DNA of 64,000 nucleotides from Epilithonimonas sp. JDS (lineage in GTDB: Bacteria; Bacteroidota; Bacteroidia; Flavobacteriales; Weeksellaceae). The stretch is from the NCBI RefSeq assembly GCF_021261315.1, contig NZ_JAJSAX010000001.1, positions 1,240,001 through 1,304,000 on the forward strand. Reading direction: 5' to 3'. Shown here piece by piece: positions 1 through 64,000 of the stretch (position 1 is its first letter; every line of letters begins with the position of its first letter). The position numbers and the translations under genes are program-made. The notes below the pieces were generated by a model. The model was not told the origin of the DNA. It did not search any database and saw only the letters and a program-made list of their open reading frames with translations.

Positions 1-914
1 ACACCAAATTCGGATTGGTGAATCACCGTGGAGAGATCCTCGCAAAAGGTAGTATTAAAACTGAAGAATACAAGCAGGTAGAAGATTTCATTGATGCTCT
101 TTATACCAACATCAAACCCCTAATCGATAAAGCTGCAGAACATACGACACTGGACGGAATTGGCGTTGGCGCTCCCAATGCAAATTATTACACAGGAACG
201 ATAGAATTGGCACCCAACCTTCCCTGGAAAGGAGTAGTTCCTTTCGCCAAATTGATGACGGAGAAATTCGGTGTTCCGTGCAAAATGACGAATGATGCCA
301 ATGCAGCTGCACTTGGAGAGATGATGTTTGGTGCTGCAAGAGGAATGAAGGATTTCATTATGATCACACTTGGAACAGGTGTTGGAAGCGGCATCGTTGC
401 CAGCGGAAGCCTGATCTACGGTCACGATGGATTTGCAGGAGAATTGGGTCACACGGTTGTAAAACCAGGCGGAAGAAAGCATTGGAGCACAGGTTCCGAA
501 GGCAGTCTTGAGGCTTACGCATCTGCAACCGGAATTGCCATTACAGCAAAGAAATTCCGTGCTGAGTTTCCGGATTCTATGCTGAATCAATATCCTGAAG
601 AAAATATCAATTCTAAAACGGTTCACGAATGTGCTTTGGCAGGCGATCCTACAGCAATTGAAGTTTTCAGATACACAGGACAGAAATTGGGAGAAGCTTT
701 GGCTAACTTCGTGATGTTCTCCTCACCGGAAGCAATTTTATTGTTTGGTGGTGTTATTAAAGCCGGAGATTTCCTGCTGAAGCCTACCAAATTACATATG
801 GAAAGAAACCTGTTACCAATTTTCAGATCAAAAGTAAAATTGGTTTTCAGTGAACTGGACGAAGCAGATGCTGCCATTCTTGGCGCAAGTGCTCTCGTTT
901 GGGAAAATAAATAA
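1..914 (+). CDS. ROK-family sugar kinase (glucokinase-like), 5' end cut by the window edge
   Basis: The frame is open to the left edge and begins with T-K-F-G-L-V, the usual continuation of the ROK phosphate-binding motif, so the true start lies outside the window. ROK proteins phosphorylate glucose or related hexoses with ATP, or act as sugar-sensing repressors. No helix-turn-helix is visible in the part shown, which favours a kinase. Seen here: the catalytic-Asp motif NDANAA, the glycine-rich GTGVGSG segment, and GELGH followed by the region that normally binds zinc. The usual CxCGxxGCxE cysteines are absent; the segment reads WSTGSEGSLE. The substrate cannot be read from the sequence. Confidence 0.85.
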   Translation, partial: TKFGLVNHRGEILAKGSIKTEEYKQVEDFIDALYTNIKPLIDKAAEHTTLDGIGVGAPNANYYTGTIELAPNLPWKGVVPFAKLMTEKFGVPCKMTNDANAAALGEMMFGAARGMKDFIMITLGTGVGSGIVASGSLIYGHDGFAGELGHTVVKPGGRKHWSTGSEGSLEAYASATGIAITAKKFRAEFPDSMLNQYPEENINSKTVHECALAGDPTAIEVFRYTGQKLGEALANFVMFSSPEAILLFGGVIKAGDFLLKPTKLHMERNLLPIFRSKVKLVFSELDEADAAILGASALVWENK

Positions 915-1007
915 TTGACATAGAGAAATCCTTTGACGCTGTTTTTTAATAGGAATAATATTTGCTGTTAAGAACCAGGAAAATCAAAGGATTTTTCTTG
1001 CTCAAAA

Positions 1008-1661
1008 ATGAAACGGTATTTATTAATATTCTTAAGCTTTTTCCTCTTCAACTGTAATGGACAGGAGAAAAAATCAAAACCTTTAACAAATCAAAAAATG
1101 GATAAAAACAATTTGGAATATGCCACTTTGGCAGGCGGATGTTTTTGGTGTGTGGAAAGTTGTTTTCATATGCTGAAGGGTGTAGAATCTGTAACTTCCG
1201 GATATTCCGGCGGTAAAACAGACAACCCAACTTATGAAGAAGTGTCAACGGGAACTACAGGACACGCAGAAGTGGTACAGATCGCTTATGATCCGAAAAT
1301 CATTTCTTACAAACAACTGCTGGAAGTTTTCTGGTTTCTTCATAACCCGACTACGCTCAACAGACAAGGAAATGACATTGGAACGCAATACAGATCGGCA
1401 ATCTTTTATCATTCCGATCAACAAAAACAACAGGCCGAGGAATCTATGAAAGAGTCTGAAGCGAAAGGAGAATGGAATGGAAAATACGTCACAGAGATCG
1501 TTCCTTTCAAAAAATTCTGGTCAGCGGAAGCTTACCACCAAGGTTATTACAATGCCAATCCAAACCAGCCTTACTGTAGTGCTGTAGTTGGACCAAAGAT
1601 CCAGAAATTCAAAAAGCATTTTGGAGAATTGGGTTGGTTACAAGAAAAAGTGGAGCAATAA
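1008..1661 (+). CDS. msrA: Peptide-methionine (S)-S-oxide reductase MsrA, lipoprotein form
   Basis: Reduces the S-epimer of methionine sulfoxide in proteins. The catalytic motif GGCFWC lies at residues 43-48 (nucleophile Cys45). The family features GYSGG, HAEVVQI and a resolving cysteine in QPYC near the C-terminus are present. The first 16 residues form a lipoprotein signal ending in N-C (Cys16), so the enzyme is probably anchored in the cell envelope and repairs periplasmic or surface proteins. It is a single-domain MsrA of 217 aa with no fused MsrB. A hairpin overlapping the stop codon ends transcription. Confidence 0.95.
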   Translation: MKRYLLIFLSFFLFNCNGQEKKSKPLTNQKMDKNNLEYATLAGGCFWCVESCFHMLKGVESVTSGYSGGKTDNPTYEEVSTGTTGHAEVVQIAYDPKIISYKQLLEVFWFLHNPTTLNRQGNDIGTQYRSAIFYHSDQQKQQAEESMKESEAKGEWNGKYVTEIVPFKKFWSAEAYHQGYYNANPNQPYCSAVVGPKIQKFKKHFGELGWLQEKVEQ

Positions 1662-1676
1662 ACTCCACTTTTTTTA
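1646..1676 (+). terminator. Intrinsic terminator of msrA
   Basis: Inverted repeat AAGTGGAG (1648-1655) and CTCCACTT (1663-1670), followed by a T-run to 1675. The msrA stop codon lies in the loop. Confidence 0.8.
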
Positions 1677-1708
1677 TGTCTAAATTAAATTTAAAATATT
1701 AAATCTTT

Positions 1709-1775
1709 TGCAGCCCGACTTGAACGGATCCCGATTTAAAATCGGGAGGGAGTGGAAGGCGGATTAGCTGCCCAA
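1709..1775 (-). repeat. Intergenic hairpin repeat, family B, copy 1
   Basis: Read on the minus strand it begins GGGCAGCT, continues ATCCGCCTTCC, and ends CAAGTCGGGCTGC. The same ends occur on the plus strand at 24621-24727. The centre is a short hairpin, CCCGATTT and AAATCGGG. It sits between the convergent genes msrA and the DUF3078 gene. No coding potential is seen. Confidence 0.7.
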
Positions 1776-1778
1776 ATA

Positions 1779-2888
1779 TTAATTCACAAATGGCTTAATA
1801 ACACCAGTCGTTGTGTCTCTATCCACTTTATATCCGAGATTATAAGTAATTCCAAAACCTAAAGTCTGCTTTCTCTGCAGTCTTTTGATTTGATCGTGGT
1901 CATAAATCATATCAATCGTCACGACACCGGAAATATATTTGTTGAATTTAAGATTCAATGCGCCGCTGTAGTTGATGTCGACTCTTTCTGTATGCTCCAG
2001 ATAATTGCTGAAGAAATTGACCTGATTGACGTAAGTGATGTCTTTGTAAATCTTAATTTTATAAAGGATATTCAGCATCGCACCAAGCTCCGCCCGCATC
2101 GATTGGCCGTCGCGTTCCAAACCGTACAATCCTTTCATCTGAAGTTTTTCATCAAGAACAAAAGTAAATTTACCATTCAGCGGACGTAGAATAACCTGGA
2201 AATTATCATTTGGATTATAAGAGAAACCAAGACCAACGTTCAGATAACCCGGCGCCATAAATTTGGAAATTCTGTCATCAAAAACCGGATCCGGCGTATT
2301 TGCATAATTGAATCCCGGTGTGAATTGTGACAGGAACTGGAAACCTGTTGATAAATAATAATGCTGCGCTAACTCATAACCATAATTGGTCATAATATTG
2401 ATGTAATCATCTGTCTTTCTGGTAGATTGCCCCGTAGATGACACAAATCCGTAAGCCATCTGTATATTGTTGTCTAAATAATGTCTGTTCTTTTTGTAAA
2501 CAATATTGTAATTCACTTTTCCAATAACGCCAATATTGTTGTTACCTCCGGCGTACCAATTCGCAAAGGATGACTGATTGAAAACCAAACTGTTTTGCCC
2601 AAAGAAAAACCAGCGTTTGAGTGTCGGTAGATTGAGGATTGATGACGGCGTCAACGGACTTGTGTCTTCTGTATTGGAAACGATAATGGTATTGTTGGAC
2701 AATTTTACAGAATCTTTCTTTAATGATCTGATATCAACGATTTTAGGATTTGCAAGACTGTCGATGTCAATAGCCGTAGAGTCCCATCTTCTTTGAGCAA
2801 TCGAGTCTATTAATTTCTGATATTCGGTAATCTGAGCCTGAGAAAAGAAAACCATTAAAACCGCAAAAATCGACAATACCTTTTTCAT
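1779..2888 (-). CDS. DUF3078 domain-containing protein, probable outer-membrane beta-barrel
   Basis: A 369-aa protein with a Sec signal peptide (MKKVLSIFAVLMVFFSQAQ) and a C-terminal region of alternating aromatic and polar strands such as FNQSSFANWYAGGNNN, typical of the DUF3078 family of Bacteroidota. These proteins are predicted outer-membrane barrels of unknown function. It stands alone on the minus strand, convergent with msrA. Family membership rests on the tryptophan/asparagine-rich motif after the linker and on the periodic barrel strands. No ligand or enzymatic residue is evident. Confidence 0.75.
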   Translation of the reverse strand: MKKVLSIFAVLMVFFSQAQITEYQKLIDSIAQRRWDSTAIDIDSLANPKIVDIRSLKKDSVKLSNNTIIVSNTEDTSPLTPSSILNLPTLKRWFFFGQNSLVFNQSSFANWYAGGNNNIGVIGKVNYNIVYKKNRHYLDNNIQMAYGFVSSTGQSTRKTDDYINIMTNYGYELAQHYYLSTGFQFLSQFTPGFNYANTPDPVFDDRISKFMAPGYLNVGLGFSYNPNDNFQVILRPLNGKFTFVLDEKLQMKGLYGLERDGQSMRAELGAMLNILYKIKIYKDITYVNQVNFFSNYLEHTERVDINYSGALNLKFNKYISGVVTIDMIYDHDQIKRLQRKQTLGFGITYNLGYKVDRDTTTGVIKPFVN

Positions 2889-3031
2889 TAATAAAAATTT
2901 TTCAGCAAAAATAGCAAAACTAAATTTTTAAAAATCTGACTTTATAACCAAATTCTCAATTAATCCATCATTTTTTACGGACAAAATTACCTTTTCTTCA
3001 TAATGGCTGTATAATTGTGATTCTCAAATCC

Positions 3032-3805
3032 ATGTTTTTGAAAACCTTTCATTTAAAATCCTTTTTGGTTCCGATCGTGATGCTTGCATTGATGTGGATT
3101 TTTTTCCTGCTTCAGAATCTCGGATTTTTTAGCGGCTGCTATGGAGCAATCATTCCACTTGTACCGGAAGGTTTGAGCGGCGTTATCTTTGCACCTCTCC
3201 TTCACGGAAGTCTGGATCACATCATTGGCAACTCGATGCCGATTGCCATTCTTCTTTTTTTATTGTTTGAATTTTACCCCAAAATTGCTTTCAAAATATT
3301 TCTCATAGGCTGGATTGCTTCCGGATTATTGGTCTGGATGCTTCCTCCGATTGATATCACGAACGGACAGTGGAACTACAGCTGCATCATTGGCGCGAGC
3401 GGATTGGTTTATATGCTGGCATTTTTCATCTTTTTCAGTGGCGTCTTCCGTTGGAATATGAAATTGCTGACGGTTTCAATGGTCGTGGCTTTGTACTACG
3501 GAAGTTTGATTTGGGGTATTTTTCCGGAAGAATTTTTCTCCAATTTACAGGAACCAAGCAAGATCAGCTGGCAGTCGCATCTTGCTGGAAGTATAACGGG
3601 AATTATTTTAGCCTTAATTTTCAGAAAATACGGCGACAAAAAAATCAAGTATATATGGGAATATCCTGAGTATTACAATGAAAGAGATGACAAACTTTGG
3701 CAGGAATATATTCAGAATCATCCAGAGGATTTTGAAGAGCTGCCACAACTGAAACAACATAATATTTGGAAATATCTGGATGAAATACGGGAAAATGAAA
3801 AATAA
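3032..3805 (+). CDS. Rhomboid-family intramembrane serine protease
   Basis: A polytopic membrane protein of about 257 aa. The Ser of the Ser-His dyad is in IGASGLVYM and the His is in the later helix SHLAGSITG. HGSLDHIIGN supplies the family asparagine in helix 2. The C-terminal ~60 residues are soluble and acidic/aromatic. I chose ATG at 3032 rather than the in-frame GTG at 3017 because it is the stronger codon and directly precedes the first hydrophobic segment. It lies 30 bases before dprA and may be cotranscribed. The substrate is unknown. A second rhomboid lies at 21698-22447. Confidence 0.85.
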   Translation: MFLKTFHLKSFLVPIVMLALMWIFFLLQNLGFFSGCYGAIIPLVPEGLSGVIFAPLLHGSLDHIIGNSMPIAILLFLLFEFYPKIAFKIFLIGWIASGLLVWMLPPIDITNGQWNYSCIIGASGLVYMLAFFIFFSGVFRWNMKLLTVSMVVALYYGSLIWGIFPEEFFSNLQEPSKISWQSHLAGSITGIILALIFRKYGDKKIKYIWEYPEYYNERDDKLWQEYIQNHPEDFEELPQLKQHNIWKYLDEIRENEK

Positions 3806-3835
3806 TTTCTAAATTGGTCATACACAAATGACCCT

Positions 3836-4942
3836 ATGAATCCCGAAGAATATCTCTACATCCTCGCGCTGAAACAGTGCAAAAACATTGGAAACATCAA
3901 TCTAAAAAAGCTGATTAAAAATATTGGCTCCGCAAAAAAAGTTTGGGAATCTACACCAAAATCCCTGCTTTCAATTTCCGGAATCGGGAAAAGCAGTATT
4001 CAGAATATTGGAGATACTGAATTTCTGAAATCCGCTGAAAAAGAAATAAAATTCTTAGAAAAGCACGACATCAAAATCATTGCCCAGGAAGACAATTTAT
4101 ATCCAAAACATCTTCTGAACTGTGATGACTCTCCGGTAATATTATTCTACAAAGGTAACTTGAATAATGATCTTAATCCAGTCAGTATTGTCGGAACGAG
4201 AAAACTGACGACGTATGGCAAACATTTTATTCAGGATCTGATGAGTGAATTAGCTGGATCAAAAGTCTGCACAATCAGCGGACTGGCTTTGGGAGCAGAT
4301 TCCAGCGTGCATGAGGAATCACTTAAAAATAGCATTCCGACCATCGCAGTTTTAGCCCAGAGTCTGGACAAAATCTATCCGGCTTCTAACAAAAATCTTT
4401 CTAAGAAAATCCTCGAAAATAATGGCGCACTGATCACAGAATATGCGTCGTTCGAAGGAATGGCAAAAGAAAACTTCCTGCAGCGCAACAGGATCATCGC
4501 AGGATTTTCGCCGCATCTTATTGTTGTGGAAACTGCTTATGGCGGAGGATCGGTAACAACGGTAACAGCTGCAAATCAATATAATCGTGATGTTTTTGCA
4601 TTGCCCGGAAAAATCACTGATGTCTACAGCCAAGGTTGCAATCAACTGATAGCGAACAACAAAGCTGAAACGATTGTGGACATCAAAAGTCTCGTTAAGA
4701 ATCTGAATTTCACGCCTCAACCGGAATTATTCCCAAAAGAAGAACCAAAAATAAAGATTGATCCAGAGAAAAAAGACCATCAAAAAATTCTGGAAATCAT
4801 CACTCAAAACAATTCTATTTCTCTGGACGATTTAGCAGAAAAATCCGAGATTCAGCATCACAAGATTTTACCAATTCTTCTTGACCTTGAGATATATGGC
4901 TACATCAAATGCCTTTCGGGAAGACAATATCAGTTAAGCTGA
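3836..4942 (+). CDS. dprA: DNA-processing protein DprA
   Basis: DprA binds incoming single-stranded DNA during natural transformation and loads RecA. The 368-aa protein has an N-terminal helix-hairpin-helix-like region (residues 1-60). A Rossmann-type core follows with SIVGTRKLTTYG, SGLALGADSSVH, ITEYASFEG, the LQRNRIIAG motif and GGGSVTT. A C-terminal winged-helix (DML1-like) domain covers residues ~310-368. All the usual parts are present. Presence of dprA is common in bacteria and does not by itself show competence. Confidence 0.95.
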   Translation: MNPEEYLYILALKQCKNIGNINLKKLIKNIGSAKKVWESTPKSLLSISGIGKSSIQNIGDTEFLKSAEKEIKFLEKHDIKIIAQEDNLYPKHLLNCDDSPVILFYKGNLNNDLNPVSIVGTRKLTTYGKHFIQDLMSELAGSKVCTISGLALGADSSVHEESLKNSIPTIAVLAQSLDKIYPASNKNLSKKILENNGALITEYASFEGMAKENFLQRNRIIAGFSPHLIVVETAYGGGSVTTVTAANQYNRDVFALPGKITDVYSQGCNQLIANNKAETIVDIKSLVKNLNFTPQPELFPKEEPKIKIDPEKKDHQKILEIITQNNSISLDDLAEKSEIQHHKILPILLDLEIYGYIKCLSGRQYQLS

Positions 4943-5124
4943 TGAAACTTACATTTCGGAAATTTGAAGTAATTTAATATTAACTTAAAAAATCCTTAAC
5001 ACAAAAGACGTAATTATACATTATGCAAAAAAGTTAATCTATATAAATGAATTTTCAATAAAAATCAAAATATTACTTGCGAAATTCGAAAAAGAATTTA
5101 AATTTGTTGTCATAATTGTACACA

Positions 5125-6483
5125 ATGGAATTATTTAACGTCGAAGAAAAGATTCAGGAATTTATGGCAAAGATTGAAGCCAAAAATCCGAACGAACCCG
5201 AATTTATCCAAGCTGTAAAAGAAGTTGCGGTTACCGTAATTCCTTTCATCGCAACGAGAAAAGAATATACCGGAATGAAACTTCTGGAAAGAATGGCTGA
5301 GCCGGAAAGAGTCATCATCTTCCGCGTGCCGTGGATCGATGACAAAGGCGAAATCCAGGTGAACAGAGGTTTCAGAATCCAGATGAATTCTGCCATCGGG
5401 CCTTACAAAGGCGGGATCAGATTCCACCCGACGGTGAACCTCAGCGTTTTGAAATTTCTGGCATTTGAGCAGACTTTCAAAAATTCACTTACCACTTTGC
5501 CGATGGGCGGTGGAAAAGGAGGTTCTGATTTTGACCCTCAGGGAAAATCTGATATGGAAGTTATGCGTTTCTGCCAAGCTTTTATGATGGAGCTTTGCAA
5601 ACACATCGGTCCTGAAACAGACGTTCCTGCCGGGGATATTGGCGTTGGCGCAAGAGAAATCGGATACCTTTTCGGAATGTATAAAAAAATCAGAAACGAA
5701 TTTACCGGCGTACTGACTGGTAAAGGTTTGGCTTACGGTGGATCGTTAATCCGTCCGGAAGCAACTGGTTACGGCGTTGTTTACTTCGCTGAGCAAATGC
5801 TGAAAACCATCAATGAAACCATTGCCGGTAAAACGGTAGCAGTTTCGGGATTTGGAAACGTGGCTTGGGGTGTTATCAAAAAAATCAATGATCTTGGCGG
5901 GAAAGTTGTGACAATGTCCGGTCCGGATGGTTACATCTACGACAAAGACGGAATCTCAGGTGAGAAAATAGAATATCTTCTGGAATTGAGAGCTACCGGA
6001 AACAACAGAGCCGAAGATTACATTACGAAATATCCGGAAGCGCAGTTCTTCGCGGGAAAAAGACCTTGGGAGGTGAAATGTGACATTGCATTCCCATCTG
6101 CAACGCAAAATGAGCTGGATTTGGAAGATGCAAAACTTTTGGTTGCAAACGGTTGTCTTTGTGTAACTGAGGCTGCAAATATGCCTTCTACTCTGGACGC
6201 CATCAATTATTTCCTTGATAACAAAGTATTATTCTCTCCGGGAAAAGCTTCTAATGCTGGTGGTGTTGCCACTTCCGGATTGGAAATGACACAAAACTCT
6301 ATCAGACTTAACTGGACTTCTGAAGAAGTAGATGCCAGACTGAAAGAAATTATGATCGGCATCCACAAAGCTTGTAGAGATTACGGTAAAGAGGATGACG
6401 GCTATGTAAACTACGTGAAAGGTGCGAATATCGCAGGTTTCGTGAAAGTAGCAGAGGCAATGCTGGCTCAGGGTGTAGTTTAA
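5125..6483 (+). CDS. gdhA: Glutamate dehydrogenase, NADP-type (hexameric)
   Basis: Catalyses reversible reductive amination of 2-oxoglutarate to glutamate, a main ammonia-assimilation entry point. At 452 aa it has the length of the hexameric small-subunit enzymes. Visible motifs are GPYKGGIRFHP, the catalytic-lysine segment PMGGGKGGSDF, the PAGDIGVGAREIG loop, and the dinucleotide-binding stretch VSGFGNVAWG. An upstream TTG codon (5116) is in frame, but ATG at 5125 gives the family-typical N-terminus MELFNVEEKIQ. It is a single-gene unit ended by a strong bidirectional terminator. Confidence 0.95.
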   Translation: MELFNVEEKIQEFMAKIEAKNPNEPEFIQAVKEVAVTVIPFIATRKEYTGMKLLERMAEPERVIIFRVPWIDDKGEIQVNRGFRIQMNSAIGPYKGGIRFHPTVNLSVLKFLAFEQTFKNSLTTLPMGGGKGGSDFDPQGKSDMEVMRFCQAFMMELCKHIGPETDVPAGDIGVGAREIGYLFGMYKKIRNEFTGVLTGKGLAYGGSLIRPEATGYGVVYFAEQMLKTINETIAGKTVAVSGFGNVAWGVIKKINDLGGKVVTMSGPDGYIYDKDGISGEKIEYLLELRATGNNRAEDYITKYPEAQFFAGKRPWEVKCDIAFPSATQNELDLEDAKLLVANGCLCVTEAANMPSTLDAINYFLDNKVLFSPGKASNAGGVATSGLEMTQNSIRLNWTSEEVDARLKEIMIGIHKACRDYGKEDDGYVNYVKGANIAGFVKVAEAMLAQGVV

Positions 6484-6533
6484 TTAAGACATTTGAAGTT
6501 AAATTTTAGAAATTAGAATTCAACTTTGATCAT

Positions 6534-6572
6534 AAAAAAATGCAGCTAAGTCATTTAGCTGCATTTTTGTTT
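6534..6572. terminator. Bidirectional terminator between gdhA and the cupin gene
   Basis: AAAAATGCAGCTA (to 6548) pairs with TAGCTGCATTTTT (6556-6568). It has A-runs and T-runs on both sides, so it can serve both convergent genes. Confidence 0.85.
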
Positions 6573-6602
6573 TATTTTGGATAATTATAATTAATACTTT
6601 TA

Positions 6603-7484
6603 TTACTTCGGCAAACCTCTTTTCAAGGCATAATTGGCTCTTTCGATGGCTTTTTTCTCTTTCCAGTTCATATAGTTGGCTTTGAAGTTTTTCTTCATAA
6701 AATTATCAAAACCTCTTTGCACAGTAAGATTCCATAGCGAGTTAGCTTTCACACCCCAACTTTTGTCCCAGGCTCTTAGTGACAATGAGAAACTGCCGTC
6801 CAGATATTTCATCCAGTGCCACCAGCCAGTCGGCATAAAGAGTGTGTCGCCGTGTTCCAGAAAACATTCGATGCCCTGAACGCCGTCCAATGCAGGAAAA
6901 TTTTTGAAATCCGGATTTTCTATATCATAATCTTCCAACGCATAAGTCGCATAAGGAAGACAGTACAAACGCTCTTTCCATTTTTGTTCGAAAAGCAAAA
7001 CATGTTTTCTACCATTGAAATGGGTGTGGAAAATATGAGCCAGATCAATATCGTAGTGAAGGAAAGTCACCGAACTTTTTCCGCCAAAAAACATACTTGG
7101 ATATTTGTCCAGAAAACCGCCCATTAATTCTTTTGGAGAAATATAGTCATTCAGAATATCGGGTGCGTGCTTGATAGGATCGAAAAAGAAAATTCTTAAA
7201 TCGGTGGGTTCTCTTTGAATCAGATCGATGTAATCTGCAAATTTCATCTCCGTCGTAGGCGTATTGATTGGCGCTGCAGGATCTGCTTTGGCGCTGTCGT
7301 ACAAAGGCACTGTCACATCGCCCACAACTTCTTTGATATAGTCCATTGTCCACTTTTGATAAGCCGGCCAGTTTTTCGCCATATTTTTGATGACAACCGG
7401 TTTGCGGGGTTTCAGATATTTTTCAAAGAAATCCTCTTTAGAAATATCGTCTACAATATCAATTGGTTTTAAAATAACTCCCAT
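6603..7484 (-). CDS. Cupin-like (JmjC-related, cupin_8) protein, copy 1
   Basis: A 293-aa member of the cupin_8/JmjC-like superfamily, whose characterised relatives are Fe(II)/2-oxoglutarate-dependent hydroxylases of proteins or tRNA. The iron facial triad is visible: His143 and Asp145 in FLHYDID, and His223 in GWWHW. The N-terminus (RKPVVIKNMAKNWPA) is the usual 'put my protein in place' strand of these enzymes. It has a paralogue in this window at 56633-57505 with matching motifs in the same order. No signal peptide; probably cytoplasmic. The substrate is unknown. Confidence 0.8.
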   Translation of the reverse strand: MGVILKPIDIVDDISKEDFFEKYLKPRKPVVIKNMAKNWPAYQKWTMDYIKEVVGDVTVPLYDSAKADPAAPINTPTTEMKFADYIDLIQREPTDLRIFFFDPIKHAPDILNDYISPKELMGGFLDKYPSMFFGGKSSVTFLHYDIDLAHIFHTHFNGRKHVLLFEQKWKERLYCLPYATYALEDYDIENPDFKNFPALDGVQGIECFLEHGDTLFMPTGWWHWMKYLDGSFSLSLRAWDKSWGVKANSLWNLTVQRGFDNFMKKNFKANYMNWKEKKAIERANYALKRGLPK

Positions 7485-7729
7485 GTTAATCTAATATTAA
7501 GAAACAAATTTATTAAATTTTACTTTTGCGACAGAAAAAAACAAGGTCTTATCTATAATTATTTTAAATTACCAGATTTGATATTATTAATGATCTACAA
7601 AGAATTTTTCATTCATTCAATTATCAAACCAAGCTCCGTTTAACTTTGATCTTTTTATCAACTCCAAAAAAAAGTTTGTAACATTTTACAACTTCCTTTT
7701 ACTAATACTTTAGTGATACCATTAAAACT

Positions 7730-10456
7730 ATGAAAAAACTTCTATCTTTCTTTTTCGTAATTGCATTTTCTCTCATCGTTTTTGCACAGAAAACCGTTAC
7801 CGGAATCATCACTGATGCCGACGGAAAAGCCCTTGCAAGCGCAAGTGTAACCATTGAAGAGCCAGGAAAAAACGCGATTCTAGCCTACGGAATTTCCAAT
7901 GCAAAAGGCGAATACAAAGTGACTTTTACATCTCCGGAGAGCAATCTGGATCTGAAGATCAAAGCCTTCAACCAGAAACCGATTACGCAATCCATCAGAA
8001 ATGATGATCAGAAACTGAATTTCTCCTTAGATTCTCAAGCCACTGAAATCCAGGAAGTAAGACTTAAAACAAAATTAATTACCAAAAAAGGTGACACCAT
8101 TTCTTACGATCTCAAATCTTTCGAAAATAAAAATGACCGAACGCTTGCCGATGTTTTGAAAAAAATTCCGGGAATTGAAGTCAACAAAGACGGAACAGTT
8201 CTCTATCAGGGAGAAGCCATCAACAAATTCTATGTCAACGGAAAAGACCTGATGGAAGGCGGTTACGGAACGATCAACAACTCACTTCCGAAAGATGCAG
8301 TTTCCAAAGTGGAAGTTTTGGAAAACCACCAGCCGGTGAGTATTTTGAGAGACAAAGTACCATCTGATCAGGCCGCATTAAATATTAAACTAAAAAAATC
8401 TGTAACGATGACCGGCCGTGGCGAAGTTGGTGCAGGCTTCAGTCCATTGCTTTGGAATGTGAAACTGACGCCGATGTTCTTCGGACAGAAAAACCAATGG
8501 GTAGTCAACTATAAAGCTAATAACAACGGAGAAAGTGTAGAAAAAGAAGGCAATCTTTTAAGCTTTGGAAGCCGATGGGAAGGCAGAAGATCTCAGGCGA
8601 AACAAAGTTCTTGGACCAATGTTGAAACTGCCGGAACACCGGATGTGCCTGAAAAAAGATATTTGCTTAATAATGTTCATTTTGTCTCGGCAAACTTGTT
8701 GACAAATCCGTTCAAAAACAAAGAATGGGAACTGAAAGCGAATGTAAGCTATACAAACAATGATGTAGAAAGAGATTCTCACACCACTACGGTTTACGAT
8801 GATAATCCTACCAACGGAAGCTTGGCAGGCAGAACTTTGGAGCAATCCAGAAGCAATGATTTCTACACCAATGCAGCAAAAGCAGAATTAATTTTCACTA
8901 AAAATGCTAAGAAAGGTTTCTTCAAAAATACAACGACATGGAATGGATTCTGGAATGCCAATCGTGGTTTTTCTGAATTAGATACCAACGTTGATGCTCA
9001 GCCTTACATCTTTGGAAATCAATCTTTGGAATCGCCTTCGGGAAGTTTTCAAAACTCTTTGAGTACGATTATTCCTTGGAAAGATAAGCTGATCAATGTG
9101 ATGAGTTATTTCAAATATCAGAGAGATAAGCAGACGATGAGCGTGAATCCTGCGAGTTATACCAATTTCTTTACTAATCTAAATTCTTCTAATGTTTTCG
9201 ATACTTACAGACAGCAGACGCTTTCTGAAACTACAGAAATCAACCATTCCGCTTCAGTTGGATTTACTTTCAAGAAGTTGACAATCATTCCTGAAATTGG
9301 TCTTAATATGAATTTTAATAATCTAAAATCATTGTTAACAGGATCTGCAGGCGGCACTTATTATAATGTCAATAACCGTTCTCAGAATAATATCGACTGG
9401 AATGAACTGACGCCTTACACACAAGTCGCATTCAATTACAAGTCGGACAGATTGAATATGAACATTACCGTTCCGATGAATTTCTACAGCATCAGATATC
9501 AGGACAATCTTTACAACCAATTGGCTGACAAGACAAAAACTGCTTTTGAACCGACATTCTTCGCCAGTTATGACTTTGCATCGTTCTTCAAATATTGGGT
9601 GTTTGCAAATCAGAGTTATGATTTTGGGAATTTCGGATTCTTGTATGGCGGTGATTTGTTGACCTCTGCCGGAAATATCTCAAGAAGATATGTTACTGAT
9701 TTAACAGATTCTCAAATGCCTGATTATCTCAGCAGAAACATAGGAACACGTCTGGAATACCGAAATCCACTCAATAATCTCTTCTTCAACGTTCGTTACA
9801 ACTATGGCACTTTAAAAAGAAATATTGCGGAAACTTTTGACACTGCTGGCGGAATCGGTGGAACTATTGGAATTGTAGCCGTAGAAAATTCGACAAAATC
9901 TCAAAGTGAAAGTGCGGAGATAGGAAAATATTTACCGAAATTCAAAAGTAATATTTCGACGAGTTTTACCAATACAGATTCCAATTCTTTCAGTTATTTC
10001 AACGGGAATTTCATCGAAAGTAAAAATAATGTCCAGACTTGGGCTGCGAAATTCAACAACGCTTATTTCAGCTGGTTGAGTGTGGATTACAACATTAGTA
10101 TGAACTGGAGCAACAACAAAAATGTGACAAGTTCCAACTCTCAGAAAAACTCTGGCTGGAATCACAATCTTGCGGCTTACATCTATCCTTCCGAAAATCA
10201 TACTTTCGGTTTCAACTGGGACAACAGCGTGACTTCGACACAGGGAAATACTTATAAGAATCCATTTTATGACATCTCTTATCAGTACACTTGGGTTAAG
10301 AAAAAAATCGATTTCGAGCTGAAATGGCTGAACATCACCAACAGAAAAGTTTACGAAATCGTAAATGTGGATATCACAAGAGGTTACACACAGACACAAA
10401 GCTACAACATCCGTCCGAGCCAGTTTATGTTCACGGTTAAATTTAATTTCAAATAA
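7730..10456 (+). CDS. Large outer-membrane beta-barrel protein with carboxypeptidase-regulatory-like N-domain
   Basis: A 908-aa protein: signal peptide (1-19), carboxypeptidase-regulatory-like beta-sandwich (about 21-105, KTVTGIITDADGKALASASV), then a plug-like domain (about 115-225, with ADVLKKIPGIEV and INKFYVNGKDL), then a barrel of long amphipathic strands ending in an aromatic residue plus K. It resembles TonB-dependent receptors, but no TonB box is evident. It directly precedes a GLPGLI-family gene, a recurrent pairing in Bacteroidota. The cargo is unknown. An intrinsic terminator separates the two genes. Confidence 0.8.
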   Translation: MKKLLSFFFVIAFSLIVFAQKTVTGIITDADGKALASASVTIEEPGKNAILAYGISNAKGEYKVTFTSPESNLDLKIKAFNQKPITQSIRNDDQKLNFSLDSQATEIQEVRLKTKLITKKGDTISYDLKSFENKNDRTLADVLKKIPGIEVNKDGTVLYQGEAINKFYVNGKDLMEGGYGTINNSLPKDAVSKVEVLENHQPVSILRDKVPSDQAALNIKLKKSVTMTGRGEVGAGFSPLLWNVKLTPMFFGQKNQWVVNYKANNNGESVEKEGNLLSFGSRWEGRRSQAKQSSWTNVETAGTPDVPEKRYLLNNVHFVSANLLTNPFKNKEWELKANVSYTNNDVERDSHTTTVYDDNPTNGSLAGRTLEQSRSNDFYTNAAKAELIFTKNAKKGFFKNTTTWNGFWNANRGFSELDTNVDAQPYIFGNQSLESPSGSFQNSLSTIIPWKDKLINVMSYFKYQRDKQTMSVNPASYTNFFTNLNSSNVFDTYRQQTLSETTEINHSASVGFTFKKLTIIPEIGLNMNFNNLKSLLTGSAGGTYYNVNNRSQNNIDWNELTPYTQVAFNYKSDRLNMNITVPMNFYSIRYQDNLYNQLADKTKTAFEPTFFASYDFASFFKYWVFANQSYDFGNFGFLYGGDLLTSAGNISRRYVTDLTDSQMPDYLSRNIGTRLEYRNPLNNLFFNVRYNYGTLKRNIAETFDTAGGIGGTIGIVAVENSTKSQSESAEIGKYLPKFKSNISTSFTNTDSNSFSYFNGNFIESKNNVQTWAAKFNNAYFSWLSVDYNISMNWSNNKNVTSSNSQKNSGWNHNLAAYIYPSENHTFGFNWDNSVTSTQGNTYKNPFYDISYQYTWVKKKIDFELKWLNITNRKVYEIVNVDITRGYTQTQSYNIRPSQFMFTVKFNFK

Positions 10457-10473
10457 CACTATTTTATAATAAG

Positions 10474-10510
10474 CAAAAAGGCAGCAATTTTTTTGTTCGC
10501 CTTTTTATTT
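10474..10510 (+). terminator. Intrinsic terminator after the barrel gene
   Basis: AAAAAGGC and GCCTTTTT arms around an AT-rich loop, followed by T-rich DNA. It should reduce read-through into the GLPGLI gene. Confidence 0.6.
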
Positions 10511-10541
10511 TCTTTAATTTTAAATCACTAAAAAATTAGTT

Positions 10542-11447
10542 ATGAAGAAAACACTTTTATTTATGATGACTTTCCTGAGTTTGCTTTCATTTGCTCAGGG
10601 AACAAGAATTATGTACGAGTACAGATTTGTCTCAGATCTGGCGAAGAAAGATTCTGCCGATACGGAATTGATGTATCTGGATATAAAAAAAGACGGCAGC
10701 AGGTTTTACAGCCGTCAGAAATTCTACAGCGATTCCATCCGCGATGTTTACATTCAGAAGCAACTGGCTTCCGGCGCAGGTAATTTCAGTTACAACGACA
10801 GCAACGCAGGAAAAGTGGCATATTCCGTCAACAAAACCTATCCGGATTACAAAATAAATCTGCACACCACATTGGGACAGAATCGTTTTGATGTTTTGGA
10901 TTCAAAACCTATGAACTGGAAAATTGAATCAGAGAAAAAGAAGATTGATAAATTCGACGTACAGAAAGCGACATTAGAATTTGGCGGCAGAACCTGGACG
11001 GCTTGGTTTTCACAAGATTTTCCTTTTCAGGATGGGCCTTATAAATTTCATGGACTGCCGGGATTAATATTAGAAATGGAAGATTCTACCGGAACTCACG
11101 TTTTCAAATTCGCAGGAAGCAAAAAATTTGATGAAGTAGAAAGAGTGGAGAAAAAAGACATCGAAAATACAGCTCCCGGCGGAAGAATCGTAAGAATCGG
11201 AAATATGGCAGGCGGAAAAGAATTGGAAGTTACTGAAGATCAATTCATCAAACAATGGAAGGATTATAAAAACGATCCGGTAAAAGATATGAGACAAAAC
11301 CTGTCCAGACCAGGCGTGAAAATGAAAGTCAACATCAATGGAAAAGAAATGACAGATCCCGCAGAAATGCTTCGAAATATGGAAAAATTCCAGAAAGAAA
11401 TCATCAAAAATGATAATAACAAAATAGAACCTGTGCTCTATCCATAG
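10542..11447 (+). CDS. GLPGLI family protein, exported
   Basis: A 301-aa protein with a signal peptide (MKKTLLFMMTFLSLLSFAQG) and the defining motif HGLPGLILEMED near residue 174, preceded by the WTAWFSQDFPFQDGPY segment typical of the family. GLPGLI proteins are Bacteroidota-specific, of unknown function, and often lie beside TonB-receptor-like barrels, as here. The C-terminus is charged, with no lipobox and no recognisable type IX sorting domain, so a periplasmic location is likely. Confidence 0.9.
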   Translation: MKKTLLFMMTFLSLLSFAQGTRIMYEYRFVSDLAKKDSADTELMYLDIKKDGSRFYSRQKFYSDSIRDVYIQKQLASGAGNFSYNDSNAGKVAYSVNKTYPDYKINLHTTLGQNRFDVLDSKPMNWKIESEKKKIDKFDVQKATLEFGGRTWTAWFSQDFPFQDGPYKFHGLPGLILEMEDSTGTHVFKFAGSKKFDEVERVEKKDIENTAPGGRIVRIGNMAGGKELEVTEDQFIKQWKDYKNDPVKDMRQNLSRPGVKMKVNINGKEMTDPAEMLRNMEKFQKEIIKNDNNKIEPVLYP

Positions 11448-11455
11448 ATATGAGC

Positions 11456-11591
11456 CAGCTCCGTAGGAGCGAAATGTTGTGGAGAATACTATAAAATTAC
11501 CTTTTCACTTCCCACAGAAAGCTCGGTAGGAGCGAAATGTTTGTAGAATATTTACCAAAAAATCTGAGCTCCGTAGGAGCGGCATCTTGGT
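11456..11591 (+). repeat. Three copies of a GCTCCGTAGGAGC hairpin repeat (family A)
   Basis: Copies begin near 11457, 11520 and 11566. Each has AGCTC(C/G)GTAGGAGCG. The first two continue GAAATGTTTGTAG-like; the third diverges to GGCATCTTGG. GCTCC and GGAGC can pair around a GTA loop. They lie between the GLPGLI gene and kdsC. No coding potential is seen. Confidence 0.85.
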
Positions 11592-11615
11592 TTTTAAATA
11601 TTAATATTACCTTTG
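11587..11615 (+). promoter_or_regulatory. Bacteroidota-type promoter for kdsC-maf-sprE
   Basis: TTG at 11587-11589, an 18-base spacer, then TACCTTTG at 11608-11615, a full match to the TAnnTTTG -7 box. The predicted start is near 11622, about 44 bases before kdsC. The -33 element lies in the tail of the last family A repeat. Confidence 0.6.
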
Positions 11616-11622
11616 ACAATTC

Positions 11623-11652
11623 AAAGATTCTGCATCTGTAGAATCTTTTTTT
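11623..11652 (+). terminator. Terminator-like hairpin in the kdsC leader
   Basis: AAAGATTCT (11623-11631) and AGAATCTTT (11640-11648), followed by seven T. It may end transcripts from the GLPGLI side or attenuate transcripts starting at the adjacent promoter. Confidence 0.6.
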
Positions 11653-11665
11653 AAATATTAATAGA

Positions 11666-12187
11666 ATGAGTTATTTACCAAAACTAAAAAACATAAAAGC
11701 CTTCGTTTTCGATGTTGATGGCGTTTTCACAGATGGAAGCGTTTACCTTTTACCGGACAAAAATATGTCTAGAGTGATGAGCGTTCTTGATGGTTATGCC
11801 GTAGTTCAATCCATCAAACAAGGTTATAAAATAGGAATCATCACAGGCGGAAATGATCCGATGGTGCAAAACAGGATGGAATATTTGGGAATCAAAGATT
11901 ATTATCCAAAATCTTCCCACAAAATTTCGGACTATGAAAATTTTAAATCAAAATACAATCTCCAAGATTCCGAGATTCTGATGATGGGCGACGATATTCC
12001 GGATATTGGAATTATGAAACTGGCAGAGATTTCTGCTTGTCCCGCCAACGCAGTTCCGGAAGTGAAAGCCATTTCGGATTACATTTCTCCGGTGTATGGC
12101 GGGAAAGGTGCAGTCCGCGATGTCATTGAACAAGTGATGAAAGTTCAGGGAAAATGGAATTTGGACGAAGAAACAAAATCAGCTTAA
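11666..12187 (+). CDS. kdsC: KdsC-like 3-deoxy-D-manno-octulosonate 8-phosphate phosphatase (HAD family)
   Basis: A 173-aa HAD phosphatase without cap domain. Motif I is FDVDGVFTDG, motif II is ITGG, and motif IV is MGDDIPDIGIM. This short C0-type form with VDGVxTDG matches KdsC, which dephosphorylates KDO-8-phosphate for lipopolysaccharide core synthesis; related YrbI-type domains act on other sugar acids. It is first in a cluster with maf (9-base gap) and sprE, reading from the promoter at 11587-11615. Cytoplasmic. Confidence 0.85.
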   Translation: MSYLPKLKNIKAFVFDVDGVFTDGSVYLLPDKNMSRVMSVLDGYAVVQSIKQGYKIGIITGGNDPMVQNRMEYLGIKDYYPKSSHKISDYENFKSKYNLQDSEILMMGDDIPDIGIMKLAEISACPANAVPEVKAISDYISPVYGGKGAVRDVIEQVMKVQGKWNLDEETKSA

Positions 12188-12196
12188 ATACTGAAA

Positions 12197-12784
12197 ATGA
12201 AATTATTACTAGCATCGCAATCACCCAGACGAAAAGAATTATTAGCACAATTGGGTTATCAGTTTGAGACCGTTTCAATTGATGTTGATGAATCCTATCC
12301 TTCGGACTTGCTGCCAGAAAATATCGCCGAATATGTTTCCAATAAAAAAGCAAACGCTTTCGAGGTAAAGTCTGATGAGATTCTATTGACTTCGGACACG
12401 ATTGTTGCATTGGATCAAAAAATTCTTCTCAAACCAAAAGATGAAAATGAAGCTTTTGAAATGCTGAAAAACCTTTCCGGAAAAAAACATCAGGTTTACA
12501 CGGCTTTTACCATTAAAACTAAAGATTCTGAAATCAGCAAAACCAGTAAAACCGATGTAGAATTCTCGGAAATCAGCGATGATGAAATCCGATTTTACAT
12601 CAATCATTACAGACCTTTTGACAAAGCCGGATCGTACGGAATACAGGAGTGGCTGGGAATGGCAAAAATTAAAAACATTTCCGGATCTTTCTATTCTGTA
12701 ATGGGTTTTCCGGTGGATTTGGTTTACGAAGAACTCAAGAAATTGGGCTGCTTTCCAAACAATTTTCAAAACTCGATTCTTTAG
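12197..12784 (+). CDS. maf: Maf-family nucleoside triphosphate pyrophosphatase
   Basis: Maf/YhdE proteins hydrolyse dTTP, UTP and modified nucleotides to monophosphates and have been linked to control of septation. The 195-aa protein carries the N-terminal LASQSPRRKELL signature, the LLTSDTIV segment with its catalytic Asp, KNLSGKKHQVYTA, and the C-terminal SFYSVMGFPVDL motif. It follows kdsC closely and precedes sprE by 69 bases. Confidence 0.93.
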   Translation: MKLLLASQSPRRKELLAQLGYQFETVSIDVDESYPSDLLPENIAEYVSNKKANAFEVKSDEILLTSDTIVALDQKILLKPKDENEAFEMLKNLSGKKHQVYTAFTIKTKDSEISKTSKTDVEFSEISDDEIRFYINHYRPFDKAGSYGIQEWLGMAKIKNISGSFYSVMGFPVDLVYEELKKLGCFPNNFQNSIL

Positions 12785-12853
12785 ATAATTTTCCTTGCAA
12801 AAATTCGTTATTTTTACAGATTGAATACTCAATTTCCAATTGAAAATAATTAG

Positions 12854-15445
12854 ATGAGAAAATATTTATTAATCATACTTGCCGTCTTGGGCATTTTAGC
12901 CTGTAACCCTCGGAACAAAAAGAAGAAAACCAAAAGTGGTCCGATCAACAGGTTTATGACTTATCATAATACTTTGTTTAACAGTAAGGAAGCTTTCGCG
13001 GCGGAAATGGAAAGCAGAGACAAAGGTCATGTTGATAATTTTTATGATCCTTACATTTCTGTTTACACCACGGAAGATATTGCCAATCAGCAAAATGGCA
13101 TTTCGGGCGGTCTGGAAGGATCTAATGATTCCGGCGCGCCGATGGGGATGAGAGGAAATTCCAGAAACTCACAATCGGTCTCCAACTTCAATAACAGCGG
13201 TGATGACAGAATGGCTTCATCCGGATCATCTAATGCTAATGGAACTCGAAAAGGTGCTTCAATTCTGGAAATTACAGAAGCCAAAGCCACCAAAGCGATC
13301 ACAAAATATTCGGTCTTGGTAAATGGTGTAGAAAAAAATAAGAAGATTTTTGATGCGTACATTCTTCTGGCCAAAGCACGAATGTATCAGGGAAAATATC
13401 TGGAATCTCTGGACGCTCTCGGCTACCTTTTCAATACAATGGGAAAGGACAAAAGAATCGCTTTGGCGTACATTTACAAAGCAGCCAATTACACCAAACT
13501 TAAGGAATATTACCGTGCAGACGAGGTTTTCCGGAATATGGAGGAAGATCTTAAAATCAAACCAAAAAAAGAACATCTGAGAATCCTGAAAGTTTATCAG
13601 GCAGACAACTTCCTGAAATGGGGCAAAAAAGAAATTGCCGCAGAAGTTCTGGAAGAAGCTTTTACATTCAACAAAAACAGAAAAACAAAAAGCCGAATTG
13701 CATTTTTGCGTGGACAGATTCTTTCTAGTCTTAATAAAAAAGACGAAGCCAGAGAATCATTCGCAGCCGCTTACAAGTATGCAAATAGCTACGAATTCGA
13801 GGTAAAATCTCAGATCGAGATTGCCAAAACTTTTGACGGAAAAGCAGACAGCTACGAAGAGGCAATGGCTTACCTTGCGAAGATTGCCAAAAAAGGAACT
13901 TACGCCTCGCGTAAAAATGAGCTGTACTATGCAAGCGGATTGGTAGCAACCTCTGCTGCAAAAGATTCCATTGCGGATTCTTTTTTCAGAAGAGCTTTGA
14001 AAGAGAAACAGTCGGATCCTCAAATCCGCGGACTTACCTATTCCGAAATTGCCAAGAAATTTTTCGCAAAAGATGACTACCTTACGGCTGGTGTTTACTA
14101 TGACAGCGCTTTGGCAGTAATGACGTATCAGCCTGAAAAAGAACGTTTGACAAGCCTTACATCTAATATCAAAAAGCTTTCGAAGAATTATTACGTCATC
14201 AAGAAAAATGACAGTATTCTTAATTTGACGAAAATGTCTCCCGAACAGCAACGTGACTATTTCACAAAATATATTGACAAAATAAAAGCAAAAGAAGAAG
14301 CTGCCGATCTTGCAAAAAGACAAGCAGAACGCAGCAAAGGTTTTGATAATTCGGATTACAATGCCAATTCAATCTTTGCCGGAAATTCTACAGACAGCAA
14401 CAGTTTTCAAAATTTCGGACTCTCCGGCGGATCTACTTTTTACTTTGCCAATTCCAACAATATTCCTAGGGGAGAAAATTCCTTTAAACAAACCTGGGGC
14501 AACAGAACATTATCGGACAACTGGCGTTACTCTGCGAAGTCAACAACGATTGAAGAGTTGAAAAATGAGGCATTAGGATTAGCCAATGCACCAGATCCGA
14601 GACGATTGGAACCTGAATTTTATATCGAGAAAATCCCAACCTCAGCGGAAGAATTAGGACGTCTTAAAAAAGACAGAGACACAGCAAGTCTCGGAATGGG
14701 AAGAATGTACGAATCGTTTTTTGGTAATACAAAACTGGCTACCAAAACACTTTTTGACTTGGTAGAAGCAAAACCGGATGAAGAAACAGATCTTCAGGCT
14801 TTGTACAATATTTTTGTTTTTAATTATGAGAAAAATCCTGCTGAAGCTGAGAAAGCTAAACAGCAAATTCTTGCAAAATATCCATATACATCGTACGCAG
14901 AATATGTGAAAAATCCGAAGAATAAAGATTTCAACAAATCAACTGCAGATGTAGAAAAATTGTACGCCGACGCCTATAAACTATACGAAACAGAAAAATA
15001 TGCCGAGTCTTCAGCCATCATCGATAAAGCAATTACCGATAATCCAAAAGACGCTTTGGTTCCTAAGTTTTATTTGCTTAATGCCTACAATGCAGGGAAA
15101 AATGCAGGGAAAGAGATTATGATCCTACAACTGGAGCAGATCGTTCTCAATTATGCCAAAACACCGGAAGGCATCAAGGCAAAAGAACTTTTGAAATATC
15201 TGAAGAGCGATGCAAAACTTGAACTGACAGACGAAACAGGCAATGCAATTTCTCAAAAACCTCAGGAGCAGAAACCGACAACAAATCCTGATGAAGAAAA
15301 AACACAACAGTTGAGGCGCGAACTGGATCAGAATGAAGCCGGAAATATATCTGCTCCGGTCAACAGCGGACCAGGAAAGCCGGGAAGAGATGACGCGCCC
15401 GCACAGGTGCAGGCAGTACAGCCTAGCAGTGCAGAACTTAAATAA
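12854..15445 (+). CDS. sprE: Type IX secretion / gliding motility lipoprotein SprE (PorW)
   Basis: An 863-aa TPR-rich lipoprotein; the signal peptide ends at LGILACNP with lipid Cys17. Family members (SprE in Flavobacterium, PorW in Porphyromonas) are needed for type IX secretion and gliding. Helical repeats cover about residues 150-470 and 660-790. A low-complexity Asn/Ser stretch lies near 85-130, and a Pro/Gln/Glu-rich tail covers about 800-863. Identification rests on the N-terminal NRFMTYHNTLFN motif, length and TPR layout. No other T9SS gene is in the window. Confidence 0.8.
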   Translation: MRKYLLIILAVLGILACNPRNKKKKTKSGPINRFMTYHNTLFNSKEAFAAEMESRDKGHVDNFYDPYISVYTTEDIANQQNGISGGLEGSNDSGAPMGMRGNSRNSQSVSNFNNSGDDRMASSGSSNANGTRKGASILEITEAKATKAITKYSVLVNGVEKNKKIFDAYILLAKARMYQGKYLESLDALGYLFNTMGKDKRIALAYIYKAANYTKLKEYYRADEVFRNMEEDLKIKPKKEHLRILKVYQADNFLKWGKKEIAAEVLEEAFTFNKNRKTKSRIAFLRGQILSSLNKKDEARESFAAAYKYANSYEFEVKSQIEIAKTFDGKADSYEEAMAYLAKIAKKGTYASRKNELYYASGLVATSAAKDSIADSFFRRALKEKQSDPQIRGLTYSEIAKKFFAKDDYLTAGVYYDSALAVMTYQPEKERLTSLTSNIKKLSKNYYVIKKNDSILNLTKMSPEQQRDYFTKYIDKIKAKEEAADLAKRQAERSKGFDNSDYNANSIFAGNSTDSNSFQNFGLSGGSTFYFANSNNIPRGENSFKQTWGNRTLSDNWRYSAKSTTIEELKNEALGLANAPDPRRLEPEFYIEKIPTSAEELGRLKKDRDTASLGMGRMYESFFGNTKLATKTLFDLVEAKPDEETDLQALYNIFVFNYEKNPAEAEKAKQQILAKYPYTSYAEYVKNPKNKDFNKSTADVEKLYADAYKLYETEKYAESSAIIDKAITDNPKDALVPKFYLLNAYNAGKNAGKEIMILQLEQIVLNYAKTPEGIKAKELLKYLKSDAKLELTDETGNAISQKPQEQKPTTNPDEEKTQQLRRELDQNEAGNISAPVNSGPGKPGRDDAPAQVQAVQPSSAELK

Positions 15446-15480
15446 AAAAAAAGAGAGCAACTTAAATTGCTCTCTTTTTG
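15446..15480. terminator. Bidirectional terminator between sprE and tnaA
   Basis: AAAAAGAGAGCAA and TTGCTCTCTTTTT form a 13-bp stem with a 6-base loop between the two convergent genes. Confidence 0.85.
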
Positions 15481-15484
15481 TTGA

Positions 15485-16861
15485 TTATATTTTATCCAAT
15501 TGCACTGTAAAGTGTCTCAAAATGGCAGGTTCTTTTGTAATCTTATAACCTTTGTTAATGTCATTTCGCCTCTCAAAAACATTGATGACGGCTGCGGCAA
15601 CATAATCCATATGATTGTTTGTATAGGTTCGTCTTGGGATTGCCAACCTCAGCAATTCCAGTTTTGGATAGCGGTTTTCTCTGGTTTCCGGATCTCTGTC
15701 AGCCAGCAAAGTTCCGATCTCAACGCCACGGATTCCGGCTTCTTTGTAAAGTTCGATTGCCAGAGTCTGTGCTGGAAATTCCTCTCTTTTGATATTTGGT
15801 AAAAAATTGAGCGCATCTATGAAAACCGCGTGTCCGCCAATTGGTTTTTGAACAGGAACACCGGCTTCCATTAATTTGTTCCCCAAATATTCCACTTGTG
15901 AAATTCTGCTTTCCAGATAAGCAAATTCTGTTGCCTCGTCCAATCCAGTTGCCAGCGCCGACATATCTCTTCCCGCCATTCCTCCGTATGTGATGAAGCC
16001 TTCATAAATAATGGTAAAGTTGGAAGCCTTCTCGAAAATCTCTCTGTTTTTCAAAGCGATAAATCCACCGATGTTTACCAATCCATCTTTCTTGGAGCTC
16101 ATTGTCATTCCGTCGCCGTAGGAAAAAATTTCTTTACAGATTTCTTTGATGGTTCTGTTTTGCTGTCCTTTTTCTCTTTTCTTGATGAAGTAAGCATTCT
16201 CTGCAAATCTCGCGGAATCAAACAAAACAGGAATCCCATATTGGTCTGATAATGCTTTCACAGCTTTGATGTTTTCGAGAGAAACCGGTTGTCCACCAGA
16301 AGAGTTACAAGTAATAGTGATCAGACAAAACGGAATCTGTTCTTTTGGATGAGAACTGTAAACGGTTTCTAATTTCTCAAGATCAATATTTCCTTTGAAT
16401 GGATGAAGATCATTAATATCAAACGCTTCATCAATTGTACAGTCGATGGCGTGGGCTTTTCGGAATTCGATGTGGCCTTTTGTGGTGTCAAAGTGTGAAT
16501 TTCCGGGACAAATGTCGCCTTCTTTTACCATTACAGAAAAGAGGACATTTTCTGCAGCTCTTCCTTGATGCGTTGGTAATAAATAAGGAAATCCGGTGAT
16601 TCTTTCTACGGTACTTTGCAAAGCTTCGAAAGATCTTGATCCGGCATAACTTTCGTCGCCAATCATCAGTGCGCCCCATTGTTTGTCGCTCATTGCGCCG
16701 GTTCCGCTGTCTGTCAGCAAATCGATGAAAACGTGGGAACTTCTTAGATTAAATAAATTATAATCGGCTTTTTTCAGCCATTCTTCGCGTTGTTCTTGAG
16801 TAGATTGGTATATTTCTTCGACCATTTTAATTCTAAATGGTTCTGCGTAAGGTAGTTTCAT
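15485..16861 (-). CDS. tnaA: Tryptophanase (L-tryptophan indole-lyase)
   Basis: A PLP enzyme cleaving tryptophan to indole, pyruvate and ammonia. The ATG at 16861 gives MKLPYAEPFRIK, the family N-terminus; upstream in-frame codons run through AT-rich repeat DNA and were rejected. PLP motifs seen: FIDLLTDSGT, THQGR, SSGGQPVS and MSSKKDG (Schiff-base Lys ~258). Three substrate-deciding positions favour tryptophanase over tyrosine phenol-lyase: Asp125 (FDTTKGH), Val in GVEIG, and His in LRHFT. No tryptophan permease or TnaC leader is adjacent. Confidence 0.93.
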   Translation of the reverse strand: MKLPYAEPFRIKMVEEIYQSTQEQREEWLKKADYNLFNLRSSHVFIDLLTDSGTGAMSDKQWGALMIGDESYAGSRSFEALQSTVERITGFPYLLPTHQGRAAENVLFSVMVKEGDICPGNSHFDTTKGHIEFRKAHAIDCTIDEAFDINDLHPFKGNIDLEKLETVYSSHPKEQIPFCLITITCNSSGGQPVSLENIKAVKALSDQYGIPVLFDSARFAENAYFIKKREKGQQNRTIKEICKEIFSYGDGMTMSSKKDGLVNIGGFIALKNREIFEKASNFTIIYEGFITYGGMAGRDMSALATGLDEATEFAYLESRISQVEYLGNKLMEAGVPVQKPIGGHAVFIDALNFLPNIKREEFPAQTLAIELYKEAGIRGVEIGTLLADRDPETRENRYPKLELLRLAIPRRTYTNNHMDYVAAAVINVFERRNDINKGYKITKEPAILRHFTVQLDKI

Positions 16862-17014
16862 AATTGATAAATGATAATTGATGAATGATAAATGAAAAGT
16901 AACATTGATGAAAGTATAACTCTGAAACAAGATGTGTTTCAATAACTATATAATTGAAATAAGAATGATTAAATCATCCTATAAATCAATTATCTTTCAT
17001 CATTAATCAATTAT
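16861..17014. repeat. AT-rich repeat tract upstream of tnaA (family F)
   Basis: ATTGAT(A/G)AATGA-type units at 16863-16900 are complementary to TCATCATTAATCAATTATAA at 16995-17014. A near-identical plus-strand string lies just before rtcB (29934-29952). It contains no gene. Confidence 0.5.
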
Positions 17015-17019
17015 AAAAA

Positions 17020-17652
17020 CTACTCCGGTGCTTTGAAAACGTTGTCGTCTGAATGGAATCCGGCAACACCTCCACTGACAGCAAATTTCATAGCTTCAGC
17101 AGCGCTCATTCCGGTAACTTCCTTTACATTATTGAATTTGGTAATAATCACCCAGCCGGAAACGGCGTAGGAATGTGGCAGATAAACAGCGATCATATGT
17201 TCAAGATCGACCACGGACATATCGGCTTGCGTCAGAAAACCGATTCTCCAGATTTCCGGCGCTTCATTGGTTTTGACCCAAACCGGAACATTGAATTTTT
17301 TCTTATCACCTACGAAAGATCCTAAAACGTCTTTCAGAGATGTGTAGAGAAATTTGATTCCGGGGATATGTTCCAAAACGTAATCAACACCGTCAACTAT
17401 CAATCTTCCGATGATGAATTTGTTTCCAAAAAACCCGATGAATGTGGTTCCGAAAATGACAAGAAAGAAGATCAGTCCCGGAAATTTTTCTGAAACAGAA
17501 GGCACCAGATTATCGATGCTGAAAACCACACTCCAGATCACCCAGACTGTGATTGCCAGCGGCCCAATGATAATCAATCCCTGAATAAAGGACCGTATAA
17601 ATAACCGTAGATAATCATTGAAATTTCTGTCCACTTTTGCTTTTGTTTTCAC
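17020..17652 (-). CDS. DUF502 family membrane protein
   Basis: A 210-aa protein with two strong transmembrane helices (about residues 17-42 and 57-80) and a soluble C-terminal domain with GRLIVDGVDYVLEHIPGIKFLYTSLKD and the FxxxGxL-like layout of DUF502 proteins. The biochemical role is unknown; homologues are widespread in bacteria and plants. It lies between tnaA and miaE on the same strand with its own gaps, so cotranscription with miaE (60-base gap) is possible but not proven. Confidence 0.8.
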   Translation of the reverse strand: MKTKAKVDRNFNDYLRLFIRSFIQGLIIIGPLAITVWVIWSVVFSIDNLVPSVSEKFPGLIFFLVIFGTTFIGFFGNKFIIGRLIVDGVDYVLEHIPGIKFLYTSLKDVLGSFVGDKKKFNVPVWVKTNEAPEIWRIGFLTQADMSVVDLEHMIAVYLPHSYAVSGWVIITKFNNVKEVTGMSAAEAMKFAVSGGVAGFHSDDNVFKAPE

Positions 17653-17712
17653 CGCAGATCCCTGCGATTTTTGAATCTTATTTTTTTAATTTTATGTCTT
17701 TCAGCTAAAATC

Positions 17713-18294
17713 TTAGCCGTGGATCGTTTCTTTGTTTCCGTAGGATTTCATAATGTTGGCCTCATATTCCAGCCACTCTTCCCAGCGCTTGTTCACTTTT
17801 TCCGGACCGCCCAATTCTCTGGCAAAGCCGATAAATGTTGTATAGTGATTCGCTTCGGAAACCATCAGATCGTGATAGAATTTTTTCAATTCTTCATCCT
17901 TGATATTTTCTGTCAAGACTTTGAAACGTTCGCAACTTCTGGCTTCGATCATTGCAGCGAAAAGCATTTTGTCGATAATCTGCTCATCACGATGTCCACC
18001 TTTCACAAGGAATTTAATTAGATCATTCACGTAATCGTCTTTGCGTGTTCTTCCCAACACACCACCTCTTTTCTTAATAATCTCGTGAACCTGATTGAAA
18101 TGATCCAATTCTTCCTGCGCAATCGCCAAAAGTTCGGTTACCATTTCTGTGTGCTCTGGAACCATTGTAATGAGTCCGATAGCGTTGGTTGCTGCTTTTT
18201 GCTCGCACCAGGCGTGATCGGTCAGGATTTCTTCAAGATTTTCTTCTGCAATATTTGCCCAACGTGGGTCTGTAAGAAGTTTGAGACGGAACAT
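17713..18294 (-). CDS. miaE: MiaE, tRNA 2-methylthio-N6-isopentenyladenosine-37 hydroxylase
   Basis: A ferritin-like diiron monooxygenase that hydroxylates the isopentenyl group of ms2i6A at tRNA position 37. The 193-aa protein has four iron-ligand helices: EEILTDHAWCEQKA, an ExxH in EELDHFNQ, EARSCERF, and a second ExxH in SEANHYTTF. The C-terminal WEEWLEYEANIM is typical of MiaE. It implies that MiaA and MiaB exist elsewhere in the genome. Confidence 0.92.
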   Translation of the reverse strand: MFRLKLLTDPRWANIAEENLEEILTDHAWCEQKAATNAIGLITMVPEHTEMVTELLAIAQEELDHFNQVHEIIKKRGGVLGRTRKDDYVNDLIKFLVKGGHRDEQIIDKMLFAAMIEARSCERFKVLTENIKDEELKKFYHDLMVSEANHYTTFIGFARELGGPEKVNKRWEEWLEYEANIMKSYGNKETIHG

Positions 18295-18411
18295 TCTAAA
18301 TTTTTTGTAAAAATAAGGATTTGATTGCTTCTTGATGATAATTTTCTTAATTAAAATTCAATTCTGAAATTCATCGTGTAAAATCCTTACAATAACAGAT
18401 CATATTGCAAT

Positions 18412-18427
18412 TTGGCACAGATATTGA
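18412..18427 (+). promoter_or_regulatory. Weak sigma-54-like element before the small membrane protein gene
   Basis: TTGGCACAGATATTGA has the -24 half TTGGCAC and correct 10-base GG-to-(GA) spacing, but the -12 GC is GA. One near-invariant base is therefore missing. Confidence 0.2.
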
Positions 18428-18456
18428 AAAATCATCAACAACCAAATAATTAAATT

Positions 18457-18687
18457 ATGAAAAATTCAACTATTATCAATCGTGCTAAATTATTTATGTT
18501 TAGCTTTTTAGCCATCATTTCTTCAGCATTAACTTTTGCACAGGATTCAACAGTAACTAAAACCACAAATGTGACCACTTCATCGGAAGAATGGCAGACA
18601 AATCCTACTTACTGGATTATTGGTGGTGTCGTTCTTATTGTGATCGTCGCAATTGTAGCGATGAGCGGAAGGAAGAGAAATGATTAA
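18457..18687 (+). CDS. Small exported membrane protein
   Basis: A 76-aa protein with a signal peptide (cleavage after ALTFAQ), a short Thr/Ser-rich external segment, one transmembrane helix (WIIGGVVLIVIVAIVAM) and a basic C-terminus (SGRKRND). The layout predicts an inner-membrane protein with a small periplasmic part. I do not recognise the family. It stands alone with a perfect terminator hairpin behind it, so it is probably a real, expressed gene. Confidence 0.75.
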   Translation: MKNSTIINRAKLFMFSFLAIISSALTFAQDSTVTKTTNVTTSSEEWQTNPTYWIIGGVVLIVIVAIVAMSGRKRND

Positions 18688-18695
18688 AATATTAT

Positions 18696-18722
18696 AAAGC
18701 GCTTTTCGAAGCGCTTTTTTTT
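18696..18722. terminator. Perfect TTCG-loop terminator
   Basis: AAAGCGCTT, loop TTCG, AAGCGCTTT, then a T-run. It serves the small membrane protein gene and overlaps the end of the convergent acyltransferase gene. Confidence 0.9.
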
Positions 18723-19818
18723 ATGGATTCTTTGAAGCCGTTTTCTCTCTCAAAAATTCTAAAACTTTCCAGCCAAGATCATCCACTTTTTTCAAACCAA
18801 TTGAAATCAGGAATGCCAATAAAATATTGAGCGGATAAATGATCAAAACCAACAGCCACCAACTCATCGAATCTTTCAGAGGAACCACAAGAAAATAGAT
18901 TAATGATGAACTCATTCCCTGAGCGAAATAGAAGAAAATTGCATTCTGTCCGACATTGGTTATGAAATTTGGCTTAGTGATTTTCAGTCGGTTGTAGAAG
19001 ACGAAAAGTGTTACCAATGAGAATAAGGTCCAAATGATGTAAGGAATTTTCGGCGGGAATTTTTGTTTATTGATTTTATAAAATATATCTGACCCGTAAT
19101 TCCAAAACATCCAGGCCAATGCAACCGCGACCAATCCGTACAAAACGGGAATCATTTTGGTTGAGATCTTCTTGCCTTTCATTCTATTTCCAATTAGAAA
19201 AACAGCCATATAAAAAGCCACATAACCGCCTTGTCCATTAGGATAATAATGTGGAAAAATATTGAATATCAATGTTAAAATAACACAAAGTCCAATAAAC
19301 CAATTGATATGTTTTGGGAAGAATTTTAAAATCAATACGCCCAAAACCGTCAGGATATAATAGACTTTCAAATACCAAAAACTTCCCATCACCACAGGAA
19401 AAGTATCACAATTGGAATACTCGTGCAAATACCAATTTCCCAAGACCTGCCATTGCGGTTCTGAAGAAATACTGCTTGGCACATACTTCGTCCCGAAAGT
19501 GGAATAGAAATCTTTCAACCACTCAAACGAGAAAAAATTCAATCCATAAACCTTGAAAAAGTAGTCGAGGAAAAAGAGGAATGTCACGAAGATCATGTAC
19601 GTGATCTGCAACTTCAATAATCTGTAAAGTGTTTTCTCAATATTATTTCCGGAAGTGATTCCGCTCAGCGCATAAAATAATGCGACATCAAAGACCAAAG
19701 AAAAAACCCGGACTTCGGTCGGAATATAAAATTGCCCGCTCCAGAAAGCCGTGTGAATGAAAATAATAGAAATGGTGGCCAGTCCTTTGGCAAAATCAAT
19801 ATAGAGATCTCTTTGCAT
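18721..19818 (-). CDS. Acyltransferase family 3 membrane protein
   Basis: A 365-aa polytopic protein with about ten transmembrane helices. The N-terminus reads YIDFAKGLATISIIFIHTAFW, the usual R/D...K.L....V...H arrangement of acyltransferase-3 proteins, which transfer acyl groups to surface sugars or other envelope molecules. His22 is the probable catalytic base. It is a single gene, divergent from mutL. No glycan cluster surrounds it, so the acceptor cannot be inferred. Confidence 0.8.
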   Translation of the reverse strand: MQRDLYIDFAKGLATISIIFIHTAFWSGQFYIPTEVRVFSLVFDVALFYALSGITSGNNIEKTLYRLLKLQITYMIFVTFLFFLDYFFKVYGLNFFSFEWLKDFYSTFGTKYVPSSISSEPQWQVLGNWYLHEYSNCDTFPVVMGSFWYLKVYYILTVLGVLILKFFPKHINWFIGLCVILTLIFNIFPHYYPNGQGGYVAFYMAVFLIGNRMKGKKISTKMIPVLYGLVAVALAWMFWNYGSDIFYKINKQKFPPKIPYIIWTLFSLVTLFVFYNRLKITKPNFITNVGQNAIFFYFAQGMSSSLIYFLVVPLKDSMSWWLLVLIIYPLNILLAFLISIGLKKVDDLGWKVLEFLREKTASKNP

Positions 19819-19933
19819 CGATGTGATTAATTATCTGAAAGTCAAAATTATCATTATTTTCCCAAGTTCTTTATAATTATTTAACTTTTACCACTCGATT
19901 GTTATCCTTATTTTTACAAGTTCAATCGTAGAA

Positions 19934-21694
19934 ATGTCAGATATCATTCAGCTTTTACCGGATCACGTTGCCAATCAGATTGCTGCTGGGGAAGTGGTAC
20001 AAAGGCCAGCTTCCATTGTGAAGGAACTTTTGGAGAATTCTGTAGATGCAGGTTCGAATAAAATCCAACTCATCATTCGTGACGCTGGGAAAAATCTGCT
20101 TCAGGTGGTGGACAACGGTATTGGAATGTCTGAGACTGATGCGAGATTGGCTTTTGAACGTCACGCCACTTCCAAGATCCGCTCTACCGAAGATATTTTT
20201 AAGATTGCAACAAAAGGTTTCCGTGGTGAAGCTCTGGCATCCATCGCTGCGGTGGCACAAGTAGAGCTTAAAACAAAACAAAAAGATTCGCCTGTTGGGA
20301 CGAACATCTATATAGAAGGTGGACTTTTCCAATTTCAGGATCCTATTCAGACGGTTGAAGGTTCTAATTTCTCGGTCAAGAATTTATTTTATAATGTTCC
20401 TGCACGACGTAAGTTCCTTAAAAATGACAATGTAGAATTTCGTCACATCATTGATGAATTTCAGCGTGTTGCTTTGGCTCACGAAAGTATCGAGTTCGAA
20501 ATGTTTCATAATGACGAACCAGTTTTCAAACTGAGAAAAGGCGGTCAAATGCAAAGGATCGTAGATGTTTTCGGGCGAAAGTTGCAACCACTTTTGATTC
20601 CGATCAAGGAAGATCTTGGCTGGGTTCATTTGCACGGTTATGTAGCAAAACCAGAAGGTGCAAAAAAAACACGAGGCGAACAATTCTTCTTTGTCAATGG
20701 CAGGTTTTTCCGAAGCGCTTATCTCAGCAAAGCCGTCCAGGAAGCGTTTGAAGGACTTTTGCAACCTGGTTACATTCCATCATTTTTTCTTTATCTGGAA
20801 ATGGATCCGGAGAAAATTGATGTTAATATTCATCCTCAGAAAACAGAAGTCAAATTTGAAGACGAAGCCTTGATCTTTGCTTTAGTGAGATCAACAATCA
20901 AACGTTCTTTGGGAATTTATAATGTGGCGCCAAGTTTGGACTTCGAAAGAGATCCAAAAATGGAAGCTTTTTTCGCGCCAAGTAAAAGTACTTACAGCGC
21001 ACCATCGCCATCTGCGATTAACGTTGACCGAGATTTCAATCCATTTTCGGTCGAAAAAACAACGGATGAAGAGCGGATCAATTTGGCCGAACTTTATCAG
21101 GCCACAGAAGCAGCGCCATCAAAGATCAATCTTTTCGAAGATGATGATCTGGACGAAGACCTTTTCCGATTGCCAAACGGTTATTGGCTTCTGAACAAAG
21201 ATGGATTGACGTATATGTTGGATCTTGGGAGAATGCACCGCGTGATTATGTCTTCGCATCAGGAAAATCTGCCAACGAAAAAAGCGGGTCAAAGTCTATT
21301 GTTTTCTTTAGAATATCATTTGAATGAAATCGAGAAAAATAAATATAAATCCATCAAAAAATATCTGCCGGATTTTGGTTTCGAAATGACCTTAGCTCAG
21401 GAAAATGTCCTCAGAATTGAAACTGTCCCGGAAGCTTTGAAAGAATCACAGGTCATCAAATTTCTTGAAAAGATCTTCGAAGTTTTGGAATACCGAACCG
21501 AAGATGAGTTCTCCAAATATTTTGAATATCAATGGATTAAATTAAAAACAAAATCCAAATTTGATTTCATTTATAAAACTGAAGTTGAGCAATTGGTCAA
21601 AGACTTTATCGACCTTGGATTTCCGCAATATACCGTGAACGGTAAAAAATGTTGGATGGAAGTGCCATTTGACGATTTTAAAAACAAATTTTAA
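19934..21694 (+). CDS. mutL: DNA mismatch repair protein MutL, divergent C-terminus
   Basis: Couples MutS mismatch recognition to strand processing. The GHKL ATPase domain is intact (residues 1-330): LLENSVDAGS, VDNGIGM, KGFRGEALASI, NVPARRKFL. The dimerisation/endonuclease domain (about 400-586) lacks the DQHAxxERxxxxE metal site; the aligned place near residue 427 reads MLDLGRMH. The CPHGRP-like end is also replaced, by VNGKKCW. This MutL therefore probably does not nick DNA. First gene of an operon with a rhomboid, an EEP protein and a lipoprotein. Confidence 0.92.
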   Translation: MSDIIQLLPDHVANQIAAGEVVQRPASIVKELLENSVDAGSNKIQLIIRDAGKNLLQVVDNGIGMSETDARLAFERHATSKIRSTEDIFKIATKGFRGEALASIAAVAQVELKTKQKDSPVGTNIYIEGGLFQFQDPIQTVEGSNFSVKNLFYNVPARRKFLKNDNVEFRHIIDEFQRVALAHESIEFEMFHNDEPVFKLRKGGQMQRIVDVFGRKLQPLLIPIKEDLGWVHLHGYVAKPEGAKKTRGEQFFFVNGRFFRSAYLSKAVQEAFEGLLQPGYIPSFFLYLEMDPEKIDVNIHPQKTEVKFEDEALIFALVRSTIKRSLGIYNVAPSLDFERDPKMEAFFAPSKSTYSAPSPSAINVDRDFNPFSVEKTTDEERINLAELYQATEAAPSKINLFEDDDLDEDLFRLPNGYWLLNKDGLTYMLDLGRMHRVIMSSHQENLPTKKAGQSLLFSLEYHLNEIEKNKYKSIKKYLPDFGFEMTLAQENVLRIETVPEALKESQVIKFLEKIFEVLEYRTEDEFSKYFEYQWIKLKTKSKFDFIYKTEVEQLVKDFIDLGFPQYTVNGKKCWMEVPFDDFKNKF

Positions 21695-21697
21695 ATT

Positions 21698-22447
21698 ATG
21701 TTTCCTCAAATAACACCAGTGACGCGAAATATCATCATTCTGAATGTGATTTTTTTCGCGGCAACTTTTCTACTCCAAAATGTCAATATTGACCTAGAAC
21801 CTCTGCTAGCAGGCTATTTTCCGCTGTCTCCGAATTTCAATTCTTGGCAGATTATCACGCATATGTTTATGCACGGGAGCATTATGCATATTGTTTTCAA
21901 CATGTTTACCCTATACAGTTTCGGGCCGGTTTTGGAACAGGTTTTAGGACAGAAGAAATTCATTATTCTATATTTTGCTGCAGGTTTGGGTGGTTTTTCT
22001 TTATATAACGTTTGGAATTATTACGAAGTAAGTCAATTGACAAGTTTTTTAAACAGCCAGGCTTACGACATTCACGAGATTTATAAATATGCTGATATTA
22101 ATTATTCTGGAGAAATGCCGATTTCATCAGACTCTGAAGCAGTGAGAGATTCAGCTCAAAAGCTTTTCAACATTCTTAGAACTCCAATGGTTGGCGCATC
22201 GGGTGCAATTTTCGGGATCGTTGCTGCATTTTCTACTTTGTTTCCAGATGCTAAATTGATGTTTCTTTTCATCCCATATCCGATTAAAGCAAAATACCTG
22301 ACACCAATTATTATTGTTGTTTCGATATTTTTGGGATTGAGACAATTTAGTGGCGATAATATTGCGCACTTCGCACATATTGGCGGTGCGTTGATTGGAT
22401 TCCTATTCGTGTGGAACTGGAAAAAAAACCGAGACAGAATCCAGTAA
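21698..22447 (+). CDS. Rhomboid-family intramembrane serine protease with extended loop
   Basis: A 249-aa rhomboid: MFMHGSIMHIVFNM (His/Asn of helix 2), catalytic Ser in VGASGAIFG, and catalytic His in AHFAHIGGALIG. Between helices 3 and 4 is a soluble insertion of about 60 residues (SQLTSFLNSQAYDIHEIYKY onward), longer than in canonical GlpG. Starts 3 bases after the mutL stop and abuts the next gene, so it is cotranscribed. Substrates unknown. Confidence 0.9.
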   Translation: MFPQITPVTRNIIILNVIFFAATFLLQNVNIDLEPLLAGYFPLSPNFNSWQIITHMFMHGSIMHIVFNMFTLYSFGPVLEQVLGQKKFIILYFAAGLGGFSLYNVWNYYEVSQLTSFLNSQAYDIHEIYKYADINYSGEMPISSDSEAVRDSAQKLFNILRTPMVGASGAIFGIVAAFSTLFPDAKLMFLFIPYPIKAKYLTPIIIVVSIFLGLRQFSGDNIAHFAHIGGALIGFLFVWNWKKNRDRIQ

Positions 22448-23428
22448 ATGGGAATCATAAGACTTATTTTAACGGTTTTTCATATTGTCATTATTGCGCT
22501 GCTTTTTGGGACAATAATGAATGCTTTCATTCCGCCAAGTGTTTTCGGGATGCTGAATCTCTTGTCGCTGGGATTTCCAATCTTAATTATCATTAATATT
22601 TTATTGTTGATATTCTGGATTGTAAGCTGGAAAAAAAGAGCGGCCGTTTTCTTGATTTTATCTTTATTTTTCATCATCCCAACAAGAAGATGGATTAATT
22701 ATACGCCAACCAAAAAAGAAACGCCCAATCTGAAAATCATTTCTCTCAATGGAAAATCCGGCAAATTCGGCGACGAAAATATTTACAGTTTTCTTAATAA
22801 CCAAAAAGCCGATGTTGTCCTGACGCAGGAATATAAAAGCGCTGAAAATCTGAAAGGATTTGAATATTTCGTACGAAATTTTCCCGTGGTGAAAATCCAA
22901 TCCAGATTTCCGATTATAGAAAGTGGAATCGTGGAAACCGATGCGAAAAATGGACGCTGTATCTATGCGGACATCAAAGTTAATGAAAAGATTTTCCGTT
23001 TTGTCAATGTTTACATGGAACCTTTCTATCTTGACAAAAGTATGGTGAAACCAACCGGTGATATGAACGTTAATGAAGAAAAAGCAAAAAACATTCTTCA
23101 TAAACTCGTTCCAACTTTCCGCAAACACCAAAGTCAAATTGCACCTATCAAAGGATTTTTGGACAGTTCGCCTTATCCTATTATTCTCGCCGGCGATTTC
23201 AATTCCGTTCCGAATTCCTATGAATATTACACCTTATCCGAAAATTTGGAAGATACTTTTCTAAAAGTCGGCAAAGGAAGCGGAACAAGTTTCCACGATT
23301 TCAAATTCCCTATCAAAATCGATCATATTTTTGCCTCAAAATCAATTACACCAATCAGTTACAAGGTGGACAGAAGTGTGAAAATCTCTGATCATTTTCC
23401 TGTTATCGCTGAATTTTTAGTAGATTAA
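22448..23428 (+). CDS. Membrane-anchored endonuclease/exonuclease/phosphatase (EEP) family protein
   Basis: A 326-aa protein: three N-terminal transmembrane helices (about 5-25, 33-60, 65-80), then an EEP-fold catalytic domain (about 95-326). Seen motifs are the Glu of VLTQEYKS, LAGDFNSVPNS and the C-terminal KISDHFPVIAEF. Such proteins hydrolyse phosphodiesters of nucleic acids, lipids or phosphosugars; with a membrane anchor a lipid substrate is possible, but this is inference. The start codon directly follows the rhomboid stop codon. Confidence 0.88.
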   Translation: MGIIRLILTVFHIVIIALLFGTIMNAFIPPSVFGMLNLLSLGFPILIIINILLLIFWIVSWKKRAAVFLILSLFFIIPTRRWINYTPTKKETPNLKIISLNGKSGKFGDENIYSFLNNQKADVVLTQEYKSAENLKGFEYFVRNFPVVKIQSRFPIIESGIVETDAKNGRCIYADIKVNEKIFRFVNVYMEPFYLDKSMVKPTGDMNVNEEKAKNILHKLVPTFRKHQSQIAPIKGFLDSSPYPIILAGDFNSVPNSYEYYTLSENLEDTFLKVGKGSGTSFHDFKFPIKIDHIFASKSITPISYKVDRSVKISDHFPVIAEFLVD

Positions 23429-23442
23429 AACCACATCAGATC

Positions 23443-23814
23443 ATGAAAAAAATATCAATTTCATTTTTGACTTTACTAATCATAAGTTGCTCAAAAGAAA
23501 AACCCGTCCTGAACACTTCTGACAATCTGGATGCAGCTCCGAATTTAGTTTATGACACAACAGCAATTGATTCCTTCGGCCCTGGCGCGACTTCCGAAGC
23601 TGTGATGGCAAAAATAAATGCCGTTGCCATTAAAAGAGAACAAGACAGTTTGGCAAAAATAGCAAAGGCAGAGCAGGACAAATTAGACAAGGAAGCGAAA
23701 GAAAAAGAAGCAGAAAAAGCCAAAGAAACTAAGCCCAATTTTTCAAAACCTGTTGTCAAAGATATTATGGACAATTCCGTTTCCAAAGAACAAAGTCATC
23801 CATCAAATCCATAA
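23443..23814 (+). CDS. Small Lys/Glu/Ala-rich lipoprotein
   Basis: A 123-aa protein with a lipoprotein signal (LLIISCS, Cys16). The middle (about residues 60-100) is a charged Ala/Lys/Glu-rich helix likely to form a coiled coil. It is last in the mutL operon and followed by a strong terminator. No family recognised. Confidence 0.75.
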   Translation: MKKISISFLTLLIISCSKEKPVLNTSDNLDAAPNLVYDTTAIDSFGPGATSEAVMAKINAVAIKREQDSLAKIAKAEQDKLDKEAKEKEAEKAKETKPNFSKPVVKDIMDNSVSKEQSHPSNP

Positions 23815-23816
23815 AA

Positions 23817-23848
23817 AAACCCATCAGATCATCTCTGATGGGTTTCTC
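23817..23848 (+). terminator. Terminator of the mutL operon
   Basis: AACCCATCAGA (23818-23828) and TCTGATGGGTT (23834-23844): an 11-bp stem with a 5-base loop, with A-rich and T-rich flanks. It probably also serves the convergent sod gene. Confidence 0.85.
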
Positions 23849-23867
23849 AATATAATTCTATGAAAAA

Positions 23868-24464
23868 TTATTTATTGTAAAGTTCCTCTACTTTATCCCA
23901 ATTGATCACATCAAAAAAAGCAGTCACATAGTCTGGTCTTCTGTTTTGATAATTAAGGTAATAAGCGTGCTCCCAAACATCCAATCCAAGAATTGGCGTT
24001 CCTTGTTTGTCAGCAACCGGCATTAGTGGATTATCCTGATTTGGTGTAGAAGTTACCGCTACAGAACCATCAGAATTTTTCACCAACCAAGCCCAACCAG
24101 AACCGAATCTAGTTTTCGCCGCGTTAGAAAAATCTTCTTTGAATTTATCAAAACCACCGATTTTCTCGATTTCAGCTTTCACATTTCCAACTGGCTCTTT
24201 GCTACCTCCTGGCGTCAAAAGTTCCCAGAAAAGTGAGTGGTTGTAGTGCCCACCGCCATTATTTCTTACCGCTGGTTTGTCAGTTCCTGTTTTTTGGATT
24301 TCTTCAAGAGATTTTCCTTCAAGTTCTGTCCCCGCGATTGCGTTATTAAGATTGTCCACATACGCCTGGTGGTGTTTTGAGTGGTGGATTTCCATTGTTT
24401 TTGCATCGATGGTTGGCTCCAACGCATCGTACGCATAACTAAGTTTTGGTAATTCGAATGACAT
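23868..24464 (-). CDS. Superoxide dismutase, Mn (or cambialistic Mn/Fe) type
   Basis: Dismutates superoxide; 198 aa, no signal peptide, cytoplasmic. Metal ligands are visible: His in [12 protein letters not shown], His in [11 protein letters not shown], and Asp/His in [22 protein letters not shown], rather than the Fe-type AAQxWNHxFYW, together with the Gln in DKQGTPILG, points to the Mn-type active-site arrangement. Monocistronic. Confidence 0.95.
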
Positions 24465-24620
24465 AGTTTGGTATTTATTTGTTAATAAATGAATTGTTCA
24501 AAAATAGTCAATTATTATTCCAAGAACCAAGAATTAGACTTATTTTATAAATATTTAACATCGAAAAATATAATAAAATTTGCCGTAACTTTGACGCATT
24601 CTAAATAATTAATTATTATT

Positions 24621-24727
24621 TGGGCAGCTTTATCCGCCTTCCGCTCCCAATCTTTTTTGCAGACGGTTTCCAGTTCAATAGAACGTAAGTACCCGCAAAA
24701 AAGGATTTCCGCTCAAGTCGGGCTGCA
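24621..24727 (+). repeat. Intergenic hairpin repeat, family B, copy 2
   Basis: Begins TGGGCAGCTTTATCCGCC and ends GCTCAAGTCGGGCTGC. An inner inverted repeat, AATCTTTTTTGC and GCAAAAAAGGATT, flanks a 30-40 base centre. The ends match copy 1 (minus strand, 1709-1775). Confidence 0.8.
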
Positions 24728-24798
24728 GATAAATCTAGAAACGAGATTCATCGATGCCAATTTAAAAATTAGAATTAGAGATAATTCGACCTCAAAAA

Positions 24799-24853
24799 AT
24801 TCCCCTCCTCTGGAGGGGTGACAAAATTCAGAGAATTTTGACGGGGTGGTCAA
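24799..24853 (+). repeat. Double-hairpin intergenic repeat (family C)
   Basis: Hairpin 1 is CCCCTCC / GGAGGGG (24802-24818). Hairpin 2 is CAAAATTC / GAATTTTG (24822-24840). ACGGGGTGGT follows. It lies 25 bases before the sufS start, inside the probable 5' leader. Confidence 0.75.
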
Positions 24854-24877
24854 CCATAACAAAACATATAATTCAAA

Positions 24878-26098
24878 ATGTTCGACATCAATCATATTAG
24901 AGCCCAATTCCCAATCCTAAACCAAGAAGTCAACGGCAAACCATTAGTTTATCTGGACAACGCCGCAACTTCCCAAAAACCAATTTCGGTCATCAAAACC
25001 TGGGAAAAATATTATGAAACCATCAACGCCAATGTTCACCGTGGCATCCACACTTTGAGTCAATTAGCAACGGAAGAAATGGAACTTTCCAGACAGAAGA
25101 TACAACGTTTCATCAATGCCAAACACGGCTACGAAGTTATTTTCACCAAAGGAACGACGGAAGGAATCAATCTCGTGGCTTACGCTTTGACCAATCAAAT
25201 TAAACCAAACGACGAAATCATCATTTCTTATCTGGAGCATCATTCCAACATCGTTCCGTGGCAGATGCTTTGCGAAAGAACCGGCGCAAAACTCCGCGTC
25301 ATCCCAATGGACGAAAACGGAATCCTGCAAATCGATGTTTTGGATGAATGGCTGAGCGAAAAAACGAAAATCGTTTCTGTAAATCAGGTTTCTAACGCTT
25401 TGGGAATCATCAATCCCATCGAAGAAATCATTGAAAAAACGAGAAGACTTTCCAACGCTTACGTCTTGATTGACGGCGCACAATCTGCACCACATTTCAA
25501 AATCGATGTTCAGAAACTGGATTGTGATTTCTTCGTCTTCTCAGGGCACAAAATGTACGCGCCAATGGGAACAGGAATCCTTTACGGAAAAGAATCTGTG
25601 CTGGAAAACCTTCATCCTTTCCACGGCGGTGGCGAGATGATTGCGGTTTGTAGCTTTGAGAAAACAACTTACGCCGGTTTACCTTTCAAATTCGAAGCTG
25701 GAACACCCAATGTTGGTGGAAATATTGCGCTTGGAGCAGCGGTTGATTTCATTGAAAATATCGGTCACGAAAATCTTCAAAACCACGAAAACAACCTTCT
25801 GAATTATGCTCAGAAAAAACTTCTTGAATTAGAAGGCATCAAAATCTATGGCGAAAAAGCCAACAGAACGGGCGTAGTTTCCTTCAACTTGGAAGGCGCA
25901 GGAATCGCTTCTGACACCGGAATGATTCTCGACAAACTGGGAATTGCTGTGAGAACCGGACATCATTGCACACAACCCATTATGGATTTTTTCAACATCG
26001 CCGGAACTGTACGAGCAAGTTTTGCAGTTTACAATACTTTGGAGGAAATTGATATCCTGACAGAAGGCGTGAAAAAAGCGCAGAGGATGTTGGTGTAA
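24878..26098 (+). CDS. sufS: Cysteine desulfurase SufS
   Basis: PLP enzyme that takes sulfur from cysteine for Fe-S cluster assembly. The 406-aa protein has the PLP lysine at 225 (FSGHKMYAPMG), the persulfide Cys364 (RTGHHCTQP), YLDNAATSQKP, and NVHRGIHTLS at the usual group II (SufS/CsdA) positions. SufS is normally within sufBCDS. Here it is a solitary gene after a repeat-rich gap and before lon, so sufBCD must be elsewhere, or this is a second desulfurase. Confidence 0.92.
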   Translation: MFDINHIRAQFPILNQEVNGKPLVYLDNAATSQKPISVIKTWEKYYETINANVHRGIHTLSQLATEEMELSRQKIQRFINAKHGYEVIFTKGTTEGINLVAYALTNQIKPNDEIIISYLEHHSNIVPWQMLCERTGAKLRVIPMDENGILQIDVLDEWLSEKTKIVSVNQVSNALGIINPIEEIIEKTRRLSNAYVLIDGAQSAPHFKIDVQKLDCDFFVFSGHKMYAPMGTGILYGKESVLENLHPFHGGGEMIAVCSFEKTTYAGLPFKFEAGTPNVGGNIALGAAVDFIENIGHENLQNHENNLLNYAQKKLLELEGIKIYGEKANRTGVVSFNLEGAGIASDTGMILDKLGIAVRTGHHCTQPIMDFFNIAGTVRASFAVYNTLEEIDILTEGVKKAQRMLV

Positions 26099-26118
26099 TT
26101 CTGTTTCATCAAAAATAA

Positions 26119-26157
26119 TTAACCCTTTCAGAGTTTGAAACTCTGAAAGGGTTTTTA
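26119..26157 (+). terminator. Terminator of sufS
   Basis: AACCCTTTCAGAGTTT (26121-26136) is the reverse complement of AAACTCTGAAAGGGTT (26138-26153). T-run follows. The palindromic style resembles the hairpin at 29842-29873. Confidence 0.85.
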
Positions 26158-26187
26158 ATATCTGCCAAATTGTATTGCTTTTCCTAA

Positions 26188-26203
26188 TGGCACATCTCTT
26201 GCG
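26188..26203 (+). promoter_or_regulatory. Sigma-54 type -24/-12 promoter before lon
   Basis: TGGCACATCTCTTGCG: -24 half TGGCAC, four-base TCTC spacer after the seventh base, -12 half TTGC. GG and GC are exactly 10 bases apart, as sigma-54 requires. The predicted start is near 26214, about 90 bases before lon. No TAnnTTTG box competes nearby. Confidence 0.6.
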
Positions 26204-26276
26204 AAATTATAGATTCGTTTAAAACAGTATTGTTTCTCGGTTCAAAAAGAGGAATGATTTTATATCAATTAAGATT

Positions 26277-26293
26277 AATGACATTATGTCATT
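26277..26293. promoter_or_regulatory. Perfect palindrome just before lon
   Basis: AATGACAT-T-ATGTCATT, 8-bp arms, ending 9 bases before the lon start codon. It is a possible operator or mRNA hairpin affecting lon translation. Confidence 0.4.
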
Positions 26294-26302
26294 CAACATA
26301 CT

Positions 26303-28705
26303 ATGACAGAATTTGATAATATCAACTTTGAAGAGATTCTTGACGAAGGTTTCGGGATTGTAGCAGAAGAAATCAACTTGGATGAACTTGGCAACCAGGA
26401 ACCTGATAAAACTCAAACGGTTTTCCCAATTCTCCCCGTGAGAAATATGGTAATGTTCCCGAAAGTGATCACACCTATCACGGCTGGAAGGGAGAAATCA
26501 AAAAGACTTTTGGAGGATGCTCAAAGAGAAAATAAACTTGTGGGAATCATCAGCCAGAAAAATCCCAACGAGGAAAATCCGTCAGAGAAAGACCTTTACA
26601 CTGTTGGAACGTTGGCAAAAATCCTTAAAATCATCACACTTCCGGAAGGTAACATTACTGCAATTACGAGAGGTGTTCAGAGATTTAGAGTGAAGAAATT
26701 TGTTTCCAACGAACCTTACTTTCTTGCTGAGATTACAAAGCAAAAAGACACGCAACCAAAAGATAAAGAAGAATTTTCTGCAGTGATGGACAACATCAAA
26801 GACCTTGCAGAGAAAATCATCAACATTGACCCAAATATTCCAAATGCTGCCCAGTTCGCCATTAAAAACATTGATGGACAGGAAGATCTTTTGAATTTTG
26901 TTTCAGCCAACGGAAATTTTGCGTCTGACAAAAAGCAAAATCTATTAGACGAAAAAACTTTGATTGGCCGTGCAAAAAGCTTGTATGAAATGATGCACGA
27001 TGATTTCCGTCATTTGGAATTAAAGAATCAAATCCATCAGAAAACCAGTAAAGATCTTGACAAACAACAGCGCGAGTACTTTCTCAATCAACAGATCCGC
27101 ACTATCCAAGACGAATTGGGTGGCGGCGCAGAATCTGACGCAGATGAATTCCGAAAAAAAGCTTCAAAACTGAAATGGAGTGATGATGTAGAAAAACACT
27201 TCGAGAAAGAACTCCAAAGACTTTCTAGACAGCATTCCAGCTCGCCAGACTACAATGTTCAGCGTAATTATCTGGACTTTTTCACCGATCTTCCGTGGGA
27301 ACATTATTCCAAAGATGCCTTCGACTTGAACAAAGCGGAGAAACTTTTGGATAAAGAACATTTCGGGTTAGAAGATATCAAGAAAAGAATTTTGGAACAC
27401 ATTGCGGTTCTGAAACTAAAAAATGATATGAAATCGCCAATCCTTTGTTTGGTTGGTCCTCCAGGCGTTGGAAAAACGTCATTAGGTAAATCTGTTGCCG
27501 ATGCTTTAGGAAGAAAATATGTGCGTGTTTCCTTGGGTGGATTGCACGACGAAAGTGAGATTCGCGGACACAGAAAAACCTACATTGGTGCGATGGCAGG
27601 AAGAATACTCCAGTCCATTAAAAAATCAGGAACATCCAATCCTGTAATCGTTCTGGATGAGATTGATAAACTTGGACAAGGTGCGCACGGCGACCCAAGC
27701 TCAGCTCTATTGGAAGTTCTTGACCCTGAACAGAATAACAATTTCTACGATAACTTCCTGGAATTGGGTTATGACCTTTCCAAAGTGATGTTCATTGCAA
27801 CGGCCAATTCACTTTCTACCGTTCAGCGTCCGCTTTTGGACAGAATGGAGATCATCAGCATTGCTGGCTACACTTTGGAAGAAAAAGTGGAAATTGCCAA
27901 ACGACATTTGATCAAAAAACAATTGCGAGAAAATGGTTTGGATTCCAAATATCTGAAACTCGGAAATACAGAATTGAAACATATCATCGATGCTCATACC
28001 TCGGAAAGTGGCGTGAGAACTCTGGAGAAAAAAATTGCTGGAATCTCCCGTTGGGTAGCACTTCAAATCGCAATGGAAAAAAAATTTGACCCAAAGATTT
28101 CTGTTGATAAAGTCGACGAAATCCTTGGTGTTCCAAGACCTAAAACTTTGGCCGAAATCACTGATGTTCCCGGCGTGGTAACAGGTTTGGCGTGGACAAG
28201 TGTTGGTGGTGACATTCTCTTTATCGAAAGCATTCTTTCAAAAGGAAAAGGTGCGTTGACAATGACCGGAAATCTCGGAAATGTAATGAAGGAATCTGCG
28301 ACCATCGCTTTGGAATTCATCAAAGCACATTACGAGGAATTAGGCATTTCTGAAGAAGACATCGAAAAGAAAAATATTCACGTTCACGTGCCAGAAGGCG
28401 CAACGCCAAAAGATGGTCCTTCGGCAGGAATTGCGATGCTAACATCAATGGTTTCCAGCTACAAGAACATCAAAGTGAGACCACATTTGGCAATGACAGG
28501 CGAAATCACACTTCGTGGAAAAGTGCTTCCAGTCGGTGGAATCAAGGAAAAATTACTTGCTGCAACCAGAGCCGGAATCAAAGAAGTGATTCTTTGCGAA
28601 GCCAACAGAAAAGATGTAGAGGAAATTAAAAAAGATTATCTCAAACATTTGAAAGTCAACTACGTGACCAATATGAGCGAGGTAGTGGAGATTGCTTTGA
28701 AGTAA
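26303..28705 (+). CDS. lon: ATP-dependent Lon protease
   Basis: Cytoplasmic AAA+ protease degrading misfolded and regulatory proteins. 800 aa: N-terminal substrate domain (about 40-245, FPILPVRNMVMFP), coiled-coil linker, AAA+ module with Walker A GPPGVGKTS near 386 and Walker B VIVLDEIDK, then the Ser-Lys protease domain (Ser near 707 in DGPSAGI, Lys near 748 in GGIKEKLL). A 40-residue acidic N-terminal extension precedes the domain. Upstream signals suggest sigma-54 control. Ended by an ATCCGT / ACGGAT hairpin and T-run. Confidence 0.97.
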   Translation: MTEFDNINFEEILDEGFGIVAEEINLDELGNQEPDKTQTVFPILPVRNMVMFPKVITPITAGREKSKRLLEDAQRENKLVGIISQKNPNEENPSEKDLYTVGTLAKILKIITLPEGNITAITRGVQRFRVKKFVSNEPYFLAEITKQKDTQPKDKEEFSAVMDNIKDLAEKIINIDPNIPNAAQFAIKNIDGQEDLLNFVSANGNFASDKKQNLLDEKTLIGRAKSLYEMMHDDFRHLELKNQIHQKTSKDLDKQQREYFLNQQIRTIQDELGGGAESDADEFRKKASKLKWSDDVEKHFEKELQRLSRQHSSSPDYNVQRNYLDFFTDLPWEHYSKDAFDLNKAEKLLDKEHFGLEDIKKRILEHIAVLKLKNDMKSPILCLVGPPGVGKTSLGKSVADALGRKYVRVSLGGLHDESEIRGHRKTYIGAMAGRILQSIKKSGTSNPVIVLDEIDKLGQGAHGDPSSALLEVLDPEQNNNFYDNFLELGYDLSKVMFIATANSLSTVQRPLLDRMEIISIAGYTLEEKVEIAKRHLIKKQLRENGLDSKYLKLGNTELKHIIDAHTSESGVRTLEKKIAGISRWVALQIAMEKKFDPKISVDKVDEILGVPRPKTLAEITDVPGVVTGLAWTSVGGDILFIESILSKGKGALTMTGNLGNVMKESATIALEFIKAHYEELGISEEDIEKKNIHVHVPEGATPKDGPSAGIAMLTSMVSSYKNIKVRPHLAMTGEITLRGKVLPVGGIKEKLLAATRAGIKEVILCEANRKDVEEIKKDYLKHLKVNYVTNMSEVVEIALK

Positions 28706-28732
28706 AAATCTTAAAATTAAAATTCTAAATAT

Positions 28733-28775
28733 ACATCCGTTTGGGAAATTTTCTCGGACGGATTTTTTATTTTAA
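28733..28775 (+). terminator. Terminator of lon
   Basis: ATCCGT (28735-28740) pairs with ACGGAT (28758-28763), followed by a T-rich run. Confidence 0.6.
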
Positions 28776-28843
28776 TATTCAATTCAAATTTTTATTAAAT
28801 TCGTATTTACAAAACCATAACAACAAGAATATTAAAACATCCT

Positions 28844-29053
28844 ATGGGAATTACCGCATTATTTGTAATTTTAGTAGTCATCCTGATATTTTTGGTGTCA
28901 TACATTCCGAAGCTCACATTTCGTAAGAAAATTTTCATCGCGATAGCTGCTTTACTGGTTTGTCTGGCTGTCTTGGCTTTCGTTTTTGCAACACAGTTTG
29001 GCGGAGGACGAGAACCGGTTCAAGAAAATGAAACTTTAGAAATAACAAAATAA
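28844..29053 (+). CDS. Small two-helix membrane protein
   Basis: A 69-aa protein with two transmembrane helices (about 3-23 and 30-51) joined by a basic loop (RKK) and an acidic C-terminal tail. Family not recognised. It is 18 bases before the DoxX-like gene on the same strand, so the two probably share a transcript. Confidence 0.65.
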   Translation: MGITALFVILVVILIFLVSYIPKLTFRKKIFIAIAALLVCLAVLAFVFATQFGGGREPVQENETLEITK

Positions 29054-29071
29054 CTATAAAATTTACAGACT

Positions 29072-29452
29072 ATGAAATACGTTAAATTTATCCTCTGCCT
29101 CCTTTTCGGTTTAATGTTCATCAACGCCGGACTAGACAAGTTTTTACACTATATGCCAATGCCGAAAGAAATGCCAGAAGATGCAAAACAGGCATTTGAA
29201 GCTCTTATGAAACTTCCGTGGCTACTTCCATTAGTCGGAATTGTAGAAATATTTGGAGGTCTACTTTTCATCCTTCCCAAAACAAGAGCATTGGGTGCCA
29301 TTATTATTCTTCCTGTAATGATTGGAATTTTGCTGCACAATTGTACAGTTGCGCCAGCTCCTCCAGGAATAGGAATTGCAGCCGTTTTATTTATAATCAA
29401 TCTATGGATTTTGATTGATAACCGAAAAAAATACGAAGCTTTAATCAGCTAA
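29072..29452 (+). CDS. DoxX-family membrane protein
   Basis: A 126-aa protein with four transmembrane helices. The N-terminal FGLMFINAGLDKFLHYMPMP and GIVEIFGGLLFILPKTRALGA are typical of the DoxX/DoxD-like family. Members have been tied to quinone-linked redox steps and membrane redox stress, but no specific role can be read here. A His-Asn-Cys (LLHNC) sits in the third helix. Last gene before the repeat-rich rtcB upstream region. Confidence 0.8.
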   Translation: MKYVKFILCLLFGLMFINAGLDKFLHYMPMPKEMPEDAKQAFEALMKLPWLLPLVGIVEIFGGLLFILPKTRALGAIIILPVMIGILLHNCTVAPAPPGIGIAAVLFIINLWILIDNRKKYEALIS

Positions 29453-29478
29453 AATTTTTTACCATTTCAAAAATAAAA

Positions 29479-29508
29479 TTTGCAGATTCAAAAAAAATAA
29501 TATCTTTG
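29479..29508 (+). promoter_or_regulatory. Strong Bacteroidota promoter of a small transcript
   Basis: TTTG (29479-29482), 18-base spacer, TATCTTTG (29501-29508), a full match to TAnnTTTG. The predicted start is near 29515. This is one of the best vegetative promoter matches in the window. Confidence 0.75.
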
Positions 29509-29552
29509 CACCTGAAAATCAAGTTCAACCAAAAAAAAATAACAACGAAGCA

Positions 29553-29630
29553 ATGTTCAAATACAACTTACATACATCAGTAGGATTGCCTTTTGCAAAG
29601 GCGGGGCTTCGTGGTTTGGTACATTCTTAG
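29553..29630 (+). CDS. Candidate 25-aa small protein or leader peptide
   Basis: ATG to TAG, 25 codons, product beginning MFKYNLHTSVG and ending RGLVHS. The start context is strongly A-rich (nine consecutive A in the leader), as expected for translated Bacteroidota genes. The ORF spans the internal hairpins of the transcript, so translation would change its folding. No run of a single amino acid points to a specific attenuation signal. Too short to be certain that it is coding. Confidence 0.4.
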   Translation: MFKYNLHTSVGLPFAKAGLRGLVHS

Positions 29631-29651
29631 AACAACAGTATAATGAAATAT

Positions 29652-29684
29652 CAAAACCCGGAGTCGTAAGATTTCGGGTTTTTT
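29652..29684 (+). terminator. Intrinsic terminator of the small transcript
   Basis: AAAACCCG and CGGGTTTT arms around a 14-base centre, then T-run to 29683. It lies 270 bases before rtcB. Confidence 0.75.
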
Positions 29685-29730
29685 ATTGCGCAATATTTCA
29701 AACTTAAAACGTTTCCCCGAAATCTTTTTT

Positions 29731-29826
29731 TTAGGAGCTTAATCCCGCTTTCCGCTATATCTTTTTTTGCCAGCGCTTTTTTCAAGCCCACGCAAAAAAA
29801 AAGATGCCGCTGCAATCGGGGCTAGG
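29731..29826 (+). repeat. Intergenic hairpin repeat, family B, divergent copy 3
   Basis: Starts AGGAGCTTAATCCCGCTTTCC and ends GCTGCAATCGGGGCTAGG. The inner inverted repeat ATCTTTTTTTGC / GCAAAAAAAAAGAT matches the layout of copy 2. Confidence 0.65.
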
Positions 29827-29841
29827 ACAAACTCCTGCCTT

Positions 29842-29901
29842 AAACCTTCAAGGTTTCAAAACCTTGAAGGTTTGAATAAAACCAACTAAAATTTTAGTTG
29901 G
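29842..29901. repeat. Two perfect palindromes upstream of rtcB (family E)
   Basis: AAACCTTCAAGGTTT (29842-29856) faces AAACCTTGAAGGTTT (29859-29873). Then a 20-base palindrome, CCAACTAAAA-TTTTAGTTGG, covers 29882-29901. Confidence 0.75.
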
Positions 29902-29914
29902 CAAACCAGATGCG
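29899..29914 (+). promoter_or_regulatory. Candidate sigma-54 type promoter before rtcB
   Basis: TGGCAAACCAGATGCG has GG and GC exactly 10 bases apart, with TGGCA and TGC retained from the consensus halves. The predicted start would be near 29925, 30 bases before rtcB. The GG overlaps the end of a palindrome, so selection for the palindrome is an alternative explanation. Confidence 0.35.
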
Positions 29915-29954
29915 AGAAAATCAATCATTCTCATCATTCATCAATTATAAAAAA

Positions 29955-31346
29955 ATGGGAAATTTAAAATTAAAAGGAAAAGATATATTAAAATTAGGCT
30001 ATCCAAACAACCAGAGCGTCAACATCGCTTTGGAAGTGATGAAAAGAAATTTTGCAACCAAAAATATTCATTATGTGAAATCTCTACTCAAGGAAATCCA
30101 CCAAAATCCGGAAAACTTCGAGAAAGATTTAACCTTCGGACAAATTGCGGAAGCTCTGCTTTCATCAAAGAAAACCGAGAAAAGAATGCTCAACACCAAC
30201 CGGGCGTCTTTCCAGATTTTCGGAAATAATATTTCAGATGAAGCTAAAAACCAGCTCTACACCGCATTGAAACTGCCAATTGCAACGCAAGGCGCTTTGA
30301 TGCCCGATGCACACAGCGGTTACGGACTTCCAATAGGTGGCGTTCTCGCAGTAGAAAATGCGGTAATCCCTTACGGAGTCGGAATGGATATCGGTTGCAG
30401 AATGTCGCTCAGTATTTTGGATACGCCAATTTCATATCTCGACGGCGCGAAAGACAAATATGAAAAAGCGCTTGGCGAACACACTAAATTCGGAATGTAT
30501 GAAACGCACAAATCTCACGTCGACCACGAAATTTTCGACAGAGACACGTTCGGTTTAATTCCGATTTTGAGAAGATTAAAAAGAAAAGCCATCAAACAAA
30601 TGGGAAGTTCAGGCGGCGGAAATCACTTTGTGGAATTCGGAGAAGTGGAGATTACTGAAGAAGACAAACAAATCAATCTTCCGAAAGGAAAATACCTTGG
30701 AATCCTTTCGCACAGTGGTTCGCGTGGATTGGGAGCAGAAATCGCTCAGTATTATTCGAGAGTGGCGACCGAACAGTGTCCGTTGCCGAAAGAAGCGCAA
30801 AACTTCGCCTGGCTGGATTTGAACACGCACCTCGGATTAGAATACTGGACAGCGATGAATCTCGCAGGAGATTACGCTTCGGCCTGCCACGACGATATTC
30901 ACAGAAGATTGGTGAAAGCGGTCGGTGGAAGAGTGAAAGCCAGAATCGAAAACCATCACAACTTCGCGTGGAAAGAAATCCACAACGGGAAAGAAGTGAT
31001 TGTCCACAGAAAAGGCGCAACTCCAGCCAACGAAAACGAGTTGGGTATGATTCCCGGTTCGATGACGGCAAAAGGTTTCATCGTTCGTGGAAAAGGAAAT
31101 CCGGATTCGCTGAACTCGGCTTCACACGGAGCGGGACGGGCTTTTTCGAGAGGAGAATGCAGAAACCGCTTCACTCAAAATGACATTAAGAAAGAATTAA
31201 AACTTAAAAATGTCACCTTGATGGGCGGAAATGCGGAAGAAGCACCAATGGCGTACAAAGACATCAACGATGTGATGAACGCACAAAGTGAACTGGTCGA
31301 TATTCTCGGAACTTTCCAACCTCGAATTGTTAGGATGGATAAATAA
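29955..31346 (+). CDS. rtcB: RNA-splicing ligase RtcB (PrfH-linked type)
   Basis: GTP- and Mn-dependent ligase joining 2',3'-cyclic phosphate and 5'-OH RNA ends. ATG at 29955 gives MGNLKLKGKD; an in-frame ATG at 29898 lies in the repeat/promoter DNA and was rejected. 463 aa with the metal and catalytic residues: Cys148 (GMDIGCRMS), His224 (GGNHF), His253 (SHSGSRG), His334-His335 (ENHHNF), and guanylate-accepting His391 (SASHGAGR). No archease or RtcA is adjacent; the partner is prfH, 85 bases downstream. This context implies rRNA repair rather than tRNA splicing. Confidence 0.95.
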   Translation: MGNLKLKGKDILKLGYPNNQSVNIALEVMKRNFATKNIHYVKSLLKEIHQNPENFEKDLTFGQIAEALLSSKKTEKRMLNTNRASFQIFGNNISDEAKNQLYTALKLPIATQGALMPDAHSGYGLPIGGVLAVENAVIPYGVGMDIGCRMSLSILDTPISYLDGAKDKYEKALGEHTKFGMYETHKSHVDHEIFDRDTFGLIPILRRLKRKAIKQMGSSGGGNHFVEFGEVEITEEDKQINLPKGKYLGILSHSGSRGLGAEIAQYYSRVATEQCPLPKEAQNFAWLDLNTHLGLEYWTAMNLAGDYASACHDDIHRRLVKAVGGRVKARIENHHNFAWKEIHNGKEVIVHRKGATPANENELGMIPGSMTAKGFIVRGKGNPDSLNSASHGAGRAFSRGECRNRFTQNDIKKELKLKNVTLMGGNAEEAPMAYKDINDVMNAQSELVDILGTFQPRIVRMDK

Positions 31347-31357
31347 TTTGATTGAAT

Positions 31358-31404
31358 GTTGATGGTTGTTAGTTGATAGAAATCTATCTCCAACAACCAT
31401 CAAC
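31358..31404 (+). repeat. Hairpin between rtcB and prfH
   Basis: GTTGATGGTTGTT (31358-31370) pairs with AACAACCATCAAC (31392-31404). The loop holds a second stem, GATAG / CTATC. CCATCAAC recurs at 31411. It has no T-run, so it is not a standard terminator. Confidence 0.65.
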
Positions 31405-31431
31405 TAAAAACCATCAACAAAATTTAAAAAA

Positions 31432-32130
31432 ATGGACAAAATAATACAAATCACCTCGGGAAGAGGACCTTTGGAATGTCAATGGGTAGTTGCCAAAGTT
31501 CTGAAGGTCTTTCTTGAGGAAGCAAAACAAAATAATATCGGTTACGAATTCATTCACCGTGAAAATGGCGATGAAAACCTCACTTTGAAATCTGCGACTT
31601 TAATTTTAAAAGGAAAAGAGGCAAATGAATTTCTGAAAAACTGGCTCGGAAGCATTCTTTGGATTGGCAAAAGCACTTTCAGAAAATTCCATAAAAGAAG
31701 CAACTGGTTTATCGGGATTTTTGAACTGGAGGATTTGGAGAAAATTGAATTTAAGGAAAGAGACGTTCAGTTTCAGACCGCAAGAAGTCAGGGAAGTGGC
31801 GGACAAAACGTGAATAAAGTGGAAACTGCCGTTCGGGCGACTTATCCGAAAACCGGACATAGTGTTTTCGTGCAGGATTCCCGTTCGCAACTGGAGAACA
31901 AGAAAATTTCCATCATCAGATTAAAAGAAAAAGTAATGGAATTTCACATTCAGCAACTGGAAAAACAAATGCAGGAAACGTGGAACAATCATTTGAATGT
32001 TCAGCTTGGAAATCCTATCCGAATTTTTTCAGGAACCGATTTTAAAAAGAATCATCAGGAGAAATCTTTCAAAAAAGAAAGACATCAACTGAAAAATGAA
32101 TTAAAAAACTACAGAAATGACCTTAACTAA
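31432..32130 (+). CDS. prfH: Peptide chain release factor homologue PrfH
   Basis: 232 aa. The peptidyl-tRNA hydrolysis motif GGQ is at residues 123-125 in SQGSGGQNVNK. The N-terminus ITSGRGPLECQWVVAKV is typical of PrfH. There is no codon-recognition domain with PxT or SPF, and the C-terminus is basic. PrfH recognises ribosomes whose 16S rRNA is cut at the decoding centre and releases the nascent chain, letting RtcB reseal the rRNA. Immediately downstream of rtcB, overlapping the TPR gene by 14 bases. Confidence 0.92.
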   Translation: MDKIIQITSGRGPLECQWVVAKVLKVFLEEAKQNNIGYEFIHRENGDENLTLKSATLILKGKEANEFLKNWLGSILWIGKSTFRKFHKRSNWFIGIFELEDLEKIEFKERDVQFQTARSQGSGGQNVNKVETAVRATYPKTGHSVFVQDSRSQLENKKISIIRLKEKVMEFHIQQLEKQMQETWNNHLNVQLGNPIRIFSGTDFKKNHQEKSFKKERHQLKNELKNYRNDLN

Positions 32131-32641
32131 AAGTAAATATTATTTTGAAGCGCTGGATAATTATCCATACAGCCTGCCGGATTGTCTGGAAGCGTTGAAT
32201 TATGCGCTTTCCTACGACCCTGAAGATGCAGATTCGCTTTGTCTGATGGGAAGAATCTACAGCGAAATGCTCGATGACTATGAAAAAGCAAAACTCTATT
32301 TCGAGGAAGCAATGCAATGTGACTTGACCAATCTGAATACGCCAAAATACTACATTAAATGTCTTTTGGACAACGAAGATTTTCAGGAAGCAGAAAAACT
32401 GATTAACTATTCTTTAAAAATCAAAGGAATTGACAGATCAACATTATGGTTTTACAGAGCTTTGTTGTCTGAGATGAGGGGAAGTTTTGTGAATGCTTTG
32501 AAGTTTTTAAATGATGCAAAGCAATTCAGTTATAATAAGGAAATGCTTGAATTCATTAAAGACAGAGAGCAATTCGTCAAATCAAAAATGCCAAAAAAGC
32601 TGAAGAAAAAATCAGCTAAAAAGAAGAAGGAAACCAAATAA
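32117..32641 (+). CDS. TPR-like protein with lysine-rich tail, third gene of the rtcB-prfH operon
   Basis: 174 aa, no signal peptide, so cytoplasmic. Helical TPR/Sel1-like repeats cover about residues 20-140 (PDCLEALNYALSYDPEDADS, LMGRIYSEMLDDYEKAKLYF, TLWFYRALLSEM). The last 20 residues include 12 lysines, a tail suited to binding RNA or ribosomes. Its start lies inside prfH (14-base overlap), implying translational coupling, and the operon terminator follows its stop. I know of no assigned function; a role as an adaptor in RtcB-PrfH repair is inference. Confidence 0.85.
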   Translation: MTLTKSKYYFEALDNYPYSLPDCLEALNYALSYDPEDADSLCLMGRIYSEMLDDYEKAKLYFEEAMQCDLTNLNTPKYYIKCLLDNEDFQEAEKLINYSLKIKGIDRSTLWFYRALLSEMRGSFVNALKFLNDAKQFSYNKEMLEFIKDREQFVKSKMPKKLKKKSAKKKKETK

Positions 32642-32656
32642 GGTTTCCTTTTTTAT
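32627..32656 (+). terminator. Terminator of the rtcB-prfH-TPR operon
   Basis: AAGGAAACC and GGTTTCCTT around a 6-base loop, then a T-run. The loop contains the TPR stop codon. Confidence 0.85.
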
Positions 32657-33450
32657 TATAACTTTTCGATGGCTGTTACGATTTTATTTTTATCCAAAAC
32701 CATTGCCTGCAGATGTTCTCCGGAATATTCGATGAACTGTTTTGGTTCGGGCGCATTTGTGTAAATCAATTGTCCTTGCTCAAATGGAACTGTGGAATCG
32801 CCTTTACTATAGATGAATAGTTTTGGAATGTTATTCAAAGTTTTCACATCTTCTTTTGCAGAGTATGGAGAAATTAAGGCTTTCTCAATGATTTCTTTGT
32901 ACTGCGGCGCAAAGTGGATTGCAATATCTGTGAAAGACGACATTCCACCATCCACAATCAATCCTGAAATTTTTGTTGAATTTTCTTTAGCCAAATACGT
33001 TGCAATCTGAGAACCCAAAGAAGCACCGTACAGATAGATTTTTGTGTTTTGAATATCTTTTCTGGTCAGGAGATAATCGAACATTTTTTGAGCATCTTCT
33101 GCCACATTCAAGTGGGTTGGTTTGCCCGTTGACTTTCCGTAGCCTCTCACATCTACCATTACAACTTGGAATCCGTCTTCTACCAACGGTTTGGTGATGT
33201 ATTGGTAAGTTGAAATATTGCCTGCAGCACCGTGAAAAAATACAATTGTCTTTTTGATTGATTTTGATTCGGGCTTCAAGACGACCGCGGTGATGGTATC
33301 GCTTTCAACTGGCAAAATGATGTTTTCGATGTTTTTAAATTCCAGAGGTTTCATTTCTTTCTTGGGCTGATAGAATTTGTCATCCATCTGAGCTTTGGAA
33401 AAAAGAGATATTAAAATAAGAAAGAATGAGAAGAATACTGATGTTTTCAT
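32656..33450 (-). CDS. Exported alpha/beta hydrolase
   Basis: 264 aa with a signal peptide (SLFSKAQ). Oxyanion motif FFHGAAGN, nucleophile Ser in GASLGS, acid in KGDSTVPF, and His in GEHLQAM complete a catalytic triad. It belongs to the BAAT/DLH-like group annotated 'alpha/beta hydrolase' in Bacteroidota and probably acts on esters in the periplasm. Convergent with the rtcB operon and not part of it. Confidence 0.82.
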   Translation of the reverse strand: MKTSVFFSFFLILISLFSKAQMDDKFYQPKKEMKPLEFKNIENIILPVESDTITAVVLKPESKSIKKTIVFFHGAAGNISTYQYITKPLVEDGFQVVMVDVRGYGKSTGKPTHLNVAEDAQKMFDYLLTRKDIQNTKIYLYGASLGSQIATYLAKENSTKISGLIVDGGMSSFTDIAIHFAPQYKEIIEKALISPYSAKEDVKTLNNIPKLFIYSKGDSTVPFEQGQLIYTNAPEPKQFIEYSGEHLQAMVLDKNKIVTAIEKL

Positions 33451-33511
33451 TGTTTTGATTTTTAATTATGCCTCAAAATTATATCGATGAGACCTTAATT
33501 AAAAAAATAAT

Positions 33512-33537
33512 GGTCCGAATGGTCAGTAATTCCGACC
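33512..33537. promoter_or_regulatory. Imperfect palindrome upstream of the hydrolase gene
   Basis: GGTCCGAA and TTCCGACC, 7 of 8 positions complementary, 10-base spacer, 62-87 bases before the minus-strand start. It is a possible operator. Confidence 0.3.
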
Positions 33538-33561
33538 AAACTGTCAATTCTCAGGATTAAA

Positions 33562-33600
33562 TAAAAAAAGAGACTTAATAGTTAAGCCTCTTTTAAATTT
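33562..33600 (-). terminator. Terminator of the psd gene
   Basis: On the minus strand AAAAGAGGCTTAA pairs with TTAAGTCTCTTTT (one mismatch), then a T-run. Confidence 0.7.
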
Positions 33601-33615
33601 TATATGGATAAAAAA

Positions 33616-34269
33616 TCAATCTCTCATCCTTGCGATGACATCTATTCCACCTTTTGTCTTGTCTCCGATTTTGCAAAGGATTTCTGTGTCCAGTGGCAGG
33701 AAAACGTCCATTCTGGAACCGAACTTGATGAATCCGAATTCGTGACCGGCTTTTGCTTTATCTTCAACATTACAATAGAAAACAATCCTTCTCGCCACAT
33801 ATCCTGCAATTTGACGGAACACAACCTGATGATTGGTCAAACTTTTCACGGCAACCGTTGTTCTTTCGTTCTCTGTAGAGGATTTCTCGTGCCAGGCCAC
33901 CAAATATTTTCCCGGATGATATTTTTTATAAATCACATCACCACTCACCGGATAACGGCAAATATGGACATTCAAAGGTGACATAAAAATTGAAACCTGA
34001 ATACATTTGTCTTTGATGAATTCGTCTTCAATGACTTCTTTGATCATCACGACTTTTCCGTCAACCGGCGCTACCACATTTTCCGTATGATCCAGAATCG
34101 CTCTTGTCGGAACACGGAAAAACCAGAATATCAATCCCAACATCACTAGAAGCGGAATTAAGATTACCAGAGACCATAATTCCAAATAATAAATGGATAT
34201 GGTTGCGATAAATGCAATAAATATTATTGCAACGACCAAAGTACCTTTTGATTCTTTATGTAGTTTCAT
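33616..34269 (-). CDS. psd: Phosphatidylserine decarboxylase family protein
   Basis: Pyruvoyl enzyme converting phosphatidylserine to phosphatidylethanolamine. 217 aa, short 'archaeal/Bacteroidota' form: two N-terminal transmembrane helices, then VAPVDGKVV, FMSPLNVHICRYP, and the self-cleavage site FGSRMD, where the serine becomes the pyruvoyl group. Last gene of the cluster with cdsA (10-base gap) and the LUD gene. Confidence 0.92.
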   Translation of the reverse strand: MKLHKESKGTLVVAIIFIAFIATISIYYLELWSLVILIPLLVMLGLIFWFFRVPTRAILDHTENVVAPVDGKVVMIKEVIEDEFIKDKCIQVSIFMSPLNVHICRYPVSGDVIYKKYHPGKYLVAWHEKSSTENERTTVAVKSLTNHQVVFRQIAGYVARRIVFYCNVEDKAKAGHEFGFIKFGSRMDVFLPLDTEILCKIGDKTKGGIDVIARMRD

Positions 34270-34279
34270 ATAAATAATT

Positions 34280-35155
34280 CTAAACCAGTTTTTCTAAGAT
34301 AAAATATAAATAAACAACCGGAACGCATATGATAAAGCTATCCAGCCTGTCCAGAACGCCACCGTGACCGGGAATGATATTTCCACTGTCCTTCACTGCA
34401 AAACTACGTTTTAACTGACTTTCTACCAAATCACCCAAAGGTGCAAACACGGAAACCAGGAATCCAACTATCATCCAGTTTCCTCGAAGTTCCGGGAAAT
34501 ACTGCTCTACAAAGAATCCGAGAATCAATGTCAGAACTACGCCGCCGGCAAATCCTTCCCATGTTTTTTTAGGTGAAATCCTTGGCGCCATTTTATGTTT
34601 TCCGAAGAATTTTCCTGTCAGATAAGCAAAAGTATCGCTGCTCCAAATTAAAACGAAAAGCATAAATATTTCTAAAGTGAAAGTTTTGCTTTCGTCTAAT
34701 GTGCTGAATTTCGGTAAGCCTAATGAAAATGCGAATGGTAAAGTCACATAAACAACGGTAAAAATCAGTTTTCCGTTTTCGAAGTAGAGTTCCCGGGAAT
34801 ATTTGAAAAGTGTAACAACGGCAATCGGAATCAGCGTCAAAGCCATCATCTCGCTGAAATTGAAATCAAAGAAAAAACCGTGATAGAAAAATCTTTTGGT
34901 AAATCGGTAATAAATAATCGCCGCAACCGGAAAAACCAGCCATTTGTAAATGCTGTTATCAAATTTCATGATTTTGATGCATTCATATAGCCCGATCACC
35001 ATAAATAAAGTTATCAATCCGTAAAAAAGATACTGCTGTTTGACTTGTGGCAGGAAACTACTGAAGAGATTTTCGCCAACCGGAGTGGTGCATATCACAA
35101 TGACCAACACGTAAACGACTGCGGAAAGGGTACGCTGAATGAAATTTTTATCCAA
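34280..35155 (-). CDS. cdsA: Phosphatidate cytidylyltransferase
   Basis: Makes CDP-diacylglycerol from phosphatidate and CTP, the branch point of phospholipid synthesis. 291 aa, about eight transmembrane helices, with the C-terminal signature SQLKRSFAVKDSGNIIPGHG followed by GVLDRLDS. Lies between the LUD gene and psd, so two consecutive phospholipid genes are cotranscribed. Confidence 0.95.
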   Translation of the reverse strand: MDKNFIQRTLSAVVYVLVIVICTTPVGENLFSSFLPQVKQQYLFYGLITLFMVIGLYECIKIMKFDNSIYKWLVFPVAAIIYYRFTKRFFYHGFFFDFNFSEMMALTLIPIAVVTLFKYSRELYFENGKLIFTVVYVTLPFAFSLGLPKFSTLDESKTFTLEIFMLFVLIWSSDTFAYLTGKFFGKHKMAPRISPKKTWEGFAGGVVLTLILGFFVEQYFPELRGNWMIVGFLVSVFAPLGDLVESQLKRSFAVKDSGNIIPGHGGVLDRLDSFIICVPVVYLYFILEKLV

Positions 35156-35164
35156 AACTGAAAT

Positions 35165-35743
35165 TTAATCTTCCAGCAAAAGTAAGAAAAGTTTGGTATT
35201 ATCCTTATTAGGTGTGTCTAATTTGGATTGACTTCCGCTGATAGAGGTCAGATTTTTAAGATTTCCCGCACGTTTCACCTTCATCATCGCCTCATTCAGA
35301 TTATTAGCAATCTGAGAAACGTTTGCCATAATGATAATTTTGCTTGGCAATCTTGAAGAATGGTAATGCAGAATATTGTTGTGAGAAAGCATAATTCGTC
35401 CGTCGAAAGCTATCAGATATTCGCAAGTGATAAAGGCAGCATCATTTTGTTCCGTAAGTTCTGGAGAATAAGGCGTTTTGATAACATCCAGGAAGTTTCT
35501 TAGATCCTGATCCCAACAGAAAACATCGTTGATCTGCTCTATCTTGATGATTTGATTCAGCGTTTGCAAAGCTTCAGACTCATCTGCACAATAATTAAAA
35601 AAACCACCGGAATGGGTGAAAAGTTGCGCAAATTTATAATCCAAATCCGCATCACGAAGTTGATCCGCCAGTTTGGTAACATCCGGCTGCTCTTCTTCGG
35701 GCTGATTCATTATTTTATTGACGAGTTTTTTGAACAGACTCAA
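35165..35743 (-). CDS. LUD-domain protein (LutC-like)
   Basis: 192 aa, cytoplasmic. The C-terminal segment AFITCEYLIAFDGRIMLSHNN followed by LPSKIIIMANVSQIANNLNEA has the fold pattern of LUD (lactate utilisation) domains. It lacks the rest of a lutABC cluster. It lies between ftsH and cdsA, a position I recognise as conserved in Flavobacteriia, where its role is unknown. A minus-strand TACATTTG box 22 bases upstream (35765-35772) may start its own transcript. Confidence 0.7.
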   Translation of the reverse strand: MSLFKKLVNKIMNQPEEEQPDVTKLADQLRDADLDYKFAQLFTHSGGFFNYCADESEALQTLNQIIKIEQINDVFCWDQDLRNFLDVIKTPYSPELTEQNDAAFITCEYLIAFDGRIMLSHNNILHYHSSRLPSKIIIMANVSQIANNLNEAMMKVKRAGNLKNLTSISGSQSKLDTPNKDNTKLFLLLLED

Positions 35744-35764
35744 TTTAATATGCTTTAATTAATA

Positions 35765-35772
35765 CAAATGTA
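35765..35772 (-). promoter_or_regulatory. -7 box for the LUD-cdsA-psd genes
   Basis: Minus strand TACATTTG, a full TAnnTTTG match, 22 bases upstream of the LUD start. No well-placed -33 TTG is seen. A terminator after ftsH (35816-35846) makes a separate promoter likely. Confidence 0.45.
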
Positions 35773-35815
35773 AAAAAATAATTATAATCGGTTAAAAACC
35801 AAAACTTTATTTTAA

Positions 35816-35846
35816 AAGAAAATCCTAAATAAATTAGGATTTTCTT
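35816..35846 (-). terminator. Terminator of ftsH
   Basis: AAGAAAATCCTAA and TTAGGATTTTCTT, a 13-bp stem with a 5-base loop. It separates rsfS-ftsH from the LUD-cdsA-psd group. Confidence 0.8.
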
Positions 35847-35869
35847 ATTATAATGTTGTTAAATACGTT

Positions 35870-37831
35870 TTAACTCTCTGGATTTAAGACATTTCCAGCA
35901 TCAACCGGATTATCTATACTTGAGACAGGTTTTTCTGTCAGTTCCGGATCCCAGGCACGTTTTCCGAAGATTTCTTCTAGATCTTCACGGAAAATCACTT
36001 CTTTTTCCAAAAGTTTGTTGGCCAAAGCGTCTAGCTTATCTCTGTTTTCTGTCAGGATAGTAACCGCTCTTTCATATTGGGTTTCTACCAATTTCGAAAT
36101 CTCTTCATCAATCAGTTTCGCCGTTTGCTCAGAATATGGTTTTCCAAAACTGTATTCAGATTGACCTGAACTGTCATAGTAAGAAATGTTTCCCACTTTA
36201 TCGTTCAAACCATAGATTGTAACCATCGCCTGCGCTTGTTTCGTCACTCTTTCAAGATCGGACAAGGCTCCCGTAGAAATGTTCCCGAAAACAGCTTGTT
36301 CTGCCGCTCTACCGCCCAATGTTGCACAGATCTCGTCCAACATTTGTTGCGTCGTGGTCAATTGTCTTTCTTCTGGAAGATACCAAGCGGCTCCAAGTGA
36401 ACGTCCACGAGGAACGATTGTTACTTTTAAAAGTGGTGCTGCGTGCTCTACCAACCAGGAGATCGTTGCGTGACCAGCTTCGTGGAAGGCAACTCTTCTT
36501 TTTTCAGAAGGTTTGATGGCTTTATTTTTCTTCTCGAGACCGCCGATAATTCTATCCACTGCGTCCAAGAAATCTTGTTTGTTTACAGACTCGTGAGAGT
36601 TTCTTGCTGCAATCAGAGCGGCTTCGTTACAAACATTGGCGATATCAGCACCACTGAAACCAGGTGTTTGTTTTGCCAGAAATTCTCTATCGATGGAATC
36701 ATCCATTTTGATTTTAGCCAAATGCACATCAAAAATCTGCTGTCTCTCGTGAAGTTCCGGAAGATCCACATAAATAGATCGGTCAAAACGTCCGGCTCTC
36801 ATCAATGCTTTATCCAGAATATCCGCTCTGTTTGTAGCAGCCATCACGATAACGTTGACATCCGTACCAAAACCATCCATTTCTGTAAGTAATTGGTTCA
36901 GTGTATTTTCACGTTCATCATTTCCACCTTGGAAACCACCTTTTCCTCTCGCTCTACCGATTGCATCAATCTCATCGATGAAAATAATAGCCGGAGATTT
37001 CGCTTTCGCCTGAGCAAAAAGATCTCTTACTCTGGAAGCACCTACTCCAACGAACATCTCCACAAAATCAGAACCTGAAAGTGAGAAGAACGGAACTTTA
37101 GCTTCCCCTGCAACAGCTTTTGCCAACAAGGTTTTACCAGTTCCCGGAGGCCCTACCAATAGAACACCTTTCGGGATTTTACCTCCCAATTTTGTATATT
37201 TTTCAGAATTCTTCAAGAAATCTACAACTTCCTGAACTTCCTCTTTCGCACCTTCCAATCCTGCAACATCCTTGAAAGTGATCTGCATCTTGTCTTTCTC
37301 GTCAAACAATTTGGCTTTAGATTTTCCAATGCTGAAGATCTGTCCGCCAGGTCCGCCAGCGCCACCTCCCATTTTTCTGAAAATGAAGAAGTACAGCAAT
37401 GCGAAAAGTCCACCCCAAAGTGCTAAAGTAAACAGCAACTCGGAGAAACCACTTTGGCTTTTACCAAATTCCATTCTTGCCTGCGTAGGCAGTTTGGTAT
37501 TAATGCTTTCAAATCTTTCCTGGAAATATCTGAGATCGCCATAAGTCAGGACAAAATCCGGACTTGGTTTGATATTGATCACAGAAAGCGGATCGCTCTC
37601 TTTGTCAGTTTTTTTAAGTTCAGCTTTTGCTGATTTTGTAAGGTAAACGTCAGCTTTGAAGTTGTCTCTGTAGACCATAACTTCGCCAACTTTTCCTTTT
37701 TCTACAAGCGTGTAAAATTCCTTTTCATCAATGTTTTTTACCATAGAATCTCCGAGAAGTCCCGGAAGAAATATAAGTAAAATGAGTCCCAATAAAACGG
37801 GTATAAACCAGTTGAATCCTTTGTTATTCAT
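35870..37831 (-). CDS. ftsH: ATP-dependent zinc metalloprotease FtsH
   Basis: Membrane-anchored AAA+ protease for quality control of membrane and regulatory proteins. 653 aa: two transmembrane helices (about 5-25 and 128-150) around a periplasmic domain, Walker [14 protein letters not shown], Walker [12 protein letters not shown], arginine-finger region MRAGRFDR, and zinc site HEAGH. The C-terminus is Pro/Asn-rich. Preceded by rsfS (39-base gap) on the same strand. Confidence 0.97.
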
Positions 37832-37870
37832 TTTTATTTTTTAAAGATTGATGATGCTAAAGTGCATCTT

Positions 37871-38233
37871 TTAACTTTCTATTTTTGTGATTTTTGCATC
37901 ACCCCAAAGTTCTTCGATGTCGTAATATTCACGGATCTCTTTTTGGAAAATGTGCACCACCACGGAAACGTAATCCACCAAAACCCACATCGAGTTTTCA
38001 GTCCCTTCTACGTGCCAAGGTCTGTCGTTGAGGTCGTTTCTTACATTTTTTTGGATATTGCCTGCGATGGCGGAAACCTGTGTATTTGAGTTTCCACTGC
38101 AGATGATAAATGTTTCTGCTGCTGCGTTTTCTATTCCTGTCAGGTCGAAAACCAAGATGTCTTCACCTTTTGTATCTTGAATCGAATCTACGATCTTATC
38201 GATTAATAATTGTTTTTCTGTAATTTTACTCAT
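37871..38233 (-). CDS. rsfS: Ribosome silencing factor RsfS
   Basis: Binds uL14 on the large subunit and blocks subunit joining during starvation. 120 aa, with DIGENPHVLV-type features replaced by the local equivalents ILVFDLTGIENAAAETFIICSG, RPWHVEGTENSMWVLVDY and VVHIFQKEIREYYDIEELWGD. Upstream of ftsH; divergent from birA. Confidence 0.93.
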   Translation of the reverse strand: MSKITEKQLLIDKIVDSIQDTKGEDILVFDLTGIENAAAETFIICSGNSNTQVSAIAGNIQKNVRNDLNDRPWHVEGTENSMWVLVDYVSVVVHIFQKEIREYYDIEELWGDAKITKIES

Positions 38234-38321
38234 TCAAAAAATTGTCTAATTTGCAAATTTATTGATTTTAATCTATTTATCTTTTGTTTCTCATATTTAT
38301 TATCTCTTAAAGTTTTCATAA

Positions 38322-39032
38322 ATGAGCCAATTATTCCATCTCGAAAATTGTTTTTCTACGAATGACGAAATTATCACGCTTTTAAATGAAGACGAACCAA
38401 CTGCTGTTTTTACTTTTAATCAAACAAAAGGCCGCGGACAATATGGAAATATCTGGAAAGTGATTCCCAACCAAAATCTGGCTTATTCACTTGCTTTTAA
38501 AACTTCAAAAATCAATATCTCCGATACTTTCCTCAATTACTATACCGCTATTATCGTGCGGGATTTTCTTGCCAATCTGACAAATGCAGACGCAAAAATA
38601 AAGTGGCCAAATGATATAATTCTTAATGGGAAAAAGGTTTGCGGCATCCTTATCGAAAAGAAAAAAATTAGTAACGAGAACTATTACATCCTCGGAATTG
38701 GCATTAATCTGCTTCAAACTGATTTTTCGAATCTTCCTAAAGCCGGCTCGGTGTTGTCTGTCACTGGTTTAAGTTTTGATTTGACAGAATTTACAAATCA
38801 ATTTCATCAGGATATAATTTCGGAAATTGAGGAAATAAAATCAGAAGAAGACATCCTGTTGACCTATAACAATGTGCTTTTCAGAAAAGATGAAATCTCG
38901 GTTTTTCAAAAAAACAATGTGCGCCAAAATGGCATCATTAAAAATGCTGACAGAAATGGTTTTCTTTGGATCGATTTGGAAAATGAAGGCTTGCAGAAGT
39001 TTTTCCACAAAGAGATTGAGATGCTCTACTGA
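38322..39032 (+). CDS. birA: Biotin--[acetyl-CoA-carboxylase] ligase, short form without DNA-binding domain
   Basis: Attaches biotin to carboxylase carrier proteins. 236 aa starting directly with the catalytic domain: TKGRGQYGNIW (biotinyl-AMP loop), KWPNDIILNGKKVCGILIE, GIGINLLQ. There is no N-terminal helix-turn-helix, so it is not a repressor. Its last 7 bases overlap the end of the convergent LptF/G-type gene. Confidence 0.93.
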   Translation: MSQLFHLENCFSTNDEIITLLNEDEPTAVFTFNQTKGRGQYGNIWKVIPNQNLAYSLAFKTSKINISDTFLNYYTAIIVRDFLANLTNADAKIKWPNDIILNGKKVCGILIEKKKISNENYYILGIGINLLQTDFSNLPKAGSVLSVTGLSFDLTEFTNQFHQDIISEIEEIKSEEDILLTYNNVLFRKDEISVFQKNNVRQNGIIKNADRNGFLWIDLENEGLQKFFHKEIEMLY

Positions 39033-40120
39033 TTCGCCCGTTTTATATAAAGATAAGCCGCAATAGGCGCAAAAATCATATTCGGAAGCCACATTGCTAA
39101 CAATGGCGGTAAACTTTTGTTCTCCGAAACGACGTTCAAAACCTGAAAGGAAAATACAAACAGGAACGCCAAGGCAATTCCCAAAGCCAGATTAAGTCCC
39201 AATCCGCCACGTTTTTTCTGGGATGATAACGACAATCCTAAAAATGTCAGAATAATAATCGAAACCGGCATTGAGGTTCTTTGATAAAGCTCATTATAAA
39301 AGGAAGTTACGTTGCTGTTTCCTTTCATTTTTTCACGCTCTATCATCGTCAGCAATTCGGGTGTGGTTTTGTTCTGAGCCACCAGTTTATCCGGAAATAA
39401 TTCGGAAGGCGGCAATTTGAAATCCTGAATTTTCGTAGTTCCGCTACCCAAAACTTCGGTGTCGTTTTTTCCTGCAGTTCTTTCGGTGTAATTATTAATA
39501 ATGAAATGTTTTTTCTTAGCATCCCAATTGATATCCATCGCAGAGATCTGATAGACAAGTTTTTTGTTCTTATCAAATTTCTGATACATATAACCGGATC
39601 CGCGGTTTTCTTTCTTATTATAACTATTTACAAAAATAAAATCAGTAGGACTGATGTTTGAGGCAATGCTCATATTTCCCAACAATTTTTCCTTGTTTAC
39701 CGCATTATAAGTATAAGGTTCCAAAACATTTTTCTTGATATTCGACCAGGGCAAAATAAAATGATTGACCGCCAAAGTAGCCACAAAAATCAACAAAGAG
39801 GTGATTAAATATGGCCTTGCAAACCTATGAAAACTAGCACCACTACTAATGATGGCAACGATTTCCGTATTATTCGCCATTCTGGAAGTAAAGAAAATCA
39901 CGGTAATGAAAACCAAGATTGACATAAAGGTCAGAATCAGATTCAGAATCCAGAACGGATAAAAATTAAGCAGGAAATAACCAACCGTAAATCCATTGCT
40001 CTCAATCCTCGGTGTTTTTGCCTGCACATCCACAACCATAATAATGATAGACAAAAGCGCCAACATAAAAATGAGGGTTCCCAAATATTTTTTGATGACG
40101 TAAAGGTCTATGATTTTCAT
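39026..40120 (-). CDS. LptF/LptG family permease
   Basis: Transmembrane part of the LptBFG exporter that moves lipopolysaccharide from the inner membrane to the periplasmic bridge. 364 aa with three N-terminal helices, a periplasmic beta-jellyroll (about 130-260) and three C-terminal helices, the YjgP/YjgQ layout. Sequence alone does not distinguish LptF from LptG. Downstream of tgt on the same strand (67-base gap). Confidence 0.88.
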   Translation of the reverse strand: MKIIDLYVIKKYLGTLIFMLALLSIIIMVVDVQAKTPRIESNGFTVGYFLLNFYPFWILNLILTFMSILVFITVIFFTSRMANNTEIVAIISSGASFHRFARPYLITSLLIFVATLAVNHFILPWSNIKKNVLEPYTYNAVNKEKLLGNMSIASNISPTDFIFVNSYNKKENRGSGYMYQKFDKNKKLVYQISAMDINWDAKKKHFIINNYTERTAGKNDTEVLGSGTTKIQDFKLPPSELFPDKLVAQNKTTPELLTMIEREKMKGNSNVTSFYNELYQRTSMPVSIIILTFLGLSLSSQKKRGGLGLNLALGIALAFLFVFSFQVLNVVSENKSLPPLLAMWLPNMIFAPIAAYLYIKRANQ

Positions 40121-40187
40121 TATTATAGGTTTTGGTTATAAGGCTTTAGGTCTTAGTTTTTGACTAATACCTGAATTCTACTACCTG

Positions 40188-41321
40188 TTACAATCTTGTT
40201 TTCAATTGCGGAATGATCGAATCTTTCCATTGGTAGAAGTCTCCAGCAACAATATGTTCTCTCGCAACTTTCACTAGATCAAGGTAAAACGCCAAGTTAT
40301 GGATCGATGCAATTTGTTTTGCCAGATATTCCTTGGAAACGAAAAGGTGACGAACGTAAGCCTTGCTGTATGCGCTGTCCACAAAACTCGTCCCAAACTC
40401 ATCAAGCGGAGAGAAATCTTCTTTCCAGCGTTCGTTTTTCATATTCATCACACCTTGCCAGGTGAAGAGCATTGCGTTTCTTGCATTTCTGGTGGGCATT
40501 ACGCAATCCATCATATCTACTCCGAAACCAATACTTTCCAGAATATTCCAAGGTGTTCCAACGCCCATCAAATATCGTGGTTTGTCTTTTGGGAGAATGT
40601 CCGTCACTTCATTTGTGATCCTGTACATTTCCGGTTCTGGCTCGCCAACGGAAAGTCCACCGATTGCGTTTCCTTCTGCACCAGCCTCTGAAATAACCTC
40701 AGCCGAAATTTTTCTTAAATCAGAATAACAAGAACCCTGAACAATCGGGAACAATCTCTGTTTGTGACCGTACAATTCTTTGTTTTCCTCAGTCCAAGTG
40801 ATGCATCTTTTCAACCAACGGTGCGTGAGCTCCATTGATGTTTTTACAGCATTGTAGTCGCTTGGATAAGCAATACACTCATCAAAAGCCATAAAAATAT
40901 CTGCACCAATTTGTCTTTGAATTTGCATCGAAACTTCTGGTGACATAAAATGCAAACTACCGTCGATGTGCGATTTGAATTTTACGCCTTCTTCCGTGAT
41001 CTTTCTGCTTTTTGCTAACGAAAAAACCTGATAGCCGCCGGAATCTGTCAAAATTGGTAAATCCCAATTCATAAACTGGTGAAGTCCGCCCGCTTTTTCC
41101 ATAATATCCATCGTTGGACGCAACATCAAATGGTAGGTGTTTCCCAGAATAATCTGCGCTTTGATGTCTTCTTTAAGTTCTCTCTGGTGAACGGTTTTCA
41201 CGGATGCAACAGTTCCAACCGGCATAAAAATCGGGGTTTGGATCTGTCCGTGATCGGTATTGATAACTCCAGCTCTGGCTTTGGATTCTGAAGTTTTTTC
41301 GATTTCAAAAAATTTCTGCAT
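40188..41321 (-). CDS. tgt: tRNA-guanine transglycosylase (Tgt)
   Basis: Exchanges guanine-34 of tRNAs for preQ1 on the way to queuosine. 377 aa TIM barrel with the nucleophile Asp in GVDMMDCVMPTR, the general-base Asp in LTDSGGYQVFSL, and GGLSVGEP. The zinc motif CxCxxC near the C-terminus is replaced by TSFVDS, although the His of IHNLAFY remains. I recall the same replacement in other Bacteroidota Tgt. First enzyme gene after the DUF4296 lipoprotein. Confidence 0.95.
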   Translation of the reverse strand: MQKFFEIEKTSESKARAGVINTDHGQIQTPIFMPVGTVASVKTVHQRELKEDIKAQIILGNTYHLMLRPTMDIMEKAGGLHQFMNWDLPILTDSGGYQVFSLAKSRKITEEGVKFKSHIDGSLHFMSPEVSMQIQRQIGADIFMAFDECIAYPSDYNAVKTSMELTHRWLKRCITWTEENKELYGHKQRLFPIVQGSCYSDLRKISAEVISEAGAEGNAIGGLSVGEPEPEMYRITNEVTDILPKDKPRYLMGVGTPWNILESIGFGVDMMDCVMPTRNARNAMLFTWQGVMNMKNERWKEDFSPLDEFGTSFVDSAYSKAYVRHLFVSKEYLAKQIASIHNLAFYLDLVKVAREHIVAGDFYQWKDSIIPQLKTRL

Positions 41322-41339
41322 AACTACATATCTCCAAAA

Positions 41340-41711
41340 TTACCTCGCTTGCGGTGGCAATCCTGGATTTTCTTTTAATTTTTTATTTATGAAAGACTCA
41401 GCCTTCGGATCTTTGGCTACGATGATTTTCTGAGCATCATCCAGAATTTCTTTGATGATTTCCGGCTTGGTCATATAATATTCATAGCTTTTGGTGAACA
41501 GTTCGCCTTTGATCTTATATTTTTTCAGAATGAATCTGGTCGCATTTTCAGAATTAATATTAGTCCCAATAACGTATTGCTGCTCATTGATTGCAAAATC
41601 CGCAATGATTTCGGACATCTTATCTTCCGGCAAAATATCTTTTGGTTTTTCTATCGCTTCTGTACAAGCTAACACACAGAAAATCATTAATATGTAAAAG
41701 AAATACTTCAT
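41340..41711 (-). CDS. DUF4296 lipoprotein
   Basis: 123 aa with a lipoprotein signal (MIFCVLACTE). I chose ATG at 41711 because it directly starts the signal peptide and leaves 2 bases to the upstream stop; the ATG at 41741 would overlap that gene by 28 bases. The segment ILPEDKMSEIIADFAINEQQ is the DUF4296 hallmark. Function unknown. Members are Bacteroidota-specific and often lie beside tgt and lptF/G. Confidence 0.82.
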   Translation of the reverse strand: MKYFFYILMIFCVLACTEAIEKPKDILPEDKMSEIIADFAINEQQYVIGTNINSENATRFILKKYKIKGELFTKSYEYYMTKPEIIKEILDDAQKIIVAKDPKAESFINKKLKENPGLPPQAR

Positions 41712-41713
41712 TG

Positions 41714-42430
41714 CTACAATTTTCCGATCAGATTTTTCCATTTCAAGTTTAAAACGCCGAAAACCGCTTCCTGGATAATTCCGCCATTCATTTTGCTGAC
41801 ACCTTCTGTTCTGTCTGTAAAAATAATCGGAACTTCCACGATCTTCATATTCTTTTTGAAAACCCGGTATTTCATTTCGACCTGGAAACCGTAACCTTTT
41901 AGTTTAATTTTATCCAGACCAATGGCAATCAGGGTTTCTTTTTTAAAACAGACAAATCCCGCCGTCGTATCGTGAATTGGAAGTCCGAGAACAAACCTTA
42001 CATATTTCGAAGCAAAATAGGAAAGCAAAACCCTTCCCATCGGCCAGTTTACCACATTCACACCCTGAGAATATCTGGAACCAACGGCCATATCTGCTGT
42101 TTTGCAGGCTTCATAAAGTTTAATTAAATCTTTCGGATTATGAGAAAAATCTGCATCCATCTCGAAAATGTAATCATATTCGTTGTGGATTGCCCATTGG
42201 AAACCGTGGATGTACGCTTTGCCAAGTCCGTCTTTGATCTTTCGAACCGTCAAATGTAATTGAAGCGGAAATTTGTCCCGCAGACTTTTAACGATCTCAG
42301 CCGTTCCGTCGGGCGAAGAATCGTCCACCACCAAAACGTGGAAATCCTGTTCCAAAGCAAAAACAGCCGAAATAATCTTTTCGACGTTCTCTTTTTCGTT
42401 GTAGGTGGGAATAATGACAAGTTTCTTCAT
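41714..42430 (-). CDS. Polyprenol monophosphomannose synthase-like glycosyltransferase (GT2, DPM1-like)
   Basis: 238 aa GT-A fold enzyme transferring mannose (or a related sugar) from a nucleotide sugar to polyprenyl phosphate. Seen: VIIPTYNEKENV, VVDDSSPDGTAE, the metal motif EMDADFSH, and AVGSRYSQGV with the TPAGFVCFKK-like segment TAGFVCF. No membrane helices, as for Dpm1-type enzymes. ATG at 42430 (MKKLVIIP) was preferred over an upstream ATG at 42448. Confidence 0.88.
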   Translation of the reverse strand: MKKLVIIPTYNEKENVEKIISAVFALEQDFHVLVVDDSSPDGTAEIVKSLRDKFPLQLHLTVRKIKDGLGKAYIHGFQWAIHNEYDYIFEMDADFSHNPKDLIKLYEACKTADMAVGSRYSQGVNVVNWPMGRVLLSYFASKYVRFVLGLPIHDTTAGFVCFKKETLIAIGLDKIKLKGYGFQVEMKYRVFKKNMKIVEVPIIFTDRTEGVSKMNGGIIQEAVFGVLNLKWKNLIGKL

Positions 42431-42619
42431 CCGGCAAATAATCCGCAAAGATAATCTTTAATCGTTAATGTTTATTTGGCGTGGTGGAAATTAACTTTTT
42501 TTAATAGAAATAGCTGAATATTGATGCTTTATCTGAATTACAACTTTATTCAATGTGAAAAATGGAAAATCGTAACTCATTATTTATGTAATACTTCTTC
42601 TATTTTTTCTCACAGAATA

Positions 42620-43159
42620 TTATTTAAATTCTCCACCATTTTTAATCCAATCGTTTATCCTTTTCTGTTTGTTTATAAGCTCTGTATTATCTTTACCATA
42701 ATTAATATTAAAGTAATCAAACAAATCAATACCTTTTTTTCTTCGTAAAATGTTTTGTGGAAAAACAGAATATTTCTCATTAAACTCTTTCACATTCAAA
42801 TTATATTTCAATAAAGCTTCATTCAGATTTTTATTTATTAATGATAATTTTTTATTTTCAGATAAGCGTAAACTATCATTCAGAATATATTCATTAGACA
42901 ACAACGTCTCTTTTTCACTATTGTGAATACTCTTTTCACTTTTATTAATTAAGGATAAGATGTTTGAATTCTTATCTCTGGTCAAAATACTGTCTCTTTT
43001 ATGTAATTGAGCTGCAAAAACAGTCCAGGCTTCTTCGACTTTGAGTTTGTCTGAAGAAATAGATTGATTAATACTGTTTGTAATATAAAATATTATCCCT
43101 AATCCCACTAAAAAAAATAATGCTACTGAGATCAGGCATCCTTTTAATTTGTTATTCAT
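42620..43159 (-). CDS. Divergent LemA-family protein
   Basis: 179 aa with one N-terminal transmembrane helix (about 7-25). LemA-like features are VEEAWTVFAAQLHKRDSIL near residue 40 and, near the C-terminus, ALLKYNLNVKEFNEKYSVFP followed by FDYFNI, where canonical LemA has YN-AVRxFNxxIxxFPxNL. LemA proteins are membrane-anchored helical proteins of unclear function. More Asn/Ile-rich than its neighbours, which may indicate drift or transfer. Unlinked to the usual TPM-domain genes. Confidence 0.55.
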   Translation of the reverse strand: MNNKLKGCLISVALFFLVGLGIIFYITNSINQSISSDKLKVEEAWTVFAAQLHKRDSILTRDKNSNILSLINKSEKSIHNSEKETLLSNEYILNDSLRLSENKKLSLINKNLNEALLKYNLNVKEFNEKYSVFPQNILRRKKGIDLFDYFNINYGKDNTELINKQKRINDWIKNGGEFK

Positions 43160-43189
43160 AAAATTAGTTTTAGTTGCAATTTCAATCAA

Positions 43190-43493
43190 GATTTCTTGAG
43201 TGTGACTTAAGATCCATTCAAATATATAATTTCTTTCCCGATAAAAATCTCCTTAACTATATTTCTGATTTTTTAATTCCTGCCTCAGATTAATGATAAA
43301 TATATAATCCATCTACCACGAACAAACGACAGAAGAATGGCGGAGCGACCTCGAAGGAAGAGCGCAATAATCTTATTGCTGAATTTAGAATAATAATCAA
43401 TGTTTATTAATAATTAAAAAATAGATTGTTTCAAAAACCTAATTCAATCTGAAAAATCAGAATAGTCGTATATTACTCTATCAACAAACTACA
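43190..43493. other. About 300-base gap with no gene
   Basis: AT-rich except for a less AT-rich patch at 43314-43372. I see no promoter of good quality, hairpin or coding frame. The patch might be remnant coding sequence, but nothing recognisable remains. Confidence 0.4.
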
Positions 43494-44321
43494 ATGCAAA
43501 AATCAATTATAACATTCCTTATTCTAGCCTTAATGACAATCAGTTGCAGACCAACAAGGATTTACAAAGATATTTCTTACACCAAAAACCATAAAGGAGA
43601 AGATGTAAAACTCAATATTTTCACACCGAAAAACATCAAGGACAAAAACCTTCCAGTGCTCATTTTCGTTTACGGCGGAAACTGGAACACGGGAAATAAA
43701 AACAAATACAATCTTCTCGGTAGAAACTTTGCCCGAAAAAATATGGTGGTTGTGATTCCGGATTACACGCTGAGTCCAAACGCTGATGTGAACGAAATGA
43801 CCAAGGAAATCGCAGCAGCAATCCAATTCACAAAAGCAAATGCAAAAAATTACCACGGAAATCCAGAGCGAATTTTTATCTCCGGACATTCTGCGGGCGG
43901 ACAATTATCAACTTCCGCTGTGATGAATCCCAAATATGGAATCCCGGAAAAAACGATTTTGGGAATTATCCTAATTGATGGTGCTGGGATTGATATGAAA
44001 AATTACCTCGAAAAGTATCCACCTACAGCAGAAGATAATTACGATATCACGTGGAGCAAAGACCCAGAAAAGTGGAAACAAGCCTCGTCCATTTATTTTA
44101 TTAATGAGAAAACGCCGCCTTTTTTGATCTATGTAGGCGAAAAAACTTACCCTTCCATAAAAGTCGCAAATGACAATTTTTTGAAAGCATTGAAACCTTT
44201 CCAGCCAAATGTGAAACCAATTCTGCTGAATAAAAAGCACGTTCCGATGGTCTTGCAATATTTTTTGCCGTGGAGCAAAAGGTTTGATGAAGCGGTCAAT
44301 TTTATGGAAAGTGTGAAGTGA
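43494..44321 (+). CDS. Esterase/lipase-like alpha/beta hydrolase, lipoprotein
   Basis: 275 aa with a lipoprotein signal (LMTISCRP, Cys18). It belongs to the hormone-sensitive-lipase/BD-FAE-like group: the oxyanion region is FVYGGNWNTG (YGG in place of HGG), the nucleophile is in GHSAGGQLS, and the C-terminal His is in NKKHVPM. Acts at the cell envelope, probably on acetylated or feruloylated carbohydrate or small esters (inference). Confidence 0.85.
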   Translation: MQKSIITFLILALMTISCRPTRIYKDISYTKNHKGEDVKLNIFTPKNIKDKNLPVLIFVYGGNWNTGNKNKYNLLGRNFARKNMVVVIPDYTLSPNADVNEMTKEIAAAIQFTKANAKNYHGNPERIFISGHSAGGQLSTSAVMNPKYGIPEKTILGIILIDGAGIDMKNYLEKYPPTAEDNYDITWSKDPEKWKQASSIYFINEKTPPFLIYVGEKTYPSIKVANDNFLKALKPFQPNVKPILLNKKHVPMVLQYFLPWSKRFDEAVNFMESVK

Positions 44322-44332
44322 AATTTTCCCAC

Positions 44333-44842
44333 TTAAAATCCAAGCACCAAAAAGAATAAGACGAAATAAACCATAAATATGATTTCAAATAACTTCATAT
44401 GATATCTGTAGATCGCAATGGCGTTTATGATCAAAATAAAAAAATAGAGCAAGGCAAAGAAAAACTTTGTAAAGGATCTGATGTTGTAGTAAAACAAGTC
44501 CGTCCATTTCGCTTTCGACTCTAAGGCAATGTAAAACTTATCTTTATCACTTTCTAAGTTTTCGTTTTCGTCGATATAGAAAGTCAGTTTTTTATTGATG
44601 GAAGTCTTCAAAATCGCTTGGTCATCTTTGAAATATGAAAGCATCCCATTTCCTGAATTGTAAAAAACACCGGGATATTCCTTGGTTTTGAATATGAAAT
44701 AAGGCACTCTGTTTCCGCTTTTCCTAACTTCAGTTACCGTTGCGTTGACTTCTTTCAAAGCATTATTCGAAATGAGAATTTTCCCAGGAATGTAAAATAG
44801 GCCGACGACAGACATTAATATGACAAAGGTTTTGAAAGTCAT
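44333..44842 (-). CDS. Membrane protein of unknown family
   Basis: 169 aa, one helix near the N-terminus (about 4-24) and two at the C-terminus (about 118-165), with a soluble middle of beta character (VNATVTEVRKSGNRVPYFIF). The layout and the ATVxEVxxSG start of the middle resemble DUF3592-type proteins, but I cannot assign it. Convergent with the esterase gene. Confidence 0.6.
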   Translation of the reverse strand: MTFKTFVILMSVVGLFYIPGKILISNNALKEVNATVTEVRKSGNRVPYFIFKTKEYPGVFYNSGNGMLSYFKDDQAILKTSINKKLTFYIDENENLESDKDKFYIALESKAKWTDLFYYNIRSFTKFFFALLYFFILIINAIAIYRYHMKLFEIIFMVYFVLFFLVLGF

Positions 44843-44968
44843 TTTGATGGTGCAAAGTTTTAATCGAATTAAAAATAGAAATAATATCGATGAGAATTAG
44901 CATTTTCCATTGAAAAATTATCTGAATGATTTAATGAATAAAATAAACCGATAACAATTTCTAATTCT

Positions 44969-44976
44969 TATTTTTG
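44969..44976 (+). promoter_or_regulatory. -7 box before the DUF4271 gene
   Basis: TATTTTTG, 15 bases before the TTG start at 44992. The implied leader would be very short. No clear -33 TTG is seen. Confidence 0.4.
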
Positions 44977-44991
44977 CAAAAAATTTGAAGC

Positions 44992-45633
44992 TTGGTAAGA
45001 ATAGCAGAACATAACGATTGGGTGGTATATTGTATTCTCGGGAGTATTTTTGCCTACATCATCGTGCTTTCTGTTTTCAATCGGGATGCCAATATCAAGG
45101 ATTTTCTGACTCAGAAGATCGAGGATTCTAATAATCTCACGCCTTCGTGGACAATTATTTCAATTGTCAGAAGTGTGATGATTTCGCTATTGCTGTCGCA
45201 ATTCATACCCATTGTGCCGAAGTTTGTTTCTGATCTGCAGCTATTTGGGTTTCAAATCAACAAATTTGGGTTTGCTTTTTTAGCGGTGCTTGCTTTTGAA
45301 GTGATCAAAAATATTCTAACCTTTCTTTTCTACAACAGCGTTGGCGACGGAAAAAATTTGAAAGGTCTGGCGTTGATCTCCAGCAAGTTTTATTTTCTGG
45401 AATCCATCGGACTCATTATCGCCGGATTTGCGCTGTATTTCTATCCTTTGGATTTGGTACAATATTTTTATGTCATCATTATTATATTAATATCATTGTT
45501 TGTGTTGAAAAACCTGATCTATATTTTTCATAATCAAGCTATTTTACCAGAAAAATGGTATTATAAATTTTTGTATATTTGCACGCTTCAAATAGTACCT
45601 GTTTTGGTACTTTGGAAGTTCTTGTTTTATTAA
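44992..45633 (+). CDS. DUF4271 membrane protein
   Basis: 213 aa with about six transmembrane helices. N-terminal HNDWVVYCILGSIFAYIIVL and C-terminal FHNQAILPEKWYYKFLYICTLQIVPVLVL fit DUF4271. The start is uncertain: the only plausible codon is TTG at 44992, just after a -7 box. Directly upstream of hemD (21-base gap), a conserved pairing in Flavobacteriia. Function unknown. Confidence 0.78.
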   Translation: MVRIAEHNDWVVYCILGSIFAYIIVLSVFNRDANIKDFLTQKIEDSNNLTPSWTIISIVRSVMISLLLSQFIPIVPKFVSDLQLFGFQINKFGFAFLAVLAFEVIKNILTFLFYNSVGDGKNLKGLALISSKFYFLESIGLIIAGFALYFYPLDLVQYFYVIIIILISLFVLKNLIYIFHNQAILPEKWYYKFLYICTLQIVPVLVLWKFLFY

Positions 45634-45654
45634 ATGTTATAACCACATTTTAAG

Positions 45655-46395
45655 ATGAAAATCAAATCTATTTTAGTTTCACAACCAGCGCCAAACGAAT
45701 CTTCACCTTACTTGGAGATTGCAAAAAAAGAAAAAATCAAGATTGATTTCCGTCCTTTTATCCACGTTCAGGGTGTTGACGCAAAAGATCTCAGAACTCA
45801 GAAAATCGACCTGACTCAATATACAGGAATTATTTTCACAAGTAAAAATGCAATAGACCACTACTTTCGTCTAGCAGAGGAAATGAGATTTACAGTGCCG
45901 GATTCTATGCGCTACATCTGCCAGTCCGAGGCGATTGCCAACTATTTGCAGAAACATATTGTTTACAGAAAAAGGAAAATCAGCTTTGGTGAGAAGAACT
46001 TCTCAGACCTGGCGCCTTTGTTCAAAAAGCATCCTTCAGAGAAATATCTTTTGCCATCATCAGATATTCTGACGCCGGAAGTTCCAAAAGTTTTGGATTC
46101 TGCGAATATCGAGTGGACAAGAGCAATTATGTACAAAACAGTTGCGAGTGATTTGACTGATATCAACATCGACGATTACGAAATGCTGGTGTTCTTCAGC
46201 CCGCAAGGAATAAAATCTCTGAAGATCAATTTCCCAACATTTGAACAGAAAGAAACGAAGATCGCTGTTTTCGGAACCACCACTCAAGCGGCCGCAGAAG
46301 AAGCTGGATTGACCGTCAACGTAATGGCTCCAACAAAAGAAACGCCGTCTATGACAATGGCAATTGAAAAATATATCAAAAGCATCAATAAGTAA
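45655..46395 (+). CDS. hemD: Uroporphyrinogen-III synthase
   Basis: Closes hydroxymethylbilane to uroporphyrinogen III in haem synthesis. 246 aa with the two-lobed HemD layout: ILVSQPAP, TGIIFTSKNAIDHYF in lobe 1, VFFSPQGIKSL and IAVFGTTTQAAAEEAG in lobe 2. Sequence is divergent, as usual for the family. No other haem gene is nearby. A strong terminator follows. Confidence 0.88.
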   Translation: MKIKSILVSQPAPNESSPYLEIAKKEKIKIDFRPFIHVQGVDAKDLRTQKIDLTQYTGIIFTSKNAIDHYFRLAEEMRFTVPDSMRYICQSEAIANYLQKHIVYRKRKISFGEKNFSDLAPLFKKHPSEKYLLPSSDILTPEVPKVLDSANIEWTRAIMYKTVASDLTDINIDDYEMLVFFSPQGIKSLKINFPTFEQKETKIAVFGTTTQAAAEEAGLTVNVMAPTKETPSMTMAIEKYIKSINK

Positions 46396-46415
46396 TTATT
46401 GATTACATAAATCAA

Positions 46416-46447
46416 AGCCGTCCCGGAATTTTCGGGATGGTTTTTTG
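46416..46447 (+). terminator. Terminator of hemD
   Basis: CCGTCCCG and CGGGATGG (one G-T pair) around a short loop, then six T. Confidence 0.75.
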
Positions 46448-46487
46448 TTTAATTTTGTTAAATCTGAAATCATCTCAGAAAACCTCT

Positions 46488-46607
46488 AACCACATAGACA
46501 CATAGTTTTCTGAAAATTAAAAAAATTATAAGTTTAAATAGGAAAGACATTCTAGGTTTTCTCTATTTTTTCTTAATGTGATTTTAATCTTATGTGTCTA
46601 TGTGGTT
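46488..46607. repeat. Long inverted repeat (family D)
   Basis: AACCACATAGACACATA (46488-46504) and its exact reverse complement (46591-46607), 86 bases apart. Inner AGAAAACCT / AGGTTTTCT also match. It lies directly before the oligopeptidase B start. Confidence 0.75.
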
Positions 46608-46627
46608 CAATTAATACCAATTTCAAA

Positions 46628-48673
46628 ATGAATGCTCCAAAAGCAAAAAAAATAGAAAAACTTCTCGAAATTCACAACGACCAAAGGAACGATCCTTATT
46701 TCTGGATGAATGAAAGAGAAAATCCCGAAGTCATCAAATATCTGGAGGAAGAAAACGCCTATACAGATTTTGTGATGAAGGAAACGGAAGACCTTCAGAA
46801 CGACCTTTACGAGGAAATGAAATCCCGCTACAAAAAGGACGACGAGTCTTTGCCTTATTTTTTCAATCAATACTGGTACATCGTCCGTTATGAAGATGGG
46901 AAAGAATATCCGATTTTCTCAAGAAAGTTTCAAACCTTGGAGAATGAAGAAGAGATTCTTTTGGATGCCAATGTTTTGGCTGAAGGAAAGGAATATTTCG
47001 ATATTGGGAGCATTTCTATCAGCGTTAATAATGACATTCTATCTTTTTCAACCGATGTTGTCGGGAGAAGAATCTATAAAATTTTCTTCAAGAATCTGAA
47101 AACCGGCGAAATCTTCGGAGACGAAATTGACAACACGACTGGAAAAGCAGTTTGGTCCAATGACAACAATTATGTTTTTTACATCAGAAAAGATGAAAGT
47201 CTAAGAGCATTTCAAATCCATCGCCACGAGTTGGGAACCGAAACTGAAAAAGACGTTTTGATTTTCCACGAGGAAGATGAGACTTTTGACGTTAATGTTT
47301 ACAAAACCAAGACTTTAGATTACATTTTCATCTCTTCATCAAGTACGAATGAAGACGAGCACAGATTCATTCCTTCCAATGATGTCTTTGCAGATTGGAA
47401 AATCATTCAGGAACGAACTGAGGATTTGGAATATTCGGTGGAACATTATCAGGATGATTTTTACATCATCACAAACGCAGATGATTCGACTAATTTTAAA
47501 ATTGTAAAGACCAAAGTAGAGAATCCTTCGATTGAAAATTGGGAAGACTTCATTCCGCACAGGGAAAATGTGCTGTTGGAAGGTTTTGAGATTTTTAATG
47601 AATATTTCGTTTTGGAAGAACGGGAAAGCGGACTTCTTCAAATCAAAATCATCGAAAGCAAAACTGGAGATTCCCATTATCTGCCATTTTCTGACCCAAC
47701 TTACACCGCGTACATCGGAACGAATATGGAATTTGATACCGAAAAATTGCGTTTCGGCTACACGTCTTTGACAAAACCCGCTTCGACTTTCGAATACGAT
47801 ATGAAGGAAAGAACCACCAAACTCCTGAAAGAACAGGAAGTTTTGGGCGGGAAATTCGACAAAGAGAATTACATCTCAGAGAGAATCTGGGCAACCGCAA
47901 GAGACGGAAAACAAGTTCCAATTTCTTTGGTTTATCACAAAGACACACCAAAATCCGAAAATACGCCACTTTTGCTTTATGGCTACGGAAGTTACGGTCA
48001 CACGGTGGATGCGAGCTTTTCCAGCGTAAGATTGACCTTGCTAGACCGCGGTTACATCTACGCCATCGCTCACATCCGAGGAGGGGAATATCTTGGAAGA
48101 GAATGGTACGAAGATGGAAAAATGCTTCAGAAAAAGAATACGTTTTTTGATTTCATTGATTCCGCAAAATACTTGATATCAGAAAATTATACCTCGCCAA
48201 AACACCTTTATGCAATGGGCGGAAGTGCCGGCGGACTTTTGGTTGGCGCGGTGATGAATTACAATCCGGAACTTTTCAACGGGATTGTGGCGCAAGTTCC
48301 TTTCGTAGACGTGGTTTCGACGATGTTGGACGATACGATTCCATTGACCACAGGAGAATACGACGAATGGGGAAATCCGAACGAAAAGGAATATTATGAT
48401 TATATGAAATCCTATTCGCCTTATGATAATGTGGAAGCAAAAAACTATCCTAATATCTTAATCACAACAGGATTCCACGATTCTCAAGTTCAATATTGGG
48501 AACCCGCAAAATGGACCGCGAAATTGAGAGAATTGAAAACGGATGACAACATTCTGATTTTCAAAACCGATATGAGTTCCGGTCACGGCGGTGCGAGCGG
48601 ACGATTTGAAAGTTTGAAGGAAATTGCTTTGGAATACGCGTTTTTGTTTAAAGTTGAAGGTTTAAAAAATTAA
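46628..48673 (+). CDS. ptrB: Oligopeptidase B (S9A prolyl-oligopeptidase family)
   Basis: 681-aa cytoplasmic serine peptidase cutting small peptides after Arg or Lys. N-terminal DPYFWMNERENPEVIKYLEEEN, beta-propeller about 70-400, and a catalytic domain with Ser in AMGGSAGGLL, Asp in HDSQVQYWEP and His in SSGHGGASGR. The ATG at 46592 lies inside the family D inverted repeat, so 46628 (MNAPKAKKIEKLL) is the preferred start. Confidence 0.92.
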   Translation: MNAPKAKKIEKLLEIHNDQRNDPYFWMNERENPEVIKYLEEENAYTDFVMKETEDLQNDLYEEMKSRYKKDDESLPYFFNQYWYIVRYEDGKEYPIFSRKFQTLENEEEILLDANVLAEGKEYFDIGSISISVNNDILSFSTDVVGRRIYKIFFKNLKTGEIFGDEIDNTTGKAVWSNDNNYVFYIRKDESLRAFQIHRHELGTETEKDVLIFHEEDETFDVNVYKTKTLDYIFISSSSTNEDEHRFIPSNDVFADWKIIQERTEDLEYSVEHYQDDFYIITNADDSTNFKIVKTKVENPSIENWEDFIPHRENVLLEGFEIFNEYFVLEERESGLLQIKIIESKTGDSHYLPFSDPTYTAYIGTNMEFDTEKLRFGYTSLTKPASTFEYDMKERTTKLLKEQEVLGGKFDKENYISERIWATARDGKQVPISLVYHKDTPKSENTPLLLYGYGSYGHTVDASFSSVRLTLLDRGYIYAIAHIRGGEYLGREWYEDGKMLQKKNTFFDFIDSAKYLISENYTSPKHLYAMGGSAGGLLVGAVMNYNPELFNGIVAQVPFVDVVSTMLDDTIPLTTGEYDEWGNPNEKEYYDYMKSYSPYDNVEAKNYPNILITTGFHDSQVQYWEPAKWTAKLRELKTDDNILIFKTDMSSGHGGASGRFESLKEIALEYAFLFKVEGLKN

Positions 48674-48675
48674 TT

Positions 48676-49020
48676 ATGAGCGAAGCAGAAATCTGGAAAA
48701 AAGTAGAACGTTTTTTCGAAGTTAATTTTCAAACCGAAAAAAATCCGCCAATTGATACTTTACTTTTTATCATTGGTGTTCAGGAATTGGGAAGCGGACA
48801 ACAGAAATTCACAAAAGACGATAAGGTCAATCTTTTGCACATCGCAGTTTGCAGATTGCTGGAGCCTTTTGGTTATTATAAATTCACACATTATGAAGAC
48901 GGCTGGCCTCATTATGACAAACTCGATGATTTGCCAGAGCTGAAACCAAACGAACAATCACTTTTGATGAAAAAAGCGATTATTCAGTATTTTCAGGATG
49001 AGGAGATTGATTTGGATTAA
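48676..49020 (+). CDS. Conserved hypothetical protein downstream of ptrB
   Basis: 114-aa acidic cytoplasmic protein starting 3 bases after the ptrB stop, so cotranscribed. It has alternating helix and short loops (IGVQELGSGQQKFTKDDKVN, LLHIAVCRLLEPFGYY) and an acidic end. I recall similar unannotated proteins in Bacteroidota but no function. No catalytic motif visible. Confidence 0.7.
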   Translation: MSEAEIWKKVERFFEVNFQTEKNPPIDTLLFIIGVQELGSGQQKFTKDDKVNLLHIAVCRLLEPFGYYKFTHYEDGWPHYDKLDDLPELKPNEQSLLMKKAIIQYFQDEEIDLD

Positions 49021-49066
49021 GAATTAAAATTAATTTTCCCTGCCCTAAAGGGAGTAATTTTAATTC
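49021..49066. terminator. Convergent hairpin between the hypothetical gene and the SRPBCC gene
   Basis: GAATTAAAATTA...TCCCT pairs imperfectly with AGGGAGTAATTTTAATTC. The T-rich arms act as a terminator in both directions. It overlaps the SRPBCC stop codon. Confidence 0.5.
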
Positions 49067-49551
49067 TTTGACAGTAAATCTTCCAACTGATTCAATCCCG
49101 TTTTGAAACCATCTTCAAAACCCATTTCGAGATGTTCTTTCATTTTATCTTTGGAGTAAAAAGTCAGGTTTACTGTTAGCTTTGTTCCTTCTTCTATTCC
49201 TGTAAAACCATACAGCCATTTTGTTTCCGGGAAGTTCTCACCGATTCTTCCTTTGTCATCGGAAAAGGCATCTTCGCCGTCGAAACTTCTGTGCTCCATT
49301 ATTTCGCCGAATTTCACGATACTATAGATTTTCTCTCCATCAGGACCAACCATTGCGTAATGCCAGGTTCCGTTTTCTCTAAAATCCAGTTTTTGCGTTT
49401 CACATTTCCAAGGTTTTGGCGCCCACCACTGATCCAACAGTTCAGATTTGGTGAAATAATCCCAAACCGTCGTAACATCTGCCTCATAAATCTTAGAAAT
49501 ATAAGCACTTGCAGAATCTAAATCCTTATTAAAAATAATTTCTGAATTCAT
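49060..49551 (-). CDS. SRPBCC / AHSA1-like domain protein
   Basis: 163 aa START-like ligand-binding fold (activator of Hsp90 ATPase homologue 1-like). ADVTTVWDYFTKSELLDQWW near residue 25, then beta strands, and a C-terminal helix LEMGFEDGFKTGLNQLEDLL. Such bacterial proteins often accompany ArsR regulators, but none is adjacent. Ligand unknown. Monocistronic. Confidence 0.85.
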   Translation of the reverse strand: MNSEIIFNKDLDSASAYISKIYEADVTTVWDYFTKSELLDQWWAPKPWKCETQKLDFRENGTWHYAMVGPDGEKIYSIVKFGEIMEHRSFDGEDAFSDDKGRIGENFPETKWLYGFTGIEEGTKLTVNLTFYSKDKMKEHLEMGFEDGFKTGLNQLEDLLSKN

Positions 49552-49741
49552 AACGTTATCTCTTTTTACAAACTTAATTATTAAAAATCACACCAAACTT
49601 TTCTTGTGGCAACATATTTGATATTCACAATAAAATGTTAAATCTATCAATTTTAAGAAATATTTAATAATTTCAAACGTTATTTTTTATTGAGACATTC
49701 TTAAAATCAGTAATTTTAACTTTTCAAACTTAAAAATACAT

Positions 49742-51283
49742 ATGAATAATAAATTCATTCCGATTATCTCTGTATTTATGACAATTTCGTTGATCGTTTT
49801 TGTCTCTCTGCAGTTGTATTGGATCAAAGAATTATATACTTCCTTAGAGCAGGATTTTTCCAACAAAGTTTATTCGGCCTTAGAAACTTCGACTCAGAAA
49901 GTGAATCAAATTGAGGTTAATAAATATTGGAATGAGACTTATGGCGGCGTCGGGAAAGAAGTTTTAGCATCGTCTAATCAACCAACCAAGACCTACATTC
50001 AGCAAAGTTCTGACTCTGCAAACCGATCAAATATTCTATTTCAAACAAGCATTGTCGAGAAGCAGAATATTCCGGTTTCTGCAAAAGGAGACACGCTTTA
50101 CACCACAAAACTTTACAAAGACGAAGGTCAGCTGAAACTAAAAAAAAGCTCACCGGAACCACTTACCACAAACATCAGCCGCGATCTTGATAATAATTCT
50201 TTCCAGATGAAGGAATTTGCAAGACTGAGCGCCACAAATCTCCCTATTGAAAAACGGGTGAACAGCAAAACGATTGATTCTGTGGTAACTAAAGAACTGA
50301 GATTGAAAGGCATCGACACGAAATTTGGCTACGGCGTCATTAACAAAACCAATAAGCTGACAACAATTGCCAACAATATTTATCTGGATCAAAAAGACAA
50401 GACGAATTATACCTATCCTCTTTTTACAGACAGCAAAGACAGAACGCTTTATACTTTGGCAATCGTCTTCCCAAGAAAAGATTACTCGTTGGTAAAGCAT
50501 AATCTGCCGATGCTTTTGGGCACTTTTATATCGTTGCTCACCATTTTGGGGATTTATATTATTTCCATTAATTATATGATGCGTCAGAAGAAAATCGCAG
50601 AGATCAAGACGGATTTTATCAATAATATGTCACACGAGTTTAAAACACCTTTGGCAACCATTTCCGTAGCTGCAGATTCGTTGGCAAATGATCTTATTGC
50701 CACGAATCCTGACAAGGTCAAATATTATTCTGGTCTCATAAAACAGGAAAACCTGAGAATGAAAAAGCAGGTGGAAACAGTTCTGAATATGTCCAAACTG
50801 GAAAGAAACGAAATGCCTTTACACTTGAAAGAAACAAACGTTCGGGAATTGATAAAAAGTGTGGCAGAATCTTTCAGACTCATTGTAGATCAGCGAAATG
50901 GAACGTTGATTACTGATTTTAATGCTACAAAATATAATTTCCTTGTAGATGAATTTCATATTTCAAACGCATTGATCAATCTTTTGGATAATGCCAACAA
51001 ATATTCGCCGGAAACGCCGGAAATAAAAGTAAGCACGAGAAACGAAGGTAACTTCTACGTCATCGAAATTTCTGATAAAGGAATGGGAATGGATGGAACA
51101 AACAAAACCAAAATCTTTGAAAAATTCTTCCGTGAAGAAACCGGAAATATCCACAATGTAAAAGGACAGGGACTTGGATTGTCTTATGTAAAAAAGATTA
51201 TCGAAATCCATAAAGGTCAGATTTCCGTAGATTCTCATAAAGGAAAAGGAAGTACATTCACAATTAAGTTACCTATGGTTTAG
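49742..51283 (+). CDS. Sensor histidine kinase (RprX-like)
   Basis: 513 aa: helix 1 (about 8-28), a periplasmic sensing domain of about 220 residues, helix 2 (about 255-280), no HAMP domain, HisKA with phospho-acceptor His298 (MSHEFKTPLATI), and HATPase with N box LLDNANKYSP, G1 DKGMGM and G2 GQGLGLSYV. Followed after 147 bases by its response regulator. The pair resembles RprX/RprY of Bacteroides and Porphyromonas (inference from order, domains and length). Confidence 0.93.
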   Translation: MNNKFIPIISVFMTISLIVFVSLQLYWIKELYTSLEQDFSNKVYSALETSTQKVNQIEVNKYWNETYGGVGKEVLASSNQPTKTYIQQSSDSANRSNILFQTSIVEKQNIPVSAKGDTLYTTKLYKDEGQLKLKKSSPEPLTTNISRDLDNNSFQMKEFARLSATNLPIEKRVNSKTIDSVVTKELRLKGIDTKFGYGVINKTNKLTTIANNIYLDQKDKTNYTYPLFTDSKDRTLYTLAIVFPRKDYSLVKHNLPMLLGTFISLLTILGIYIISINYMMRQKKIAEIKTDFINNMSHEFKTPLATISVAADSLANDLIATNPDKVKYYSGLIKQENLRMKKQVETVLNMSKLERNEMPLHLKETNVRELIKSVAESFRLIVDQRNGTLITDFNATKYNFLVDEFHISNALINLLDNANKYSPETPEIKVSTRNEGNFYVIEISDKGMGMDGTNKTKIFEKFFREETGNIHNVKGQGLGLSYVKKIIEIHKGQISVDSHKGKGSTFTIKLPMV

Positions 51284-51391
51284 AAAAAAATTATTAAAAT
51301 AAAAATTTATAGATGAAGGAGTAGAAAAATCAATAAAATGGAGAGGAAATTGTAAATGATTAATAAAATAAAAAGCAAATACTAACACTAC

Positions 51392-51408
51392 AAAGAACAT
51401 TGTTCTTT
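51392..51408. promoter_or_regulatory. Palindrome before the response regulator gene
   Basis: AAAGAAC-ATT-GTTCTTT, 7-bp arms, 23 bases before the regulator start. It is a possible autoregulatory operator. Confidence 0.35.
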
Positions 51409-51430
51409 ATCAAATAATAAAATTAAAAAT

Positions 51431-52123
51431 ATGAGTAATAGAATATTATTAGTAGAAGACGACCAGAGTTTTGGCGCAGTTCTGAAAGATTATCTTACGA
51501 TAAACAACTTTGAAGTTACCTTGGCAACTGACGGAGAAATGGGACTGAAAGAGTTTACAGAAAAAGAATTTGACATCTGCATCTTTGATGTGATGATGCC
51601 GAAAAAAGACGGATTTTCATTGGCTGAAGATGTTAAAAAAATTGATAAAAATACACCAATTATTTTCCTTACAGCAAGAAACCTGCGTGAGGATATTTTG
51701 AAAGGTTACCAAATCGGAGCAGATGATTACATCACCAAACCGTTTGATACTGAGCTGCTTCTATACAAAATTAAAGCGATTCTACAAAGAAGCGCTGTTT
51801 TGGAAAATGAAGATCAGGAGCAATTCAAGATCAGTAATATATTTTTCGATTCTATGTTAAGACAACTACGTGTAGGAGAAAATGAATACAAACTTTCGCC
51901 GAAAGAAAACGAACTTCTGAAACTGCTTTGCATCCACAGAAACGACTTTATGCCGAGAGATTTAGCATTAAGAAAAATCTGGAAAAAAGAAAATTACTTT
52001 ACCGCAAGAAGTATGGACGTTTACATCGCCAAGCTGAGAAAACTGCTGAAAGATGATGACGGATTGGAAATCATCAATGTTCACGGAGAAGGCTTCCGAT
52101 TGTTGGTGAAAAATCCGCAGTAA
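51431..52123 (+). CDS. OmpR-family response regulator (RprY-like)
   Basis: 230 aa. Receiver domain with phospho-Asp53 (FDVMMPKKDG), Thr81 and Lys103 (TKPFD), then an OmpR-type winged helix (about 130-228) with LSPKENELLKLL and RSMDVYIAKLRKLL. Partner of the upstream histidine kinase. Target genes unknown. Confidence 0.95.
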   Translation: MSNRILLVEDDQSFGAVLKDYLTINNFEVTLATDGEMGLKEFTEKEFDICIFDVMMPKKDGFSLAEDVKKIDKNTPIIFLTARNLREDILKGYQIGADDYITKPFDTELLLYKIKAILQRSAVLENEDQEQFKISNIFFDSMLRQLRVGENEYKLSPKENELLKLLCIHRNDFMPRDLALRKIWKKENYFTARSMDVYIAKLRKLLKDDDGLEIINVHGEGFRLLVKNPQ

Positions 52124-52130
52124 GATTAAT

Positions 52131-52170
52131 AAAAAATCCCTTCAGCAATATAAACTGAAGGGATTTTTAT
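52131..52170. terminator. Terminator of the two-component genes
   Basis: AAAAATCCCTTCAG (52132-52145) and CTGAAGGGATTTTT (52155-52168), 14-bp stem, with flanking A and T runs. It serves the convergent L,D-transpeptidase gene too. Confidence 0.88.
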
Positions 52171-52191
52171 TTTTAATAAAATGAAGACAAA

Positions 52192-52989
52192 TTAATTAGT
52201 CGCCATTTTCTGATTTGAAACATCATTGAGAATCTGATCTTTTTGTTCGTTGCCTTTCAGCCATTGTGAGCTCGAAAGATAGTTTTGATCCGGATAATAA
52301 ATGAACAAACACGTTTTATTTTTGATTGTGTTGATAATCGGCTGAGCCAGTTCTCTTGGAATTGCAGGACAACCCCAGCTTCTTCCCAATCTTTTTTCAG
52401 CTTTGATGAAATCTTCGCTCACATAATTGGCGCCGTGCATCACGATACATCTTTCCAATGCAGCATCATTATAACCTTTGTCCATCCCGAATAACCTCAG
52501 AGAATAGCCGTTGTCTCCTGTGTAAGTCTGCTCTGTGATGTAAAAACCGAGACTTGACTGGTGCGAATCTTCCGTGTTGGAAAAATTCATTGCAAACTCT
52601 TCACCTGTTCCTTTTCCGTGCGCTACCAGGGAATTGAACAGCAATTTTTTCTCTCCAGTATCAATCACCCAAAGGCGTTTTCTGTTGGAAGAAAGACTGA
52701 AATCACAAACCGAAAGCAAATGCGCCGTTAGTTCCAGTTTGCCGGATTTTTTCAAATTTTGGAATCCTAAAAATGCTTTTTCAAAGACTTCAAAATTCAA
52801 TGTTTCTCCTTCAAACTGCAGATTTTTGTACACTTCTTCTGCATCATTCACTGGTGAGAAATTCTTTTTAGGACTTAATTCTATTTCTTTAATGGTAACA
52901 GACGATGGAGAAATATTCTCGGAACTCGCTGGAAAAAAAGAGGTGGTGATCAAATAAAACAGACCTAATAACAATGGGAATTTCTTCAT
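52192..52989 (-). CDS. Exported L,D-transpeptidase catalytic-domain family protein (YkuD_2 type)
   Basis: 265 aa with a signal peptide. The catalytic region MHGANYVSEDF...GRSWGCPAIP contains the His and Cys of the L,D-transpeptidase fold in the variant seen in the murein L,D-transpeptidase catalytic-domain family. Probably cross-links peptidoglycan or attaches protein in the periplasm. Convergent with the response regulator gene. A minus-strand TAATTTTG box lies at 53026-53033. Confidence 0.85.
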   Translation of the reverse strand: MKKFPLLLGLFYLITTSFFPASSENISPSSVTIKEIELSPKKNFSPVNDAEEVYKNLQFEGETLNFEVFEKAFLGFQNLKKSGKLELTAHLLSVCDFSLSSNRKRLWVIDTGEKKLLFNSLVAHGKGTGEEFAMNFSNTEDSHQSSLGFYITEQTYTGDNGYSLRLFGMDKGYNDAALERCIVMHGANYVSEDFIKAEKRLGRSWGCPAIPRELAQPIINTIKNKTCLFIYYPDQNYLSSSQWLKGNEQKDQILNDVSNQKMATN

Positions 52990-53025
52990 AAATTAATTAT
53001 ATTTCTTTTATTTTTTTTAGTGGTG

Positions 53026-53033
53026 CAAAATTA
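53026..53033 (-). promoter_or_regulatory. -7 box for the L,D-transpeptidase gene
   Basis: Minus strand TAATTTTG, 37 bases before the start codon. A TTG lies upstream with a shorter than usual 15-base spacer. Confidence 0.4.
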
Positions 53034-53233
53034 CAATTATATCATTTTCAATAAGTTATTAATATTATTTTTAACAGTTCTTTATGAAACTTTAACTCAA
53101 AATGATTATTCAGAGAAGGTTTTTATTAAGATTTCATTATGATAATTAATTATTAATTTTTGAAGTTGAAATCTTTGGTTGAATGATAGAAACGAATTTT
53201 AAAGTGATAAATTGCATTATAAAACTTTAAGTT

Positions 53234-53998
53234 ATGTCAAAACTCAAAATCGCCGGTTTAAATTTGGATATCGTCTGGAAGAATAAGGAACAGAATTTCA
53301 GTAAAATAGAACAAGAATTTTCGGAAACCGAAGCTGACATTTTCTTACTTCCAGAGATGTTTTCCACCGGATTTTGTATGGAAGCGGATGAAGTTGCAGA
53401 CAGAAATCTGGAAACTCTGACCTGGATGAAATCCTTTGTGAAATCAAAAAATGCAGCAATAGCCGGAAGTGCATCTGTGGAAGAAAATGGCAATTTTTAT
53501 AACCGGTTTTACTTCGTTTTTCCGGATGGGAATTTTGAGTATTATGATAAAAGGCATTTGTTTTCCTATTCGGGAGAAGACAAAATTTACACTGCCGGAA
53601 CTGAGAGAAAAATCATTGAATACAAAGGTTTTAAGATTCTTTTGCAGGTTTGCTTTGATTTGCGCTTTCCTGTTTTCTCTAGAAATCAAGATGATTATGA
53701 TGCGATCCTTTATGTTGCGAATTGGCCACAATCCAGAGTTGAAGCGTGGAAATCATTATTAAAAGCACGATCTATTGAAAATCAGGCTTTTCTTTTTGGA
53801 TTAAACCGAATCGGAACTGATGATTATAATCTGGAATATGAAGAAAGTTCCCTTGTCTATTTTCCGGATGGAAGAGAAATTTCTGAAAGAAAAAATAATG
53901 CGGTTTTTTCTGAATGGGATTTGGAAGAATTAAAGGAATTTCGGAGCAAGTTTCCGTTTTTGGCGGAGAGAGATGCGTTTGAAATTAAGATCAATTAG
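53234..53998 (+). CDS. Nitrilase-superfamily amidase (YafV/omega-amidase-like)
   Basis: 254 aa with the Glu-Lys-Cys triad: Glu41 (LLPEMFSTGF), Lys106 (YYDKRHLF) and Cys140 (LLQVCFDLRFP). FSTGF and RHLFSY fit the omega-amidase group that hydrolyses 2-oxoglutaramate-like amides (metabolite repair), a plausible but unproven assignment. The 3' end overlaps the convergent thioredoxin gene by 8 bases. Confidence 0.88.
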   Translation: MSKLKIAGLNLDIVWKNKEQNFSKIEQEFSETEADIFLLPEMFSTGFCMEADEVADRNLETLTWMKSFVKSKNAAIAGSASVEENGNFYNRFYFVFPDGNFEYYDKRHLFSYSGEDKIYTAGTERKIIEYKGFKILLQVCFDLRFPVFSRNQDDYDAILYVANWPQSRVEAWKSLLKARSIENQAFLFGLNRIGTDDYNLEYEESSLVYFPDGREISERKNNAVFSEWDLEELKEFRSKFPFLAERDAFEIKIN

Positions 53999-54293
53999 CG
54001 TACTGCTCCAGCACACCCACCAAAGAATTCACATCGTGAACACCGCTCTCTTTCCAAAGCATCTCTCCATTTTTGAAAACCGCTAAGGTCGGAACACCGC
54101 GGACATTGTATTGATTAGCGATGGACGGAAATTGGTCGATATCGATTTTCACGATTCTGGCTTTTTCGCCCAATTTTTCTTTCACGGAATTCAAAACTGA
54201 AGACTGCACTCTGCAAGGCTGACACCATGTGGCGAAAAAGTCGATGAGAACAGGACGTTCTGATTGTATAAGTTCCTGAAATTTTTGTGACAT
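53991..54293 (-). CDS. trxA: Thioredoxin
   Basis: 100-aa cytoplasmic thioredoxin with active site WCQPC (Cys24, Cys27; Gln instead of the usual Gly), cis-Pro in RGVPTLAVFKNG, and the buried Asp in VLIDFFATW. Located 55 bases after the persulfide dioxygenase-rhodanese on the same strand, so it may supply reducing power for sulfane-sulfur handling. Confidence 0.92.
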   Translation of the reverse strand: MSQKFQELIQSERPVLIDFFATWCQPCRVQSSVLNSVKEKLGEKARIVKIDIDQFPSIANQYNVRGVPTLAVFKNGEMLWKESGVHDVNSLVGVLEQYAN

Positions 54294-54348
54294 AATAAAA
54301 GATATTAGAAATTAGATTTTAGAAATTAATCAAAATCTATGCAATTAT

Positions 54349-55758
54349 TTACAAAGTCTTTGTCTGACAAACAAAATTACTTGTTGGAACTTTATCAAAT
54401 TTCTTAATGGCATTAAAACCACCTTCAACTTCAGTAAAATTCCGATAACCTCTTGACTGCAAAATACTTGCCGCAATCATACTTCTGTAGCCGCCAGCAC
54501 AATGGATGTAAAAATGTTCAGAATTGTCAATAGAATTCAGCCAATCATTAATGTAAGCCAATGGTTTGCTGTACGCCTCATCGATGTGTTCGGCTTCGTA
54601 TTCTGTTTCTTTTCTGACATCAATAACCTTTTGATTTTGAGAATATTCTGATACAAATTGCTCCGCAGAAATTCTTTTCACCTCATCTATTTCTTTTCCA
54701 GAATTTTTCCAGCTTTCAAATCCGCCATCCAAGAAACCAACCACATTATCAAAACCAACGCGGCTCAGTCTAGTGATCACTTCTTCTTCCGAACCAAGAT
54801 CCGAAACCAGGATAATCGGTTGCTGAACATCTACAATCATCGCTCCAACCCAAGGTGCAAAATCACCTTTGATGCCGATGTTTATTGAATTTGGAACAAA
54901 ACCTTTATGGAAATCTGCGGCACTTCTTGTATCGAGAATCAATGCGCCGGTCTCTTCTACTGCCGTTTCAAAATCTTCTACTGAAATGGGGTTATTCCCT
55001 TTTTTAAGGACTTTTTCGAAGCTTTCGTAACCGCCTTTGTTCAGCGCAACATTCATCCCGAAATACTTTGGAGGCGCAGTCAAACCATCCAGAACTTCAT
55101 CGATGAAACTCTCTTTGGTTGGCTGATTTAGCGCGTAATTGGTTTTTTTCTGATTACCCAAAGTGTCCACGGTTTCCTTCTGCATGTTTTTTCCGCAGGC
55201 TGAACCAGCGCCGTGTGCAGGATAAACGGTGATTGAGTCATCCAATGGTAAAATCTTCGTGTGAAGACTTTCGTACAACATTCCGGCCAGATCTCTTTCT
55301 GTGATTTCGCCAGATTTTTGAGCCAAATCCGGTCTCCCAACATCGCCTAAAAATAGAGTGTCTCCGGAGAAAATGGCAGTTTCCTTTCCGTCTTCATCTA
55401 TTAAAAGGTAAGTTGAACTTTCTAGGGTGTGACCTGGCGTATGAAGAACTTTAATTTTAATTTTTCCAATCTCAAAAATCTGATTGTCTGTGGCGATAAT
55501 TGCCTCAAATTCCGGCTTTGCAGTTGGCCCATAAACAATCGGCACATCAGTCTTTTTCGACAGATCCAGATGTCCTGAAACAAAATCGGCGTGAAAATGC
55601 GTTTCAAAAATATATTTTAGTTTTACCTGATCTTTTTCAAGACGCTCCAGGTAAGGCTTGATTTCTCTCAGCGGATCGATGATCGCTGCTTCATTTTCGG
55701 AAACGATGTAGTAGGCACCCTGCGCAAGACAGCCGGTATATATTTGCTCAATTTTCAT
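54349..55758 (-). CDS. Persulfide dioxygenase-rhodanese fusion (CstB-like)
   Basis: 469 aa. An N-terminal metallo-beta-lactamase-fold persulfide dioxygenase (1-240) with iron ligands His54, His56, Asp58 (HFHAD), His110 (TPGH), Asp133 (SGDTLF) and His182. A pseudo-rhodanese follows (255-350), with Ser-Asp (319-320) where the catalytic Cys should be. A C-terminal rhodanese (365-460) has Cys420 (HCAGGYRS). The same three-part order is known for CstB of Staphylococcus, which turns persulfides to thiosulfate. Detoxifies sulfide-derived sulfane sulfur. Confidence 0.92.
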   Translation of the reverse strand: MKIEQIYTGCLAQGAYYIVSENEAAIIDPLREIKPYLERLEKDQVKLKYIFETHFHADFVSGHLDLSKKTDVPIVYGPTAKPEFEAIIATDNQIFEIGKIKIKVLHTPGHTLESSTYLLIDEDGKETAIFSGDTLFLGDVGRPDLAQKSGEITERDLAGMLYESLHTKILPLDDSITVYPAHGAGSACGKNMQKETVDTLGNQKKTNYALNQPTKESFIDEVLDGLTAPPKYFGMNVALNKGGYESFEKVLKKGNNPISVEDFETAVEETGALILDTRSAADFHKGFVPNSINIGIKGDFAPWVGAMIVDVQQPIILVSDLGSEEEVITRLSRVGFDNVVGFLDGGFESWKNSGKEIDEVKRISAEQFVSEYSQNQKVIDVRKETEYEAEHIDEAYSKPLAYINDWLNSIDNSEHFYIHCAGGYRSMIAASILQSRGYRNFTEVEGGFNAIKKFDKVPTSNFVCQTKTL

Positions 55759-55912
55759 TGTCTATCAATAGGTTATGTTCAAACATCTAAAATTTTAAAT
55801 AATTTGAAACTTTACAACTACAAATATGAGGTTATTTGGATTAACTGTAAATAAATTTTAACTGATATTATTTATGATATCGATTTAAAATTAAACAAAC
55901 GATTGATTTCGG

Positions 55913-56401
55913 TTATTTAACCAAAGCCCAAATTCCTACACCTACTGCTGCATAAGCAACAACCGTGATAATATCGGCCGTCGGCTGAGAAAATCTTCTT
56001 TCTGCAACGGTCGATTGGTTGATCTGATTTTTATGAAACTTCAAAATCTTTTTAGGTTTATGGATCACGTGTGCTACCAGCGTATCGCTTTCCCATTTAT
56101 CAACCTGAATTTTATAAGGTTTGCCGCCAACTTCGATTTTGAAATACTTATTAGCCTCCAGCTTTTCCTGGATACTCATTGGCTGTCCAGGATTTTTGTT
56201 TTTGTTTGTTTTCGAGCTTTGCGGCGTTTTGGATTTAAGACTTGCCTGCTTGCTTCCCAACCTTTTTTCTTCCTGCTCTTTAGAATTTACAGGAGATTCC
56301 ACGCCATCTTTTCCGGCTCCATCAGTTTCAGATTTGATTCTGTAGGTGTAGCAGCTTATTAAAGAAAACGATATGGTAAGGAGATAAAGATATTTTTTCA
56401 T
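55913..56401 (-). CDS. Lipoprotein with C-terminal hydrophobic segment, unknown
   Basis: 162 aa: signal with LISCYTYR (Cys17), a charged low-complexity linker (30-80), a small beta domain (YKIQVDKWESDTLVAHVI) and a hydrophobic end (ADIITVVAYAAVGVGIWALV). The architecture and order resemble the lipoprotein at 62988-63320. Function unknown. Confidence 0.7.
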   Translation of the reverse strand: MKKYLYLLTISFSLISCYTYRIKSETDGAGKDGVESPVNSKEQEEKRLGSKQASLKSKTPQSSKTNKNKNPGQPMSIQEKLEANKYFKIEVGGKPYKIQVDKWESDTLVAHVIHKPKKILKFHKNQINQSTVAERRFSQPTADIITVVAYAAVGVGIWALVK

Positions 56402-56632
56402 TATTCAAATTTAAGAATTAAACGGATTATTTTTAATTTTCTTTTAAAACATCATCCGATTAAATTTAAAAACAGTCCGAAATTAATTTAAAATTTAATT
56501 TTATCATCAAATACTTTTAATAATAATGCTTTCAGCTACATTCAGAAATCTGAATTGCATTATCAACTTAAAGACATTAAGATGTTTACAAAAATTATTA
56601 TAACTTTATTTGGTTCAATAAATTTTATCAAT

Positions 56633-57505
56633 ATGATTCTGGAAACTGTAGATACCTTGCACGAAATCAGCAAAACCGATTTTCAAAATAAGTATTTCAA
56701 ACCACAAAAACCTCTGCTGATCAAGGGATTTGCAAAACAATGGAGCGCTTATGACAAGTGGAATCTGGACTACATCCGAGAAAAAGCGGGCGACCAGATC
56801 GTTCCCATCTACGACAATACACCGGCAGACGCAACGAAAAGTTCGGATGCTCCCGTGACGAAAATGAAAATGAAAGACTACATTGACACCATCAAAAGCA
56901 AACCTTCCGATCTACGCATCTTTTTCTACATCATTACAGACCGATTGCCGGAACTATTGAAGGATTTCACTTATCCGGATCTTGGGATCAAATTTTTCAA
57001 ACGGTTGCCAACTCTCTTTTTTGGTGGAAGTGAAGCACACGTTTTGATGCACTATGATGTGGATCTTGGTGATTTCCTGCACATCCATTTTGGTGGCAAA
57101 AAAAGAATCCTGCTGTTTGATCAGAAGCAAAATGATTTCCTTTACAAAGTGCCGCTGTCCGTGCACACCATCGAGGAAATTGATTATGAAAACCCGGATT
57201 ATGAAAAATATCCAGCCCTGAAATATGCAAAAGGCCACGAGATCTACATGGAACACGGCGATGCACTTTTCATTCCCGGCGCCGTCTGGCATTTCAACCG
57301 CTATCTCGAACCCGGATTCTCACTATCTCTACGAGCCCTGCCCAACAAACCTTCCAAGTTTCTGAATATGCTGTATCACGTCTTTGTAATGCGATTTACA
57401 GATAAACTGATGCGGAAGATCTTCAACGCCAAATGGATAAAATACAAAGAAGAACTGGCATACAAAAACAGTCACAAAGCACTTCAAAAAAAGCTCGGAA
57501 AATAA
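56633..57505 (+). CDS. Cupin-like (JmjC-related, cupin_8) protein, copy 2
   Basis: 290 aa. Paralogue of the gene at 6603-7484: KPQKPLLIKGFAKQWSAYDKW, HYDVD (His140, Asp142), and GAVWHFNRY (His220) match in order and spacing, so it is a likely Fe/2-oxoglutarate hydroxylase. The in-frame ATG at 56555 would add 26 hydrophobic residues absent from copy 1, so ATG at 56633 was preferred. It lies 71 bases before mutS. Confidence 0.8.
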   Translation: MILETVDTLHEISKTDFQNKYFKPQKPLLIKGFAKQWSAYDKWNLDYIREKAGDQIVPIYDNTPADATKSSDAPVTKMKMKDYIDTIKSKPSDLRIFFYIITDRLPELLKDFTYPDLGIKFFKRLPTLFFGGSEAHVLMHYDVDLGDFLHIHFGGKKRILLFDQKQNDFLYKVPLSVHTIEEIDYENPDYEKYPALKYAKGHEIYMEHGDALFIPGAVWHFNRYLEPGFSLSLRALPNKPSKFLNMLYHVFVMRFTDKLMRKIFNAKWIKYKEELAYKNSHKALQKKLGK

Positions 57506-57576
57506 AATTCCTATTTCCAAATTCCGGTTTCGCTCTTAATTAATTTCGTATTTTAGCGCTTCTAAAAATCTGACAA

Positions 57577-60156
57577 TTGGCTAAGAAAGAAACTCCGTTA
57601 ATGACGCAATACAACACCATCAAGGCAAGATATCCTGATGCACTTTTGCTGTTCCGCGTGGGAGATTTCTACGAAACTTTTGGCCAAGATGCAATCAGAA
57701 CGTCTCAAATTTTGGGCATTGTTTTGACCAAAAGAGCCAATGGTGAAGGTCATATCGAGTTGGCCGGATTTCCGCATCATTCCGTGGATTCTTATTTGCC
57801 AAAACTTGTGAGAGCCGGATTGCGTGTTGCGATCTGCGACCAATTGGAAGATCCAAAAACCGTCAAAGGCATCGTGAAACGTGGTGTTACAGAATTGGTG
57901 ACGCCAGGCGTTACATTCAATGATCAGGTTTTGAGTTCCAAGAAAAATAATTTCCTGCTTTCCCTTCACAAAGAAAAAGAAAAATATGGATTGGCCTTGG
58001 TGGATGTTTCCACAGGCGAATTTCTAGTGAGCGAAGGAAACCTGGAAAAATTACTTCACATCGTTCATACTTTTGATCCGAGCGAAATTATCTACCAAAG
58101 AACGACTGAACTTCCGAGTCAATTAAAAAATAAAAGCGCCTTCAAGCTGGAAGATTGGGCGTTTCGATATCCTTACGCTTACGAAAAACTGACTGCTCAT
58201 TTCAAAACTCAATCTTTGAAAGGTTTTGGGATTGAGGAACATAAATTGGGTGTGACCGCAGCTGGAGCCATCTTCGCTTATTTGGTTGAAGATACGCATC
58301 ACGCACTTTTGCAGCACATTACTAGAATCAATCTGATTCCACAAGATGATTATCTGATGATGGATGGTTTCACTCTGAGGAATCTGGAAATCGTCTATTC
58401 TGCCAGTCAGCAAGGAAAATCGCTTCTTGATATTATCGATAAAACATCTACGCCAATGGGTGGAAGATTGTTGAGAAGACGAATCATTCTTCCTTTGAAA
58501 AATATCGGTGACATCAACAGAAGACTCAATCTTATCGAGTTTCTGAATAAGGAAGATGCTTTGAAATATGATATTAAAGATTTGTTGAAAGGCATCTCTG
58601 ACCTTGATAGACTAATTGGAAAATTGGCCGCCGAAAAGATTTCACCGAAAGAATTAGGTTATCTCCGCCAATCGGTGGTCAACATTCAGGAAATCAGAAC
58701 CAAATTATTGAAATTTCCGGATGTTTTGGCTTGGCTTGACCCGATTATCAACCTTGATGAGCTAATTGATTTCATTAAGAATCATTTGAATGATGAACTT
58801 CCCGTCAACATTAGCAAAGGCAATGTCATCCGAGAGGGAATTTCTGAAGAGCTTGATCACCTGAGAAACATTCAAAGTAAAGGTCGCGGTTTTCTGGACG
58901 AAATGTGCCAGCGCGAAATCGAAAGAACCGGGATCACAAGTTTGAAAATTGATTTCAATGGCGTTTTTGGATATTATATCGAAGTTCGAAATACGCATAA
59001 AGATAAAGTTCCTGCCGAATGGATCCGAAAACAAACTTTGGTTAACGCTGAACGTTACATTACAGAAGAACTGAAAGAATATGAAACTCAGATTCTCGGC
59101 GCCACGGATAAAATCAGTGCGCTGGAATTTAAACTCTACAGAAACATTTGCGATAATGTGATGATCTACATCGACCAATTGCAGGAAAACTCCAAACTAA
59201 TTGGTGAACTGGATTGTGGAGTTGGATTGTCTGAATTGTCGGTTGAGGATAATTACACCAAACCAATTCTGAACGATTCTTTTTCCATCAACATCCAAGA
59301 AGGACGACATCCTATCATCGAAAAATCTTTGCCACTTGGCGAATCTTACATTCCGAATGATGTTTTCCTGGACAGAGATTCACAACAAATCATAATGGTA
59401 ACCGGACCGAATATGGCTGGTAAATCAGCGATTCTGAGACAAACTGCGATTATTTCTTTGCTCGCTCAAATTGGAAGTTTTGTTCCGGCGAAACATGCTG
59501 AGATTGGGACTTTAGACAAAATTTTTACCCGAGTTGGTGCGTCGGATAATCTATCGGCTGGCGAATCTACTTTTATGGTGGAAATGAATGAGGCCGCGAA
59601 TATCCTTAATAATATCTCGGACAGAAGTTTGATTTTGCTTGATGAGATCGGGCGTGGAACTTCAACCTATGACGGTGTTTCCATCGCTTGGGCAATCGCA
59701 GAATATCTACATCAACATCCAACGCAACCGAAAACGCTTTTCGCAACGCATTATCACGAGCTGAACGAAATGTCCATCAATTTTGAGAGGATCAAAAACT
59801 TCCACGTTTCCATCCAAGAAGCGAAAGGAACGATCATCTTTTTGAGAAAATTGATTTCTGGCGGAAGCGAACACAGTTTTGGAATCCACGTGGCAAAGCT
59901 GGCCGGAATGCCTTCGAAAGTGGTGAATCGTGCGAATGAGATCCTGAAAACTTTGGAATCCAACAGATCAACACAGGAATCTGGCGACAAAATAAAACGG
60001 GTAACCGAAGAAAATCTTCAGCTTTCGTTTTTTCAATTGGATGATCCGGTTTTGGAAAACATCCGGGAAGAACTCACAAAAATTGACATCAACACATTGA
60101 CGCCAATTGAAGCTTTGATGAAGCTGAATTCGATTAAGAAAATGATTGGGAAATAA
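57577..60156 (+). CDS. mutS: DNA mismatch repair protein MutS
   Basis: Recognises mismatches and activates MutL. 859 aa: mismatch-binding Phe-x-Glu motif in GDFYETFG, connector, lever and clamp domains, Walker A GPNMAGKSA near 610, Walker B DEIGRGTSTYDG and helix-turn-helix end. Start is TTG at 57577, giving AKKETPLMTQYN; the next ATG (57601) would also keep the domain. Unlinked to mutL, 36 kb away in this window. Confidence 0.97.
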   Translation: MAKKETPLMTQYNTIKARYPDALLLFRVGDFYETFGQDAIRTSQILGIVLTKRANGEGHIELAGFPHHSVDSYLPKLVRAGLRVAICDQLEDPKTVKGIVKRGVTELVTPGVTFNDQVLSSKKNNFLLSLHKEKEKYGLALVDVSTGEFLVSEGNLEKLLHIVHTFDPSEIIYQRTTELPSQLKNKSAFKLEDWAFRYPYAYEKLTAHFKTQSLKGFGIEEHKLGVTAAGAIFAYLVEDTHHALLQHITRINLIPQDDYLMMDGFTLRNLEIVYSASQQGKSLLDIIDKTSTPMGGRLLRRRIILPLKNIGDINRRLNLIEFLNKEDALKYDIKDLLKGISDLDRLIGKLAAEKISPKELGYLRQSVVNIQEIRTKLLKFPDVLAWLDPIINLDELIDFIKNHLNDELPVNISKGNVIREGISEELDHLRNIQSKGRGFLDEMCQREIERTGITSLKIDFNGVFGYYIEVRNTHKDKVPAEWIRKQTLVNAERYITEELKEYETQILGATDKISALEFKLYRNICDNVMIYIDQLQENSKLIGELDCGVGLSELSVEDNYTKPILNDSFSINIQEGRHPIIEKSLPLGESYIPNDVFLDRDSQQIIMVTGPNMAGKSAILRQTAIISLLAQIGSFVPAKHAEIGTLDKIFTRVGASDNLSAGESTFMVEMNEAANILNNISDRSLILLDEIGRGTSTYDGVSIAWAIAEYLHQHPTQPKTLFATHYHELNEMSINFERIKNFHVSIQEAKGTIIFLRKLISGGSEHSFGIHVAKLAGMPSKVVNRANEILKTLESNRSTQESGDKIKRVTEENLQLSFFQLDDPVLENIREELTKIDINTLTPIEALMKLNSIKKMIGK

Positions 60157-60159
60157 CCC

Positions 60160-60354
60160 TTATTTAGCTGAATCTTTTTTAACCGCTACCGTATCAACTT
60201 TATTAGAATCTGTCGAAAGTGATGCGGAATCCACGCCTTCATTTCTCATATGTTCTGCACTGTGATCGTCTTTGCGCTGCTCACGTTTGTCTTTGTCTGG
60301 AATACAGCTGGTTGCCAGTAATGCTAACGAACTGAATATTAATAACTTTTTCAT
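60160..60354 (-). CDS. Small lipoprotein
   Basis: 64 aa: signal with LLATSCIP (Cys17) and a charged, Asp/Ser/Lys-rich remainder with no fold prediction. Convergent with mutS (3-base gap). Probably real because of the clear lipobox. Function unknown. Confidence 0.65.
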   Translation of the reverse strand: MKKLLIFSSLALLATSCIPDKDKREQRKDDHSAEHMRNEGVDSASLSTDSNKVDTVAVKKDSAK

Positions 60355-60432
60355 CGTGGTAAATTTTATGGTTATATTGTATAAATATAGTCAAAAATCA
60401 AACCGAAATATTAATTAAAAGCTCATCGTCAA

Positions 60433-60462
60433 TTGTAATATCAAATACAATTTTTAAATTTG
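60433..60462 (+). promoter_or_regulatory. Promoter of the 60.5 kb membrane protein gene
   Basis: TTG (60433-60435), 19-base spacer, TAAATTTG (60455-60462). Predicted start near 60469. Confidence 0.6.
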
Positions 60463-60560
60463 AATCATTACAAATCATTATCCTGGGAAATCTTAAAATT
60501 TTAGAAACGCATAATTTCTTCTCAAAATATGAAGCCGCCATTGCTTTTGGATTACTGGCT

Positions 60561-61079
60561 GTGCAATATATTTTTATTGCGTTGTATCCTAGTTCTCAAG
60601 GTTCTGATATGGAAAAGAACTATATCTATTTGTGGTTCTTCGATGTCTTTCTGGCAATTCCTATTATTATTTTGATCTATTTTCCAGATAACATCAGAAG
60701 AATTATTTTGATAGTAATATTGGTTACAGCCCTCATATTTTTCTTTCTCAAATTTGGATTTAACTCCGTCTACTTTAACACTTTCATTGCCATTTTTTTA
60801 GCAAACCGTTATTTGTTTTTTAATTTGAGTCCCGACGATAAAACTGTTTTTGCAACGGCAAAAACCTACCGCTTTTTACTTGTTTTCCCAGTCGGTTTTG
60901 TTGTGACTGTTACAGAATCAATCTTGGATAAAATGGGAATTTTGCATCACGAAAGAGTTGGCGACGGAATCCTGATGTCAACGGCAGGAAAAGTTTTTCT
61001 CTTTGCGGGATACTACGCTATTGTTTCTTACCTGGAATATCGAAAAGTCAAATATCCTAAACGTAACTTCTTTATATGA
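60561..61079 (+). CDS. Membrane protein of unknown family, start uncertain
   Basis: At least 172 aa with about five transmembrane helices. GTG at 60561 is given, but the frame stays open back past 60474 and the first helix (AAIAFGLLAVQYIFIALY) begins before it, so the true start is probably upstream. That stretch holds only ATT, ATC, CTG and TTA codons downstream of the promoter. The stop overlaps the DUF2809 gene as ATGA. Contains LANRYLFFNLSPDDK and a basic C-terminus. Confidence 0.65.
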   Translation: MQYIFIALYPSSQGSDMEKNYIYLWFFDVFLAIPIIILIYFPDNIRRIILIVILVTALIFFFLKFGFNSVYFNTFIAIFLANRYLFFNLSPDDKTVFATAKTYRFLLVFPVGFVVTVTESILDKMGILHHERVGDGILMSTAGKVFLFAGYYAIVSYLEYRKVKYPKRNFFI

Positions 61080-61456
61080 AATTCAATCTAAAACATTTCC
61101 TGATCGCTGTTACCATTTTCATTGTCGAAGTTTTGATTGCGACAAAACTCAAAGATATTTTCTTTGTCAGAGCTTATCTGGGCGACGTTTTCGTGGTGAT
61201 GCTGTTGTATTACTTTATCAAAGCATTCTTCAATCTAAATCCTACAAAACTGATCATTGGGATTTTTGTTTTTTCTTGTTTGATAGAGTTTCTCCAGTAT
61301 TTTCACTTTGGAGAATTACTGGGATTCAAAGACAATCGAATAATGATGATCGTGCTGGGAAATTCTTTTAGCTGGATTGATATTCTTTGCTATTTTGCCG
61401 GCTGTGTGATCTTATTTTTAATTGAAGCCAATTTCTATCGTCCAAAAGTATCATAA
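61076..61456 (+). CDS. DUF2809 membrane protein
   Basis: 126 aa with four helices; FVRAYLGDVFVVMLLYYFIK and LIEFLQYFHFGELLG are the DUF2809 hallmarks. Translationally coupled (ATGA) to the preceding gene. Function unknown. The last 22 bases overlap the end of the convergent YARHG lipoprotein gene. Confidence 0.82.
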   Translation: MKFNLKHFLIAVTIFIVEVLIATKLKDIFFVRAYLGDVFVVMLLYYFIKAFFNLNPTKLIIGIFVFSCLIEFLQYFHFGELLGFKDNRIMMIVLGNSFSWIDILCYFAGCVILFLIEANFYRPKVS

Positions 61457-62346
61457 TGATCTTCCGCATACTTTATAAACCTGTTCAGAAGCGCGGCATT
61501 TTCCTTTTCCAAAGGTGAAAGCTCTGCGTCCACATTGTTGGAAACCGGAACATACCAAGCCGACTGATTGAAAAACTGTCGGAAAGTTTCTTTCTTGAAT
61601 GAGTAGCCGTGTCTGGCAAAGATGGCATTCTTAATAATCTCCATATCCAGCTTCGGAAGGTTTTTCAAATCTTTCTCGGTCAGCTTTTGCTTGGACGCAT
61701 TAATTTTGAAAATAGCATCTGTAGCATATCTCTGTTGATCGGTTTCGTAAGATTCCTCTGTTCCGTCATCATTTTTACCATAAGAAACTTTCTTAGTCTT
61801 ATGACTCGTCCAGTCCACAACATCCGTGTCCTTGTCCAGCATAAAATTCGGATTGTAAACAAATTCTTTCTTTTCCAGTTTAAGTGTTTTGTGCTTGACT
61901 CTCACCGCAGATTGATTGAAGGCAGTCCAGCTTCCTACCAGACTATCGCCTTTCATTTTGACATCGAATCTTCCATCCGTCTTATCATCACCAGGCTCAT
62001 CCAACACGAATGAATTGGTATTATCATTTAAAACACCACGGAAAGTTCTTTGGTTTCCATTCAAAACGCTTTGTCCGTAAACACTGTCTTTCGTGATTTT
62101 ATTGATTTTAATAGAAATCTTTTTTACCATATCTTCTTCCGTGTATTCTCCATCATTAAGATTATCTTCTGGCGAAAAATAGCCATAGTAAATGCCGTAC
62201 ATCTCCTTATGGACTTCCTGATTTTGATTTGCTGCGAGAGAATCTTTTTGAGGTTTGGTTTCAGTGATTTCGGTTTTTTCTTTTTTACAGGAAATTAATG
62301 CAACAGAAAAAATCAGGCTTGCGAAAATTAGGTTTAAGTGTTTCAT
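61435..62346 (-). CDS. YARHG-domain lipoprotein
   Basis: 303 aa lipoprotein (SVALISCKKE). An N-terminal charged linker, then a beta-rich domain, and a C-terminal YARHG domain (NAIFARHGYSFKKETFRQFF and FNQSAWYVP), a small extracellular domain common in surface proteins of Bacteroidota. ATG at 62346 starts the signal peptide and overlaps the upstream DUF2306 stop by 4 bases. Confidence 0.8.
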   Translation of the reverse strand: MKHLNLIFASLIFSVALISCKKEKTEITETKPQKDSLAANQNQEVHKEMYGIYYGYFSPEDNLNDGEYTEEDMVKKISIKINKITKDSVYGQSVLNGNQRTFRGVLNDNTNSFVLDEPGDDKTDGRFDVKMKGDSLVGSWTAFNQSAVRVKHKTLKLEKKEFVYNPNFMLDKDTDVVDWTSHKTKKVSYGKNDDGTEESYETDQQRYATDAIFKINASKQKLTEKDLKNLPKLDMEIIKNAIFARHGYSFKKETFRQFFNQSAWYVPVSNNVDAELSPLEKENAALLNRFIKYAEDHYDTFGR

Positions 62347-62978
62347 CGTTTTTGTTTCTTGATTAGATATTCTACTAATAAAAGGTTTGGAACCCAACCC
62401 AGCCAGGCGATAATCTGATAAACATCCATCGGATTGGGATGGAATAAATATACTAAAATTACCTTCCACATCCGCAAGGTAATTGCAGAAAGTGCTAATG
62501 CATAACTTCGCCACATCCAGAATTTGTGCTGCTGGATATTCCTTTTTCTAATTTCTGTATATGATTTGTAAGTTGTGTAAAACCAGAGAATTCCTAATAG
62601 GACAAATGACACTTTTGCAATCCATCCGCCATTAGCAAAAACACCTATGTAAATTCCTGATAATGAAGAAAATAACAATGTTGTAAAAACATAAATTCGG
62701 CCGGAAAATCGGTGAAGATATTTTAAGTTTTTATCAAAAAAAACAGCAATAAATCCGGCCATCAAAGCGAAAATACTGCTGTAAACGTGTACGTAAAAAA
62801 AGGGAAGATATTCCGGTCTGGAAGTGACTTCCGTTTGCTTTATCATCAGAAAGCTGACATTAGAACTAATTGGAATATAATCCAATGTAATTCTCAGCAT
62901 CAATCCAAAAAAATAAATAAAAACAATCGCAACAATTATTTTTAAAATAAAATTCCTGGATCTGATAAAACCAAGCAT
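62343..62978 (-). CDS. DUF2306 membrane protein
   Basis: 211 aa with about five transmembrane helices; FYVHVYSSIFALMAGFIAVF and LHRFSGRIYVFTTLL fit DUF2306. Histidines in HVYSS, LHRFSGR and QQHKFWMWR could bind haem, but this is inference. Translationally coupled to the YARHG lipoprotein gene (ATGA overlap). Confidence 0.8.
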   Translation of the reverse strand: MLGFIRSRNFILKIIVAIVFIYFFGLMLRITLDYIPISSNVSFLMIKQTEVTSRPEYLPFFYVHVYSSIFALMAGFIAVFFDKNLKYLHRFSGRIYVFTTLLFSSLSGIYIGVFANGGWIAKVSFVLLGILWFYTTYKSYTEIRKRNIQQHKFWMWRSYALALSAITLRMWKVILVYLFHPNPMDVYQIIAWLGWVPNLLLVEYLIKKQKR

Positions 62979-62987
62979 AAATTTTAG

Positions 62988-63320
62988 TTAAATCGGTATG
63001 AAAACAACCGCTGCAATGGCAGCAAGTGCAATCACCGCTGAAGCCAGAATATCGGGTTTACGAATTTCCCTCACCTCGCTCTTTTCGATTTCTACCATTT
63101 CTCCCGCCTTATTTTTCCCGTAGATTTTGGTTGCATCTATCTTTACAATCTCAACTTTTTGCGTCTTGGCATCTTTCGTTTGGATCGTATATTTTTTATA
63201 AAGATCAATAGAATTATCCTGCATTGGTTTGTTTGGTGAAACCAATCTTGTGCTGCAAGAAGCAAGTATCAGAAACAAAGACAGAATTAGGGTTCGGGTA
63301 ATATTTTTTGAGAATTTCAT
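62988..63320 (-). CDS. Lipoprotein with C-terminal hydrophobic segment, unknown
   Basis: 110 aa: signal ILASCSTR (Cys22), a small beta domain (YTIQTKDAKTQKVEIVKIDA, then EKSEVREIRKPD), and a hydrophobic end (ILASAVIALAAIAAVVFIPI). Same plan as the lipoprotein at 55913-56401. 9 bases upstream of the DUF2306 gene, so the three minus-strand genes form an operon. Confidence 0.7.
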   Translation of the reverse strand: MKFSKNITRTLILSLFLILASCSTRLVSPNKPMQDNSIDLYKKYTIQTKDAKTQKVEIVKIDATKIYGKNKAGEMVEIEKSEVREIRKPDILASAVIALAAIAAVVFIPI

Positions 63321-63370
63321 TATTTTTTATAAAAATTAATTATGTTGGTAAAGTTAACAAAAGATTTTAT

Positions 63371-64000
63371 TTAAAGCGTATTAAGAAATTGCGAAATCAG
63401 CCAGCCTTCACTCCAGCAAGCCTGGAAATTAAATCCGCCTGTAACTGCATCAATATCAAGAACCTCGCCAGCAATGTAAAAATTTGGAAGAATTTTGGAA
63501 GCCATATTTTTAAAGTTAATTTCCTTAAGATCCACGCCGCCGGCCGTTACGAATTCATCTTTAAAAGTCGATTTTCCTGTGACTTTCATTTTTTTTGCAC
63601 ACAGATTTCCCAGAATCAAATCCATTTCTTTTCCAGATAGATTAGCGATCTGTTTATCGGGATTGATGCGGTTAATTTCCAGAATCTTGTTCCAGAAACG
63701 ATTGGTCACATCAAATATTTTTGACTGGCCGATCGATCTTTTCGGATTGCTGTTTTTGAAGTTTTTCAATTCTTCCTCAGCTTCTGAAATTGGTTTTGAA
63801 ATAAAGTTAACCTCAATTTCAAAGTTGTATTTCAATCTTGCCAGGTTTCTTGCTTCCCAGGCCGAAATTTTCAAAATCGCAGGACCGGAAAGTCCCCAAT
63901 GGGTGATGAGTAGCGGTCCGGATTCTTCGGTTTTCAGACTCGGAATGCTGACTTCCGCATTTTCGAAACTTGTTCCAGGCAAGTCTTTCAGCAGATCGTC
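63371..64000 (-). CDS. HI0933-family NAD(P)/FAD-dependent oxidoreductase, 5' part beyond the window
   Basis: The C-terminal 210 residues are present; the frame runs off the right edge. FVTAGGVDLKEI, FYIAGEVLDIDAVTGGFNFQ and CWSEGW are the conserved end of the HI0933/BaiN-like flavoproteins, where FAD is bound. The substrate is unknown for most members. The upstream residues DDLLKDLPGTS (continuing past the codon at 63982) match the family. Confidence 0.85.
   Translation of the reverse strand, partial: DDLLKDLPGTSFENAEVSIPSLKTEESGPLLITHWGLSGPAILKISAWEARNLARLKYNFEIEVNFISKPISEAEEELKNFKNSNPKRSIGQSKIFDVTNRFWNKILEINRINPDKQIANLSGKEMDLILGNLCAKKMKVTGKSTFKDEFVTAGGVDLKEINFKNMASKILPNFYIAGEVLDIDAVTGGFNFQACWSEGWLISQFLNTL

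What the first reader, a model, noticed from the sequence alone, without database searches (positions are those of the whole stretch)
29955..32641. RtcB-PrfH ribosome repair cassette with a third gene
RtcB (all metal/guanylation residues seen) and PrfH (GGQ, no codon-recognition domain) are adjacent. Published work on such pairs shows PrfH releasing nascent chains from ribosomes with 16S rRNA cut at the decoding centre and RtcB resealing it. Here a TPR gene overlaps prfH by 14 bases and a terminator follows it, so a three-gene unit is encoded. The third gene is not part of the described system as I know it.
Basis: partly seen in the sequence, partly recalled or inferred. Interest (0 to 1): 0.85.

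Follow-up and report, generated by a model that had tools for sequence, protein, structure and literature searches.

The report
Self-sensing ribosome repair operon, three genes
A flavobacterial gene unit that would repair damaged ribosomes carries a third, probably helper, gene and, in front of it, a small RNA switch that looks built to turn the unit on when protein synthesis fails.

Summary
In detail: rtcB (29955-31346), prfH (31432-32130) and a TPR gene (32117-32641, 14-nt overlap) form one unit ending in a terminator whose first arm lies inside the TPR gene. The TPR gene is no local accident: in 395 Bacteroidota genomes it directly follows prfH in 26 of 28 prfH carriers, all 26 in the window's order, and in 80 of 80 named loci (the best 80 of 436); the trio sits at different chromosome sites. 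But it is already in print as an accessory gene (Burroughs & Aravind 2019), so that novelty claim fails; its function is untested. A covariance model reports one copy in 20 of 395 genomes, all 20 upstream of a prfH cassette; local searches add the other six order members (26 of 26). I read it as a ribosome-mediated attenuator: complete leader translation turns the operon off, failed translation turns it on. The same logic is published for armZ, next to prfH, in Pseudomonas aeruginosa. Induction, cotranscription and the TPR's role remain untested.

The parts
29501..29508 (+). promoter -7 box TATCTTTG
   Evidence: matches the flavobacterial sigma-A consensus TAnnTTTG given in PMC9723704 (passage); similar boxes are seen before the leader in many of the other cassettes printed (not counted); no transcript data
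29553..29630 (+). leader ORF, 25 codons plus stop
   Evidence: leader ORF in 77 of 80 named cassettes, 25 codons in 76 and 27 in L148; two more by covariance model; one full-length match in the own genome, the other 22 matches 14-30 nt long
29586..29604 (+). hairpin P1 inside the leader ORF (codons 12-17)
   Evidence: 6 of 8 pairs show changes on both sides in 74 sequences
29605..29665 (+). antiterminator: 29605-29621 (leader codons 18-23) pairs with 29649-29665 (terminator 5' side)
   Evidence: 97.1% of cells paired in 74 sequences, but only 1 of 16 pairs has changes on both sides; RNAalifold picks its inner core by itself; stronger than most synonymous recodings
29653..29684 (+). intrinsic terminator between leader and rtcB (attenuator)
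   Evidence: 13-bp stem and T run; seen in the other cassettes
29737..29827 (-). Flavo-1 RNA element, antisense to the operon
   Evidence: Rfam RF01705, 69.7 bits, gathering 42; same place in 8 of 10 cassettes scanned
29955..31346 (+). rtcB, RNA ligase, 463 aa
31432..32130 (+). prfH, peptide chain release factor H, 232 aa with a basic C-terminal extension
32117..32130 (+). 14-nt overlap of prfH and the TPR gene
   Evidence: same 14-nt overlap in 73 of 79 named loci parsed
32117..32641 (+). TPR protein, 174 aa, lysine-rich C-terminal tail
32627..32654 (+). operon terminator; 5' arm encodes the end of the TPR protein, stop codon in the loop
   Evidence: 55 of 80 loci at the TPR stop, 0 of 79 at rtcB stops, 0 of 80 at prfH stops

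Best explanation
The region is a ribosome-repair operon controlled by a ribosome-mediated transcription attenuator. Transcription starts near 29513 and first reads a 25-codon leader. While ribosomes work, one follows RNA polymerase to the leader stop codon and covers leader codons 18-23; these can then not pair with the terminator's 5' side, the terminator forms and the operon stays off. When translation fails (ribosomes cut at the decoding centre, or stalled by drugs), codons 18-23 pair with the terminator's 5' side, the polymerase reads through, and RtcB, PrfH and the TPR protein are made from one message ending near 32654. PrfH then releases the nascent chain from the damaged ribosome, RtcB reseals the 16S rRNA, and the TPR protein, translationally coupled to PrfH, most likely acts as a small ribosome- or rRNA-docking adaptor through its basic tail. 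Shown here by sequence: the parts, their order, conservation, covariation of hairpin P1, and joint movement. Known from published work on relatives: the PrfH and RtcB activities. Inferred: the start site, the switch's behaviour, cotranscription, and the TPR's role (about 50% for adaptor).
For: Trio: TPR next to prfH in 26 of 28 prfH genomes of 395 and in 80 of 80 named loci (the best 80 of 436); in the genus 12 of 23 genomes have prfH and the same 12 have the TPR. Joint movement: the trio fills one site in 4 genomes; 12 other genomes have that site empty, 7 of which carry the trio elsewhere. End of unit: terminator at TPR stops 55 of 80, at rtcB stops 0 of 79, at prfH stops 0 of 80. Leader: 79 of 80 named cassettes (the 80th is cut by a contig end), 26 of 26 order members of the phylum sample. 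Structure: 96.9% of cells paired against 92.6% shuffled and 32-57% slid; 97 cells with both-side changes against 34.5 shuffled. Precedent: leader PA5471.1 attenuates armZ (RtcB-like), which lies next to prfH in P. aeruginosa (PMC12057347, PMC13041342, passages). A PrfH that aligns at 66-67% identity has been solved on a damaged 70S ribosome (9mor, 9mq4).
Against: No expression data. At full length the terminator wins in equilibrium with or without a ribosome (P 0.96-0.97), so the switch must be kinetic; whether a ribosome on the stop codon blocks the antiterminator depends on the assumed footprint (P 0.04 for nt 58-89, 0.90 for nt 60-90). The antiterminator helix hardly varies, so the covariation comes mostly from P1, and one of five measures (further pair types, 21 against 19.8) is not above the shuffles. 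545 of 14,800 synonymous recodings pair as strongly. TPR frames are broken in 2 of 12 genus members; TPR relatives occur without prfH in 3 genomes, plus 2 weak hits; 33 of 35 prfH genomes of two families outside the order lack the TPR, so it is not essential to RtcB-PrfH as such.
Confidence: 0.7

Rival explanations
1. The leader is a peptide-specific arrest sensor (as in erm leaders): a particular drug or damaged ribosome arrests on the conserved end of the peptide and this, not general failure of translation, opens the operon.
For: Nearly fixed length and conserved ends MF and LRG.VHS; the GLP stretch is kept while proline codons vary. Most leaders hold an RLR motif, which is recalled as a macrolide-arrest motif.
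Against: The invariant codons are those that pair in the antiterminator, and the codon 12-17 variation fits hairpin P1, so RNA pairing explains most of the conservation. The window and 8 other distinct leaders (of 67) have G in place of the first R. The leaders of the second family keep little beyond LR(G) and the architecture.
Confidence: 0.3
2. The leader region is only a terminator plus a small ORF, with no switching; rtcB has its own downstream promoter.
For: 270 nt lie between the terminator and rtcB; the equilibrium fold shows the terminator in each state tested.
Against: The leader moves with the cassette to another site (G011), occurs in cassettes of two families and was reported nowhere else in 395 genomes (only 8 candidates per genome were scored), and its ORF pairs with the terminator more strongly than 14,255 of 14,800 synonymous recodings.
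Confidence: 0.12
3. The TPR gene is a hitch-hiker kept by translational coupling or by supplying the terminator, with no part in repair.
For: Broken in 2 of 12 genus members; absent behind 33 of 35 prfH genomes of two other families; its 3' end carries the operon terminator.
Against: Purifying selection: dN/dS 0.06-0.17 in the 11 computable of 12 pairs; kept next to prfH across two families; a divergent TPR also follows prfH in 2 genomes of another family.
Confidence: 0.2

Closest known systems
RFH-RtcB operons with accessory TPR gene (Burroughs & Aravind 2019, PMC6514570, passages read)
   Same: rtcB-prfH plus a TPR gene; that text also names a nucleotidyltransferase accessory, and two of five inserted genes tested here have weak nucleotidyltransferase hits
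   Different: The passages seen give no leader or attenuator and no function test; its supplementary lists were not seen. Frequency of the TPR, joint movement, terminator and leader were measured here
E. coli RtcB2-PrfH (PMC9223846, abstract and introduction read)
   Same: PrfH releases nascent chains from ribosomes cut by colicin E3, RtcB2 reseals 16S rRNA, the pair protects cells
   Different: The RtcB here is 463 aa and fails TIGR03073, the model named for the RtcB beside release factors (147.8 against 271.8 bits); the one E. coli prfH record looked at has no TPR gene next to it
P. aeruginosa PA5471.1-armZ with adjacent prfH (PMC12057347, PMC13041342, passages read)
   Same: short leader peptide and proposed transcription attenuation in front of an RtcB-like gene next to prfH; complete leader translation gives the terminator
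   Different: different phylum; no TPR gene is named in those passages; the output studied there is MexXY efflux; the two leader sequences were not compared here
Amino-acid operon attenuators (recalled; PMC9723704 reports such leaders in a Flavobacterium, passage)
   Same: mutually exclusive antiterminator and terminator set by ribosome position
   Different: no run of one amino-acid codon in the leader; hairpin P1 and antiterminator are compatible, so an untranslated leader is predicted to be on

Membership tests
PrfH (TIGR03072) | score over curated cut-off | tested here: met
   207.2 against 166.65 bits
PrfH (TIGR03072) | GGQ motif and loss of RF domain 1 | tested here: met
   GGQ at 123-125; aligns to the RF2 model only from position 118 on
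RtcB RNA ligase (PF01139) | family score and active-site residues | tested here: met
   E 1.3e-80; alignment to 1uc2
RtcB beside release factors (TIGR03073) | score over curated cut-off | tested here: not met
   147.8 against 271.8 bits; a longer RtcB
RtcB-PrfH repair module | adjacent genes in one orientation, rtcB first | tested here: met
RtcB-PrfH repair module | release and resealing of decoding-centre-cut ribosomes | not testable with these tools
   needs biochemistry
Ribosome-mediated attenuator (PA5471.1-armZ kind) | short ORF then intrinsic terminator before the first gene | tested here: met
Ribosome-mediated attenuator (PA5471.1-armZ kind) | antiterminator overlapping the ORF and excluding the terminator | tested here: met
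   the helix itself varies little, so covariation gives it little support
Ribosome-mediated attenuator (PA5471.1-armZ kind) | ribosome position decides between the two folds | tested here: inconclusive
   nascent-RNA result depends on two bases of footprint; equilibrium gave the terminator in each state tested
Ribosome-mediated attenuator (PA5471.1-armZ kind) | induction by translation inhibitors | not testable with these tools
   needs expression data
Rqc1-like TPR scaffold (suggested in PMC6514570) | homology to Rqc1 | not tested
   no direct comparison made; the model (pLDDT 73.2) has no PDB match at E <= 0.001 and generic TPR proteins as weak ones

The most novel reading that the evidence does not exclude
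Flavobacteriales carry a dedicated translation-failure sensor RNA for rRNA repair: a leader that senses loss of functional ribosomes and drives a three-protein repair machine in which the TPR protein is a ribosome-docking subunit coupled to PrfH. Leader-peptide attenuation would then be a recurring way to control RtcB-PrfH operons, and its best-known case, P. aeruginosa armZ, would be a repair operon whose output was later tied to efflux.
Probability: 0.4. Interest if true: 0.8.

Novelty: new variant of a known kind. Interest (0 to 1): 0.62.

Why it matters
It gives a sequence-level answer to how a ribosome-repair operon could know when to switch on, in a phylum where I found no description of it in the library searched, and a testable model: a 144-position RNA that marks prfH cassettes across two families. 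It also links RtcB-PrfH repair with the armZ attenuator of P. aeruginosa, suggesting a shared control logic for ribosome damage and ribosome-targeting drugs.

Tried and rejected
TPR tied to the PrfH C-terminal extension: in 36 of 36 Flavobacteriales loci examined PrfH has an extension (26-32 residues after the GNPxRxFxG motif in 34; two, L055 and L056, do not match the motif but are visibly extended), against none or short ones in the 36 loci of two other families. But 2 genomes there (3 places) have a TPR without the extension, and the pattern follows phylogeny, so docking on the extension is not shown.

Terminator loop as a 16S mimic: GAAGUCGUAA equals the recalled 16S decoding-centre strand around the colicin E3 site. 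The stem, a GNRA-like loop and the antiterminator pairing explain it, so I do not claim it; it was not tested.

Terminator covariation on alignment A5 is not informative: most rows have one more loop base and fit one column off (75.4% paired as written, no better than the shuffles; 90.5% at slide +1).

A first script to show the empty site printed nothing (part C) and was redone; its printout for L198 is misplaced, so for that genome I rely. Fold search with the TPR model gave only weak, generic TPR proteins (best E 0.025). Phages: no TPR match. Plasmids: 45 records match PrfH, all under 60% identity. BTnc005 matches the leader region at only 24.2 bits (gathering 174.8) and no paper held names it. 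PMC5062991 is not held. An in vitro PrfH/RtcB paper of 2022 is recalled only; nothing of it was seen apart from its summary in PMC9223846.

A generic search for a short ORF followed by a terminator in the 900 nt before rtcB (18 cassettes of other families) gave two candidates unlike this leader (L301, L304); the same kind of search also gives chance candidates in Flavobacteriales loci, so it was not used as evidence.
Full report
WHAT IS THERE. rtcB runs 29955-31346 (463 aa), prfH 31432-32130 (232 aa), the TPR gene 32117-32641 (174 aa), and the last two overlap by 14 nt. Families: RtcB E 1.3e-80 in Pfam; PrfH 207.2 bits in TIGR03072 (cut-off 166.65); the TPR protein has weak hits to many TPR models. 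The RtcB does not pass TIGR03073, the NCBIfam model named for the RtcB beside release factors (147.8 against 271.8 bits). The nearest solved PrfH (9mor and 9mq4, 'Damaged 70S ribosome with PrfH bound') aligns at 66-67% identity. The genome's genus includes Epilithonimonas lactis, whose TPR is 99% identical.

HOW GENERAL IS THE THIRD GENE. In the genus, 12 of 23 genomes have prfH over the cut-off and the same 12 have a TPR match; the other 11 have neither. In an even sample of 395 genomes of the phylum, 28 have prfH; in 26 the TPR match is on the same strand 70-263 nt after the end of the prfH match. These 26 are all the prfH genomes of the window's order in that sample, 9 from the window's family and 17 from a second. 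The TPR model hit 31 of 395 genomes: those 26, three good hits without prfH (G248, G356, G388) and two weak ones (G148, G412); at most 8 candidates per genome were scored. A scan of species genomes confirmed 436 relatives of the TPR, of which the tool kept the best 80. All 80 have prfH directly before them and 79 have rtcB, the 80th (L183) lying at a contig end. These 80 are 65-99% identical to the query, so they do not test the family's edge; two of them (L123, L188), besides L183, show a short prfH frame. The overlap is 14 nt in 73 of the 79 loci parsed. The distance from rtcB to prfH varies and can hold up to three genes of about 120-220 aa; of five such genes tested from other loci, two have nucleotidyltransferase hits, one over its cut-off and one below. 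In two other families of the class, 18 of 147 and 17 of 151 genomes have prfH; within about 1.5 kb behind it, none of the 18 and 2 of the 17 have a (divergent) TPR.

THE UNIT MOVES TOGETHER. Searching the genus for the DoxX-like gene before the cassette gave 18 of 23 genomes. In 4 (the window's, G004, G008, G015) the trio lies between DoxX and a hydrolase gene. In 12 the two genes are direct neighbours about 40 nt apart, and in 2 DoxX is followed by psd instead. Seven of the 12 empty-site genomes carry the trio elsewhere. In G004 an extra small gene and a second copy of the TPR 3' end with its terminator follow the trio. The terminator behind the TPR gene has its first arm inside the coding sequence: the test is met in 55 of 80 loci at the TPR stop, 0 of 79 at rtcB stops and 0 of 80 at prfH stops. 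TPR dN/dS between the window and 12 relatives is 0.06-0.17 in the 11 computable pairs (prfH 0.07-0.14 in 11); several dS values exceed 1, so this is rough. Two genus members (G007, G015) have a broken TPR frame.

Comparing filled sites showed that a stretch of several hundred nt before rtcB is shared by the cassettes, also in G011 where the cassette sits elsewhere. It holds a TATCTTTG box (29501-29508; the sigma-A -7 consensus TAnnTTTG is given in PMC9723704, passage), a 25-codon ORF (29553-29630) and a terminator (29653-29684). A pattern search found the ORF in 77 of 80 named cassettes: 25 codons in 76, 27 in L148. The covariance model found a leader in two of the three others (L146 166.9 bits, L192 70.5 bits; their ORF length was not checked) and the last (L183) is cut by its contig. 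In the own genome the leader occurs once in full; the other 22 listed matches are short, with E >= 0.46.

THE FOLDS. In the window and six relatives folded, the nascent RNA up to the terminator's second arm forms hairpin P1 (codons 12-17) and a long helix between codons 18-23 and the terminator's first side. RNAalifold on 74 leaders chose P1 and the core of that helix unprompted. Counted on the same alignment: 96.9% of cells pair (92.6% after shuffling, 32-57% when slid); 97 cells have changes on both sides (34.5 after shuffling); the number of further pair types (21 against 19.8) is not above the shuffles; 6 of 8 P1 pairs have both-side changes, but only 1 of 16 antiterminator pairs, because that helix hardly varies. 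The structure was taken from one of the sequences, which favours it in the slide control. The antiterminator duplex averages -19.3 kcal/mol against -12.6 for synonymous recodings; 545 of 14,800 recodings were as strong, 4 of 200 for the window, up to 47 of 200 for one relative.

SPECIFICITY. Model R1, built from those 74 leaders, was run over the same 395 genomes: 20 have a match, one each, and all 20 lie 1.5-3.1 kb before the prfH match on the same strand. That run used strict filters and scored 8 candidates per genome, so weak further copies could be missed. Nine of the 20 are from the window's family, close to the training set; the 11 from the second family are independent of it. The six remaining order members were found by local searches of their cassettes at 37-53 bits, so all 26 have it. 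In the genus the 12 hits are in the 12 cassette genomes (some of these are the same strains as training rows). In cassettes of the two other families, 20 of the 35 genomes were searched (18 stretches, L098 and L099): no match better than E 1.2. The plasmid records L245 (E 2.8) and L246 (none) gave nothing either, and of the three TPR loci without prfH (L093-L095) the best is 17.1 bits, E 0.73.

HOW IT SHOULD WORK. Complete leader translation puts a ribosome on the stop codon; a footprint over nt 58-89 of the leader abolishes the antiterminator core in the nascent RNA (P 0.04), a stalled ribosome over nt 16-46 leaves it (P 0.98), as does no ribosome (0.98); but a footprint two bases further on (60-90) leaves it at 0.90, and one over nt 30-60 abolishes it. 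At full length the terminator dominates in each state tested (0.96-0.97), so the switch must be decided during transcription. This is the logic proposed for PA5471.1-armZ of P. aeruginosa, where ArmZ is called RtcB-like and prfH is the neighbour; there, leader deletion or an early stop raises ArmZ (PMC12057347, PMC13041342, passages).

LITERATURE. The TPR accessory gene is in print (PMC6514570, passage). For an attenuator on RtcB-PrfH operons outside Pseudomonas I found nothing in these searches: rtcB + leader peptide + attenuation (1 paper, the MexXY review), prfH + leader peptide (3 papers: that review, PMC13159725 seen in two passages, PMC10502375 seen as a listing), and a six-term search on Bacteroidetes leaders (29 papers, 20 listed). 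PMC9723704 reports leader-peptide attenuators before amino-acid operons and Flavo-1 hits in 5' regions of Flavobacterium psychrophilum; its main text does not contain 'rtcB', but its supplementary list of 64 structured 5' regions was not seen. PMC7366714 mentions leader-like small ORFs in Bacteroides in one passage. Subscription papers are mostly not held, so 'not described' is limited to this library.

VERDICT. A confirmed observation, a third gene that is already on record but now counted, and a conserved regulatory element that would make the unit a self-sensing repair operon. The function of the switch and of the TPR protein are inferred.

Noticed in passing
window 29737-29827, minus strand: Flavo-1 RNA (RF01705, 69.7 bits) lies antisense between attenuator and rtcB; the same in 8 of 10 cassettes scanned, with further plus-strand copies between rtcB and prfH in L113, L114 and L119.
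   Followed up: partly
window 31357-31419: 21-nt inverted repeat (95% complementary, 21-nt spacer) between rtcB and prfH.
   Followed up: no
L095 (G356) 6404-9868: A PcfJ-like gene, a long RtcB (62% identical) and the TPR gene without prfH.
   Followed up: partly
L115 7525-8250: An extra small gene and a second copy of the TPR 3' end with terminator at the right edge of the cassette (G004), perhaps a trace of insertion.
   Followed up: no
L098 (G039) 1432-6415: Two long RtcB genes (505 and 466 aa) about 2 kb apart, the second followed by prfH.
   Followed up: no
own genome G000:C19:191299-192057: A second, lower-scoring RtcB match over the cut-off (open frame 462 aa) elsewhere in the genome.
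   Followed up: no
L123, L188: prfH open frames shorter than usual (162 and 106 aa), possibly broken or assembly errors.
   Followed up: no
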